A program made the position numbers and the translations under genes. A DNA stretch of 43,329 nt, from assembly GCA_019135865.1 (NCBI GenBank), contig JAGVVD010000014.1:1-43329 (forward strand), read 5' to 3'. Each line of letters starts with the position of its first letter. The stretch's first letter is position 1. The notes beneath the pieces were generated by a model. The model was not told the DNA's origin and searched no databases. It saw only the letters and a program-made list of their open reading frames with translations. Positions 1 through 43,329 of the stretch are shown here, piece after piece. This stretch comes from Elusimicrobiota bacterium. GTDB taxonomy: Bacteria > Elusimicrobiota > Elusimicrobia > Elusimicrobiales > UBA9959.

Positions 1-30
1 AAAACCGGCCTCGAACTTCTTTCGCATCAT
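1..30 (-). CDS. Transposase OrfA, first 10 codons only (partial)
   Basis: The start codon is at 30 with a GGAGG site a few bases upstream. Only MMRKKFEAGF is inside the window. The basic start with spaced Phe residues is what IS3-family OrfA helix-turn-helix proteins show, but ten residues cannot prove it. Confidence 0.4.
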   Translation of the reverse strand, partial: MMRKKFEAGF

Positions 31-95
31 ACGGCCTCCCTACAGGTGTTATTGTACTGACTTTTTCACCTTAGGTCAGCCTAAATTGTGGTCCA
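1..95 (-). mobile_element. 5' end of an IS3-family-like insertion sequence, cut by the window edge
   Basis: On the minus strand a TGGACCAC... sequence starting at 95 leads in about 65 bp to a start codon at 30, preceded by a GGAGG ribosome site. The ten readable residues, MMRKKFEAGF, resemble the start of IS3-family OrfA proteins, which commonly open with a basic R-K-x-F-x-x-x-F stretch. The element runs off the left edge, so neither the far end nor the OrfA/OrfB frameshift can be seen. Placing the element tip near 95 is an inference from where the neighbouring response-regulator homology stops. Confidence 0.4.
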
Positions 96-109
96 GTTTT
101 TCCCGACCA

Positions 110-250
110 TTATATCTGTCGATATTGCCGCAGCCCCTCCGCGCACGAAACCGCGGTATAAACCGAATATCCGTCGGCTTCAAGGCGCTGGCGCAGAAGT
201 TTGTGCCAGATAAGGGTGTCCTCGACCACCAGGATCTTTTTGCCTCGCAT
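110..250 (-). pseudogene. Response-regulator receiver domain, N-terminal 46 residues only
   Basis: An ATG at 250, preceded by an AAGGGGG ribosome site, opens a 46-codon frame. It starts KKILVVEDTLIWHKLLRQRL and continues EADGYSVYTAVSCAEGL, which is the first beta strand, acidic pocket (E10, D11), first helix and second strand of a CheY-like receiver. A normal receiver needs about 120 residues, including the phospho-accepting Asp near 54 and the Lys near 104; all of that is missing. The frame stops at 110, just before the putative IS end near 95, so the simplest reading is truncation by the insertion. The fragment cannot be phosphorylated and is probably non-functional. Confidence 0.65.
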
Positions 251-299
251 AAACAACCCCCTTGCACCGTATTCACATTGTCAATCCCAAAGTATCTCC

Positions 300-593
300 T
301 CAATCCTTCTTTTCTGCGATAAATTTCCGGATGCTGAAATGTGACCCATCCGTTGTAACTAACCGGATCGTGATCGTGTGCGCCCCGGCACTGAGGTCGT
401 GCAGATGGAGCCACCAGTATCCGGCGGAATTATGGCATGGCTGATATGGTCCGCCGTCCAATGAGCCTTCTATGTCCCCTGTCTTTTCCGCTGTGCTTAC
501 CCGTACCGCGTAATGCCTGCGGTCAACCGGTTCACCCGTTTTAGGGTAATCTATGACGATAGGGTTCTTGCTTTGTCTGGCTTTGTGCTTCAT
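300..593 (-). CDS. Small single-domain protein, paralogue of the 42,664-43,089 gene
   Basis: This 97-residue protein has no signal peptide or membrane segment. A short basic N-terminus (KHKARQSKNP) leads into one beta-rich domain: VIDYPKTGEPVDRRHYAVRV, then an acidic turn, PYQPCHNSAGYWWLHLHDL, GAHTITIRLV and a basic end. The same pattern (DYPKN..., NYAVRI, PWQPC, GYWWFDW, GTHQLVARM) recurs in the gene at the right end of the window, so the two are clear paralogues. The layout of short strands with a G-Y-W-W core resembles the immunoglobulin-like modules found beside carbohydrate-active or surface proteins, but I do not recognise a named family. An AAGGAG ribosome site lies 11 bp before the start. 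It sits 57 bp after the membrane-protein gene and could be the last gene of the efflux transcript. Confidence 0.7.
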   Translation of the reverse strand: MKHKARQSKNPIVIDYPKTGEPVDRRHYAVRVSTAEKTGDIEGSLDGGPYQPCHNSAGYWWLHLHDLSAGAHTITIRLVTTDGSHFSIRKFIAEKKD

Positions 594-629
594 GGGATTC
601 CTTGCTCCTTCTTGGTTTTTACGGCAGCA

Positions 630-652
630 TGATTTCAGGGCCGCCGAAATCA
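630..652 (-). other. Hairpin over the stop codon of the upstream membrane protein gene
   Basis: TGATTTC and GAAATCA form a perfect 7-bp inverted repeat around a 9-nt GC-rich loop. The right arm contains the stop codon (650-652) of the gene ending there. No U-tract follows on either strand, so this is not a classical terminator. It could stabilise or trim the transcript between the two genes. Confidence 0.4.
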
Positions 653-1363
653 GGTGATGTTATCCCCGTGCCGCCTGTTTTTTCGCAATTTCATTGTTCC
701 GATGAACCCAAGCGGGTATATAAGGGTCAGAAATAAAGGGAAAAATCCGAATGCGGACATCGCTCCGGTGGGGTTGTTCTGCGCGACTGCGAGGGTGCCG
801 ATAGATAGGACCATCTGCGCTGCAGCACCCCAAGGCTGGCGCTTGAGCGTCTGCCAGGCAAATAGGGTGACTAGTACGCCGGTCGTGGAATCGAGCGCGG
901 TCAGCCCGCTGATCTCGGACATGGAGAACATCCAGAGCAACGGGCCAAAACTTAATCCGGCCGCCCCGGAAATGCGTATAAAAGAGGTTGCGGTCCCGAT
1001 ATCGAATAGATTAGGGTTCTTATCCCCGTGTGACAACTTTTTTTGACGCTGAAGTTCGAAAACGCCGATAAGCCCAACCCCGATCCCCATAAAAATGAAC
1101 GCGTCCAATGGCCAGGAAAAGACGCTCCCCGCTCCTGCATCCCACAGCCGCGTTGAGATGATAAACGCGGAAATGACAACGGCCACAGTCCGGTTGGCGG
1201 TTATAAAGCCTGCTGCTCCGAGTATCAACGCGATCACTTGTGGCAGAACGGCTGTCCAATCTCCGGTCCGGGTAAATAGTCCATGTGCCAATGGGGCAGC
1301 GCAGGCCGCCGTGCCCAACGCCCCTCCATATGAGAAAACTTTCGCCGCTTTCTTTCCAGGCAT
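650..1363 (-). CDS. Multi-pass inner-membrane protein, YgjV-like
   Basis: This 237-residue protein has about six or seven hydrophobic segments (for example residues 12-30, 38-55, 59-75 and 82-100, with more after a central hydrophilic stretch RQKKLSHGDKNP) and a basic C-terminal tail. The alternation of short helices with few charged residues resembles the YgjV/Imp family of small inner-membrane proteins, but no catalytic or transport motif is visible, so no function is given. It lies 23 bp downstream of the MlaC-like gene with a weak ribosome site and may be the last membrane gene of the efflux operon. It could instead be an unrelated passenger. Confidence 0.6.
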   Translation of the reverse strand: MPGKKAAKVFSYGGALGTAACAAPLAHGLFTRTGDWTAVLPQVIALILGAAGFITANRTVAVVISAFIISTRLWDAGAGSVFSWPLDAFIFMGIGVGLIGVFELQRQKKLSHGDKNPNLFDIGTATSFIRISGAAGLSFGPLLWMFSMSEISGLTALDSTTGVLVTLFAWQTLKRQPWGAAAQMVLSIGTLAVAQNNPTGAMSAFGFFPLFLTLIYPLGFIGTMKLRKNRRHGDNIT

Positions 1364-1386
1364 CTTTTCCCGCTTATCTGGACTCT

Positions 1387-2460
1387 TTAAAGCTTCTGCT
1401 TCATGGCATTGAGCAAGGCGGAAACGCCGTTTTCTTTTATTATCGTTTTGTGCATCTCGCGGTATATCAGGAACAGGCTTTCTCCGTCCGAGCGGATGTC
1501 GTATATCACCCAGCCCGTATTTGTCCGTCGCAGGTACAGCTCCGGGGAAACCGATATCCCGGCGTTCTTATGGATGACCCTGGTCCTTACCGCCGTGCCG
1601 GCACTTTTCAATCCCCTTTCCCCCAGGATCTTGATGTCGAGAGCTCCGTTCAGGTTCTCGCTCATCTGGGGATAACGGTACTTCCTGATCATGGACGGCA
1701 GCAATGCGAGATATTCCTTTCGTTCGGCCGGTTTCATGGTCTTCCAATGTCCCCCGAGTATAGCGCGCGCCATAGCGCGATAATCCCAGGCCGCGGACAG
1801 CCTGTCGCCCGCGGCTTTCCTGCTCGCCCTTTCCTCCGGGGTTATTCCCGCAGCGTATTCATCCTTATAGCGCGCCGCGGCGTCTAGCATAGAGCGAACC
1901 GCCTGCGATGCCGACCCTTCCGGGATAGGGGGCGGATGGCGATAACTTTTTTCTGTCATCCCGGCTGTTCCTGAAGAACCGGTCTCGCGCGGCGGTGGAA
2001 GGGGCGCAGCGCTGTAGGGGATCTTTACGCAAAGAGCTTTTGAATATTGGACGCGTTCAGTCTGGATAGTGCGTTTTGACAGGCACTGGTAGGACTCGCA
2101 GTTCCCGGTGTCCGGGTCCGTTTCAACGCAGGGACGCCATGTGCATTCCTCGCTGGATTCGGTTTCCGGCTCATCTGGCGGGCCAGCAAGAAAATAGGCG
2201 TTTTTGCCGCAATTCACCGTTCTATTGCAGCCGGTGCGTGCGGAATCGACAGTTTTGCTGCGTAGCGTGTTTTTGCATTCGTTCAATCTGCACGTCCCAT
2301 TGGGGGACCTCTCCAGGCACTCCAAGCTCTGGCAGCTTTCGGACTCCACCGTGACGGTGGAATATTCTATGCAGCCGAGGCTGGAGAACGTCTCCCCGGC
2401 GAAGGCTGGAGGTTGTGACGGCAGAATGTTGAGCAATAGAGTGAGCCCGATGCCGCTCAT
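1387..2460 (-). CDS. Periplasmic MlaC/Ttg2D-family protein with an N-terminal duplicated Cys-rich module
   Basis: The protein has 357 residues. A signal peptide (hydrophobic core then PPAFA, about residues 1-21) is followed by a Cys-rich region and, from about residue 185 to the end, an MlaC-like domain (RYKDEYAAGITPEER, YLALLPSMIRKY, VIYDIRSDGESLF). MlaC proteins carry phospholipids through the periplasm. The Cys-rich part contains two copies of a roughly 37-residue unit: C43-x4-C48-x8-C57-x4-C62 with C78, and C106-x4-C111-x9-C121-x4-C126 with C144. With C30 and C84 the total is 12 cysteines, an even number consistent with disulfides in the periplasm. The start overlaps the stop of the RND gene by 4 bp (ATGA), so the two are translationally coupled. 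A solute-carrying role for the pump is inferred from this coupling. Confidence 0.8.
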   Translation of the reverse strand: MSGIGLTLLLNILPSQPPAFAGETFSSLGCIEYSTVTVESESCQSLECLERSPNGTCRLNECKNTLRSKTVDSARTGCNRTVNCGKNAYFLAGPPDEPETESSEECTWRPCVETDPDTGNCESYQCLSKRTIQTERVQYSKALCVKIPYSAAPLPPPRETGSSGTAGMTEKSYRHPPPIPEGSASQAVRSMLDAAARYKDEYAAGITPEERASRKAAGDRLSAAWDYRAMARAILGGHWKTMKPAERKEYLALLPSMIRKYRYPQMSENLNGALDIKILGERGLKSAGTAVRTRVIHKNAGISVSPELYLRRTNTGWVIYDIRSDGESLFLIYREMHKTIIKENGVSALLNAMKQKL

Positions 2461-5400
2461 ATCGGTTCTCCCTTTAATTGAGTCTTCTCTTTTATGCGGC
2501 CGCGGAAAATAAGGTAATACGCAGCGGGGATCAGCACCAGCGTTATCACCGTGGAAACCAGCAGGCCTCCGATGATCGCCAGCGACAGCGGCTGCCAGAA
2601 CTCGGAGCCCTGTTTTGTGGATATAGCCATCGGCACGAAGCCCAGCACCATGGCGCTGACGGTCATGAGGATGGGGCGCAGACGCACGCGGCCGGCCTCC
2701 TTAAGGGCTTCCTTGATATCCCAGTCGTTGTCGTCTATGAGCTGCAGCGCGTAGTCCAGGTACACTATGGCCTGCTTCACCACCAGGCCCACCATCATGA
2801 TGAGGCCGATGAACGTTGTCACGTTGAGGCTGAAGCCGGTCAGCGCGAATACCCAGATGGCGCCCGCGAAACCGAACGGCAGCGAGAACATGATGATGAG
2901 CGGGATGATGAGGGACTCGAACTGGGACGCCATTATCATATAGGTGAGCATGATGCCCAGCGCCATAGCGACGGCCAGCGAAACAAACGATTCTTTCTGT
3001 TCCTTGACCGAGCCGCCGTAAGCCCAGGAGACGCCCGCGGGCATGGGTATTCCGCCCAATAGCTGCTCCAGCCTGGTAGTGGCCTTGCCCAGGTCGTTGC
3101 CCGTGATATTGGCTTCCACCTTAACTATGCGCTGCTGGTCCTCGCGGTCTATCTGCAGCGGGCCCGGCTTTTTTACAAAGGTCGCCAGGTTTGAAAGGCG
3201 CACCGGTTCGCCATTGGAGGCCCGCACAAAAAGGCTCTCCAGGTCCGGCTCCGCCCGGCGGTCCTCGTCTCGCAGGCGGACTACGATGTCATACTCGTCG
3301 CCCAGTTCGCGGTAGACGGCGTTCTTCTTCTGGCCGAAGGCAAGGTTCACCGTGTCGGCTATGGTTTGCACCGGTATGCCCATCGAACCGGCCTTGCGCC
3401 GGTCTATTACCACGTGATACTCGGGGCGGGTCATATCCAGGGAGACGGTCACGTCCTTAAAGCTGCCATCGTTTATCATGAGCTGCTTGAGTTTTTCGGC
3501 CAGGGCGTTGGTTACCTCCAGTTCGTGGCCGTAGATGTTAACGCTCATGGGCTTGCCGGAGCCGGTCAGTTTGGAGGTGACGCTGCCGCCCGAGAAGGCA
3601 AGGCGAGTTATGCCGGGGATCTTGGTGATCTCCTGGCGCAGCTTCTCGTTAATTTCAGTCACGCTCAGTGACCGCTTGTTCTTGGCGTTCAGCGAACCCA
3701 TAAAACTCCCGATCGAGGAGCCGCTTTTGCCGCTCATCCCGCCGCTGGAGTTCTTGGTGTTCTCGCCGTCGCTCCACAGGTAGCCGGTGGTTACCCATTC
3801 CTGCGGCACAACTTTTTTGAATGCCGCCTCCACCTGTTCCATAACCTTGTGCGTGGCTTCCACCCTTGTGCCTACGGGCAGTTCCACGTCTATCTGCATC
3901 TGCCCGGTGTCCTGTTCTGCCATGAACTCGGTGGGGATGAAGGGGATCAGCAGCAGACTGACCAAGAGCAGGGAGGTAGAGCCGATCACCACCTTCCAGG
4001 GGTGTTCCAGCGTCCAGCCTATCAGGTCCTTATATGAATTATCCACGCGCTCCAGCGCCCGTTCGAAGGCTTTGTAGAGTTTGTTGAAACTGCCGGCCTT
4101 AGAGGGTTTCTCGGGGCGCAGGATCAGCGACGACATCATGGGGCTGAGCGTCAGCGAGGCCAGCAAAGAGGCCAGCAGCGTGGCGCACATCACCACCGAC
4201 AGCGGGCGGAACATGACGCCGGCCATACCGGTGGCGAACATCATGGGCAGGAACACCACGCAAGAGGCCAGCGTCGCCATGGTGACAGCGCGGCCCACCT
4301 CGGAGGTGGAGTTGATGGCGGCGGTCCTGGGGTCTTCCCCCAATTCTTCCTGGCGGCGGATCTGGTTCTCCATCACCACCAGCGCGTCGTCCACCACCAG
4401 GCCTATGGCGATGGTAATGGCCAGCATGGAAACCAGGTTAATGGTGTAGCCTAACATGAACTGTACCAGGAAAGACAGCAGCAGCGAGACCGGGATGGAG
4501 GTGAACACTATCACCGCCGGCCGCAAGCGCCGCAGGAAGAACAGGATGACGGCAAGTATCAGGAAGGCCGCCACGTACAGGGTTTCCGTCAGGTTGCCCA
4601 GCGTATTCTTAATATCGCTGGAGGTGTCTATCAGGGGCTTTATCTCTATGTCGGCTGGGATGCGCTTATGTATGTCGGGCAGGGCCTTGCGCACTTCTTC
4701 GGCCACGGCTATGGCGTTAGCCTCGCTGCGTTTCTGCACCATCAGGATGGCGCCGGTGCGGCCGTTGGCCATCACCTTCTCGCTCTCATAGGGGTGGCTG
4801 TCGTTTATCTGCGCCACATCACCGATCTTTATGGCCTGGCCGCGGAACACGCCCACGGTGGCTCCCGCTATCTCCTGGGGAGAACTGAACTCGCCGGGCA
4901 CGCGCAGCATGTAGTCGGTCTGGCCTATCTGCATATTGCCGGCGGGCTGCATCAGGTTGTTGGCCTGCACCGCGCGCTTTACGTCGCTAAGGGTAAGGCC
5001 GTAGGCTTCCAGGCGGCGGCGGTCCACGTCCACGTTTATCTGGCGGCTTTGGCCGCCGCGTATTATGACGTTGCCCACTCCGGGAATGCGTTTAAGCATG
5101 TTGGAAACGTCGTTGTCCAGGATGTTATAAATTCTGGGGTAGGATTCCCCGGCATTCACGGCCATGATCAGGATCGGGATGTCCTTTAAGTCTATGCGCA
5201 TGACCATGGGGTCGTCGGCGCCGTCGGGCAGAAGTTTATTAAGCATGCCCAGCTTGTCGCGCACGTCGTTGGCGGAACTGTCCAGGTCGGAACCCCATTC
5301 GAATTTCAGGGTGACTACCGAAAGGCCTTCCTTGGAGGTCGAGTTGAGGTCCTTAAGGCCGCGCACGGTGGAGGTCTGCGCCTCTACTTTGCGCGTAACC

Positions 5401-5618
5401 TTGGCCTCCACTTCCTCCGCGCTCGCGCCTTCATAGGTCGTTATTACGCTGACCACCGGATAGCTGACGTCGGGGAACATGTCCAGCCCCATGCGCGAGA
5501 ACCCGGCCAGCGACAGCACCAGCAGGCCGGTGTAGATCATCGCGATCGCCACCGGGTGCTCCACCGAGAACTTCGGCAGGGCCAGTACCTTTACAATCTT
5601 GTTTTTGATCTCTTTCAT
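2457..5618 (-). CDS. RND efflux pump inner-membrane subunit (AcrB/HAE1 family)
   Basis: At 1,053 residues it has the normal length for this family. It begins with a transmembrane helix (about 24-42), a large periplasmic loop, helices 2-6 (about 345-480), a second periplasmic loop, and helices 8-12. The proton-relay residues are visible: D410-D411 in GLVVDDALVVMEN and the helix-10 Lys in GLVVKQAIVYLDY. An unusual Ser/Gly/Lys-rich insert (NTKNSSGGMSGKSGSSIG) lies in the second periplasmic loop. It belongs to the proton-driven branch rather than the heavy-metal branch, but the substrate cannot be read from sequence. The start codon at 5618 overlaps the adaptor gene's stop, and the stop overlaps the MlaC-like gene's start, so three proteins are made from one coupled message. 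It should assemble with the adaptor at 5,618-6,511 and the TolC-like domain at 6,550-8,433. Confidence 0.95.
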   Translation of the reverse strand: MKEIKNKIVKVLALPKFSVEHPVAIAMIYTGLLVLSLAGFSRMGLDMFPDVSYPVVSVITTYEGASAEEVEAKVTRKVEAQTSTVRGLKDLNSTSKEGLSVVTLKFEWGSDLDSSANDVRDKLGMLNKLLPDGADDPMVMRIDLKDIPILIMAVNAGESYPRIYNILDNDVSNMLKRIPGVGNVIIRGGQSRQINVDVDRRRLEAYGLTLSDVKRAVQANNLMQPAGNMQIGQTDYMLRVPGEFSSPQEIAGATVGVFRGQAIKIGDVAQINDSHPYESEKVMANGRTGAILMVQKRSEANAIAVAEEVRKALPDIHKRIPADIEIKPLIDTSSDIKNTLGNLTETLYVAAFLILAVILFFLRRLRPAVIVFTSIPVSLLLSFLVQFMLGYTINLVSMLAITIAIGLVVDDALVVMENQIRRQEELGEDPRTAAINSTSEVGRAVTMATLASCVVFLPMMFATGMAGVMFRPLSVVMCATLLASLLASLTLSPMMSSLILRPEKPSKAGSFNKLYKAFERALERVDNSYKDLIGWTLEHPWKVVIGSTSLLLVSLLLIPFIPTEFMAEQDTGQMQIDVELPVGTRVEATHKVMEQVEAAFKKVVPQEWVTTGYLWSDGENTKNSSGGMSGKSGSSIGSFMGSLNAKNKRSLSVTEINEKLRQEITKIPGITRLAFSGGSVTSKLTGSGKPMSVNIYGHELEVTNALAEKLKQLMINDGSFKDVTVSLDMTRPEYHVVIDRRKAGSMGIPVQTIADTVNLAFGQKKNAVYRELGDEYDIVVRLRDEDRRAEPDLESLFVRASNGEPVRLSNLATFVKKPGPLQIDREDQQRIVKVEANITGNDLGKATTRLEQLLGGIPMPAGVSWAYGGSVKEQKESFVSLAVAMALGIMLTYMIMASQFESLIIPLIIMFSLPFGFAGAIWVFALTGFSLNVTTFIGLIMMVGLVVKQAIVYLDYALQLIDDNDWDIKEALKEAGRVRLRPILMTVSAMVLGFVPMAISTKQGSEFWQPLSLAIIGGLLVSTVITLVLIPAAYYLIFRGRIKEKTQLKGEPI

Positions 5619-6511
5619 TAGTGGGTCACCGTTACGGTAGCGCCGTTGCTGAGGTTATGCCAGCCCATCGTCACCACCTGCTCTCCCGCGCTCAGGCCGC
5701 TGAGCACCTCGGCGAAAGTTTCTTTAATTTCGCCTATCTTCACCGGGCGCTCCTCGGCCAGGCCCGCCGGGCTTACTACGAACACGCGGGTGGTATTGCC
5801 GGTGGCGGCCAGGGAGTCGCGGGAGATGGTCAGCGCGCCGGGGCGGGAGGCCGCTATCAGGCTCACGCGGGCGAACATGCCGGGCTTAAGCTTGTTGCCC
5901 GGGTTCTCGGCGGTTATTTCCACATCGGCGGAACGGGTGGCGTCGTCCATGGCGTTGGCCATCTTCATCACCCGTCCGTGAAAGACCAGGCCCGGGTAGG
6001 GGTCGGCGCTGAATCTGGCAGGCATGCCTATCCTTAGCTTGGGGAAGTCGCGCTCGGTCACGCGCACCACAAGTTTTACCGGCGACACTTCGGCCACTTC
6101 GCAGACCGGGGTGGCCGGGGTAACGTTCTGGCCGAGGTCCAGGAAATAGCGCGTAAGTACGCCGTCGAGCGGGGCCGTCACTTCTGCGGCGGCGAATTTC
6201 AGCGCCGGTTCGTCGCGGTCTATCAGCGCCACGACTTCGCCTTTTTTCACGGTGTCGCCCGCGTCCTTGACCTTGCGCAGCAGGCGGCCGGGAACTTTGG
6301 GATAGATCCTGGCCTCGTTCATGCCGCGCACGTCCCCGGTGAGTTCAAGAGTCTCCTCCACCAGTCTGCGCTGTACCGGTTCGGCCGTTACCGGGACTTT
6401 TATCACACCCATGGCTTCGGCCTTGTGAAAGAAGCGGGAGCCGCCTTTTGCCAGAAGTACCAGGACCATAAAGGTGGCGATCGCTATAAATATCTTTTTT
6501 TTAGAACTCAT
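5618..6511 (-). CDS. RND periplasmic adaptor (membrane fusion protein), hairpin-less type
   Basis: I place the start at 6511 (MSSKKKIFIAIATFMVLVLL) because an AAGGAG site lies 7 bp upstream (6519-6524); an in-frame ATG at 6553 lacks one. This gives 297 residues: an N-terminal membrane anchor, a first lipoyl half (RIYPKVPGRLLRKVKDAGD, then GEVVALI), a second lipoyl half (AEVTAPLDGVLTRY, then DLGQNVTPATPVCEV), a beta barrel and a membrane-proximal domain. In AcrA-like adaptors a long coiled-coil hairpin separates the two lipoyl halves. Here fewer than 15 residues do, so the hairpin that normally meets TolC is absent, as is known for the BesA adaptor of Borrelia. It lies in the same operon as the pump and TolC-like genes. 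Confidence 0.92.
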   Translation of the reverse strand: MSSKKKIFIAIATFMVLVLLAKGGSRFFHKAEAMGVIKVPVTAEPVQRRLVEETLELTGDVRGMNEARIYPKVPGRLLRKVKDAGDTVKKGEVVALIDRDEPALKFAAAEVTAPLDGVLTRYFLDLGQNVTPATPVCEVAEVSPVKLVVRVTERDFPKLRIGMPARFSADPYPGLVFHGRVMKMANAMDDATRSADVEITAENPGNKLKPGMFARVSLIAASRPGALTISRDSLAATGNTTRVFVVSPAGLAEERPVKIGEIKETFAEVLSGLSAGEQVVTMGWHNLSNGATVTVTH

Positions 6512-6549
6512 TTTATTGCTCCTTATCACTGATTCCATAACACTCCCCC

Positions 6550-8433
6550 TCAATTCGCCGCCGCTGGCAGCCCTACGGCTCTCTCCAGCGACGTGCGCGC
6601 GACGTTGTAATCGTAAAGCGTCTTGATCTGCTGTGTGCGGGCGTCTATAATGGACAACTCCGCATCCTTGAGGTCCAGCAGCGACAGCAGGCCCATCTTA
6701 TAGCGCTCCTGGGCTATACGCAGGTTCTCGGCGGCGGTTTCCACGTTCTCTTTCTGCGCGCCCAGGCTTTCTTTTGAGTTGGCCAGCGCATAGTAGTGCT
6801 GGCGCACTTCCATCACCACGCCGTCGGCCGCGGCCCGGCTCTGTTCCTTGGCCTGCGCCACGCCGGCTTTCTGGGCCTTGTACCGCCCTATGGAGAACAT
6901 GCCGTCGAAGAGCGGGATGGAGACGCCGGCTTTGGCGGTCCAGTATTTGTAGTCCCCGGAACGGCTCCCCGGGGCGAATTCCCTGCCCTCCCAGCTATAG
7001 CTGAAGCCGGCGAAGACGGTGGGCAGGAAGCCAGCGCGGGCCAGTTCCCGGGCGGAGATCTGCAGCTCTTCGGCCGCCTTGGCCAGGTGAACCTCCGGCC
7101 TGCGGGCCAGGGCGGAGTTGAGCTGTTCCTGGAGCGGGGTTTCGAGGGGCTCTTCGGGGAACTCCCCCTCTATCTCCATGGTCTCGCCGGGCTCCAGGCT
7201 GAGCAGCAGCCGGAGGTTCTCCAGCGCCACGGTCTGCGTGTTGCGCGCGGAGATGGTGCTGGTCCTGGCGTTCACGTAACGCACGCTGGCGCGGGAAACA
7301 TCGAAAGTGGAAACTTTTCCCTCTTTATATAGAGCCTGGGATGTTTCCAGGTTTTCCTTTGCTACGGCCTCGGCGGCCTGTGAGATGGTAAGCAGCTGCT
7401 TGGCGTAGAGCGAGGTGAAGAAGGCTTTCTTCACGTTCAGCGTCAGGTCGTTCTGCGCGCCGGCCAGCTTCAGCGCGGCCACCTTGGTGTTGGCCTTCAT
7501 GGTGCGGCGCAACGGCGCCATGCGCCAGGAGAACACGTTGAGATCCGCCGAGAGCGTGGACAGATAGAAGGCGTCGTCGCCATAGGACGCCCTGGAGGCG
7601 CCCGGCGAGGGAACGTAGCTGTTATCGATGTACACGCTGTTCCAGTTCACTCTCGGTACGAACTCGGAGATAGCCATAAGGTTCTGGCCCTTGGCCGCTA
7701 TGACGCCTTCCCGGGCGGCCTGTATGGACGGGTTGATCTCCATGGCGCGGGTGAGGCAGCGTTCCAGGGTCCACGGCTCAGCGCCCGCTGCTTGCTCCTG
7801 CGCGGCTGCCGGCGCCGCCAGCAGCATGACCGGTACCAGCAATGCGCACGCCCCTTTGCAGATCAGGGCCGCCAGTCTGCCGGGAGCCGCCGCCCTCGGG
7901 CGTTCTGTCTTCTTTGAGTTGAACATATAGTTGGTGAATATCCCGTCCATGAGCTCCAGAATCGCTTCGGCGCGGCCGGGTTTCAGTTCTCCTTTTCTTT
8001 CGTGTTCTTTGAGCATGCGCAGTATTGCCTCGCGATGTTCGGTTTCAGCGGCGTCCGCCGCCGCCGCGAACTCCTTGCGGTGCTGCGGCGACATGAACCC
8101 CTGTAATATGAACCGGGCCGTGCCCGGGTGAGAAGCGAAGAAATCCCTGTAAAAAGTGAAGAGCGCTTCCATTTTTGAATCCAGGGGCTCCGCGGTTTTT
8201 AGCACCTCCCCCACTCCTGAGCTCACTTCCAGGAGCAGGTCCCGGAAAAGGCACAGGCAAAGCGCGTCCTTGCTGCCGAAGTAATAGTAGAGCATCGGCT
8301 GCGTGGTGCCGGCCTCGCGTACTATGTCTCGGACGGCCACGTTCTCCATGCCGCGTTCGGCGAATAGCTTTATGGCCGCCCGGCGTATGTCGTCTTTCAG
8401 CGAGCGCTCCGTTTTTGAACCGGGTTTTCTCAT
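6550..8433 (-). CDS. TetR regulator fused in frame to a TolC-like outer-membrane efflux protein
   Basis: From the ATG at 8433 (preferred over an in-frame TTG at 8490) the frame runs 627 codons without a stop. Residues about 10-60 are a TetR helix-turn-helix (AAIKLFAERGMENVAVRDIV, then GTTQPMLYYYFGSK), followed by a TetR ligand domain to about 170. A basic stretch and a signal-peptide-like core come next (LAALICKGACALLVPVMLL, cleavage expected after APAAA near 211). The rest is an outer-membrane efflux protein with its two repeated halves (WTLERCLTRAMEINPSIQAA; late YKMGLLSLLDLKDAELSI). A cytoplasmic regulator and an outer-membrane channel cannot work as one chain, so internal initiation is likely. 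In-frame ATGs lie at 7950 (GGAG three bases upstream) and 7926. A genuine fusion with processing, or a lost stop codon, are alternatives. The adaptor gene follows 38 bp downstream. Confidence 0.88.
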   Translation of the reverse strand: MRKPGSKTERSLKDDIRRAAIKLFAERGMENVAVRDIVREAGTTQPMLYYYFGSKDALCLCLFRDLLLEVSSGVGEVLKTAEPLDSKMEALFTFYRDFFASHPGTARFILQGFMSPQHRKEFAAAADAAETEHREAILRMLKEHERKGELKPGRAEAILELMDGIFTNYMFNSKKTERPRAAAPGRLAALICKGACALLVPVMLLAAPAAAQEQAAGAEPWTLERCLTRAMEINPSIQAAREGVIAAKGQNLMAISEFVPRVNWNSVYIDNSYVPSPGASRASYGDDAFYLSTLSADLNVFSWRMAPLRRTMKANTKVAALKLAGAQNDLTLNVKKAFFTSLYAKQLLTISQAAEAVAKENLETSQALYKEGKVSTFDVSRASVRYVNARTSTISARNTQTVALENLRLLLSLEPGETMEIEGEFPEEPLETPLQEQLNSALARRPEVHLAKAAEELQISARELARAGFLPTVFAGFSYSWEGREFAPGSRSGDYKYWTAKAGVSIPLFDGMFSIGRYKAQKAGVAQAKEQSRAAADGVVMEVRQHYYALANSKESLGAQKENVETAAENLRIAQERYKMGLLSLLDLKDAELSIIDARTQQIKTLYDYNVARTSLERAVGLPAAAN

Positions 8434-8447
8434 AATTTTAATTACCC

Positions 8448-8468
8448 GAATATTCAGACTAGAAATGT
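8448..8468 (-). promoter_or_regulatory. Possible TetR operator upstream of the TetR-TolC gene
   Basis: GAATATTC, an 8-bp palindrome (8448-8455), lies next to ACATTTCTAG (minus strand, 8468-8459). An ACATTTCT sequence also precedes the -10 box of the other TetR gene (9138-9145), so the two promoter regions share an element that either regulator might bind. No clean -35/-10 pair is visible here. Confidence 0.3.
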
Positions 8469-8499
8469 ATTGTGGTCGAATAAAGAGCAAAAAAAATTG

Positions 8500-9099
8500 C
8501 TATTTCAATCCGCGTATGAATATATCGCTCATGGTCTCCATCTTATCGCAATCGGGAATGGTCTTGCCGTCCAGCAGCAAGTCCAGGTCCATGCCGTGCA
8601 GCGCGGCTACGGCGGTGACGGCTATCGCGCCGCAGTCGGTTTTCTTTATAGCTCCGAAATCCCCAGATGCCACGCCTTCTTCAAGGATGCGCTTTAGGAG
8701 GTTCACTTCTTCCGTGTTGTTCTCGCGGCGCATTTTCCCGAAGAATTCCAGGTGCTTCGTGGTTTCCTTGAAGATCAGCGGGTAAAGCTTCGCCTTGGTG
8801 CCGATGATCTTGCGGCGGACGCTAAAAATCGCGCGCATGCGGTCCGGGGCGTTCTTGCAGGCGTTAACGGCTTTTTCTATCTCCTGGAACGCGCTCTCGC
8901 GCTCCTTGCTGGCCACGGCGTAGAAGACATCTTCTTTTGTCTTGAAGTAGTAATAAAGGGTGCTCTTGCCCTTGCCTGCCGCTTCCGCGATATCTTCCAT
9001 CGTGGTCTTGTCCAGGCCATAGGTCCGGAAAAGCCCCATGGCCGCGCGCAGTATCTCGTCGCGGACGATGTTGGATTTGATAGGATCGGGAGTTCTCAT
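8500..9099 (-). CDS. TetR/AcrR-family transcriptional regulator
   Basis: The protein has 199 residues. The N-terminal helix-turn-helix is canonical: RDEILRAAMGLFRTYGLDKT, then TMEDIAEAAGKGKSTLYYYF and the KTKEDVF helix. The C-terminal half is the usual variable all-helical dimer and ligand domain with no motif that names the ligand. The gene heads the efflux operon, 66 bp ahead of the TetR-TolC gene, which has its own TetR domain, so the locus carries two regulators. A consensus -10 and an 8-bp inverted repeat overlap directly upstream, pointing to autorepression. No clear Shine-Dalgarno sequence precedes the ATG. Confidence 0.92.
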   Translation of the reverse strand: MRTPDPIKSNIVRDEILRAAMGLFRTYGLDKTTMEDIAEAAGKGKSTLYYYFKTKEDVFYAVASKERESAFQEIEKAVNACKNAPDRMRAIFSVRRKIIGTKAKLYPLIFKETTKHLEFFGKMRRENNTEEVNLLKRILEEGVASGDFGAIKKTDCGAIAVTAVAALHGMDLDLLLDGKTIPDCDKMETMSDIFIRGLK

Positions 9100-9102
9100 A
9101 AG

Positions 9103-9135
9103 TAGACTATTGGACTTCCAGCGTATTATAGTCTA
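9103..9135 (-). promoter_or_regulatory. Promoter and inverted-repeat operator of the TetR gene at 8,500-9,099
   Basis: TAGACTAT (9103-9110) and ATAGTCTA (9128-9135) are perfect 8-bp inverted arms 17 bp apart. The right arm overlaps a consensus -10, TATAAT (minus strand, 9130-9125). A TTGACA (9155-9150) lies 19 bp or more upstream, too far for ideal spacing; TTACAG is a weaker -35 at better spacing. An operator covering the -10 and start point is the usual autoregulation layout for TetR genes. Confidence 0.6.
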
Positions 9136-9246
9136 GCAGAAATGTCCTGTAATGTCAAGAGGCCTCTCCGAGGATATTATAACAAAGCTCTCGCTGGCTG
9201 TACATTATGGTTGCGGATGGAATGGGGTTTGCGTAAGGATAAGGCG

Positions 9247-9300
9247 GGCCAGGGCCAGGGGCGGCATCCATCTCGAGGAAAGCCGCTACTGGCCCTGGCC
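9247..9300. other. Long GC-rich inverted repeat
   Basis: GGCCAGGGCCAG plus GCGGC on the left pair with GCCGC plus CTGGCCCTGGCC on the right (12 + 5 bp with a 2-nt bulge on each side and a 16-nt loop). The plus strand continues TCTCCTTATTTCTTT, a weak T-rich tract. It could act as a terminator in the plus direction, but no gene leads into it. Confidence 0.5.
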
Positions 9301-9321
9301 TCTCCTTATTTCTTTGCAGTT

Positions 9322-9769
9322 TTCCCCTTTCCGCACGGGGGGGCTACATGATAATAACAGAAAAGCCCGCCAGGGCGAGCGAACAGCGAGCCTGGGCGGG
9401 TTTTTAATAAACCAAGGTGCCCCCGTTTAAATTCTTTCCCCCGGTGGCCATAATTTAAAAATAAGAAAAAAATTAAATTCTGCGCTGTACGGCCTGCCCG
9501 GCAGGCCGGGAGCGGCCCGGCCAAGGCCCACGTTTATTGGGCCGGCTGGCCGCGCATTAGGAGGTTGTTATAAGGCGCAGTCTACCGGCGGAGCAAGAGC
9601 GAAGGCGCGTAGTGCCGAGCCTTGCGAACCCGCTTCTCGCGGCAAGGAGCAGTGCGGGGCCGCGCTGCGTGGCCACGCCTGCGACGACATCTCGCGGATA
9701 AGCTCGGCCTACCGCTTCCAAAGACGACGGGGGAGCCGCATAGTGGCCGGCGAGCGGCCACCCTGCGGC
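9322..9769 (+). repeat. Dispersed ~450 bp repeat, copy A
   Basis: Copy A matches copy B at 13,988-14,448 in the same orientation. Conserved landmarks in order are GGGGGCTACATGATAATAAC, a CCCGCC...GGCGGG hairpin with T5, AAGGTGCCCCCGTTTAAATT, CCGGTGGCCATAATTTAAAA, AGAAAAAAATTAAATTCTGC, a GCCCGGCC block, GCAGTCTACCGGCGGAGCAA, CCTTGCGAACCCGCTTC, and GCCACGCCTGCGACGACATC. Copy A has an extra 26-bp stretch near 9,705-9,735 and lacks part of the middle. A GAGCGAAGGCGCGTAGTGCC element occurs at about 9,597 and again at about 9,779, just past the end. Open frames across it are low-complexity and I treat them as spurious. The function is unknown. Confidence 0.8.
9365..9405 (+). terminator. Intrinsic terminator inside repeat copy A
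   Basis: CCCGCC pairs with GGCGGG around an inner GC stem, followed directly by TTTTT (9401-9405). The same structure is conserved in copy B, so the hairpin is part of the repeat. Confidence 0.6.
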
Positions 9770-9851
9770 GAGCGAGCGGAGCGAAGGCGCGTAGTGCCGC
9801 GTGGAGCGTAGCGACACTTTCTTGCCCGCGAGCGGCTTCTCGCGGGTAAGA

Positions 9852-9977
9852 TCAGCAATACAATGTTTTCAGGACCGGATGAACTGTACGATGTAGGCGG
9901 AGTAAGAGTTCAGCCGAAGGTAATAATACAGACCCGCTTTGCGGGGCCGCCCGGAACGGGCGGCAACGCTGGTTTTT
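9852..9977 (-). pseudogene. C-terminal remnant of a second BRO-N gene
   Basis: Read on the minus strand this stretch encodes ...SVLLPSAELLLRLHRTVHP then VLKTLYC and a stop. The intact gene at 14,456-15,010 ends SASLLSAELWGRFHSTVHR then LLRTLYSF. The match extends weakly back to a shared (E/K)NQ. A stop codon at 9999-10001 closes the frame upstream and the N-terminal BRO domain is gone. Both the remnant and the intact gene sit immediately beyond a copy of the ~450 bp repeat in the same order, so gene end and repeat were duplicated together and this copy decayed. An 8-bp GC hairpin (9946-9964) now lies in it. Confidence 0.6.
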
Positions 9978-10014
9978 GCTTGTTGGAAGGTTTATCGTTC
10001 ATGTTAAATTGCTA

Positions 10015-10043
10015 TGGAAATAGTGGGGGCTATCTACTATACT
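10015..10043 (+). promoter_or_regulatory. Possible promoter for the structured RNA at 10,048-10,119
   Basis: TGGAAA (10015-10020) and TATACT (10038-10043) are separated by 17 bp and match 4 of 6 and 5 of 6 consensus positions. The expected start point, about 10,050, coincides with the left foot of the long stem that follows. Confidence 0.35.
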
Positions 10044-10047
10044 GTCC

Positions 10048-10119
10048 ATGAAACCTGTATCCGAACTGTCACCTTAAGGTGCGCGTGCCCAAGAGGGCTA
10101 GGATACGGGTTTCATTTTT
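10048..10119 (+). ncRNA. Candidate structured RNA: long stem enclosing two hairpins, ending in U5
   Basis: The arm ATGAAACCTGTATCC (10048-10062) pairs with GGATACGGGTTTCAT (10101-10115): 15 bp with one G-U pair. Inside the loop are CACCTTAAGGTG (10070-10081, a perfect palindrome) and GCCC-AAGA-GGGC (10087-10098), giving a three-way junction. TTTTT follows at 10115-10119. A further hairpin, CCGAGG-ATT-CCTCGG, lies at 10126-10140. It matches no RNA class I know. It could instead be the bidirectional 3' end structure of the helicase gene, which stops at 10165 on the other strand. Confidence 0.35.
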
Positions 10120-10164
10120 GAACTGCCGAGGATTCCTCGGTAACTGCCAGTCTCCTTCATTTGC

Positions 10165-12612
10165 TTATATCCCAGGCAAGAATTGCTCGCCCTCGGTTAC
10201 AACAGTATAGCCAAGCATTTTATACGTCTTCAGGCGTTTGCGGTGCATGTTCCCCAGAACAGGGACGCTGGAATCTACATAATCGTAGATCACTACATTC
10301 GTTTTATCGGCGTGCCGTCTGTGCAGGCGTCCGGCATACTGGACTATTCTTCCCTTAAACGATGCCGGCATGGTCAGAAACAGCGTGTCGAGGCGCGGCT
10401 CGTCGAACCCCTCTCCGATATATGAGCCTGTGGCGAGTATCGCCTTGCGGCAATTATCCGGAAAGCTCTTCAGTTCTTCGAATACTTCGCGGCGTCTTTT
10501 CTGGCGCATACCGCCGTATAGAACGGCGAGGTGGTCTAACTTGTCTTTCAAAAGGCCCTCAAAAACAGCCAGATGTTCTCGTCGTTCCGTCAGTATCAGC
10601 GGGAAGCGTCCGGAGTCCAGAGCGTCGCATATATCTTTCAGTATCAATGCGTTGCGGCGCTCGTCGGCGGTAACTTTGGGCCAAAGCTCGTAGATTTTGG
10701 AGTTGTCGTTCCATTCCGCGGTAAAGTCCGTGTGCCGGGCGATTACCTTAGAGTTAGGCGCGCAGGCGAGCGAATCCTTGTCCTTTACTCGGTGGACAAT
10801 TGGACCGCATTGCATGTGAACGATGGGTTGGTGGCCGTCACGCCTGTAGGGAGTGGCGGTCAGCCCGAGGATGTACTTCGCCTTGGCTTGGTTTAGCACT
10901 TTTTCAAAAGAGACCGCCGCGGCGTGGTGGCATTCGTCCATTATCACTAACCCGTATTCCGCCACGCGGTCGTCGGCCCCTTCTTCGCGTTCCAGACTGG
11001 AGACCATGGCGATGTCTATGCGCCCGGTCGCTTTGTCTTTCCCACCGCCTATAAGGCCGATCTCTTTCTTGTCGATGTCGAGCAGAGAGGAAAGCTGTAA
11101 ACGCCATTGTTGCATCAGCGGCTTGCGGTGTACGATTATGAGGGTGCTCCGCTTTCTGGCGGCCAACGCCGCTATAGCCATAACCGTCTTGCCGGAGCCA
11201 GGCGGCGCGGAGAGTATGCCGAGGTCTGCGGCCAGGATATCTTTGAGGGCCGTCTGCTGTACCGGGTTCAGAGTGCCGAGAAAACTTATATTCAATTCCG
11301 TGCCGGGGAACCGCTTTTCCGCTAGGGTGAGTTTTACTCCGTAGTCTGCCAGCGTGGATCTAATATCCTCCAGGCAGCCGCGCGGCAGGGAAAGCCAGCC
11401 GGCGTCCAGTTCGGCGCAGCAGATTATGCGCGGGGTGGCGTGCGTGGAGAAGCGTTGCTTTTGCTTCTTGTAGAAATCCGGATTGTGGAACGCCGCCAGG
11501 TGCTTTAACTGGTTTATCAGCGCCGACGGAAGGTTCGCTGTTTTTATATACACCCGGTTTGAAAGCACGGCCTCTACGGAGCCCGGCAGGTCTTCCGGAT
11601 TTACATTAAACCTCTTTTTGCCGGACGGTGGACGGGACCAGGGTTCGTCATCTTCTTCAAGCGGAGTCCACCTGGCGGGAATCTTCCCCCCGGTGCTCTC
11701 AAGTTCTCCCACGAGGGCTTCCGTTTCGCCGCGGGAGAGCTTCTTTACCGATGCCAGGTACGACCACTGATCGGTATAGGGCGAGCCGGCTTCATCGATG
11801 AAAACGCTGTTTCCGGACTGCTTGGCGGCCTTTTGCTGCGGCAGGGCTATCAGGTTGCCAAAGCCGCCCTGCGGCATGGTGTCCTGGTTCGGAAAAAGCC
11901 GGTCATAGCTTTTAACTTCCAACTGACAGTATCTCGTCATGGTCTTGGAGATAAGACCGGTTCCGAGCCGCCGGGCGAGCGAGGCTGGTACTTCTTCGCT
12001 GAAAAATATCCAGACATGCCCGCCGTTGCCGGAGCGCGAACGCTCTACCGCAGCCGGGACTTTCTCCAGGGCGCAGGTCTCCCGGACGGCCGCGATATCC
12101 TTTGTCCAACTGTCGCCGTCGAAGTCCATCGCCAGAAAGAAGCAGGCGTCGTTCCCGAGCAGGGGGTATATGCCGGCCGTAATCTGTCCATCCAGGTGGC
12201 GGCTTACTGTGGTTTCGTCGAGGCGGAGCAGTTCCCTGTTCCCGCATTCCGAGCATTTTATTCCCGGCTTGCGGCAGAACGCTCTGTCCCACTCATGTTT
12301 GCAGGCGGGGCTGTAGCCACTTTTTCCCGCGCGGTTTTCCCAGCGGCGGGCATAAACGTCCTCGCGGCCGCGGAAATAACTGCGGAACAGCGCGATTTTA
12401 TCCTCAGGCGTAAGGGGTGTTCTATTCGCGGCAAATCCGACTGGTACAGCAGTAGAAAGTTTTGCAAGATACTGCCTCTTAAGCTCAGCCAAGGCAGCAA
12501 TATGGGAATCGATCTTGGCGACCTCTTCCGTAAGCTTTTCTCTGTCGGACGATTCTTGCATGCTTGTTTTCTGTTGTGCCGGAACCAGGTCTAACGATTG
12601 TCTTAAAACCAA
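10165..12612 (-). CDS. TOTE-type primase-helicase (archaeo-eukaryotic primase domain plus SF2 DEAD/DEAH-like helicase)
   Basis: The frame has 815 residues from a TTG at 12612; an ATG at 12561 is an equally possible start, and neither has a ribosome site. After an N-terminal coiled stretch comes the primase-like domain named for TOTE conflict systems: FRSYFRGREDVYARRW (76-91), a likely zinc site C104, C113, C120, C123, catalytic acids in AMDFDGD (D163, D165, D167), and RSRSGNGGHVWIFF with H199. The helicase follows: Walker A APPGSGKT (469-476), DECH (559-562), TATP (585-588), and a late QYAGRLHR motif VI. Such proteins are associated with genome-conflict loci and could copy or unwind invading DNA; this role is inferred. 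The gene overlaps the end of the DUF4143 ATPase gene and the pair lies between two direct repeats. Confidence 0.9.
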   Translation of the reverse strand: MVLRQSLDLVPAQQKTSMQESSDREKLTEEVAKIDSHIAALAELKRQYLAKLSTAVPVGFAANRTPLTPEDKIALFRSYFRGREDVYARRWENRAGKSGYSPACKHEWDRAFCRKPGIKCSECGNRELLRLDETTVSRHLDGQITAGIYPLLGNDACFFLAMDFDGDSWTKDIAAVRETCALEKVPAAVERSRSGNGGHVWIFFSEEVPASLARRLGTGLISKTMTRYCQLEVKSYDRLFPNQDTMPQGGFGNLIALPQQKAAKQSGNSVFIDEAGSPYTDQWSYLASVKKLSRGETEALVGELESTGGKIPARWTPLEEDDEPWSRPPSGKKRFNVNPEDLPGSVEAVLSNRVYIKTANLPSALINQLKHLAAFHNPDFYKKQKQRFSTHATPRIICCAELDAGWLSLPRGCLEDIRSTLADYGVKLTLAEKRFPGTELNISFLGTLNPVQQTALKDILAADLGILSAPPGSGKTVMAIAALAARKRSTLIIVHRKPLMQQWRLQLSSLLDIDKKEIGLIGGGKDKATGRIDIAMVSSLEREEGADDRVAEYGLVIMDECHHAAAVSFEKVLNQAKAKYILGLTATPYRRDGHQPIVHMQCGPIVHRVKDKDSLACAPNSKVIARHTDFTAEWNDNSKIYELWPKVTADERRNALILKDICDALDSGRFPLILTERREHLAVFEGLLKDKLDHLAVLYGGMRQKRRREVFEELKSFPDNCRKAILATGSYIGEGFDEPRLDTLFLTMPASFKGRIVQYAGRLHRRHADKTNVVIYDYVDSSVPVLGNMHRKRLKTYKMLGYTVVTEGEQFLPGI

Positions 12613-13802
12613 TGAACAGCCGGCGTTGAGAGGAACTCCTCAAGCGGGATGCCCTGGCCGCCCACCAGTAGTTTCTTGTACGGATGGAATTCCTTGGTAA
12701 ACTGGTTCATGCCGGGGATCGAGTCTTTACGCTTGGAACTGGTAACTTCCATGGCGATAAGGCGTTCATGGCGCTTCAGGACAAAATCTACTTCCATGCT
12801 GCTTTCGCGCCAATACATAAGCTCCGTGCCGCTGCCAGCCAGGCCGTTGAACAGGTGAGCGCCTATGGCCGACTCCACAAGCCTTCCCCATACCTCGTGG
12901 TTCTCGCGGGCTGTCTGAAAAGTCTGTGTACCCCCGCTGGTCATGAGCCCTGTGTTAAGCACGAGCAGTTTGGGGCTCGAGCCTCGCTGTCGCAGCCTGC
13001 TGCCGGAGTATTTCTGGAGCCCGGTCACCATTCCAACTCCGGATAGAAGTTCCAGGTAATGCGCCAGCGTGACGGTATGGCCATGTCCCTGCAGTTGGCC
13101 TGTCATCTTCTGGTAGGACAGGATCTGGCCGGAATAGTCGCAGGCCAGGCGGAACAATTGACGTAGTAGCGCCGGCTTGTCTACCCGCGTCTGCAACAGA
13201 ATGTCGCGCGAAAGTGTGGTCTCTACCAGGGAGTCCTGCATGTAGGTTCGCCAGCGCTCCTCGTCCCGTATAAGTTCCGCGCAGCCGGGGTAGCCGCCGA
13301 AATACAGGTACTTGGCAAGGTTCCAGCCGAACGCTTCCTTCATCTCCGCAAAAGACCAATGCGGGACCCGGATCAGTTCGAACCTGCCTGCCAGGCTTTC
13401 GGTGAGGCCCTTTTGTATCAGCAGGGGCGAGGAACCGAGGAGGGCGACTTTGAGGCCGTATCCGGAGGCCGTATCCTCGTCCCATAGTCTTTTGACCATT
13501 TCGGACCAATTGGGGACTTTATGTGCCTCATCTAAAATGAGGAGCGCGCCGCGTTTTCCAGCTTTCTTCGCGGCAAGGCGGCCGATCTCCCATTGGGTCT
13601 CTATCCAGGAGGTGTCCCGCAGGGAAGGTTCGTCGGCCGAGGCGTAGTGGTGCGGCATGGCTGTGCCTGCCATGAATTGCCTTATCAGGGTAGTCTTTCC
13701 GACTTGCCTGGGGCCGGATAGTACCTGTATAAATCTACGCCTTTCCCCCAGGCGGGAGTGGATGGTTTTCAGGATGGGGCGTTGGAATTTAGGGGTGGTC
13801 AT
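12603..13802 (-). CDS. AAA+ ATPase of the DUF4143 family (first copy)
   Basis: The protein has 399 residues. Walker A is LSGPRQVGKTT near residue 29 and Walker B is ALLILDEAHKVP near 88. GSSPLLIQKG is the sensor region, followed by helical parts and a C-terminal DUF4143 segment. The tail YWRESSMEVDFVLKRHERLI, then AMEVTSSK, has the spacing of a degenerate restriction-endonuclease fold (E...D...E-x-x-S/K), which is typical here. The cellular role of this family is not settled. The paralogue at 15,720-16,889 is clearly diverged. The gene has its own promoter with repeated ACTCA motifs and overlaps the primase-helicase start, so the two are probably co-expressed. Confidence 0.9.
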   Translation of the reverse strand: MTTPKFQRPILKTIHSRLGERRRFIQVLSGPRQVGKTTLIRQFMAGTAMPHHYASADEPSLRDTSWIETQWEIGRLAAKKAGKRGALLILDEAHKVPNWSEMVKRLWDEDTASGYGLKVALLGSSPLLIQKGLTESLAGRFELIRVPHWSFAEMKEAFGWNLAKYLYFGGYPGCAELIRDEERWRTYMQDSLVETTLSRDILLQTRVDKPALLRQLFRLACDYSGQILSYQKMTGQLQGHGHTVTLAHYLELLSGVGMVTGLQKYSGSRLRQRGSSPKLLVLNTGLMTSGGTQTFQTARENHEVWGRLVESAIGAHLFNGLAGSGTELMYWRESSMEVDFVLKRHERLIAMEVTSSKRKDSIPGMNQFTKEFHPYKKLLVGGQGIPLEEFLSTPAVHWF

Positions 13803-13809
13803 ATATTTA

Positions 13810-13843
13810 ACTCATTATACTGAGTAAATTAACTCACTGTCCA
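13810..13843 (-). promoter_or_regulatory. Promoter with ACTCA operator motifs before the first DUF4143 ATPase
   Basis: On the minus strand TGGACA (13843-13838), an 18-bp spacer and TATAAT (13819-13814) make a near-consensus promoter ending 11 nt before the ATG. An inverted repeat ACTCA-N6-TGAGT (13810-13825) covers the -10, and a further ACTCA lies at 13832-13836. The spacing suggests a repressor site and a very short leader. Confidence 0.6.
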
Positions 13844-13918
13844 GAGATAAATGCGTGATAAATGCGTGGCGGCTGTGTTGTGGCCTGGTTGACGTCAGTT
13901 CGCAAGGATTTCTTGACA

Positions 13919-13954
13919 ACTCAATCTCCCTACAGATTACTCAATAGATTGAGT
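13919..13954. promoter_or_regulatory. Second cluster of ACTCAAT motifs, including a palindrome
   Basis: ACTCAATC (13919-13926) is followed by the palindrome ACTCAAT-AG-ATTGAGT (13939-13954). It repeats the ACTCA theme of the promoter about 100 bp away. A TTGACA lies at 13913-13918 on the plus strand but no good -10 follows. Confidence 0.45.
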
Positions 13955-13987
13955 GATTTGTGAACGAGGCAATTTCAGGCTCTAATT

Positions 13988-14448
13988 CTCCCCCTTCCTA
14001 CGGGGGCTACATGATAATAACAGAAAAGCCCGCCAGGGCCGAGCGAATGCGAGGCCGGGGCGGGTTTTTAATGAATCAAGGTGCCCCCGTTTAAATTCCC
14101 TTCCCCCCGGTGGCCATAATTTAAAAATGAGAAAAAAATTAAATTCTGCGCTGGCCGTCTGAGGCGCATAGCGCTTGATACGGCACAGCCATAGGCTAGT
14201 ACGGGCCGCGAAGCGGCCCGGGAGCGGCCCGCCAAGGCCCCCGGTTTTGGGGGCCGGCTGGGGCCGCGCATAGGAGGTGTTCATAAGTTGCAGTCTACCG
14301 GCGGAGCAAGTGCGAAGGCGCAACGTGCCGAGCCTTGCGAACCCGCTTCCTTGCGGCAAGGAGCAGTGCGGGGCCGCGTAGTGGCCACGCCTGCGACGAC
14401 ATCTCGCGGATCGGCCGTATAGTGGCCGGCAAGCGGCCACCCTACGGC
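13988..14448 (+). repeat. Dispersed ~450 bp repeat, copy B
   Basis: This is a direct copy of 9,322-9,769, with short indels and scattered changes. The two copies bracket the primase-helicase and first ATPase as a 4.7-kb unit. It ends 8 bp before the stop codon of the intact BRO-N gene, just as copy A ends shortly before the BRO-N remnant. The best frame through it is antisense low-complexity sequence and is not supported as a gene. Confidence 0.8.
14029..14069 (+). terminator. Intrinsic terminator inside repeat copy B
   Basis: CCCGCC (14029-14034) pairs with GGCGGG (14059-14064) around an inner GGCC stem, with TTTTT at 14065-14069. It is the counterpart of the terminator in copy A. Confidence 0.6.
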
Positions 14449-14455
14449 CTGGGCG

Positions 14456-15010
14456 CTAGAAGCTGTAAAGGGTTCTCAACAGTCTGTGGACGGTAGAATG
14501 AAAGCGGCCCCACAGCTCAGCCGAAAGTAATGATGCAGACTTTTCGTCCTGGGCCCTTTTCCTGGCCCTGGCCGCGGCCGGGCTTTCCCGACGGGGAACC
14601 GGTTGATTCTCCGCCGCCGCGTGTCGACAACTCCCTATGAGGTTCCCGCATTTATGCTCGCTTTCTCCGGTCAGGGCCTTTGCTATCGCTTCGATATTAT
14701 ATCTATTCCGTCGGAGAAACGGGATGGCGTCCTTGTGCGGTAGGTGGCTCAAGATTATCCGCATGCCGGCTTTATCGGCGCAGTCGGTAAGGTAGTATTT
14801 CCCGTCTTTGGCCTTTAAACGCAGTTGTCGACAAAGTGTCGACAACTTAAAGTCATGCTCGTTCATCGGTCTGTTTTTTATGTGATACCAGTAGTCGCGC
14901 GGGTTCTTGGTGTCTACGGTTCCCGCTATCGCGTCCACTACCGAGTAGTAGCGCACCCCGTTGCGTACGGTGTCGCGTATCCAGCTGCTTACAAGTGATT
15001 TTTCTTTCAT
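14456..15010 (-). CDS. BRO-N domain protein (prophage antirepressor-like)
   Basis: This 184-residue protein has an N-terminal BRO domain: VRYYSVVDAIAGTVDTKNPR, DYWYHIKNR, QLRLKAKDGKYYLTDCADKA, and a late HKDAIPFLRRN. These match the Bro-N pattern of phage and baculovirus antirepressors (Y-S-V-V-D, P-x-x-Y-W, D-G-K). The C-terminal half is basic and low in recognisable motifs. The family binds DNA and often relieves phage repression. The start has a strong AAGGAGG site, but both site and ATG lie in a 10-bp inverted repeat (see 15,008-15,042). It follows the pRiA4b ORF-3 gene by 57 bp. Its C-terminus is duplicated as a remnant at 9,852-9,977. Confidence 0.82.
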   Translation of the reverse strand: MKEKSLVSSWIRDTVRNGVRYYSVVDAIAGTVDTKNPRDYWYHIKNRPMNEHDFKLSTLCRQLRLKAKDGKYYLTDCADKAGMRIILSHLPHKDAIPFLRRNRYNIEAIAKALTGESEHKCGNLIGSCRHAAAENQPVPRRESPAAARARKRAQDEKSASLLSAELWGRFHSTVHRLLRTLYSF

Positions 15011-15042
15011 GGAACCTCCTTAAAATAACCGCAGGTTCCATG
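15008..15042 (-). promoter_or_regulatory. Hairpin or operator covering the ribosome site and start codon of the BRO-N gene
   Basis: CATGGAACCT (15008-15017) and AGGTTCCATG (15033-15042) are perfect 10-bp inverted arms with a 15-nt loop. In the mRNA the AUG and part of AAGGAGG fall in the stem, so translation could be held off until the stem opens. As DNA the same palindrome could be a binding site for the BRO protein. Confidence 0.6.
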
Positions 15043-15067
15043 GTATCATGCCAGGCGAGGCAGTGTG

Positions 15068-15718
15068 TTATATGGGCCAGATACCTTCTTCTCCGTAGCC
15101 CCGCAGGAAGCGGGCACGCGGGTCTTCAAAGATTACATCCGCGGGGTTGAATTTCTCTGGCTGCCAGTCCCCAAGCCATTCCAGCAGCTCCGCGGTCTTT
15201 TTAGTGGGCTTTCCGCCGCCGGCGGCCTTTACGCAGTCCTGGTAGCCGAACGGGCCGCCGCAGTCTTCCGGCGGGCAGGCTCTTTTGCCATCCAGGCAAA
15301 CAGGATAAGCCACGCCGGGATCTTTGGGCAATATCTGCTCAAGCAGGACCTCGTGCCGCCAGCCGTCGCCGAAGTCGTAGTCGTAAAGCGCTCTGTCGCC
15401 CTCTTGTCGTAGCAGTGTCGAGACTTTGGCCTCTGTGGAGAATGCGTCCGGAGCTTCATCCAATTCATCCGGGTCGCAGGGGGCATCTATCCGCATGGGA
15501 GGCTGCCCAGGGATCTCGTAGGCGTGCAGGTGGGTGTCGGTCCAGCCCATGGCGTCCTGTATGGCCACGTGCAGGTCGTAGAAGGTGTATGAGTCGGGCA
15601 CCTGTATTCTCCGCCATATTGGCGGTTTTATTCCGAGCAGCGTTATTTTGAACTGGAAGACCTTTTTGAAAGGCTTTTTGCGCGGAATAGTCGGGGTGAA
15701 TTCCTCGGCATCTTTCAT
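15068..15718 (-). CDS. Plasmid pRiA4b ORF-3 family protein
   Basis: This 216-residue protein carries the family landmarks: VFQFKITLLGIKPPIWRRIQ at residues 20-39, LHVAIQDAMGWTDTHLHAYE, LYDYDFGDGWRHEVLLEQIL, and ACPPEDCGGPFGY. The GDGW-H and C-P-P-E-D-C-G-G motifs are the most conserved parts of the family; its biochemical role is unknown to me. Family members are common on plasmids, integrated elements and defence-rich islands, which fits this location. It starts 1 bp after the stop of the second DUF4143 ATPase, so the two share a transcript, with the BRO-N gene probably third. Confidence 0.92.
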   Translation of the reverse strand: MKDAEEFTPTIPRKKPFKKVFQFKITLLGIKPPIWRRIQVPDSYTFYDLHVAIQDAMGWTDTHLHAYEIPGQPPMRIDAPCDPDELDEAPDAFSTEAKVSTLLRQEGDRALYDYDFGDGWRHEVLLEQILPKDPGVAYPVCLDGKRACPPEDCGGPFGYQDCVKAAGGGKPTKKTAELLEWLGDWQPEKFNPADVIFEDPRARFLRGYGEEGIWPI

Positions 15719-15719
15719 G

Positions 15720-16889
15720 TTATTTCCCTCCTGCGGCTTCGGTGATATCCCGCCAGGGCAGTAGTAGTATGTCTTTCCCCGCCTGCTCCCTCTTCCCTGC
15801 CAGACTGACCAGGAATCCTTTCGAAGCTTTTAGCTCCGCCCCGAGTTTCCTGATATTTCCAAGATGTTCGGGGCGTGGCGTGGCTGTAGCTTTGAATTCT
15901 ATCATCGTCCGGCTTATCCCGAAGTCCAGCAGGAGGTCTATCTCGTTGGCGTTAGAGTCGCGGTAGAAGTACAGTTCGTAGTTGCGGTTGTGATTGAGCC
16001 TGTATTTCAGCAGTTCCGCGATCATGAAGTTCTCAAAAAGTGCCCCGGCCTGGGGGCCGCCGCGCAGTACCGAGGCGTTGGGGTAGCGCAGCAGGTAGGC
16101 CAGAAGACCGGTGTCCGTAAAATAGACTTTAGGGCTTTTTACCACGCGCTTGGAAATGTTGCGGTGATAGGGGCGCAGCAGGTAGACCAGGCGCGTGGTT
16201 TCCAGCAGCGATAGCCAGCGCCGGGCGGTGGTGAAACTGGTGCCGCACTCTTTTGCGATTTCGTTGAGGTTGAGGAGCGCGCCCGCGCGGGCGGCCAGCA
16301 ACTCCAGGAAATTCTGGAAGATGCGGAGGTCCTGTACGGACGCTATCTGTCTTATGTCGCGCTCCAGATAGGTCTGCAGGTACGACGCGTAAAAACGGTT
16401 GCGGTCAGTTCCCCCAGCGACTACCTCTGGGTAGGAACCGGTGAAGAGCAGTTTGAACGGGTCCTCGGCTTTGGCTGGCTTTTTCTCCTCGGTGGAAAAG
16501 CCGAGCAGCTCATAAAGCGCCGCCCGTCCGGCCAGGGACTCTCCGAGCCCGGCCATCAGCGGGAAGTACTGGGACCCGGTAAGCAGGAACCTGCCCTTTG
16601 AGGCGCGGTTCTGGTCGGCGCTTATCTTGATGTAGGGAAGTATTTCCGGGAGATACTGTATCTCGTCGATTATCATGCGCGGCGCCCTGGCCAGGAAGGC
16701 CTTGGGGTCTTCGGCGGCCAGTTTCCTGGTGACGGGGTCGTCAAAGGTGACGTATTCGTGGCCCGGAAAGGTCTTTTGCAACAGCGTGGATTTGCCGGTC
16801 TGGCGGGGGCCTGTAAGGACCACTACCGGGAATTCCCTGGCCGCGGCTTTCAATTCGCGCTCTATTGCGCGGTGGATATAGCGTTTCAT
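15720..16889 (-). CDS. AAA+ ATPase of the DUF4143 family (second copy)
   Basis: This 389-residue protein has Walker A LTGPRQTGKSTLL (25-37), Walker B MIIDEIQYLPE near 73, FLLTGSQYF as sensor, and a winged-helix-like stretch NLNEIAKECGTSFTTARRWL. The C-terminal DUF4143 part includes VYFTDTGLLAYLL and the nuclease-like NEIDLLLDF...MIEFKAT. It is more canonical than the copy at 12,603-13,802. The gene leads an operon with the pRiA4b ORF-3 and BRO-N genes. The -10 hexamer lies 6 nt before the ATG and there is no ribosome site, so the message may be leaderless. Confidence 0.92.
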   Translation of the reverse strand: MKRYIHRAIERELKAAAREFPVVVLTGPRQTGKSTLLQKTFPGHEYVTFDDPVTRKLAAEDPKAFLARAPRMIIDEIQYLPEILPYIKISADQNRASKGRFLLTGSQYFPLMAGLGESLAGRAALYELLGFSTEEKKPAKAEDPFKLLFTGSYPEVVAGGTDRNRFYASYLQTYLERDIRQIASVQDLRIFQNFLELLAARAGALLNLNEIAKECGTSFTTARRWLSLLETTRLVYLLRPYHRNISKRVVKSPKVYFTDTGLLAYLLRYPNASVLRGGPQAGALFENFMIAELLKYRLNHNRNYELYFYRDSNANEIDLLLDFGISRTMIEFKATATPRPEHLGNIRKLGAELKASKGFLVSLAGKREQAGKDILLLPWRDITEAAGGK

Positions 16890-16895
16890 AGGTAT

Positions 16896-16924
16896 AGGAT
16901 AGCAGAGAAGTTATGCAAAATCAA
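16896..16924 (-). promoter_or_regulatory. Promoter of the second DUF4143 ATPase gene, probably leaderless
   Basis: On the minus strand TTGATT (16924-16919), a 17-bp spacer and TATCCT (16901-16896) are followed by ATACCT and the ATG at 16889. The expected transcription start falls on or next to the start codon. Confidence 0.45.
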
Positions 16925-16975
16925 TATCTAAAAGTTAAAATGCATAAAATGGCGTTTTGAGCATTCTGCGGAAGG

Positions 16976-17031
16976 GAGGGTTTTTAATCGGCCGGGGTTC
17001 CCCCACATTCCAACTCCCCTCCCCCGGCGGC
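16976..17031 (+). repeat. Possible degenerate third copy of part of the ~450 bp repeat
   Basis: GGGTTTTTAATC, GGGGTTCCCCCAC, CCAACTCCCCT and CCCCCGGCGGC follow the order of GGGTTTTTAATR, AAGGTGCCCCCGT, AAATTC and CCCCGGTGGCC in copies A and B. Only about 55 bp match, with many differences. Confidence 0.35.
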
Positions 17032-17035
17032 AAGG

Positions 17036-17320
17036 TCACATCCTTACGACGTAATGCCATATCGGATGCAGTAGGGCCGCCCACAAAACATAAATGTAGC
17101 TGTTGAGATAGAGGGCTAATCCGATGTTGAATATCTACAGGAATGCGGCATAAAGAGGATGACGGACATACTTGAATGCCCCGGTGGTGCAGAGCTTATT
17201 CCCTCTGTCGGCCGCAGGCAGCGATCTGACGCTCCAGATAATAATGATCAGCGTGATCGAACAGGAAATAAGAAAAAAGGACCTCAATAAAACCGTGTTG
17301 TCGGATATAGGGGGAAGAGC
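17036..17320 (-). pseudogene. Isoprenylcysteine/phospholipid methyltransferase-like gene, broken
   Basis: The minus strand encodes a hydrophobic helix (FFLISCSITLIIIIWSV), then NKLCTTGAFKYVRHPLYAAF, an in-frame TAG at 17135-17137, and NIGLALYLNSYIYVLWAALL ending in HPIWHYVVRM and a stop. The G-x-(Y/F)-(K/R)-Y-V-R-H-P-L-Y motif is the signature of the ICMT/PEMT-type membrane methyltransferases. The N-terminal helices and the C-terminal E-E motif are missing, so this is a decayed remnant. Its upstream part abuts the end of the DUF488 gene. Confidence 0.6.
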
Positions 17321-17327
17321 GATCCGC

Positions 17328-17678
17328 TCATTCCGGCTTGCCGGAGAGGAACTCCCGCAGCACGACGGCGTTGTTTCGCAGCGGGTTCTTGGCGGCGTAG
17401 AGCAGCGTGATGGTCTTTTTGCCGGCGAGTTCCCGCCGGTGCGCGGCGGCGGCGGGGTTGGCGCGCAGCTCCGCCAGGTATTTCCTGCGGAAGCCCTCCC
17501 AGCGCGCTTCGTCGTGGCCGAACCATTTGCGGGTTTCGTCGGACGGCGCTATTTCCTTGAGCCAGAGGTCCAGCCTGGCCGCGGCCTTCGACACGCCGCG
17601 CGGCCAGAGCCGGTCCGTCAGCACGCGGTACCCGTCGGCCGCGGCGGGCGCATCGTAGATCCTTTTAATTCTTATCAT
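17328..17678 (-). CDS. DUF488 family protein
   Basis: This 116-residue protein matches the short DUF488/YeaO type: IKRIYDAPAAADGYRVLTDR, LWPRGVSKAAARLDLWLKEI, APSDETRKWFGHD, and TLLYAAKNPLRNNAVVL near the end. The W-P-R-G-x-x-K and Y-A-A-K motifs define the family, which has no established activity. It overlaps the end of the uracil-glycosylase gene by 14 bp and is therefore co-translated with it. This is the first gene of the very GC-rich part of the window. Confidence 0.9.
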   Translation of the reverse strand: MIRIKRIYDAPAAADGYRVLTDRLWPRGVSKAAARLDLWLKEIAPSDETRKWFGHDEARWEGFRRKYLAELRANPAAAAHRRELAGKKTITLLYAAKNPLRNNAVVLREFLSGKPE

Positions 17679-18411
17679 TCAGTCCTCCCCCGGCGGCCAG
17701 CCCCAGCGCGCCCAGCCGCTCCCGGAATTGTTCCGCCCAGCCCCTGTTGGCGGCGGGGCTGGCCGGGCTGGGGTGCAGTACCGAAGCCGTTTCTATCGGC
17801 AGGCCGGCGAGCGCCGCGGCCGCCCTGGCCTCGGCGAACCTGCCTATCCCCACCACCAGCCGCGGCTCCAGCAGCCGCACGGCGGCCCGCAGGTACTCGT
17901 CGCAGAGCGCGTAGAGCGGCTCGCGTTCGCGCGCCGGCAGTTTGTCCGGCGTGACGTTGCGGCCGCCCGCCTCCATGAACACCAGCGGGCAGTAATTGGC
18001 CACGAAGAAGTCCGCGAAGAAGTTCGCCGGCGCGCCGTAGAGCCCGGCGATGGCGCCCCACAGCCTGGCGCCGCTGACCTCGCTGCGCGGGCAGGCGAAG
18101 CCCAGCACCGGGCGCTTCGGGTTCTCGACGGGCGGCCTGCCCACCGGCGCGCTGATGCCCAGCCAGCCGCGCACGGCGGCGACCTCGCCGAAGGGCACGC
18201 CCGTCTGCGCCATGCCGAAAGGCCCCGGGTTCATGCCCAGGAAGACGGCCCGCTTGGGGCCGGCCGCGTAGCGGCGCAGGTACAGCTCGTGCGGAGCCCA
18301 GGCGTAATCGAGCGGGTTGTAGACGTGCGCGACGGGGCCGCCGAAGCGCAGCCGCCCGGCGTCGCGGGCGAAGCGCCGCGTGAGTTCTACAAGTTCGTTC
18401 TCTCCGGTCAT
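17665..18411 (-). CDS. SMUG1-like uracil-DNA glycosylase
   Basis: This 248-residue protein shows the two active-site motifs of the SMUG1 branch of uracil-DNA glycosylases: GMNPGPFGMAQTGVPFG (about 59-75), with the catalytic-region Asn, and HPSPASPAANRGW near 217. The stretch VYNPLDYAWAPHELYLRRY and VVGIGRFAEARA between them also follow the family. The enzyme removes uracil and oxidised pyrimidines from DNA in the cytoplasm as the first step of base-excision repair. The gene precedes DUF488 with a 14-bp overlap. A hairpin at 18,423-18,442 separates it from the protease gene. Confidence 0.92.
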   Translation of the reverse strand: MTGENELVELTRRFARDAGRLRFGGPVAHVYNPLDYAWAPHELYLRRYAAGPKRAVFLGMNPGPFGMAQTGVPFGEVAAVRGWLGISAPVGRPPVENPKRPVLGFACPRSEVSGARLWGAIAGLYGAPANFFADFFVANYCPLVFMEAGGRNVTPDKLPAREREPLYALCDEYLRAAVRLLEPRLVVGIGRFAEARAAAALAGLPIETASVLHPSPASPAANRGWAEQFRERLGALGLAAGGGLNDKN

Positions 18412-18422
18412 GATAAGAGCGA

Positions 18423-18442
18423 GACGGGGAGGTCTCCCCGTC
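18423..18442 (-). terminator. Hairpin after the secreted protease gene
   Basis: GACGGGGAG (18423-18431) and CTCCCCGTC (18434-18442) are perfect 9-bp arms. On the minus strand the hairpin lies 24 bp after the protease stop and is followed by TCGCTCTTAT, a poor U-tract, so termination is plausible but not certain. Confidence 0.45.
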
Positions 18443-18466
18443 CCTTTGTCCGCCCGGTCCCCGGTA

Positions 18467-19696
18467 TCAGGGCCGCACTAGTCGTAAGATCTCTTCCGGC
18501 AGTTTCATGACGCCGGTGCCGAAGCTGTCCTGGCTCTCCCGCATAAGCCGGCCTTTATGGAAGACGCTGTTGCCCGCGAGATTGGTGACCATCCAGAACG
18601 TGAACGACCTTTTCTGGAACTTGGCGCCTTTGGGGAGCGTGACAAGGTATTTCCCCTCGTCGAGTATGGAGATGGACGCGCCGTTCTCGCGCAGCGTGGT
18701 CAGGACATTGAAACTTTCCCCGGAGCCGAAGATCGCCGTCCCCAGTTCGGGCCTTACGTTTATAGCGTCGTCCGGTCCCGAGAACTCGGCTATGAAGCTG
18801 AAATCCTTGTTCAATTCGAAGGAGTAGTCGGGCCCTGTGGAGGTTATGACTATCCCGATTATCCTGCCGGTGACGGAATCGAAAGCCGGGCCGCCGGAAT
18901 TGCCGCCAAAAACATCCAGGTTCGTCTGGAAGACGTTCTTCGACACCGTATAGACCTGCGCGTGGTCCGGGTCGTTGATCTTTACGGCCAGGCCGAGCGG
19001 ATAGCCTATCGTGAAGACCTTTTGTCCGACCCTGGGCTGCCGGGAATCTTCAAGGATAAGGGGCTGCCGGCCGGCCGGTTCCCGGTCCATTGAAACGAGC
19101 GCGAAATCCCGCTTGATGTCTTCGTTCCCGCTCTCAAGCGCGCGCACACTGATGGCTTTTATCGAGTATACCGAGTCGGCGGGGAAATCCGGAACTATAT
19201 TCCCTTCTTTCTCGTATTTCCAGCCGAAGACCATGAACATATCGCCGAAATAGCTGCTGTTCTTGGGGTCGTCGGAAACGCAGTGGCCGGCGGTCACGAC
19301 CAGGCCTTTCCCGACATATGCCCCGGAGCAATTGGCTAGTTTGCCCTGGGAGGCGAAATCCTCGCTTTCGTCGAGATTCGCGATCTCGGACAATTTCCCC
19401 GTGTTCTTCACCGTGAAAACCCTCTTTACGGGATCGAAATACAGATTGTCCTTCTTTACCAGGGCGACGGTGGAGTCCGCCATCTTTTTCAGTTTTTCCG
19501 GCGCCTGGTAGTACTCCTGCATCGAGTTCTCGCCGTAAATACTTTTGGCCTCCGAAAGGGCCGGAGAGGGTATCGCCGGGGGCGTGTTCTCCGCGCCCAT
19601 GAGCTGCCTGTAAGCGGGACCGCCCGCGAAAGCGAAGTTCCCCGCCATGAGCGCGGGACCAAGGATAGCGACCGTCAGATATCCCGTATTTTTCAT
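18467..19696 (-). CDS. Secreted trypsin-like serine protease (V8/glutamyl-endopeptidase type)
   Basis: This 409-residue protein has a signal peptide (LTVAILGPALMAGNFAFA, cleavage near residue 24). The catalytic triad is readable: His in GLVVTAGHCVSDD, Asp in DIKRDFALVSMD, and Ser in VFGGNSGGPAFDS. The chymotrypsin-fold domain runs from about 70 to 300. The last ~110 residues carry no motif I recognise. It probably acts in the periplasm or outside the cell. The start is preceded by TATATT 6 nt upstream and no ribosome site. It stands alone between the glycosylase and peroxide-stress genes. Confidence 0.9.
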   Translation of the reverse strand: MKNTGYLTVAILGPALMAGNFAFAGGPAYRQLMGAENTPPAIPSPALSEAKSIYGENSMQEYYQAPEKLKKMADSTVALVKKDNLYFDPVKRVFTVKNTGKLSEIANLDESEDFASQGKLANCSGAYVGKGLVVTAGHCVSDDPKNSSYFGDMFMVFGWKYEKEGNIVPDFPADSVYSIKAISVRALESGNEDIKRDFALVSMDREPAGRQPLILEDSRQPRVGQKVFTIGYPLGLAVKINDPDHAQVYTVSKNVFQTNLDVFGGNSGGPAFDSVTGRIIGIVITSTGPDYSFELNKDFSFIAEFSGPDDAINVRPELGTAIFGSGESFNVLTTLRENGASISILDEGKYLVTLPKGAKFQKRSFTFWMVTNLAGNSVFHKGRLMRESQDSFGTGVMKLPEEILRLVRP

Positions 19697-19702
19697 GCTT
19701 AT

Positions 19703-19708
19703 AATATA
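19703..19708 (-). promoter_or_regulatory. -10 element of the protease gene, probably leaderless
   Basis: TATATT (minus strand, 19708-19703) is followed by ATAAGC and the ATG at 19696, the same 6-nt spacing seen at perR and the second DUF4143 ATPase. No convincing -35 is visible. Confidence 0.4.
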
Positions 19709-19789
19709 ACTGTTAAGGGAACGTGACGACAGGGCACTTCGGCCCTGATCCGCGTGGGGCCAAAGACTTATATGGCTTCTGAGCGGGAC

Positions 19790-19821
19790 GCGGCCCCGGC
19801 CTCTACCGGCGACGGGGCCGC
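19790..19821 (-). other. GC-rich hairpin at the end of the peroxide-stress operon
   Basis: GCGGCCCCG (19790-19798) and CGGGGCCGC (19813-19821) are perfect 9-bp arms 14 bp apart, just beyond the bacterioferritin stop codon. No U-tract follows on the minus strand, so it may protect the 3' end of the message rather than terminate it. Confidence 0.45.
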
Positions 19822-19838
19822 TGTACCGTTCCGGCTGT

Positions 19839-20309
19839 TTATTCCTTGACCTGGGTGGTCAGGAAGATCGGCAGCGTCATCTGCGAGACCTGGTCCTGCA
19901 GCTCCTCTATCTCGTCGATATGGGCGTCCTCGTCGTTGAGGATCTGCTGCAGGAAGTCGCGCGTGGCGTTGTCGCCCACTTCGGCGGCCAGCTTCACGGC
20001 CTCGTTGTAGGCCTTGATGGCGCCGGCTTCGGCGGCGCGGTCGGCGGCGAGCTGCTTGGGGACGTCGGCGCCGATGGTGATCTTATTGAGCTTGGTGACG
20101 GTGGGCAGGCCTTCCAGGAACAGGATGCGGCCTATGAGCTTCTCGGCGTGCTTCATCTCCACGATGGCGCGCTTCTCGAACTGCTTATGCAGTTTCTCGT
20201 AGCCCCAGTCGTCGCACATCTCGGAATGCACCATGTACTGGTTTATGGCCGTGAGTTCGTCGGCCAGCAGGTCGTTGAGCGTTTTTACTAGTTTTTCATT
20301 CCCTTTCAT
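19839..20309 (-). CDS. bfr: Bacterioferritin
   Basis: At 156 residues it has the family length. All ferroxidase-centre ligands sit at the classic positions: E18, E51, H54, E94, E127, H130. M52, the axial haem ligand of bacterioferritins, is also present, which separates it from plain ferritin. It oxidises and stores iron in a 24-subunit cytoplasmic shell and so limits Fenton chemistry. It is the last gene of the perR-katA-ybaN-bfr operon and overlaps the preceding gene by 14 bp. Control by the PerR-type regulator is inferred from that arrangement. Confidence 0.96.
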   Translation of the reverse strand: MKGNEKLVKTLNDLLADELTAINQYMVHSEMCDDWGYEKLHKQFEKRAIVEMKHAEKLIGRILFLEGLPTVTKLNKITIGADVPKQLAADRAAEAGAIKAYNEAVKLAAEVGDNATRDFLQQILNDEDAHIDEIEELQDQVSQMTLPIFLTTQVKE

Positions 20310-20829
20310 TTTTTCCCTCCGTTTCGGATCGCGGCCGTGCCGCGTTATTGTTATAACACTTTTTTCGGGGCCCTATGAGGATTATGTGGGCCGTGACCGC
20401 CGCGCCTATGGCGGCCAGCAGGGCGGTCAGCCAGGGCCGCCCGGGCCAGGCCCAGGCGGCGGAGGCGCCGAGGGTGAGCCAGAGCAGCGAGATGGAGAAG
20501 ACCTTGGCGCGCAGGGGGATGCCCTCGCCCGATCTGTAGCGGCGCAGGTATTCTCCGAAGAGACGATTTTCGTGGAGCCGGTCGTGCAGGTCGTCCGAAC
20601 TGCGGGCGAAGCACCAGGCGGCCAGCAGCAGGAAAGGAGTCGTGGGCAGGACGGGCAGGACGGCGCCCAGCGCGCCCAGCGCGACGAAAAATATGCCCAG
20701 CGCCGCCAGCAAGGCCCTGGCCGGCCGGCCCCCCCTCGTCGGGGAGGCCGGCGGCGCCGCGGCCGCGCCGGGGGAAGCCGGGGCTTCCTCCGGGCGCGCG
20801 GCCGGCTTTTCAGGGCAGAGGAGCGGCAT
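20296..20829 (-). CDS. DUF454/YbaN-family inner-membrane protein
   Basis: This 177-residue protein has an Ala/Pro-rich N-terminal tail and then the DUF454 core: LGIFFVALGALGAVLPVLP, TTPFLLLAAWCFARSSDDLH, FGEYLRRYRSGEGIPLRAKV, and two more hydrophobic segments. The L-P-T-T-P-F and C-F-A-R-S motifs are diagnostic. The function of the family is not established. The start shares a base with the catalase stop and its own end overlaps bfr, so it is tightly built into the peroxide operon, an association worth noting for a family with no assigned role. Confidence 0.9.
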   Translation of the reverse strand: MPLLCPEKPAARPEEAPASPGAAAAPPASPTRGGRPARALLAALGIFFVALGALGAVLPVLPTTPFLLLAAWCFARSSDDLHDRLHENRLFGEYLRRYRSGEGIPLRAKVFSISLLWLTLGASAAWAWPGRPWLTALLAAIGAAVTAHIILIGPRKKCYNNNAARPRSETEGKNERE

Positions 20830-22289
20830 TACCTGGCCGCCGCCTCCTTTACTTTAAGGCCCAGCGCTTTGGCCACGCCTTCGCCGTAGGCGGGGTCGGC
20901 CTTATGGCAGTTGCCGATATGGCGCAGTTTTATCTCCTTCGGGGCGTCGCCCATGGCGCGGGCGGTGTTCTCGAAGAGGACTTTCTGCTGGGGCGGGGTC
21001 ATCAGGCGGAACAGCTTGCCGGGCTGGGTGAAGTTATCGTCATCCTGCGCCCAGTGGTCGGCCGCGCCTTCGAGCTTGAGCGGCGGCTCGGCGTAGCCGG
21101 GCTGCTGCACCCACTCGCCGTAGCTGTTGGGCTCGTAGCCCAGCGTGCCGCCGTGGTTGCCGTCGGTGCGCATCTGGCCGTCGCGGTGGTACGAGTTGAA
21201 CGGGCAACGCGGCTTGTTGACCGGGATCTGGTGGTGGTTGACCCCCAGGCGGTAGCGCTGCGCGTCGCCGTAGGAGAAGAGCCGTCCCTGCAGCATCTTG
21301 TCCGGCGAGAAGCCTATGCCGGGCACTACGCTGGCCGGGTTGAAGGCGGCCTGCTCCACGTCGGAGAAGTAGTTCTCCGGGTTGCGGTTGAGCTCCATCA
21401 CGCCCACTTCGATGAGCGGCGCGTCCTTGTGGTACCAGACGCGGGTGAGGTCGAACGGGTTGTAGGGCAGTCTGGCCGCCTTCTCCTCGGTCATGACCTG
21501 TATGTACATGGTCCACTTCGGGAAGTCGCCCTTCTCGATGGCGCCGAAGAGGTCGCGCTGGTGGCTCTCGCGGCACTTGCCTATCAGCTCGGTGGCCTCG
21601 GCGTCGGTGAGGTTCTTTATCCCCTGCCGGGTGAGCATGTGGAACTTGACCCACACGCGCTCGTTCTTCGAGTTGTACATGCTGAAGGTGTGGCTGCCGA
21701 AGCCGTGCATGTGGCGGTAGCTGGCCGGTATCCCGCGGTCGCTCATGGTGATGGTCACCTGGTGCAGCGCCTCGGGCAGCGAGGTCCAGAAGTCCCAGTT
21801 GTTGCGGGCGCTGCGCAGGTTGGTCTTCGGGTCGCGCTTGACGGCGTGGTTGAGGTCCGGGAACTTGAGCGGGTCGCGCAGGAAGAACACCGGAGTGTTG
21901 TTCCCGACGAGGTCCCAGTTGCCTTCTTCCGTGTAGAACTTCATGGCGAAGCCGCGGATGTCGCGCTCCGCGTCGGCCGCGCCGCGTTCGCCGGCCACGG
22001 TGGAGAAGCGCACGAAGCACTCCGTCTTCTTGCCCACCCTGGAGAACATGGCGGCTTTCGTGTACTTCGTTATGTCCCTGGTCACCGTGAAGGTGCCGAA
22101 GGCGCCGGAGCCCTTGGCGTGCATGCGCCGTTCGGGTATCACTTCGCGGTCGAAGTGCGCCAGCTTCTCCAGGTACCACACGTCCTGCAGCAGCATGGGG
22201 CCGCGCGGGCCGGCCGTCAGGCTGTTCTGGTTGTCGACCACCGGAGCGCCGGTCACCGAGGTCAGCTTACTCTCTTTCTGCTTTTTCAT
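20829..22289 (-). CDS. katA: Monofunctional haem catalase, small-subunit KatA type
   Basis: At 486 residues it has the length of clade-3 catalases. The active-site His is H57 in [12 protein letters not shown], and the catalytic Asn is N130 in VGNNTPVFF. The proximal haem Tyr lies in [14 protein letters not shown]. The typical [20 protein letters not shown] and [12 protein letters not shown] stretches are intact. It breaks hydrogen peroxide into water and oxygen in the cytoplasm. The start follows perR by 11 bp with a strong GGGGAGGG ribosome site, so most katA translation should be independent of the possibly leaderless perR start. Confidence 0.97.
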
Positions 22290-22300
22290 TCACCCTCCCC

Positions 22301-22696
22301 TTATTTCCTCTTCTTACCCTTTATTACCAAATGGAAATCCTCCACCTTGAACCCGGGCAGTTCCAGTTTTTCCGGCAGGCGCACGGCCTCCCACGGGATG
22401 TCGTAGACCCTGCCGGTCCGGGCGTCCACCAGGTGGTGGTGGCGCTCCGGGACGGGGTCGTAGACGGCGTGCCCGCCGCCGAGATCCCTGCGGCTCAACA
22501 GGCCTTTCTTCACGAAAAGGTCGAGGGTATTATAAACGGTGGCGCGGGAGACGGCCGGGTATTCCCCGCGGACCAGCGCCCAGACGGTGTCCGCCGACGG
22601 GTGGCTGAAGTTCGAGAGCGCGGCTTTAGCCACCGCCAGGCGCGGTAAGGTCGGTCTTATGCCGGCGCGTTGGAGTACCTGCGAAACTTTGAGCAT
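22301..22696 (-). CDS. perR: PerR-type peroxide-sensing Fur-family repressor lacking the structural zinc cysteines
   Basis: The protein has 131 residues: a winged-helix DNA-binding half (AVSRATVYNTLDLFVKKGLL) and a dimer domain. The five regulatory-metal ligands of Bacillus PerR (H37, D85, H91, H93, D104) have exact counterparts at a constant offset: H32, D80, H86, H88, D99. The Asp at 99 is the PerR-type residue. There is no cysteine anywhere in the protein, so the structural Cys4 zinc site found in most Fur/PerR proteins is absent; HHHLVDARTG stands where HHH-x-x-C-x-x-C is usual. It is first in the operon with katA, ybaN and bfr. Peroxide sensing by His oxidation is expected from the ligands. 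Confidence 0.92.
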   Translation of the reverse strand: MLKVSQVLQRAGIRPTLPRLAVAKAALSNFSHPSADTVWALVRGEYPAVSRATVYNTLDLFVKKGLLSRRDLGGGHAVYDPVPERHHHLVDARTGRVYDIPWEAVRLPEKLELPGFKVEDFHLVIKGKKRK

Positions 22697-22699
22697 AGG

Positions 22700-22731
22700 T
22701 AAATACTAGGTATTAATTTAGACAATGTCAA
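22700..22731 (-). promoter_or_regulatory. perR-katA promoter with overlapping PerR-box-like palindrome
   Basis: On the minus strand TTGACA (22731-22726), a 17-bp spacer and TAGTAT (22708-22703) form a strong sigma-70 promoter. TAAATAC-TAG-GTATTAA (22700-22716) is a 7-3-7 inverted repeat with one mismatch lying on the -10, a plausible operator for autoregulation. Only TTACCT separates the -10 from the ATG, so the transcript should start at or within a base or two of the codon. Confidence 0.7.
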
Positions 22732-22751
22732 GAAAGTCGCGGCGCGTCCGT

Positions 22752-24701
22752 TCATTTGGCCGGCGGCGGCAGCAGGCGGACTATCAGGAATACCAGCAGC
22801 CCGGCCACGGCGATGAGCGCCGCCCAGAAGAGCGCCTTAGCGGCGGGGCCGCCCAGCTTCAGGCCGGCCAGGCCGGCCCCGCCGGAGGCTTCGCCTTCCA
22901 GGCGGGCGGCGTGCTTGTCGCCTTCGAGGAGTTCGCCGGCCACCAGCGCTATGTCGTAGCGCGGCGGGGCGGCCGAGTCGTTCCCGTAGAGCAGGTAGGG
23001 CCCGTCGCCGCCTTTCCACTTGAAGAGGAGGCGCGACACCGGGTACTGAAAGCTGAAGCTGGAGAGTTCCAGCGGCTTGTTGTCGCCGTTGTCCACTTCC
23101 AGTTCCAGCCGGTCGCCCTTCACCCGCCAGGGGCCGTACAGGGGGCAGGAGACCGGCGAGCCGCGTCCCCCCGCGCCGCCGCAGACGGCCGAGGCCAGCA
23201 GGCGGCGGGCGGAGGCGCCGCGCCCGTCGGAGGGCGTTTCGTAAAGCCGCACGGTGCGGCGGAAGACCATGTCCGGCGCCGAGGCGGTGAGGCGGTCCAG
23301 CGTCAGGCCCCCGGCGGGCAGCCTGAACTTCCACAGCGCGGGGCCGGCTTTTTCCACCGCGGCTTCGAGGTCCTTCTTCGTATAGTTCCTGTCCAGGATA
23401 TACGGCACCTGGCGGCCGCCGCTGGCCAGGCGCAGGTCGTGCAGGTCCGGCGCGGCGCGCGTCAGGGCGGGGAGGTCCAGGTCCAGCGCCTGTACGCCGG
23501 CGGCGCCGGGCAGCACGCGCACCCGGTAGCGCCAGGCCCCCTCGTCGAGTTCGGCGCCCAGGGCCTCCAGGTCCGGCAGCGCCTCCGGCGCGGCGTAGTC
23601 GCGGTTCTCCGCCGGGGCCGCGGCCTCCGGCGCCGGGAAGGTCCTGCCGGTGAGCTCGCCGGCGAGCCCGCCGAGGTCGTAGGTCCTGGCGCGGGCCTGA
23701 CGGTTGCCGAAGGCCAGGCGGTAGGACCCGGCGGCGCGCGCCCGGAACACGGCCTGCACCGGCGCGTACTCGATCTTCACCTCTTTCACGTCGAGCGCCG
23801 GGCTGCCTCCGTTCTCTATCTCGAGCTGCAGCTCGGCGGTGCCGTCCAGGCGGGCGTAGACCGGTATCCGGTCGCGGCTGGCCGCGGCGCCGGCCGCGAC
23901 GGTGGCGAAGATGACGCCGGCGCCGAGCGGGCGGGGGTCCAGCCGGCCGTCGGAGTAAGCGCGCGCGGAAACCGAAACTTCGCGCGAGAAGAGCGCGTCC
24001 CCCGTCTTCACGAGCACGGCGAAGATGTAAAGGTTCCTGGCGGGAAGCTTCACGGTCAGCCGGGTGGAGGACGAAAGCTCCTCCCTGGAGACTATTTCCG
24101 CGGCCGCCGTCGCGGTGACGGCGGGCCTGGCCGGCAGTACCGCCGCTTTCAGGGCGGTGAAAGGCACGGCTTCGGAGCGGGAGTCGTCGATGATAACCTT
24201 TACATAGCGCCCGGCGGCCGGCGGGAACTCGAGGCGCAGGTTCTCCCCGCCCTGGTGGCCGCGGTACACCGGTACGCCGGCGGCCGTCCTTGTCCACTGT
24301 TTTCCGTCGGCGGAAAGGTAGGCGGCGGCCGGCTTGATGAAGCCGCCGGCCGGGGTCTCCAGCGTGACGGCCTCTATGAAGCCCGGCGAGCCGGCGCGGG
24401 CGGTCAGCACCGTCGTCCTCCCCTCCAGCCGGGCCTTGAAGTCCGTCAGCAGCTCCGCCGCGGGCCGCGCCAGGCGCACCGTCTCCAGCAGGTAGGGCAC
24501 TTCGGCGCCGCCGGCGTCGTAGAGCCGCAGGTCGGCCAGGTCCGGCCGCGACGCGTCCAGCGCCGCGGGCGGCAGCGTGTGCCGGTATACGCCGGCGGCC
24601 GGGACCTTGAGTTCCTGGAAGAATTTCCAGGCGTTCGCGTCCTCCCCCGCCCCGGCGTTACCGGCGGCGAGCAGCAGCGTCAGAGCCAGCGTTCTTTTCA
24701 T
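22752..24701 (-). CDS. DUF3999 family exported protein
   Basis: The start is set at 24701 (MKRTLALTLLLAAGNAGAG), where a signal peptide begins and the ATGA overlap with the DUF2339 stop lies; the frame stays open upstream but reads as a shadow of that gene. The product has 649 residues, is mostly beta-rich and extracytoplasmic (DLADLRLYDAGGAEVPYLLE and the similar DLHDLRLASGGRQVPYILD later, suggesting two related halves), and ends in one membrane helix (FWAALIAVAGLLVFLIV). This matches DUF3999, which is commonly next to DUF2339. The pair probably works together in the envelope; the activity is unknown. Confidence 0.88.
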   Translation of the reverse strand: MKRTLALTLLLAAGNAGAGEDANAWKFFQELKVPAAGVYRHTLPPAALDASRPDLADLRLYDAGGAEVPYLLETVRLARPAAELLTDFKARLEGRTTVLTARAGSPGFIEAVTLETPAGGFIKPAAAYLSADGKQWTRTAAGVPVYRGHQGGENLRLEFPPAAGRYVKVIIDDSRSEAVPFTALKAAVLPARPAVTATAAAEIVSREELSSSTRLTVKLPARNLYIFAVLVKTGDALFSREVSVSARAYSDGRLDPRPLGAGVIFATVAAGAAASRDRIPVYARLDGTAELQLEIENGGSPALDVKEVKIEYAPVQAVFRARAAGSYRLAFGNRQARARTYDLGGLAGELTGRTFPAPEAAAPAENRDYAAPEALPDLEALGAELDEGAWRYRVRVLPGAAGVQALDLDLPALTRAAPDLHDLRLASGGRQVPYILDRNYTKKDLEAAVEKAGPALWKFRLPAGGLTLDRLTASAPDMVFRRTVRLYETPSDGRGASARRLLASAVCGGAGGRGSPVSCPLYGPWRVKGDRLELEVDNGDNKPLELSSFSFQYPVSRLLFKWKGGDGPYLLYGNDSAAPPRYDIALVAGELLEGDKHAARLEGEASGGAGLAGLKLGGPAAKALFWAALIAVAGLLVFLIVRLLPPPAK

Positions 24702-27637
24702 ATCTTCTCCCTGGAGGCGGAAAGTTTCTTCTGGTAGAGGAACGATACGGCTATAAGGATGACGGCCGTCGTCATGAAGGCGGCCACGCGGTAGAGCTGG
24801 CTGAGGCTCCAGACGTCGTGGAGGAATAGTTTGGCCAGCGCCAGCGCGAAAATGCCGACGGCGGCCTTGCGCGCCGCGGGCAGTTCCCGGCGCAGCCCGG
24901 TAACGAACAACGCCGCCCCGAAGAGCGACCAGCCCAGCGTGTAGGTCATGTCGCGGGCCACGTTGCCCGAGAACTGGAAGGTCAGCGTCGAGCCGGCGCT
25001 GAAGTAATCGGCTATCTCGATGTTGAGCAGCAGGAAGAGCAGGGCCGTGGCCGCCCCCGACAGCAGCCCCCGGACCGGGACTTTCCCCAGTTTCCCGTCC
25101 GCCGGCCGCCACCACCGGGCCGCGGCGAAGAGCGCCGCCGCGGCGGTGAGGTAGGCGTAGAGGTACCAGTTCAGGATGGGCAGCTCCTGCCGCGGGTGGT
25201 AGGAGAAGACCGCCGTGTTGAAGGTGAGCCGCAGGAAGGCGGCGGCCAGCAGGCAGAAGCCCCATTTCTTGAGGCCCGCGTGCGGTACGCGGGTGAACAG
25301 CCATACGAGCGCCGCGCCCTCGAGCGCCCAGCCCAGCGTCAGCCACTGCTTGTCGAACTGCAGCGGGAAGATCAGCGTGACGAAGAACAGCGTGACGCCG
25401 CCGGTAAGCGAGAGTTTGTAATTCTGGACCGCTTCGTCGCTCTCCGGGTTGCGCAGCACGAAGAACAGCAGCCCCAGGTAAAGCGCCGCGAAGGCCGCCG
25501 GCAGCAGGCCGATGAGGTCCTTGCCCATGGCGTCGGAGACGGCCGCGTAGACCGGCATGAAGAACAGCGGTCCGGCCGCGGCCGACGCCGCCCAGGCGGT
25601 CTTGCAGCGGGCGAAGCGCTCGCGGAACGCCGCCGGGAAAGCGGCGAACAGCGCGAAGAAGGCCGCGTACCAGGCCAGCGGGCCGGCGGCGCGCTCCGGC
25701 GCGAAGGCCGAAGCGTGCCAGGCCGCGGCCAGCAGGAAGCTGCCGGCCAGCGCGGGCAGCGTCAGCGGCCCCATATCGTAGAGCCGCGCCACGGCCAGCA
25801 GGACGCCGGAGAGGAGCATGGCGAAGCCGAAGAGCATGCCGGGATCGTCCGGCCGCAGTTTCAGCGCGGCGAGGAAGACCAGGAGGTAAGGCGCGGCCGC
25901 CGCCAGGTACGGCAGCCAGCGCGCCGCTTCCAGGTTAGCCTCGGTCTCGGCCGTGGTCTTCGCCCGGCGCAGCAGGTACACGGCCAGCGCCAGGAAGCCC
26001 AGGGCGAAAGCGCCGAACACGGCGAGGAAGCCGCCCAGCGCCGCCGGCTGGCTTATCGTGGACAGCCAGATCAGGCCGCCCGCCAGCGTAAGCGCCAGCG
26101 CCGCGGCCGGCACCCAGAGCAGCGAGACCAGCAGTCCTCCCGCCACGGCCAGCGCGTCGAGCAGCAGCATCACCGGCCAGAAGAAGAAGGTGACGCTTTC
26201 CTGGCGGAGCATGGCCAGCATGACCAGCGCCAGGCCCAGCAGCGGGTAGAGACCGGCGAAGAAGAGTTCCCCCCGCTTTTCGCCGCGCAGTTTCCAGGCC
26301 GCCAGCGGCAGCGCCGCGTTGAGCGCCGCGAAGACCAGGTAGGCGGCGAACGCATGCCCCAGCAGCTCCGGTTTCAGCTTGTCGAGCGTCCACCAGGACA
26401 GGGTGATGAAGGCCAGCGCGGAGGCCCAGCCCTGCCAGAAGGTGAAATTCTCGTCGGCGTAGGCGCGCCAGGCCGCGAGCGCGTTGACGCCCAGCAGCAC
26501 CGCGAAAGGCAGCGCCGGCCGGGAGCCCAGGTCGCCGATGTCCAGCATGTAGGTCGCCAGGCCCAGCGAGAAGAGCAGGAAGAGGCCGCACGGCGCGGTC
26601 ACTTTGCCGCCCGGCAGGGAACGGCGCCGGGCCAGTTCCAGGAAAACCGCGGCGAAGACCGCGAAGACGGACGCTATGGCCGCGCCGGTCCCGGCCCGGT
26701 CCGCGTCGAAGCGGCCGGCGAACCAGGAGAACTCCATGATGCCCGTGCCCGCGAGGCAGAGCGGCAGCAGCATGGTCCAGCCGGTGCGCAGCACGGTCGC
26801 CGCCACGCCCGCGTCGAGGAGCAGGATATAGGTGAACAGCGTGCCGGGCCGGTCCTCGCCCGTGGAGAGCAGGGGCGGCGTCAGGAAACCGCCGATGAGG
26901 CCGAGCAGGGCGATGTACTTCGCGTCCATGCGCACCGCCAGCAGGAAAGAGGCCGCGGTGACCAGCGACATCATGACGAAAGCCGTACCCGGGCTTATGA
27001 AGTGGTAGATGGAGCCGGCCGCGAAGACCGCGGCGTAGAGCATGGCTATGCCCGCCGCGGCCAGCGTCTGCGCGGTCACCGCGTAATTTTCGTCGCGCCG
27101 CAGATAGAGCCCGCCCGCCACGCAGCCGCCGCCGAGCAGGAAGCTCAGCGTCACGCGCACCAGCGGGCTCACCAGCCCGTGGTCGAAGGAGTATTTCACG
27201 AAGAAAGCCGCGCCGAGGAACAGCGCGAAGCCGCCCGCCCAGGCGAAGAGGTTCACGCCGGTGAAGCGCTCCCAGTCTATGGGGCTGTGCCGCGGTCCCG
27301 GTTCCGGGGCTTCGGCGGCGGCCGCGTATTCCGGTTCCGGCGTCCCTTCTTCCTCCAATGGCCGGTTGATGCCGGTGAGCCCGGGCCCGTCCGGGCCTTC
27401 GTCCGGGCGCGTCTCCGCCGCCATCAGCGGGGCGGCCGCTTCGGGCCGGGGTTCCGGCGCGGGCCGCGCGGCTTCAGGGGCTTCCTCCCCGCCGTCTTCC
27501 TCCGCGTCTTCCCCGGCGCGCCCGGCAAGCCGGGCTTTAATTCCGGGCAGTTCCTTTTCGAGCGCCTCCAGCCTGTCGCCCAGTTTAGAGAGCCGGAAGG
27601 CCGCCCAGACGCAGAAGCAGAAGAGAATGAATGTCAT
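24698..27637 (-). CDS. DUF2339 polytopic membrane protein
   Basis: The protein has 979 residues. It starts with a membrane-anchoring helix, then a short coiled coil (LGDRLEALEKELPGIKARL), a long Glu/Pro/Ala-rich linker (about 45-115), and IDWERFTGVNLFAWAGGFAL, the family's landmark. The rest is more than 20 hydrophobic helices with short loops. The family has no established function and is sometimes compared with polymer-export or glycan-related membrane proteins. It overlaps the DUF3999 gene by 4 bp and lies 5 bp after the zinc-ribbon gene. An AGAGGT ribosome site is present. Confidence 0.9.
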   Translation of the reverse strand: MTFILFCFCVWAAFRLSKLGDRLEALEKELPGIKARLAGRAGEDAEEDGGEEAPEAARPAPEPRPEAAAPLMAAETRPDEGPDGPGLTGINRPLEEEGTPEPEYAAAAEAPEPGPRHSPIDWERFTGVNLFAWAGGFALFLGAAFFVKYSFDHGLVSPLVRVTLSFLLGGGCVAGGLYLRRDENYAVTAQTLAAAGIAMLYAAVFAAGSIYHFISPGTAFVMMSLVTAASFLLAVRMDAKYIALLGLIGGFLTPPLLSTGEDRPGTLFTYILLLDAGVAATVLRTGWTMLLPLCLAGTGIMEFSWFAGRFDADRAGTGAAIASVFAVFAAVFLELARRRSLPGGKVTAPCGLFLLFSLGLATYMLDIGDLGSRPALPFAVLLGVNALAAWRAYADENFTFWQGWASALAFITLSWWTLDKLKPELLGHAFAAYLVFAALNAALPLAAWKLRGEKRGELFFAGLYPLLGLALVMLAMLRQESVTFFFWPVMLLLDALAVAGGLLVSLLWVPAAALALTLAGGLIWLSTISQPAALGGFLAVFGAFALGFLALAVYLLRRAKTTAETEANLEAARWLPYLAAAAPYLLVFLAALKLRPDDPGMLFGFAMLLSGVLLAVARLYDMGPLTLPALAGSFLLAAAWHASAFAPERAAGPLAWYAAFFALFAAFPAAFRERFARCKTAWAASAAAGPLFFMPVYAAVSDAMGKDLIGLLPAAFAALYLGLLFFVLRNPESDEAVQNYKLSLTGGVTLFFVTLIFPLQFDKQWLTLGWALEGAALVWLFTRVPHAGLKKWGFCLLAAAFLRLTFNTAVFSYHPRQELPILNWYLYAYLTAAAALFAAARWWRPADGKLGKVPVRGLLSGAATALLFLLLNIEIADYFSAGSTLTFQFSGNVARDMTYTLGWSLFGAALFVTGLRRELPAARKAAVGIFALALAKLFLHDVWSLSQLYRVAAFMTTAVILIAVSFLYQKKLSASREKI

Positions 27638-27642
27638 CGTTT

Positions 27643-28419
27643 TTACCTCTCAAGCCGCGCTTTTTCCGTGAAAAACGCGCGGTAGACCGCCCGCGCGGCC
27701 GCCAGCGGGGCGAAGATCATGCCCCAGACCCCGGCGAAGAAAACGAGGTTCCCCAGCGTTACCGCCTGGCGGAGCAGCCCCAGCCGCCCCAGCATGTAAT
27801 TCCAGTCGTGCATGCCGCTTTCGCGGCCGGTCGCGCCGGTGATGAGGATGAGGCCCTGTAGCTCCGCGTCGGCCATGTAGAAGGAGATGTTGGCCAGGCT
27901 GTAGCCTATCCAGAAGACCGCGAAGAGGCAGCCGGCTTCTTCGCCGCGCTTGAGGAAATGGAAAAGCACGGCGGCCGGGAAAGCCAGCTGGAACAGCGTG
28001 CCGCCGGCGGTCATCAGGAATTCGCCGCCGAAAAAGCCCAGCAGCGGGTGGCCCGCCTCGTGGATGGCCAGCGTGACGTAGGCGAGCGGGAAAATGAGTT
28101 TTTCCACCAGGGCCCAGCCCTCGGTGACGGGCAGGAAGCCCCTGAAGTTGACGGAGTAGACGAGCGCGCCAAGGGCGGCTCCGGCCGCGGGGTAGCGGTA
28201 GGCGCCGAGGCGGGAACCGGCGTCCCGCGCGGTCCCCGCGTCCGGGGCGGTCCGGACGGCCTGCGCCGCCGCGGCGGCCGCGCGCCTGAGCCATTTCTCG
28301 TAGATGACCCCGCAGGCGGGACAATCCGCCGCGCCGGCGGCGCGAGGGGCCCCGCAATTCGGGCATCCGGTCCTTTCGCCGCCGCTTCCGCCGTCCGGAG
28401 CGTTATTGTCGTCGATCAT
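27643..28419 (-). CDS. Zinc-ribbon membrane protein with an HEAGH metalloprotease-like motif
   Basis: The protein has 258 residues. An N-terminal zinc ribbon (C19-P-N-C and C33-P-A-C-G) is followed by a linker and about five hydrophobic segments. The first helical group carries LAIHEAGHPLLGFFGGEFLM, an HExxH motif inside a membrane segment as in site-2-protease-like (M50) enzymes. A later SGMHDWNYMLGRLGLL could supply the third metal ligand, but the classical NPDG/LDG motif is not visible. I infer an intramembrane metalloprotease or a relative that keeps the motif. It is 5 bp upstream of DUF2339 and DUF3999 and so belongs to the same operon. Confidence 0.75.
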   Translation of the reverse strand: MIDDNNAPDGGSGGERTGCPNCGAPRAAGAADCPACGVIYEKWLRRAAAAAAQAVRTAPDAGTARDAGSRLGAYRYPAAGAALGALVYSVNFRGFLPVTEGWALVEKLIFPLAYVTLAIHEAGHPLLGFFGGEFLMTAGGTLFQLAFPAAVLFHFLKRGEEAGCLFAVFWIGYSLANISFYMADAELQGLILITGATGRESGMHDWNYMLGRLGLLRQAVTLGNLVFFAGVWGMIFAPLAAARAVYRAFFTEKARLER

Positions 28420-28854
28420 ATCCCCCTGCGCGCCGTCGCGTCCGCGCTTCCGTCCCCGGTTCCCGCTCGCGGCTCCCGTTCCCTGGCGCGGCTGATATTC
28501 TACATAAAGTCGGCCCCGCGCACCTCACGCCGTCGTTCTGACGGCGCTTCTCGGGGCCCCGCCGGGGTCCCGTCGTGGCGGTTGCAAAAAAACGGGGAAT
28601 GTGTTTGAATGTCCGTAGTGAGTTCGGTTGAATATGTTCTCGGAGAGAATGATATGATCACGCGTTTGACCGGGCTTGCCCGCCAGGGCAAAGAGAAGAC
28701 TCCCGTCTAATTCCCTTTTAATACCGGCCTAAGGCTCCGTTCCGGGCGCTCCGCGCGTCCGGCCCGCCGGCGCCTTGTCCCCCGTCGTTACGGGGCTGCG
28801 GCCGGCACAGTAGAAGGTCCCGCCGGGCCCGGGCCCGGAAAGGAGGAGAGAGCG
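28420..28854. other. 435-bp intergenic stretch between divergent operons
   Basis: I see no convincing gene here. A 63-codon antisense frame (28,500-28,691) has no ribosome site or family resemblance. The stretch contains a perfect TTGCCC-GCCA-GGGCAA hairpin (about 28,676-28,691) and GC-rich inverted sequence before the rnk start. Promoters for both flanking operons must lie here, but neither has a clear -35/-10 pair by eye. Confidence 0.5.
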
Positions 28855-29271
28855 ATGCACATGAACGAACTTTACATTACGAAACAGGACCATGACAGGC
28901 TGCGCGAATACCTGGACGGCGCCGCTCCCTCCGTGAATGCGGACGCCGACGAATTGAGGAAATTCGCCGCGGAACTGGACGGGCGGCGCGTCGTGGACGG
29001 GAGGGAGATCGCCCCGGCCGTGGTGACCATGCATTCCCGCGTCAGGCTGATGGACATAAACACGATGGAAAGCCTCGTCGTGACGCTGGTCTATCCCGAA
29101 GAGGCCGACCTGGACCAGGGGAAATTGTCGGTGCTGAGCACCGCGGGGAGAGCCCTGCTCGGGCGGTCCGTCGGGGACGTTTTCGAATGGCGGTCGCCGG
29201 TGCGGCTGCGCCGCCTCCTGGTGAAAGAGCTTTTTTACCAGCCGGAGGCCGCGGGGAATTACGAGCAGTGA
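28855..29271 (+). CDS. rnk: Rnk-like regulator of nucleoside diphosphate kinase (GreA/GreB C-terminal fold)
   Basis: This 138-residue protein has a short helical N-terminus (LYITKQDHDRLREYLDG) and then the GreA/GreB C-terminal FKBP-like domain: VVTMHSRVRLMDINTMESLV, VTLVYPEEADLDQGKLSVLS, TAGRALLGRSVGDVFEW. This is the arrangement of Rnk, which binds RNA polymerase without the long coiled coil of Gre factors and was named for its effect on Ndk levels. An ndk gene lies about 6 kb away. AGGAGG stands 8 bp before the ATG. The aspartase-fusion gene follows after 55 bp, probably on the same transcript. Confidence 0.88.
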   Translation: MHMNELYITKQDHDRLREYLDGAAPSVNADADELRKFAAELDGRRVVDGREIAPAVVTMHSRVRLMDINTMESLVVTLVYPEEADLDQGKLSVLSTAGRALLGRSVGDVFEWRSPVRLRRLLVKELFYQPEAAGNYEQ

Positions 29272-29326
29272 GATTACCCGGCGGGCCTCCCGGGCCGCGC
29301 CGCGTCCTGGAGGAGAAGGTGAACTT

Positions 29327-31198
29327 ATGACCGAGATCGACAAAATACGTTCCGTGATAGCCGGGGTGGAGCTTTTCAGGGGGCTGGAGGCGGGGGAGCT
29401 GGACCTGCTGGCGGAGCGGATGAAGGTGGTCCATTTCGCCGCCGGGGAGGTGCTGTTCAGGGAGAATTCCCCCCGCGAGGCGCTTTTCGTGATCGCCGAG
29501 GGCTGCGTCGAGCTCGCCAAGACCGACGCCTACGGCGCCCGGGTGAAAGTGGCCTCTTTCGGGGCCGGCGACTTCCTGGGCGAGGGCTCCTGGGAGCGGG
29601 GCTCCCTGCATTCCACCACCGCCGTGGTGACGGTGCCGGCCGAGGTGCTCCGCCTGGGGCGGGACTTCTTCACCCGGGACGCCGCGCTCTCGCTGAAGAT
29701 CCTTTCCAACATCATGCGGGTGATCTCGCGCCGCATGCGCAACGCCAACGCCATGAGGCTCTCGCCGGCGGCGCAGTACGAATCGGGCCGCACGCGCCTG
29801 GAGCACGACCTGCTGGGCGAGCGCCCGGTGCCCTACGAGGCCTACTACGGCGTGCAGACGCTGCGCGCCATGGAGAACTTCGACATCAGCGGCGTCACGC
29901 TGAACTTCTTCCCCGTGCTGATAGAGTCGCTGGCCCTGGTGAAGAAAGCGGCCGCGCTGGCCAACCGCGACCTGGGCCTGCTGGAGGACGGCGTCGCCGG
30001 GGCCGTCATCGCCGCCTGCGACGACCTGGCCATGGGCAAGCTGCACAACCACTTCACGGTGGACATGATCCAGGGCGGGGCCGGCACCTCCACCAACATG
30101 AACGCCAACGAGGTGATAGCCAACCGCGCGCTGGAACTGCTGGGGCGCGAGAAGGGCGACTACGCCGCCTGCCACCCCAACAACCACGTCAACCTGTCGC
30201 AGTCCACCAACGACGCCTATCCCACCGCCGTGAAGATAGCCCTGATAAAGAGCAACGCCCGGCTGGTGGAAACGCTGGAGACGCTGGTGGCCTCCTTCGA
30301 GGCGAAGTCCCGGGAGTTCTCGCGCGTCATAAAGATGGGGCGCACGCAGCTGCAGGACGCCGTGCCGATGACGCTGGGGCAGGAGTTCGGGGCCTACGCG
30401 GCCACGCTGCGTGAGGAGGCCGAGCGCCTGCAGCAGAACGCGAGGCTCTTCCTGGAAGTCAACATGGGGGCCACCGCGATAGGCACCGGGATCAACTCCG
30501 ACCCGGATTATCCCCCGAAGGTGATCGCGCGCCTGCGCGAAGTGACCGGCCTGGACATGGCGAACTCGGCCGACCTGGTGGAGGCCACGCAGGACACGGG
30601 GGCCTTCGTGATGTACTCCGCCGCGGTGAAGCGGCTGGCGGTGAAGCTCAGCAAGATCTGCAACGACCTGAGGCTGCTCTCGTCCGGCCCGCGCGCCGGC
30701 ATCAACGAGATCAACCTGCCGCCGATGCAGCCGGGCTCGTCGATAATGCCCGGCAAGGTCAACCCGGTCATCCCCGAGGTGGTCAGCCAGATAGCCTTCA
30801 AGGTGATAGGCAACGACCTCACGGTCACGCTGGCCGCCGAGGCGGGACAGCTGGAACTCAACGTGATGGAGCCGGTGATCGTCTACAGCCTGTTCGAATC
30901 GATAGAGATGCTGCGCAACGGCATGGCCACGCTGCAGAGGCGCTGCGTGGACGGCATCACCGCCAACGAGGAGCGCTGCCTGGCGCTGGTGCGCGGCAGC
31001 ATAGGGCTGGTGACCGCGCTGAACCCGCTGCTGGGCTACGAGGCCAGCAGCGCGGTGGCCAGGGAGGCGCTGGAGACCGGCGCGAGCGTCTATGACCTGG
31101 TGCTTTCGAAGGGGCTCATGTCCAGGGAGGCGCTCGACAGCGCGCTGGCCCCGGAGAACATGATAGCCCCGCGCAAGATGCCGGCGCGCAAGGAGTAG
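29327..31198 (+). CDS. aspA: Cyclic-nucleotide-binding-like domain fused to aspartate ammonia-lyase
   Basis: The protein has 623 residues. Residues about 10-140 form a Crp-type cyclic-nucleotide-binding fold (LFRGLEAGELDLLAERMKVV, VIAEGCVELAK). The phosphate-binding cassette is GDFLGEGSWERGSLHSTTAV: Gly-Glu is kept, but the usual Arg before S/T-A is His95, so ordinary cAMP binding is doubtful. From about 152 on it is a complete aspartase (TSTNMNANEVIANRA; HVNLSQSTNDAYPT at 297-310; GRTQLQDAVP at 338; GSSIMPGKVNP at 470-480). QLQDAVP favours aspartase over fumarase. The enzyme deaminates aspartate to fumarate. The fused domain suggests allosteric control of this step. It shares a probable transcript with rnk. 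Confidence 0.93.
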   Translation: MTEIDKIRSVIAGVELFRGLEAGELDLLAERMKVVHFAAGEVLFRENSPREALFVIAEGCVELAKTDAYGARVKVASFGAGDFLGEGSWERGSLHSTTAVVTVPAEVLRLGRDFFTRDAALSLKILSNIMRVISRRMRNANAMRLSPAAQYESGRTRLEHDLLGERPVPYEAYYGVQTLRAMENFDISGVTLNFFPVLIESLALVKKAAALANRDLGLLEDGVAGAVIAACDDLAMGKLHNHFTVDMIQGGAGTSTNMNANEVIANRALELLGREKGDYAACHPNNHVNLSQSTNDAYPTAVKIALIKSNARLVETLETLVASFEAKSREFSRVIKMGRTQLQDAVPMTLGQEFGAYAATLREEAERLQQNARLFLEVNMGATAIGTGINSDPDYPPKVIARLREVTGLDMANSADLVEATQDTGAFVMYSAAVKRLAVKLSKICNDLRLLSSGPRAGINEINLPPMQPGSSIMPGKVNPVIPEVVSQIAFKVIGNDLTVTLAAEAGQLELNVMEPVIVYSLFESIEMLRNGMATLQRRCVDGITANEERCLALVRGSIGLVTALNPLLGYEASSAVAREALETGASVYDLVLSKGLMSREALDSALAPENMIAPRKMPARKE

Positions 31199-31208
31199 CC
31201 GGCGCCTT

Positions 31209-34200
31209 TTACTCGGAATCCAGCGCGGAGACGCCGGGCAGCGTGAGGCGCTCGAGGAATTCCAGGCTGGCGCCGCCGCCGGTGGAGACGTGGGTCATCT
31301 TGTCCGCCACGCCGGCGATGCGCACGGCCGAGGCCGAGTCGCCGCCGCCTATGATGACGGTCTTGCCCCTCTCCGCCATCGCGGCCAGCTCGCGGGCCAG
31401 CCGCAGCGTGCCCTCCGACCCTTCCTTTATCTCGAAAGCGCCTATCGGCCCGTTCCACAGGACGGTGCCGGCCTCCGAGAGCAGTTTCACGGCGTGGTCC
31501 AGCGACTCCCTGCCGAGGTCGAAGGATTCCCACCCTTCGGGTATCGTCTTCACGTCGCGGCGCAGTTCCCCCACCTTCTGGGCGGCGAAGTCGAACTTGT
31601 CGGTGACGACGAAGTCGCGCGGCAGGACTATCTTGTCGCCGTGCTTCTGCAGCAGCTTCCTGGCGGTGTCGAGCATGGACTCCTCGACCAGCGACTTCTG
31701 CACGTCGAAGCCTTTGGCCTTGAGCAGGGTGTAGCCGATGCCGCCGCCCACTATCAGCGTGTCTATCTTCTGCAGCAGCGATTCTATGACGCCCAGCTTG
31801 CTCGAGATCTTGGAGCCGCCGGTGATGCCGACGAAGGGACGCCTGGGCTCGCTGACCGCGCCGCCCAGGTAGCGGAGCTCCTTCTCTATCAGCAGGCCGG
31901 CCAGCCGGTGCTCGACGTGCCTGGTCACGCCGGTGATGGAGGCGTGGCGGCGGTGGCAGGTGCCGAAGGCGTCGTTGACGTAGACGCCGTCGGAGAGGGC
32001 CGCCAGGCCGCGCGCGAAGACCGAGTCGTTCTCCTTCTCTCCTATGGCGAAGCGGAGGTTCTCGAGCATGTTCGGCTTTCCCTTCACGATGGCCGACCTG
32101 GCGACCAGCACGCCCGAGGAGGCGATGCTGCCCTCGTGGAAGACCAGGTCCGGCAGGTGGCGGGCGCGCATGTAGTCGGCCACGGGTCTGAGGCTGTGCT
32201 TGGCATAGACCTCCTCGCGGGATTTGCCCTTCTTCTCCTGCTTGTCGGGCTCGCCGAAATGCGAGCAGAGTATCGGGGTGGCGCCGGCTTCCAGCAGGTA
32301 CTTCACCGTCGGCAGCGCCGCCTCTATGCGCGCGGCGTCGGCCACCTCCCCGCCGGAGAACGGCACGTTGAGGTCCAGCCGCACCAGCACGTTCTTCCCG
32401 GCGAAGAGCGACCTGTCGGCGCCGGCTATGTTCTTCTTGCGTATGCCGGTCTCGCGCGTCATGATGTCGATGCGCTCGCGCAGGATGCGCTCCACCTCGG
32501 CGGCGGCCGACTCCGGCGACATGGCGTGGGTCAGGGTCTCGAGGATATTGTGCGTCTTGATGAAGCTGTCGGAGAGCGGCACCGCGCCGCGGTAGACGTA
32601 GCCGCCGTTGGCGTCGACGGTGACCAGTTCGCCTTCCTTCAGCGTCACGTCGGGATCGCCCTTGAAGGTGACGGTGCCCTGCTCCGTGTTTATCGAGGCG
32701 TTGGCGCAGCCGACGACGCAGGGCTTGTTGAGCGTGATTGAGGTGATGGCGGCGTGCGAGGTGCGGCCGGGGAAGACGGTCACGACGCCCTGGGAGTTGT
32801 TTATGAAGTTGAAGTCCGAGGGTTTGGTGGTCTCGGCCAGGTAGATGATGTTCTCGCGGCCGGCGCGGAACTCCTCGAACCTCGCCGGCGTCAGGGCCAG
32901 GCGGCCCCAGGCGATGCCGTGGTTTATCGGCACGCCGGTGCCCACCGGCGGCTTCCACTCGCGGGCGCCGCTGTCGTTGCGCGGCACCGAGACGTAGGCG
33001 TTGCCGGCGCAGAGGCGGTCTATGCGGCCGCGGTACTCGTGCACGGAGATGAAGCCCTTCTTCATCAGGTCCGTGTCTATGACCAGCCGGGCGTAGGTGC
33101 TCACCGTGGCGCGCCTGGCCTGCAGCAGCCAGAGCTCGTCGTCCTCGACGGTGAACTCCAGGTCCAGCTCGTGCTTGAGCCGGCGCTCCAGGAGGGCCTT
33201 ATACTTCTCCAGGCCCGCGCGTATCCTGGGCGGGATGGAGGCGACGCTGCGCGTGACGACATTGCCCATCACGACGTCCTCGCCCTGCGTCATTTCGCGG
33301 TACTCGCCGAACAGCTCGTCGCTGCCGTTGATGGGGTTGCGGGTGAAGATGACGCCGCTCATCGAGCTGGCGCTCTTGTTGCCGAAGACCATCTGCTGCA
33401 CGGTGACGGCCGTGCCGAAGTTGACCTCGATGGAGAGCTCCTTGAGGTATTCCCGGACATTGTGCGAGCGGCTGGAGGCGAAGACCAGGTCTATGCATTT
33501 GATGAGCTGCTCGAAGGGGTCCTCCAGGAAAGCGGCGCCCAGCCGCTCCTTCACCAGCCGCTCCGCCAGGTCCGCGCCGGGTTCCGGCCGGCCCGGAGCG
33601 GCCGGCTCGTCGGCTTCCAGCGCGGCCAGGACATTGCGCAGGAAGCGCAGGTAGACGGCCGAGGCGAAGGCCTCGCCGTGCCCGCGCGCGAGGCCGGCCC
33701 GTATCGCCGGGGTCAGGCCGGCGTTGAGGATGGTGCACATGGAGCCGGGCAGCGAGATGGTGGTCCCCGAGCGCACCGAGACCAGCAGCGGGTTCTCCGG
33801 CGAGCCCAGCCGGCGGCCGGTCTTTTCTTCCAGCTGGCCCAGCCAGCGGCCGACGGCCTCCCGGAAGCTCTGCCGGTCGGCGTTCTCCCTGAAAAGTTCC
33901 GCGCAGATCGGCAGGCCCAGGATGAAGGCGGGCGGCACTTTCACGCCGAGCGAGGCCATGTCGATGATGCCGTTGCCCTTGCCGCCCAGGAACGGGCGCA
34001 GGCGGTCCTCGGTATGGGTCCAGGTGGAGGCGATGAAGGCGTCGTAGTTCCCCTCCACCGGCGGCAGGCTGGCCATCTTGTAGCGGCCGTAGAGGCTGTT
34101 CTCGGCGCCGCGGGCCGCCAGCTCCCGGTTGAGGAAGGTTATGGTCTTCTCTATGAACTCGTCGACGGCGTGGAACTCGGTGGTGCGGAAGAAATTATTG

Positions 34201-35426
34201 AAGAAGCGGTCCTTGATGGGCGCCGCGCTGGCCGTGGGGATCTTGTAGACCTCGAGCACGTTGTTGAGCATGGTGCTGAGCCGCTTGAAGATATTGCTGC
34301 GCATGAACTGCTGCAGTTCCATGGAGACGCCCTGCAGCACGCGCTTGGTCTTTATGATGTCGACGGTCTCCATCTCGTAGAGGGCGGTGAGCTCGGCGCA
34401 GAACTCGTCGGCCTTGCCCGGCAGCATGCCCTTGAGCGCCAGCAGCGAGACCAGCTCGCGGACCAGCATCACGCAGTCCTTGAGGTTGGCGTAGCCCACC
34501 GTCTCGTAGCGGCTGTTGGTGAGGTCGTTGGTGAAGATGAAGACCAGCCGTCCGAGGTAGAGGTCCAGGTCGAGGAAATGGTAGAGGCCGATGCGCCCCT
34601 CGAAATACGACTTCTTGACCAGCGTCTTGAAGCTGCGCAGGCGGCGCAGGCAGTCGATTAGGTTGTCGGTGTCGGAGATGTGCTCGTGGTCGCAGATGGA
34701 GAGGAAGGTCTCCATCTCCTTGCGCAGGAAGCATTTCTCGAAGAGGTCCAGGTTGCGGCGGAGGTTCTCCTTGACCGCGGCGATGTCGCCGGTCTGGTAG
34801 TCCCAGAGGTAGGAGAGCTTCTCCCTCATCTCTTCGGCCAGCTCGATGAAGCGCGGGTCCTCGGAGGAGGGATCGAAGGTGGTGGCCAGGGCCATGTAGC
34901 CGGCCTTGAAGAGCGGGTCGGGGTCGCGGTCGCGTATCAGCGCCAGGTAGGGCTCTACGTAGCGGGTCAGTATGCGCGGCGACAGCTTGCGGTGCACTTC
35001 CTTGCGCAGGTCGCCGGCGAAGGAGAGCAGCGGGTCGGCCCCGTCGCGCCCCTCCTCGAAATACTCGGCCGCGCTCCGGATATCGTCTATCAGGGCGCCG
35101 TCGCCGCCGCGCACGGGCAGTTTCTTGAGCAGTTCGCGCGCGTAGTAGATGTAGGCGTCGGACGGGCCGCGCATGGCGTCGAGCGTGCGCACCGTCTCCT
35201 CCAGCAGGGCGGCCTGCAGCGAGTCGATGTCCTTCTTGACGTCGCGCGCGTCGGGGATGCGCTCTTCCTTGTCGAGGAGGCGGATATTGACCAGCAGCTC
35301 CACCAGCAGGTCTATCTTCTTTTCCTGGTCGGGTTCTTCGCGGGAGGCGGCGAGCTGGGCGGTTATCCTTTCCCAGGTGTTGAGCGGGATCATCCTGGCG
35401 GCTGCGGAAGGTACTGTCTTCGGCAT
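31209..35426 (-). CDS. Fusion of PPDK-like dikinase domains (no PEP/pyruvate barrel) with phosphoglycerate kinase
   Basis: The protein has 1,405 residues. 1-470 is an all-helical region I do not recognise. 471-780 is a PPDK-type nucleotide-binding domain: LGGKGNGIIDMASLGVKVP (480-498), SVRSGTTISLPGSM (550-563), TRNPINGSDELFGEY, LEFTVEDDELWLLQAR. 825-945 is the swivelling phosphohistidine domain with H891 in FPGRTSHAAI and KPCVVGC. The PEP/pyruvate-binding TIM barrel that should follow is absent. After a ~60-residue helical linker a full PGK begins near 1007: VLVRLDLNVPF, SHFGEP, LENLRF, VNDAFGTCHRRHAS, VLWNGPIGAFE, GGGDSASAV, HVSTGGGAS. PGK makes ATP from 1,3-bisphosphoglycerate; the dikinase half could load H891 from ATP, with an acceptor unknown. 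An AGGAG site and consensus promoter precede it. Confidence 0.93.
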   Translation of the reverse strand: MPKTVPSAAARMIPLNTWERITAQLAASREEPDQEKKIDLLVELLVNIRLLDKEERIPDARDVKKDIDSLQAALLEETVRTLDAMRGPSDAYIYYARELLKKLPVRGGDGALIDDIRSAAEYFEEGRDGADPLLSFAGDLRKEVHRKLSPRILTRYVEPYLALIRDRDPDPLFKAGYMALATTFDPSSEDPRFIELAEEMREKLSYLWDYQTGDIAAVKENLRRNLDLFEKCFLRKEMETFLSICDHEHISDTDNLIDCLRRLRSFKTLVKKSYFEGRIGLYHFLDLDLYLGRLVFIFTNDLTNSRYETVGYANLKDCVMLVRELVSLLALKGMLPGKADEFCAELTALYEMETVDIIKTKRVLQGVSMELQQFMRSNIFKRLSTMLNNVLEVYKIPTASAAPIKDRFFNNFFRTTEFHAVDEFIEKTITFLNRELAARGAENSLYGRYKMASLPPVEGNYDAFIASTWTHTEDRLRPFLGGKGNGIIDMASLGVKVPPAFILGLPICAELFRENADRQSFREAVGRWLGQLEEKTGRRLGSPENPLLVSVRSGTTISLPGSMCTILNAGLTPAIRAGLARGHGEAFASAVYLRFLRNVLAALEADEPAAPGRPEPGADLAERLVKERLGAAFLEDPFEQLIKCIDLVFASSRSHNVREYLKELSIEVNFGTAVTVQQMVFGNKSASSMSGVIFTRNPINGSDELFGEYREMTQGEDVVMGNVVTRSVASIPPRIRAGLEKYKALLERRLKHELDLEFTVEDDELWLLQARRATVSTYARLVIDTDLMKKGFISVHEYRGRIDRLCAGNAYVSVPRNDSGAREWKPPVGTGVPINHGIAWGRLALTPARFEEFRAGRENIIYLAETTKPSDFNFINNSQGVVTVFPGRTSHAAITSITLNKPCVVGCANASINTEQGTVTFKGDPDVTLKEGELVTVDANGGYVYRGAVPLSDSFIKTHNILETLTHAMSPESAAAEVERILRERIDIMTRETGIRKKNIAGADRSLFAGKNVLVRLDLNVPFSGGEVADAARIEAALPTVKYLLEAGATPILCSHFGEPDKQEKKGKSREEVYAKHSLRPVADYMRARHLPDLVFHEGSIASSGVLVARSAIVKGKPNMLENLRFAIGEKENDSVFARGLAALSDGVYVNDAFGTCHRRHASITGVTRHVEHRLAGLLIEKELRYLGGAVSEPRRPFVGITGGSKISSKLGVIESLLQKIDTLIVGGGIGYTLLKAKGFDVQKSLVEESMLDTARKLLQKHGDKIVLPRDFVVTDKFDFAAQKVGELRRDVKTIPEGWESFDLGRESLDHAVKLLSEAGTVLWNGPIGAFEIKEGSEGTLRLARELAAMAERGKTVIIGGGDSASAVRIAGVADKMTHVSTGGGASLEFLERLTLPGVSALDSE

Positions 35427-35462
35427 GGCGGCTCCTGGCTCGGCTAAGGTGGCGCTAGGGTT

Positions 35463-35500
35463 AGTATATCCGTGCCCCCGCGGGCTGTCAACCCGCGGGG
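35463..35500 (-). promoter_or_regulatory. Promoter of the dikinase-PGK gene, with its -35 in the loop of a GC hairpin
   Basis: On the minus strand TTGACA (35491-35486), a 17-bp spacer and TATACT (35468-35463) match the sigma-70 consensus almost fully. CCCCGCGGG (35476-35484) and CCCGCGGGG (35492-35500) are perfect 9-bp arms whose 7-nt loop contains the -35. The hairpin lies 25 bp after the ndk stop and may end that transcript or act as an operator. Confidence 0.65.
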
Positions 35501-35525
35501 CGGGGCCGCGCTTGACCGGGACGCG

Positions 35526-36065
35526 CTATTCTTTCGGCCAGGGGCCGGTGCGCGTCTTGGGGCCGGCCGGCTCGGCCCATTCGCGGCGGCCGTCCTCGGC
35601 GACGGTCGGGAACAGGTCGGCGGTTATCTCCTCCGGCCCGAACCAGAGCTTGATCTCGCGCTCGCCCTCGATGGCGTCGGACGAGACGTGCACGACGTTC
35701 TCGAAGACGCCCTTGGTGGTGACGCGGCCGAAGCTGCCGCGTATGGAGCGGTAGTCGGCCTCCTCCGGATTGGTGGCGCCGGCGATGGCCCGGGCCTTGC
35801 GGACGGCGTCCTCGCCGGTGTAGGCGAAGGCCAGCACGGTGTTCTGGCCGCCGTTGAGCTCGCCCATGATGAAGCGTATGAGCTCGTCGAAGAAGGGCTT
35901 CTCCCGGAGATGGTGGTAATGGGTCGAGGCCAGTTCCCTGGTCACTTTGGCCAGCCGCGCGCCGACGAGTTTAAGGTCGGTCTCCTCGAAACGCCTGAGG
36001 ATGTGCCCGGCCAGTCCCTTGACCATCCCGTCGGGCTTGACTATCAGCAGTATGGATTCCTTCAT
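35526..36065 (-). CDS. ndk: Nucleoside diphosphate kinase
   Basis: This 179-residue protein is longer than the usual 140-150, mainly by a C-terminal tail (TADLFPTVAEDGRREWAEPA...). The fold landmarks are present: LLIVKPDGMVKGLAGHIL, REKPFFDELIRFIMG, GATNPEEADYRSIRGSFG, and the phosphate-accepting His in NVVHVSSDAIEGEREIKLWF. The usual H-G-S-D-S loop reads H-V-S-S-D, an Asp/Ser swap at the same overall length. The enzyme balances nucleoside triphosphates using ATP. It lies upstream of the dikinase-PGK gene on the same strand, but a promoter between them makes independent transcription likely. GAGGAGA is the ribosome site. Confidence 0.94.
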   Translation of the reverse strand: MKESILLIVKPDGMVKGLAGHILRRFEETDLKLVGARLAKVTRELASTHYHHLREKPFFDELIRFIMGELNGGQNTVLAFAYTGEDAVRKARAIAGATNPEEADYRSIRGSFGRVTTKGVFENVVHVSSDAIEGEREIKLWFGPEEITADLFPTVAEDGRREWAEPAGPKTRTGPWPKE

Positions 36066-36115
36066 TATGGTTCTCCTCGGCGCCGCGCGGCACGGCCGCG
36101 GCGGAAATAGCGGAC

Positions 36116-36135
36116 GGGGCGGAACCTGCCGCCCC
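36116..36135 (-). terminator. Hairpin downstream of the hypothetical secreted protein gene
   Basis: GGGGCGG (36116-36122) and CCGCCCC (36129-36135) form a 7-bp stem with a 6-nt loop just after the stop codon at 36151 on the minus strand. The downstream sequence GTCCGCTATTTCC has only a weak U-tract. Confidence 0.4.
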
Positions 36136-36150
36136 GGGCGTGGAAGGTCT

Positions 36151-36915
36151 TCAGGGCCACGACTTTACTCCCGAGACCCGCGCGGAAAAGGAACAGTCCT
36201 TTCCGGGAGAGGTCCTGGCCCGGCTGCCGTCCGGCGAAAGCAGGAGCCCGCCGGAACCGTCGGTGAGGAGCTTCCCCCCCTCCTTGAGCCTTATGACGTA
36301 CTGCAGCGGGAAGGTGCCGTCGAAGGCCGGGGCGCCCGGCAGCAGTCCTATCGTCAGGGACCTGACGACGTCCTCGCGCGGCTCTTCGTAGAGAGTGACG
36401 GTGTACTGCTCGTTCGCGAGATACGAAAAGGAGGCGGAGTAGGAGAGCCTCCCGCATTTGAGCCGCGCGTCGAGCGTGCCGGGCCGTTTCCCGTCGGGGA
36501 TACCGCCGCAGGCGCCCTCGTCCTCCAGTTTGAGATAGTATTTCCACCCGCCGGCCGAGGCGGCCAGCAGCTGCCTGCCGGGGCGCAGCAGGGCTTTGCC
36601 CTGGACCTGGAAAGGCGGGCGTATGCCCTTCTCGCCGGCCACCTCGACCTGGTAGTCGAGCCTGAAGCCGCCTTCGCCGGGTTCGTTGAGCAGGGCGTTG
36701 AAGCCGATATCGCGCAGCGGGCCGCGGCCGCGTTTTCCGGAAGGACCGCGGTACGAGGCCCTTCCGCTCGGCGCTATCTCCAGCTCGTGCGAGTAGGAGA
36801 CGCCCCCGTTGACGGCCATCATCCGCAGCGCGCACGTCCCCTCTCCCGCCGCGGCGGGCGCGGGCTGGGCCAGGAGGATGGCGGCGGCCAGGAATGCGCT
36901 CATAGGATATGCCAT
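36151..36915 (-). CDS. Exported protein of unknown function
   Basis: The protein has 254 residues. A signal peptide (MSAFLAAAILLAQPAPAAAG) is present; the second Met, at 36903, may be the true start. The mature part is beta-rich with four cysteines spaced for two possible disulfides, a repeated Y-x-V/Y-x-I pattern, and no catalytic motif. I do not recognise the family. It starts 1 bp after the stop of the His-tailed transporter gene and is therefore probably co-translated with it, so a periplasmic role near that transporter is possible but not shown. Confidence 0.7.
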   Translation of the reverse strand: MAYPMSAFLAAAILLAQPAPAAAGEGTCALRMMAVNGGVSYSHELEIAPSGRASYRGPSGKRGRGPLRDIGFNALLNEPGEGGFRLDYQVEVAGEKGIRPPFQVQGKALLRPGRQLLAASAGGWKYYLKLEDEGACGGIPDGKRPGTLDARLKCGRLSYSASFSYLANEQYTVTLYEEPREDVVRSLTIGLLPGAPAFDGTFPLQYVIRLKEGGKLLTDGSGGLLLSPDGSRARTSPGKDCSFSARVSGVKSWP

Positions 36916-36916
36916 G

Positions 36917-37969
36917 CTAATGCCCGTGCCTGTGATGCAGGTCCGGCCAGTGCGGGTGCTCGTGCCCGACCGGTTCGTGGCTGTGAAAATGGGAATGCTC
37001 CCCCTCCGCCGGTCCGTCGTGGGAGTGGCCGTGGTGCAGATCGTCGTGCGTGTGGGCGTGAGAATGCTCCATCGCCGCGTGCGCGTGGGCGTGGGCGTGC
37101 TTCTCCGACAGCATGAGCAGCACCGAGCCGAAGAGCAGCGCTCCCGCTGCCAGCTGCACGGCCGAGAGCCTTTCGCCCAGCAGGAACACCGACAGGACCA
37201 CGCCGAATACCGGGGCGGTGGAGAAGGCCAGCTGGCCGCGGACGGCGCCCAGCCGCTGGGCCGAGGCGATGTAGAGCGTTATGCTGAGGCCGTAGCCGGC
37301 GAAGCCGACGAGCAGGGCCTTGAGCGCCGGGGCCGCGGGCGGCGGCGTCCAGCCGGCCAGCGCCAGGCCGATGAGCAGGTTGACCGAGCCGGCGGCCAGG
37401 CCTTTTATCATGGTGCTGCGCGACGGGGAGAGGTCGTCGATGAGCGCGGTGAAATGATTGTCGAAGGCCCAGCAGAGGCAGGCCAGCGCGGTCAGGCCGC
37501 CGGCCGCCAGCCCAGCCGCGCCGCCGTCGTAGGAGAGGGCGAGGCCCGCCGCCAGCGTTATCGCCGCGCTCAGCCAGCCGCGCGCGTGCAGGTGGTCCTT
37601 GAAGAAGAGCCAGCCCAGCAGGGCGGTGGCGACGAGCTCCATGTTGAGCCAGATGGCGACCGAGGCGGCGGGCGCGCGCTTGACGGCCAGCATCAGGAAT
37701 ACCGGGCCCAGCAGGCCGCCGCAGACGATCATCCCCGCCACGTAGCGGTAGTCGGGCCGGCGTCCGGCCGGGGCGCCCTCGGACCGCCGGAACGGCGCCA
37801 GGGCGGCCAGCCCCAGCCCCGCGCCGAGATAGAGCAGCCCGGCCAGCGTGAAGGCGTCCAGCGACGAGGTCAGCGGCTTGCTCAGCGGCGTCGAGACGCC
37901 GAAGAACAGGGCCGCCAGCAGCGCGCCCGCCGCCGGGAATATGCCGGTTTTCGCGTTTCCGGAGGGCAT
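36917..37969 (-). CDS. EamA/DMT-family transporter with a histidine-rich C-terminal tail
   Basis: The protein has 350 residues with ten hydrophobic helices in two EamA repeats (ALLAALFFGVSTPLSKPLTS early; the second repeat around GLAAGSVNLLIGLALAGW and APVFGVVLSVFLLGERLS). The last ~60 residues contain about 23 histidines in H-x-H patterns (HAHAHAH, HSHAHTHDDLHHGHSHD). Such tails bind Zn, Ni, Co or Cu in many metal transporters and chaperones. Most DMT proteins export metabolites, so this could be a metal exporter or a metal-gated transporter. The gene is divergent from the alanine/glycine symporter and coupled to the exported protein at 36,151-36,915. Confidence 0.9.
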   Translation of the reverse strand: MPSGNAKTGIFPAAGALLAALFFGVSTPLSKPLTSSLDAFTLAGLLYLGAGLGLAALAPFRRSEGAPAGRRPDYRYVAGMIVCGGLLGPVFLMLAVKRAPAASVAIWLNMELVATALLGWLFFKDHLHARGWLSAAITLAAGLALSYDGGAAGLAAGGLTALACLCWAFDNHFTALIDDLSPSRSTMIKGLAAGSVNLLIGLALAGWTPPPAAPALKALLVGFAGYGLSITLYIASAQRLGAVRGQLAFSTAPVFGVVLSVFLLGERLSAVQLAAGALLFGSVLLMLSEKHAHAHAHAAMEHSHAHTHDDLHHGHSHDGPAEGEHSHFHSHEPVGHEHPHWPDLHHRHGH

Positions 37970-38021
37970 CTTTCAGGCTCATTCTACCATTTAGCCCCTG
38001 CGGCCGGGAAAGCAAATAAGT

Positions 38022-38027
38022 TAAAAT
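38022..38027 (+). promoter_or_regulatory. -10 element of the alanine/glycine symporter gene
   Basis: TAAAAT is followed by CCATGC and then the ATG at 38034, again 6 nt. There is no Shine-Dalgarno sequence and no good -35. Confidence 0.4.
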
Positions 38028-38033
38028 CCATGC

Positions 38034-39362
38034 ATGCAGGAAATGAACGCGCTGCTGGAAAAGGCCGGTTCGCTGGTCTGGGGTCCGCCGCTGATAATAC
38101 TTCTCTTCGGGACGCACCTGTTCCTGACCTTCAGGCTCGGCTTCGTGCAGCGCTGGCTGCCCAAGGCGATAAAACTCTCTTTTAAGCGTTCGGCCGAAGG
38201 GGAGGGCGAGATCTCCCACTTCGGGGCGCTGACGACGGCGCTGGCCGCCACCATCGGCACCGGCAATATAGTCGGAGTGGCGACGGCGGTGGCCGCCGGC
38301 GGGCCCGGCGCGGTGCTGTGGATGTGGCTGACCGGCGTCTTCGGCATAGCGACCAAGTACGCCGAAGCGCTGCTCTCGGTCAAGTACAGGGTCATAGCCC
38401 CGGACGGCGAAGTGTCCGGCGGACCGATGTACGTCCTGGAGCGCGGGCTCGGCGCGCGCTGGCTGGGACTGCTGTTCGCCCTTTTCACGGCCCTGGCCGC
38501 TTTCGGCATCGGCAATATGGTGCAGGCCAATTCCATCTCCGACATGATGACGGAGTCCTTCGGCCTGCCGGCCTGGGTCACGGGAGCGGCGCTGGCGGCG
38601 CTGACCGGCTTCGTCATACTGGGCGGGATCAAGTCGATAGCCCGCTTCTGCGAGAGGCTGGTCCCTTTCATGGCCGTGTTCTACGTGCTCGGCTGCCTCC
38701 TGATACTGGCCGTGAACTTCGAGCGGGTGCCCGCCGCCGTCGAGCTCATCCTTTCCTCCGCTTTCAGCGGCCACGCCGCGGTCGGCGGTTTTCTCGGCGC
38801 CGGGATGCGCGAGACCATGCGCTTCGGCATCGCGCGCGGTCTTTTCTCCAACGAGTCGGGGCTCGGCTCGGCGCCGATAGTGGCCGCCGCCGCGCAGACG
38901 ACCAACCCGGTGCGCCAGGCGCTGGTCTCCTCTACCGGAACTTTCTGGGATACCGTGGTCGTCTGTCTTGTCACGGGGCTGGTGATAGTCAGCTCCGGCG
39001 ACTGGCAGGCCGGGCTTACGGGCGCGGCGCTTACCAAGAGCGCTTTCGCGCATATCCCGCACGTCGGCCCGGCCGTGCTTACCTTCGGCCTGCTGACCTT
39101 CGTTTTCTCCACGATACTGGGCTGGGAGTATTACGGCGAGAAGGCCGCCGAATACCTGCTCGGGCGGCGGGCGGTGAAGCCCTACCGCTGGCTGTGGATA
39201 GCGGCCGTCATGGCCGGGTCGGTGGCGGCCCTGCCGGCGGTGTGGAATTTCGCGGACATTTTCAACGGCCTGATGGCCGTTCCCAACCTGGTCTCGCTGC
39301 TGCTGCTGGCGCCCGTCATAGCCGCCGAGACCCGCAAACACGTCGGCGAGCCCCTGGACTGA
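38034..39362 (+). CDS. Sodium:alanine/glycine symporter (AGCS family)
   Basis: The protein has 442 residues and about 11 membrane helices. Family landmarks are FGALTTALAATIGTGNIVGV (about 63-82), GPGAVLWMWLTGVFGIATKY, GEVSGGPMYVLERGLG, and a late GLFSNESGLGSAPIVAAAAQ. The G-T-G-N-I and S-G-G-P-M-Y motifs are the AGCS signature. It brings alanine or glycine into the cell with sodium. A second ATG three codons in (38043) is possible. The gene converges on mscL with only 3 bp between stops. Confidence 0.94.
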   Translation: MQEMNALLEKAGSLVWGPPLIILLFGTHLFLTFRLGFVQRWLPKAIKLSFKRSAEGEGEISHFGALTTALAATIGTGNIVGVATAVAAGGPGAVLWMWLTGVFGIATKYAEALLSVKYRVIAPDGEVSGGPMYVLERGLGARWLGLLFALFTALAAFGIGNMVQANSISDMMTESFGLPAWVTGAALAALTGFVILGGIKSIARFCERLVPFMAVFYVLGCLLILAVNFERVPAAVELILSSAFSGHAAVGGFLGAGMRETMRFGIARGLFSNESGLGSAPIVAAAAQTTNPVRQALVSSTGTFWDTVVVCLVTGLVIVSSGDWQAGLTGAALTKSAFAHIPHVGPAVLTFGLLTFVFSTILGWEYYGEKAAEYLLGRRAVKPYRWLWIAAVMAGSVAALPAVWNFADIFNGLMAVPNLVSLLLLAPVIAAETRKHVGEPLD

Positions 39363-39365
39363 CCC

Positions 39366-39809
39366 TTATTTCAGGTCGGAGGCGCAATGGGCGCACTTCA
39401 CGGCCTTTATCGGTATGACGGAGAGGCAGAGCGGGCATTCCCTGGTGACCGGTTCCGCCGCCGGGGCGGGCTTGTCGAAGCGCGCCTTGAGGCGGTTGAG
39501 CTGGCTGATCATCAGGAAGATGGCGCCCGCCACTATCAGGAAGTTGATGACGGTGTTGACGAACATCCCGTAATTGATGGTGGCGGCGCCCGCTTTCTGC
39601 GCCTCGGCCAGCGTCGCGTAGGAGGCGCCGGAGAGGTCGATGAACAGGTTGGAGAAGTCCACTCCCCCGGTCAGTTTGCCTATGGGCGGCATGATGACGT
39701 CGTTGACCAGCGAGGTCACGATCTTGCCGAAGGCGCCGCCTATGATGACGCCGACGGCCATATCCACCACGTTGCCGCGCATTATGAATTCCTTGAAGTC
39801 CTTGAGCAT
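39366..39809 (-). CDS. mscL: Large-conductance mechanosensitive channel with C-terminal zinc ribbon
   Basis: The protein has 147 residues. It starts [20 protein letters not shown], followed by [20 protein letters not shown], the typical first helix that lines the pore. A short periplasmic loop and a second helix ([16 protein letters not shown]) come next. The usual cytoplasmic bundle is replaced or extended by a zinc ribbon, C-P-L-C...C-A-H-C. The channel opens under membrane tension to release solutes in osmotic downshock. GGAGGGG is the ribosome site. Confidence 0.96.
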
Positions 39810-39849
39810 ATTACCCCTCCAGCGTTAAGATACGAATGAGTGCGGGCGG

Positions 39850-40587
39850 TCAGCGCGCGGCGCCCCAGAGCTCCAGGGCGGCCTTTTCCTCTTCGGGAGA
39901 CGAGACTTTCTTGAATCTGGCGCCGGGCACGCCGTGGACGCGGGCCTTGCACGCCTCCCAGTCGGCGTCGCGGTGCACGGCGCCGCCCGCGAAAGAGAGG
40001 TAGTAGCCGCCTTTTTTGGGCTTAGGTTTCGAAGACTTACCGGCGGAGGCTTTCCCCCCGGCGGCGTGCAGATGTTCCTCGCCGGGCGGGAGCAGCGAAT
40101 AGCCGCAGCCTACGGCGGGACCTTCATAGAGCTTCGGCCGCTGGCCTTTGGAGAAGGCGACGGCTATGGCGTCGCAGCGTTCGTTGACCTCGTGGCCGGC
40201 GTGGCCTTTCATGTGCACCCAGTGCAGGCGCCCTTTGCGCGCCGCGGTCAGGGCGTCCAGGCGCTCCCAGAGATCGCGGTTGGACACCGGCTGGCCGCCG
40301 GCCGTCAGCCAGTCCTTCTTTTTCCAGGCGTGTATCCAGGCCTTGATGCCGTTGACCAGCAGGCCGGAGTCGGTGTGAAGTCTTGCGGGTTCCGAGTGTT
40401 CCTGCACGGCCGCCAGCGCGGCTATGGCGGCGGCCATTTCCATGCGGTTGTTGGTGGTCTCGCGCTCGCCGCCGCCGAGCTCGAGCAGCCGGCCGCCGGG
40501 GAAGATCAGCACGGCCGCCCAGCCGCCGGGACCGGGATTGCCCGAGCAGGCGCCGTCGGTGTAGATGTGGATGGTCTGGTCCTGCAT
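39850..40587 (-). CDS. rnhA: Ribonuclease HI with a C-terminal hybrid-binding-like domain
   Basis: The protein has 245 residues. The catalytic domain (1-150) has D11 (YTDGACSGNPG), E50 (NNRMEM), D73 (HTDS) and D139 (NERCDAIA), matching the E. coli D-E-D-D set. A Lys/Ser-rich linker leads to a C-terminal module with GGYYLSFAGG, then DWEACKARVHGVPGARFKKV, which is the viroplasmin/hybrid-binding domain that eukaryotic RNase H1 carries at its N-terminus. Here the order is reversed. The enzyme cuts RNA in RNA-DNA hybrids. TACAAT lies 7 nt before the ATG with no ribosome site, so the transcript is probably leaderless. Confidence 0.93.
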   Translation of the reverse strand: MQDQTIHIYTDGACSGNPGPGGWAAVLIFPGGRLLELGGGERETTNNRMEMAAAIAALAAVQEHSEPARLHTDSGLLVNGIKAWIHAWKKKDWLTAGGQPVSNRDLWERLDALTAARKGRLHWVHMKGHAGHEVNERCDAIAVAFSKGQRPKLYEGPAVGCGYSLLPPGEEHLHAAGGKASAGKSSKPKPKKGGYYLSFAGGAVHRDADWEACKARVHGVPGARFKKVSSPEEEKAALELWGAAR

Positions 40588-40594
40588 CGGGGTT

Positions 40595-40600
40595 ATTGTA
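40595..40600 (-). promoter_or_regulatory. -10 element of the RNase HI gene
   Basis: TACAAT (minus strand) is followed by AACCCCG and the ATG at 40587, a 7-nt gap. No clear -35 is visible. Confidence 0.4.
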
Positions 40601-41557
40601 TTAATTTTGCGGCCGGCCGGGACGTCCGGGCGGGCCGCCGGGGCCGCCGCCGGCGCCGAAGGACCGTTTCAGGGAGAGGCCGGCGTACGCGCCGCCGTCC
40701 ACGTCCGTTTTAAGGCCCAGGTCGTTGTAATCCCTGCCGGTGTAGTAGCGGCCGTCGAAATGCCAGCCGGCCTCCGCCGTCAGCGTGAAGCGGCCGGGCA
40801 GGCGCGCCGACGGGCGGAGGACGAGGTAGGGCGTCTCCAGGTAGAGCGAATCGCCGGTGTCGGGCCTGTCCGCGAGCAGGAACTGCTCCAGGCCGACGCC
40901 GCCCTCCAGCTCGGCCCCGAAAATTCCCGGCGGGCGCCAGGCCGCGGCCAGGCTGAAGTGCCTGACCGGCTTCCAGCGGAAGGAGTAGTGCATGTCGCCG
41001 CCCGGCCGCCACTGCACCATGAAGGGCGCGAAGAAGGTCCACTTATCGGAGATGTAGCGGTAGGAAAGGAAAGGGATCGGCAGGCCGCGCAGGAAACTGC
41101 GCCGGCTGGAATAATTGAGTCCCGCCAGCCAGACGCCGCGCGCGCCGTTGGCGCCCAGTTCTTTGGTGAAATTGAAGCCGAGGTCGGTCTCCGACGAGGA
41201 GTTGTAGGGCCGGTCGGAGTCCGACCGCGCGCCGAGGGAGAAGCTCACGCCGCCGTTGACGGCCGAGAGGCCGAGCGAGGCCTTGTAGAGCTCGCCGGGG
41301 AAATAGCCGGCGCCCGAGGTGTTGATATGCTCCAGGCCGCCGGAGAGGTGGAAGGTGTAGCCGCCGGACTTGCCGAGCCGGACGCCGGTCCCCAGGCCGC
41401 TCCTGCGGGGATGCAGGTCCCCGCCGGCCAGGCTGAAGGAGGGCTCGACGAAAGTCCCGGCGGGCGGCGCGCCCCACTGGGCGGCCGCGGCCGGGGTCAG
41501 AAAGGCGGTCAGGAACGCCGCGCGGACCGCTTTTTCGGCGAGGTGCTTGTGACGCAT
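40601..41557 (-). CDS. Predicted outer-membrane beta-barrel protein
   Basis: The start at 41557 gives 318 residues with a signal peptide ([17 protein letters not shown]). The frame stays open further upstream, but that part is a shadow of the pyruvate kinase gene. The mature protein alternates aromatic and polar residues in many short strands ([52 protein letters not shown]), as in outer-membrane barrels. The tail is Gly/Pro/Arg-rich rather than ending in the usual Phe. I cannot name the family. The gene starts 49 bp inside the end of pyruvate kinase, an unusually long overlap. Confidence 0.78.
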
Positions 41558-42591
41558 AGTTCTTTTTCGCGGGCTTCGGTGTATTTGATTATCTCGTTCA
41601 TCATCCGGACGGCGCGGTCCGGGTACTTGCCGGCCGCGGTCTCGCCGGAGAGCATGACATAGTCGGTGCCGTCGAGGATGGCGTTGGCCACGTCGGAGGC
41701 TTCGGCGCGGGTGGGCAGGGGGTTCTCCGTCATGGATTCGAGCATCTGGGTGGCCGTGATGACGGGCTTGCGGGCCGCGTTGGCCTTGCGGATGAGGAGC
41801 TTCTGCATGACCGGCACCTTCCAGACCGGCATGGTGATGCCCAGGTCGCCGCGCGCGACCATGATGCCGTCGGAGGCTTCCAGTATGGAGTCTATGTTCT
41901 TCACGGCGTCGGGATGCTCTATCTTGGCGAAGACGCGGCACTTGGGCAGGCGCGGCTTTATCAGCGCCCTGACCGCGTCCACCTGCTCCGCCGAAAGCAC
42001 GAAGGACTGGGCGACGGCGTCGAAGCCGCAGGAGGCGCCGAACTGTATGTCGCGGCGGTCCTCGTCGCTGAGCAGCGGGAATTCCAGCCGGGCTTCCGGG
42101 ATATTGACGCCCTTGCGGGGTTTGAGGAGCCCGTCTTCGGTCACGACGGCGCGTATCTCCCCCCGGCCCGCGCTTTCCACGCGCAGTGCCAGGCGGGCGT
42201 CGTCGATATAGATGAAATGGCCTTTCCTGACCGGTTTGAGCGGGCCCGGGTAGTCGAAGGGGAAGTGCCGGGAGTCGCCGCGGCCCTGGCCCTGGAAGAG
42301 GACAACGGTCTGGCGCTTTTTAAGCTCCACGGGCGCTTTGAGGTCCCCTATCCTTATGCGGTTGCCCTGCAGGTCCTGCAGCGCTTTTACGGCGCGGCGT
42401 TCTTTTTTATTGAGCGAGCGCAGCAGTTCCAGCGCGCGCAGGTGGTCGGCGCGGGTGCCGTGCGAGAAGTTGAAGCGGGCCATGTCCAGGCCGGCCCGCA
42501 TCATTTTCCTGAGCGCGGCGGGGCGGGCGCTGGCCGGCCCCAGCGTGGCTATTATTTTGGTGCGCGGCATATGACGGCGGTCAGCCTCCAT
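41509..42591 (-). CDS. pyk: Pyruvate kinase, short form lacking the C-terminal domain
   Basis: This 360-residue protein carries the complete catalytic part: [22 protein letters not shown], the B domain (about 70-160), [42 protein letters not shown] and [15 protein letters not shown]. Typical enzymes are about 470 residues, with a C-terminal allosteric domain after this point. Here a Ser/Lys/Arg-rich tail ends the protein. It makes ATP and pyruvate from PEP and ADP. The start may be the ATG at 42591, close behind a TTTAAT -10-like box, or the ATG at 42570. The barrel-protein gene overlaps its 3' end. Confidence 0.93.
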
Positions 42592-42596
42592 TTTAC

Positions 42597-42642
42597 AAAT
42601 TAAACCGCCCGCGGGCTTGTCCTCTCGGACGCCCGTGGGCGG
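42597..42642 (-). terminator. Intrinsic terminator after the small-domain gene at 42,664-43,089
   Basis: GCCCGTGGGCGG (42631-42642) and CCGCCCGCGGGC (42605-42616) pair over 12 bp with one mismatch. On the minus strand TTTAATTT (42604-42597) follows. The T-tract overlaps a -10-like TTTAAT just before the pyruvate kinase start. Confidence 0.6.
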
Positions 42643-42663
42643 CGCAATTTTCAGCCGTTCAGT

Positions 42664-43089
42664 TCAGCTGACCTTGCAGCGGCGGCGCTTGGAGAGCACG
42701 TAATCGCCGTTGCTCTTGTGCATCCGGGCCACCAGCTGGTGGGTGCCGGGGGCGAAGTTGTTCCAGTCGAACCACCAGTAGCCGACGGCCCAGCGGCAGG
42801 GCTGCCAGGGCTGGTCGTCGATGGAGATGTCCATCCCGACGCAGTCGCAGGAGCCGATGCGCACGGCGTAGTTCCTCGAGGTGATGTTCTCGAGGTTCTT
42901 CGGATAGTCCAGCACGACGTACTCGGTCGCCGGGTTGGGGGTCGTCTTGGTCCTGGCCGCGGGCTTGGGCGCGGTCTTGCGGTTGGCTAACTTCAGCATC
43001 TTTTTTTCCTCCGGGGAGTTACTGCCGCTTCCCGCCGCGTTCATCGGCCGGTTCATGTCCGTTTTTCCGGATATTTTCGGTTTTTCCAT
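42664..43089 (-). CDS. Small-domain protein, paralogue of the 300-593 gene
   Basis: The protein has 141 residues. A basic, Lys/Asn/Ala-rich N-terminal 55 residues with no clear signal peptide precede the same beta domain as the gene at 300-593: VVLDYPKNLENITSRNYAVR, SIDDQPWQPCRWAVGYWWFD, GTHQLVARMHKSNGDYVLSK. Four cysteines are present (C-D-C, P-C, late C). The domain recalls short Ig-like or carbohydrate-binding-like modules but I cannot assign it. It has its own promoter and an 85-nt leader, and ends at an intrinsic terminator, so it is a single-gene unit. Confidence 0.75.
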   Translation of the reverse strand: MEKPKISGKTDMNRPMNAAGSGSNSPEEKKMLKLANRKTAPKPAARTKTTPNPATEYVVLDYPKNLENITSRNYAVRIGSCDCVGMDISIDDQPWQPCRWAVGYWWFDWNNFAPGTHQLVARMHKSNGDYVLSKRRRCKVS

Positions 43090-43180
43090 ATGTCCGCCTG
43101 TTCAAGAGCGCCCGGGCGCCGGTACTGTCCGGCCGCCGGGCTCTTCCGTATCGCAGGAAGTCGTATTTTCCCCTATGAAG

Positions 43181-43210
43181 AGTATAACTTTTCCCGCCCC
43201 CCGCTGTCAA
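43181..43210 (-). promoter_or_regulatory. Promoter of the small-domain gene at 42,664-43,089
   Basis: On the minus strand TTGACA (43210-43205), an 18-bp spacer and TATACT (43186-43181). The -35 lies about 10 bp from the terminal repeats of the putative insertion sequence. Confidence 0.6.
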
Positions 43211-43219
43211 ACGCCCGCA

Positions 43220-43276
43220 TCAACTCATCTAAAATGTTCCCCAACCGGGGCTCGTCAACTCATCTAAAATGTTCCC
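43220..43276 (+). repeat. Two 22-bp direct repeats at the end of a putative insertion sequence
   Basis: TCAACTCATCTAAAATGTTC (plus CC) occurs at 43220-43241 and 43255-43276, 35 bp apart start to start. Paired long terminal repeats just ahead of a start codon with a ribosome site are seen at the ends of IS21-type elements. The element continues past the window. Confidence 0.5.
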
Positions 43277-43315
43277 GAACGGTTTTTGGTCAAAAAAGCC
43301 AGTTTGGGAGCCCTT

Positions 43316-43329
43316 ATGATGAGCCCGTC
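43316..43329 (+). CDS. Possible transposase gene start, cut by the window edge
   Basis: An ATG at 43316 follows a GGGAG site (43306-43310) by 5 bp and lies 39 bp beyond the second terminal repeat. Four codons (MMSP) are visible, too few to identify a product. Confidence 0.25.

Follow-up and report, generated by a model that had tools for sequence, protein, structure and literature searches.

A complete TetR repressor, a signal peptide and a complete TolC-type outer-membrane channel follow one another in a single gene of an Elusimicrobiota bacterium, and this TetR-TolC fusion is genuine and kept by selection across dozens of genomes. A repressor that works in the cytoplasm and a channel of the outer membrane would not be expected in the same chain, but selection holds the arrangement across a bacterial family. 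Moreover, in the window (the whole stretch of 43,329 nucleotides analysed here) the fusion is also joined to a second channel lineage, and it is seen in a further family (G235). A literature search found no paper describing a TetR-TolC chain or such an architecture.

A repressor and a channel in one reading frame

The earlier note on this DNA had read positions 6550-8433 as a TetR regulator, a signal-like segment and a channel in one uninterrupted frame. This reading holds: the gene is a single stop-free frame of 627 codons on the minus strand, from an ATG at 8433 to a stop at 6550 (627 aa), in which Pfam finds both TetR_N and OEP. Its parts are as follows, with the basis of each in brackets.

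6550-8433, minus strand: TetR::signal peptide::TolC-type (OEP) fusion gene, 627 aa (open frame, Pfam, conserved fusion in relatives)
7846-8433, minus strand: TetR part, residues 1-196, helices α1-α9 (Pfam TetR_N, AlphaFold2, TetR-chain alignment)
8260-8388, minus strand: TetR_N helix-turn-helix, residues 16-58 (Pfam)
7846-7887, minus strand: TetR helix α9, residues 183-196, which also serves as the signal's charged n-region (AlphaFold2, motif in relatives)
7801-7845, minus strand: h- and c-region of the signal peptide, residues 197-211, predicted to be cut at AAA/Q, where the slash marks the cut (sequence composition)
6553-7800, minus strand: mature TolC-type outer-membrane channel, residues 212-627 (Pfam OEP, AlphaFold2, Foldseek)
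7948-7950, minus strand: in-frame ATG, M162, possible internal start (anti-SD energy -5.2 kcal/mol)
7924-7926, minus strand: in-frame ATG, M170, possible internal start (anti-SD energy -4.1 kcal/mol)

TetR_N (PF00440) covers residues 16-58 with an E-value of 4e-16 (58.9 bits against a cut-off of 24), and OEP (PF02321) matches in two stretches, the best at 434-621, with an E-value of 4e-56 for the whole protein. The AlphaFold2 model of the window fusion, built with 37 aligned relatives, contains nine TetR helices, from 9-27 to 183-196, and an all-helical ligand/dimer domain; pLDDT in the TetR part is mostly 85-95 as far as about residue 170 and lower after that. A short helix of low confidence (199-215) lies across the signal. 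The channel half shows the full TolC fold, in which the strands 261-270, 288-297, 472-482 and 495-505 and the long helices make up a duplicated OEP with two beta-hairpins and a helical barrel. Its best PDB matches in Foldseek are TolC, OprM and SilC (TM to target about 0.7), and the TetR part has separate matches of its own, with TetR chains aligned over 187-198 columns. The regulator is thus complete, as had been claimed, and its last helix leads without a gap into the signal core, so that the TetR boundary at about residue 170 had been drawn too early. The hydrophobic core of the signal takes up about residues 197-211, and residues 183-196 are TetR helix α9, doubling as the n-region.

Organization of the efflux operon

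The fusion is the second gene of a minus-strand operon in the order separate TetR, TetR::OEP fusion, adaptor and RND pump, with these further features.

8500-9099, minus strand: separate TetR regulator upstream of the fusion, 199 aa (Pfam)
5618-6553, minus strand: periplasmic adaptor, RND_mfp / HlyD family (Pfam; directly downstream of the fusion)
2457-5618, minus strand: RND inner-membrane pump, ACR_tran (Pfam; efflux operon)
9103-9135, minus strand: inverted repeat TAGACTAT-N17-ATAGTCTA, candidate operator (upstream of the separate TetR)

A promoter-like site lies at 9158-9130, upstream of the separate TetR, and a search of the minus strand from the separate TetR to the fusion gave no terminator-like site. 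The genome carries a second fused gene, a 28% identical paralogue at C54 (G000:C54:123671-126196), which is likewise preceded by a separate TetR, as are two further loci of the same genus (L004 and L005); double-TetR operons therefore recur.

The fusion is conserved in the family and under purifying selection

We surveyed 341 genomes of the phylum Elusimicrobiota by profile search, the phylum being taken from the organism titles of related loci; nearly all genomes compared are uncultured assemblies. The earlier note had proposed looking for the same fusion in sister genomes, and it is there: of the 59 genomes in the window's family, at least 47 carry TetR, signal and TolC without a break in the frame. 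The fused frame was also found in single genomes of other families (f8 G169, f15 G212 and f16 G235), the last of which (locus L130) was confirmed by Pfam. Both TetR_N and OEP were matched in all 37 relatives tested. Beyond the phylum, coverage consisted of family-specific patterns and a plasmid collection, and no fused TetR-TolC match was found in the plasmid collection.

A copy of the window operon with 95% DNA identity is present in G154, a genome of another genus (G154:C51:69125-75790). The homology spans window positions 2499-9165 and stops at the operon edges, which points to a recent horizontal transfer. Divergence between the two copies is about 0.3-1.7% per 300 bases in the TetR half, and mostly 3-9% in most of the channel, the adaptor and the pump. 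Pooled between close pairs, pN/pS is 0.23 for TetR, 0.23 for OEP and 0.48 for the junction, the first two values indicating purifying selection on both halves.

These data bear on the simplest objection, that an assembly or sequencing error, or decay of the gene, removed a stop and joined two ordinary overlapping genes. Split TetR-TolC neighbours with an ATGA overlap or a single in-frame stop are indeed common in the phylum. However, another genus has the same fusion at 95% DNA identity, dozens of genomes contain fused homologues and purifying selection acts on both halves, which makes this explanation exceedingly improbable. The missed stop or frameshift between the two parts, which had been raised as a refutation, is rejected by the same fusion across genomes, and a sequencing error is ruled out by the independently assembled relatives.

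The surroundings of the operon were also inspected. A repeat of roughly 680 bases (9240-9927) lies upstream of it; several copies (84-88%) are found near the matching G154 operon, and the repeat is partly repeated elsewhere in the window's own genome (e.g. C27:13986-14411, 79%). This repeat may be the vehicle of the operon transfer. It adjoins a match to the DUF3800-IX RNA at 10052-10115 (Rfam; 64 bits, well over the gathering score). An AEP-TOTE primase and helicase protein of a TOTE conflict system is encoded near the operon, at 10165-12612 on the minus strand, which suggests a mobile or defence neighbourhood.

Origin of the fused genes

In split relatives, the TetR gene directly precedes the channel gene; the stop of the first and the start of the second often overlap as ATGA, and in the split pairs of the Elusimicrobiaceae (f2) the two are parted by one stop in the same frame. 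The channel and TetR trees tell different histories for the window copy. Its channel groups with a split channel (L002) with support of 100/100, and forcing it into the main fused clade is rejected (AU p about 3e-101). Its TetR, in contrast, is nested in the main lineage of TetRs, a clade with support of 100/99, and placing it beside the TetR of L002 is rejected (AU p 1e-4). The two halves being of different ancestry, the window gene either arose by a second joining or goes back to the main fusion and has since exchanged its channel half. Given this conflict between the trees, the fusions cannot all descend as whole genes from one ancestral fusion. The fusion in G235 is probably a third joining.

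The junction favours one translated chain with an internal signal

We examined the junction in 50 fused genes, judging the signal by composition and not by a trained predictor. In all 50, an n-region of +2 to +5 is followed by a hydrophobic core of 12 residues with a mean hydropathy of 1.9-3.1, and most have, by eye, an A-x-A-like site after the core. In the window copy, the 12-residue mean hydropathy is 2.65 and the 15 preceding residues carry a net charge of +3. The last TetR helix at the junction reads like LPxRLARLICAGARxLK in most of the main clade and PGRLAALICKGACA in the window.

How the channel is released from this frame had been left open between two possibilities, internal initiation at the ATGs at 7950 or 7926 and cutting at the signal peptide. 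Both ATGs exist in frame, as M162 and M170, in TetR helix α8, and a start at either would give a channel with a signal peptide of approximately 40-50 residues and thus two proteins from two starts. Their anti-SD energies are intermediate, for which reason they may act as starts in the window copy; in addition, relatives often have a methionine where the window has M170 (FMIEARE), several relatives have an ATG or GTG of fair SD strength near the signal, and the split relatives start their channel at an ATG of its own, often in the ATGA overlap. However, the start codons at the 50 junctions show no SD enrichment over random codons, with a median anti-SD energy of -2.4 against -2.8, compared with -7.0 for TetR starts and -5.1 for the starts of downstream genes. 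In 22 of the 50 genes no ATG or GTG is present within 25 codons before the hydrophobic core, and the methionine at the M170 position, which sits within a helix of the repressor, is missing from L007, L026, L029, L030 and L112. Moreover, the C-terminal TetR helix supplies the positive n-region, which counts against internal initiation. We therefore regard two separate starts as unlikely; as the general mechanism of the fused family, an internal start is disfavoured by the start-codon and SD tests, no start codon beside the signal being conserved.

Three variants favour instead one translated chain whose signal stands behind a long N-terminal domain. In G158:C47 (L134), an in-frame deletion has removed the middle or most of TetR while the original TetR start and the signal are kept. 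In G163 (L122, G163:C64) the DNA-binding part is lost and about 70 former TetR residues are kept before the signal. The third, L082, is nested in the fused clade and has been split again: its TetR ends just after the equivalent of helix α9, and its channel had to regain an ATG and a lysine-rich n-region of the normal kind. L134 and L122 can be seen as natural degrading variants of the regulator with frame and signal intact.

The single chain might also stay whole and anchored in the inner membrane, its TetR facing the cytoplasm and its channel domain the periplasm. In this arrangement, which resembles ToxR or CadC, the assembly state of the channel would feed back on repression. Such a topology fits membrane one-component regulators, and selection does keep the fused form over the whole family. 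However, the hydrophobic core is short (about 12-15 residues) and is followed by A-x-A or small residues, which favours a cleaved signal over an anchor, though not decisively, and a covalent tether to the inner membrane would hinder the TolC trimer from reaching the outer membrane. An uncut chain thus seems quite improbable to us. The shortness of the core, the small residues at its end and the need of the TolC trimer to reach the outer membrane make it probable that the fused chain is cut in two after its synthesis. Cutting is thus the better supported of the two possibilities raised at the outset, internal initiation being disfavoured for the family and conceivable in the window copy.

A conserved palindrome precedes the main-clade genes

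Upstream of all 48 main-clade genes examined (47 fused genes and the re-split L082) we found the palindrome TTAYYTACCGGTARGTAA, without mismatch in 35, with one in 12 and with two in 1. Its distance from the start codon is 20-42 bases, on the downstream side of the -10 box, and in most main-clade genes it directly follows a TTGAC / TATAAT-like promoter. In shuffled upstream controls the best match never fell below 3 mismatches in 10,200 trials, and the window's own genome (2.95 Mb) contains a single site of this type, at the C54 fusion. The same palindrome precedes the split TetRs of family f2 (L118, L077 and L120). As the operator is common to fused and split forms, the fused TetR is predicted to bind DNA still.

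The main-clade operator, searched for across the window as TACCGGTA, is absent from the window copy. The only palindrome candidate in the window is the inverted repeat upstream of the other, separate TetR. The recognition helix differs as well, with TTQPMLYYYFG in the window copy against ITKPVLYYYFK. The fusion of the distant family (L130, G235:C12) has a strong palindrome of its own upstream, TGACTGACTGGTCAGTCA.

Proposed mechanism

We consider it probable that the fusion is made as one polyprotein, starting only at the TetR ATG, that signal peptidase cuts it into a repressor on the cytoplasmic side and an exported channel, and that in the main clade the repressor acts on its own operon. The fusion would then be the regulator-plus-channel gene of the efflux operon. 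Translation would begin at the TetR start codon only, and the repressor domain would emerge and fold in the cytoplasm. The internal Sec signal, with the last repressor helix as its n-region, would send the rest of the chain through Sec in an N-in orientation. Signal peptidase I would cut after A-x-A, and the freed channel would trimerise in the outer membrane. The repressor would keep a short hydrophobic tail and remain at the cytoplasmic face, where it could be retained by the membrane or be released by more trimming. The main-clade repressor would bind the palindrome overlapping the promoter and start codon and repress its own operon; one chain under repression of its own operon would give a strict 1:1 ratio of repressor to channel with negative feedback. 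Cutting, topology, DNA binding and ligand release are here predictions drawn from sequence.

A more speculative role, which we think rather unlikely, is that of an export sensor. The repressor would be held at the membrane or destroyed while the channel precursor is taken up by Sec and cut, and stalled export or channel assembly would leave an uncut cytoplasmic precursor that silences the pump operon. If this is true, the repressor would report the secretion state of the channel, besides or instead of a small ligand.

The fused genes offer a natural test of whether a Sec signal tolerates a DNA-binding domain in front of it, whether a regulator and its target are made strictly 1:1, and whether transcription can be subject to feedback from pump export. 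They are also a warning for annotation, in that TetR-TolC frames of this kind are not errors.

Comparison with known systems

Efflux operons are commonly under a local TetR regulator whose gene is divergently oriented, and a palindromic site lies between the two (PMC8277102). The fusion resembles the TetR repressors of the AcrR, MtrR and TtgR type in its nine-helix fold, intact HTH, promoter palindrome and linkage to OEP, adaptor and RND genes. However, those repressors are soluble proteins in their own right, mostly encoded by a divergent gene, whereas here the repressor is the N-terminus of the channel chain. With the TolC/OprM outer-membrane factors (Pfam OEP) it shares the complete duplicated OEP fold and the adaptor and inner-membrane pump genes alongside, but their signal is N-terminal and here it is internal, behind about 196 residues of a DNA-binding protein. 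CadC-type proteins combine a DNA-binding domain, a membrane segment and a periplasmic domain in one chain (PMC5430869). The fusion is like ToxR and CadC in having an N-terminal cytoplasmic DNA-binding domain, a membrane-crossing segment and then a periplasmic part; theirs is a winged helix (Trans_reg_C), whereas here TetR_N is followed by a cleavable-looking segment and an exported outer-membrane channel. The production of two proteins from one gene by a signal peptidase cut at an internal signal is known from the cytochrome b/c1 polyprotein encoded by fbcH of Bradyrhizobium. Both products of fbcH are subunits of the respiratory chain, whereas one of the two predicted here is a transcriptional repressor.
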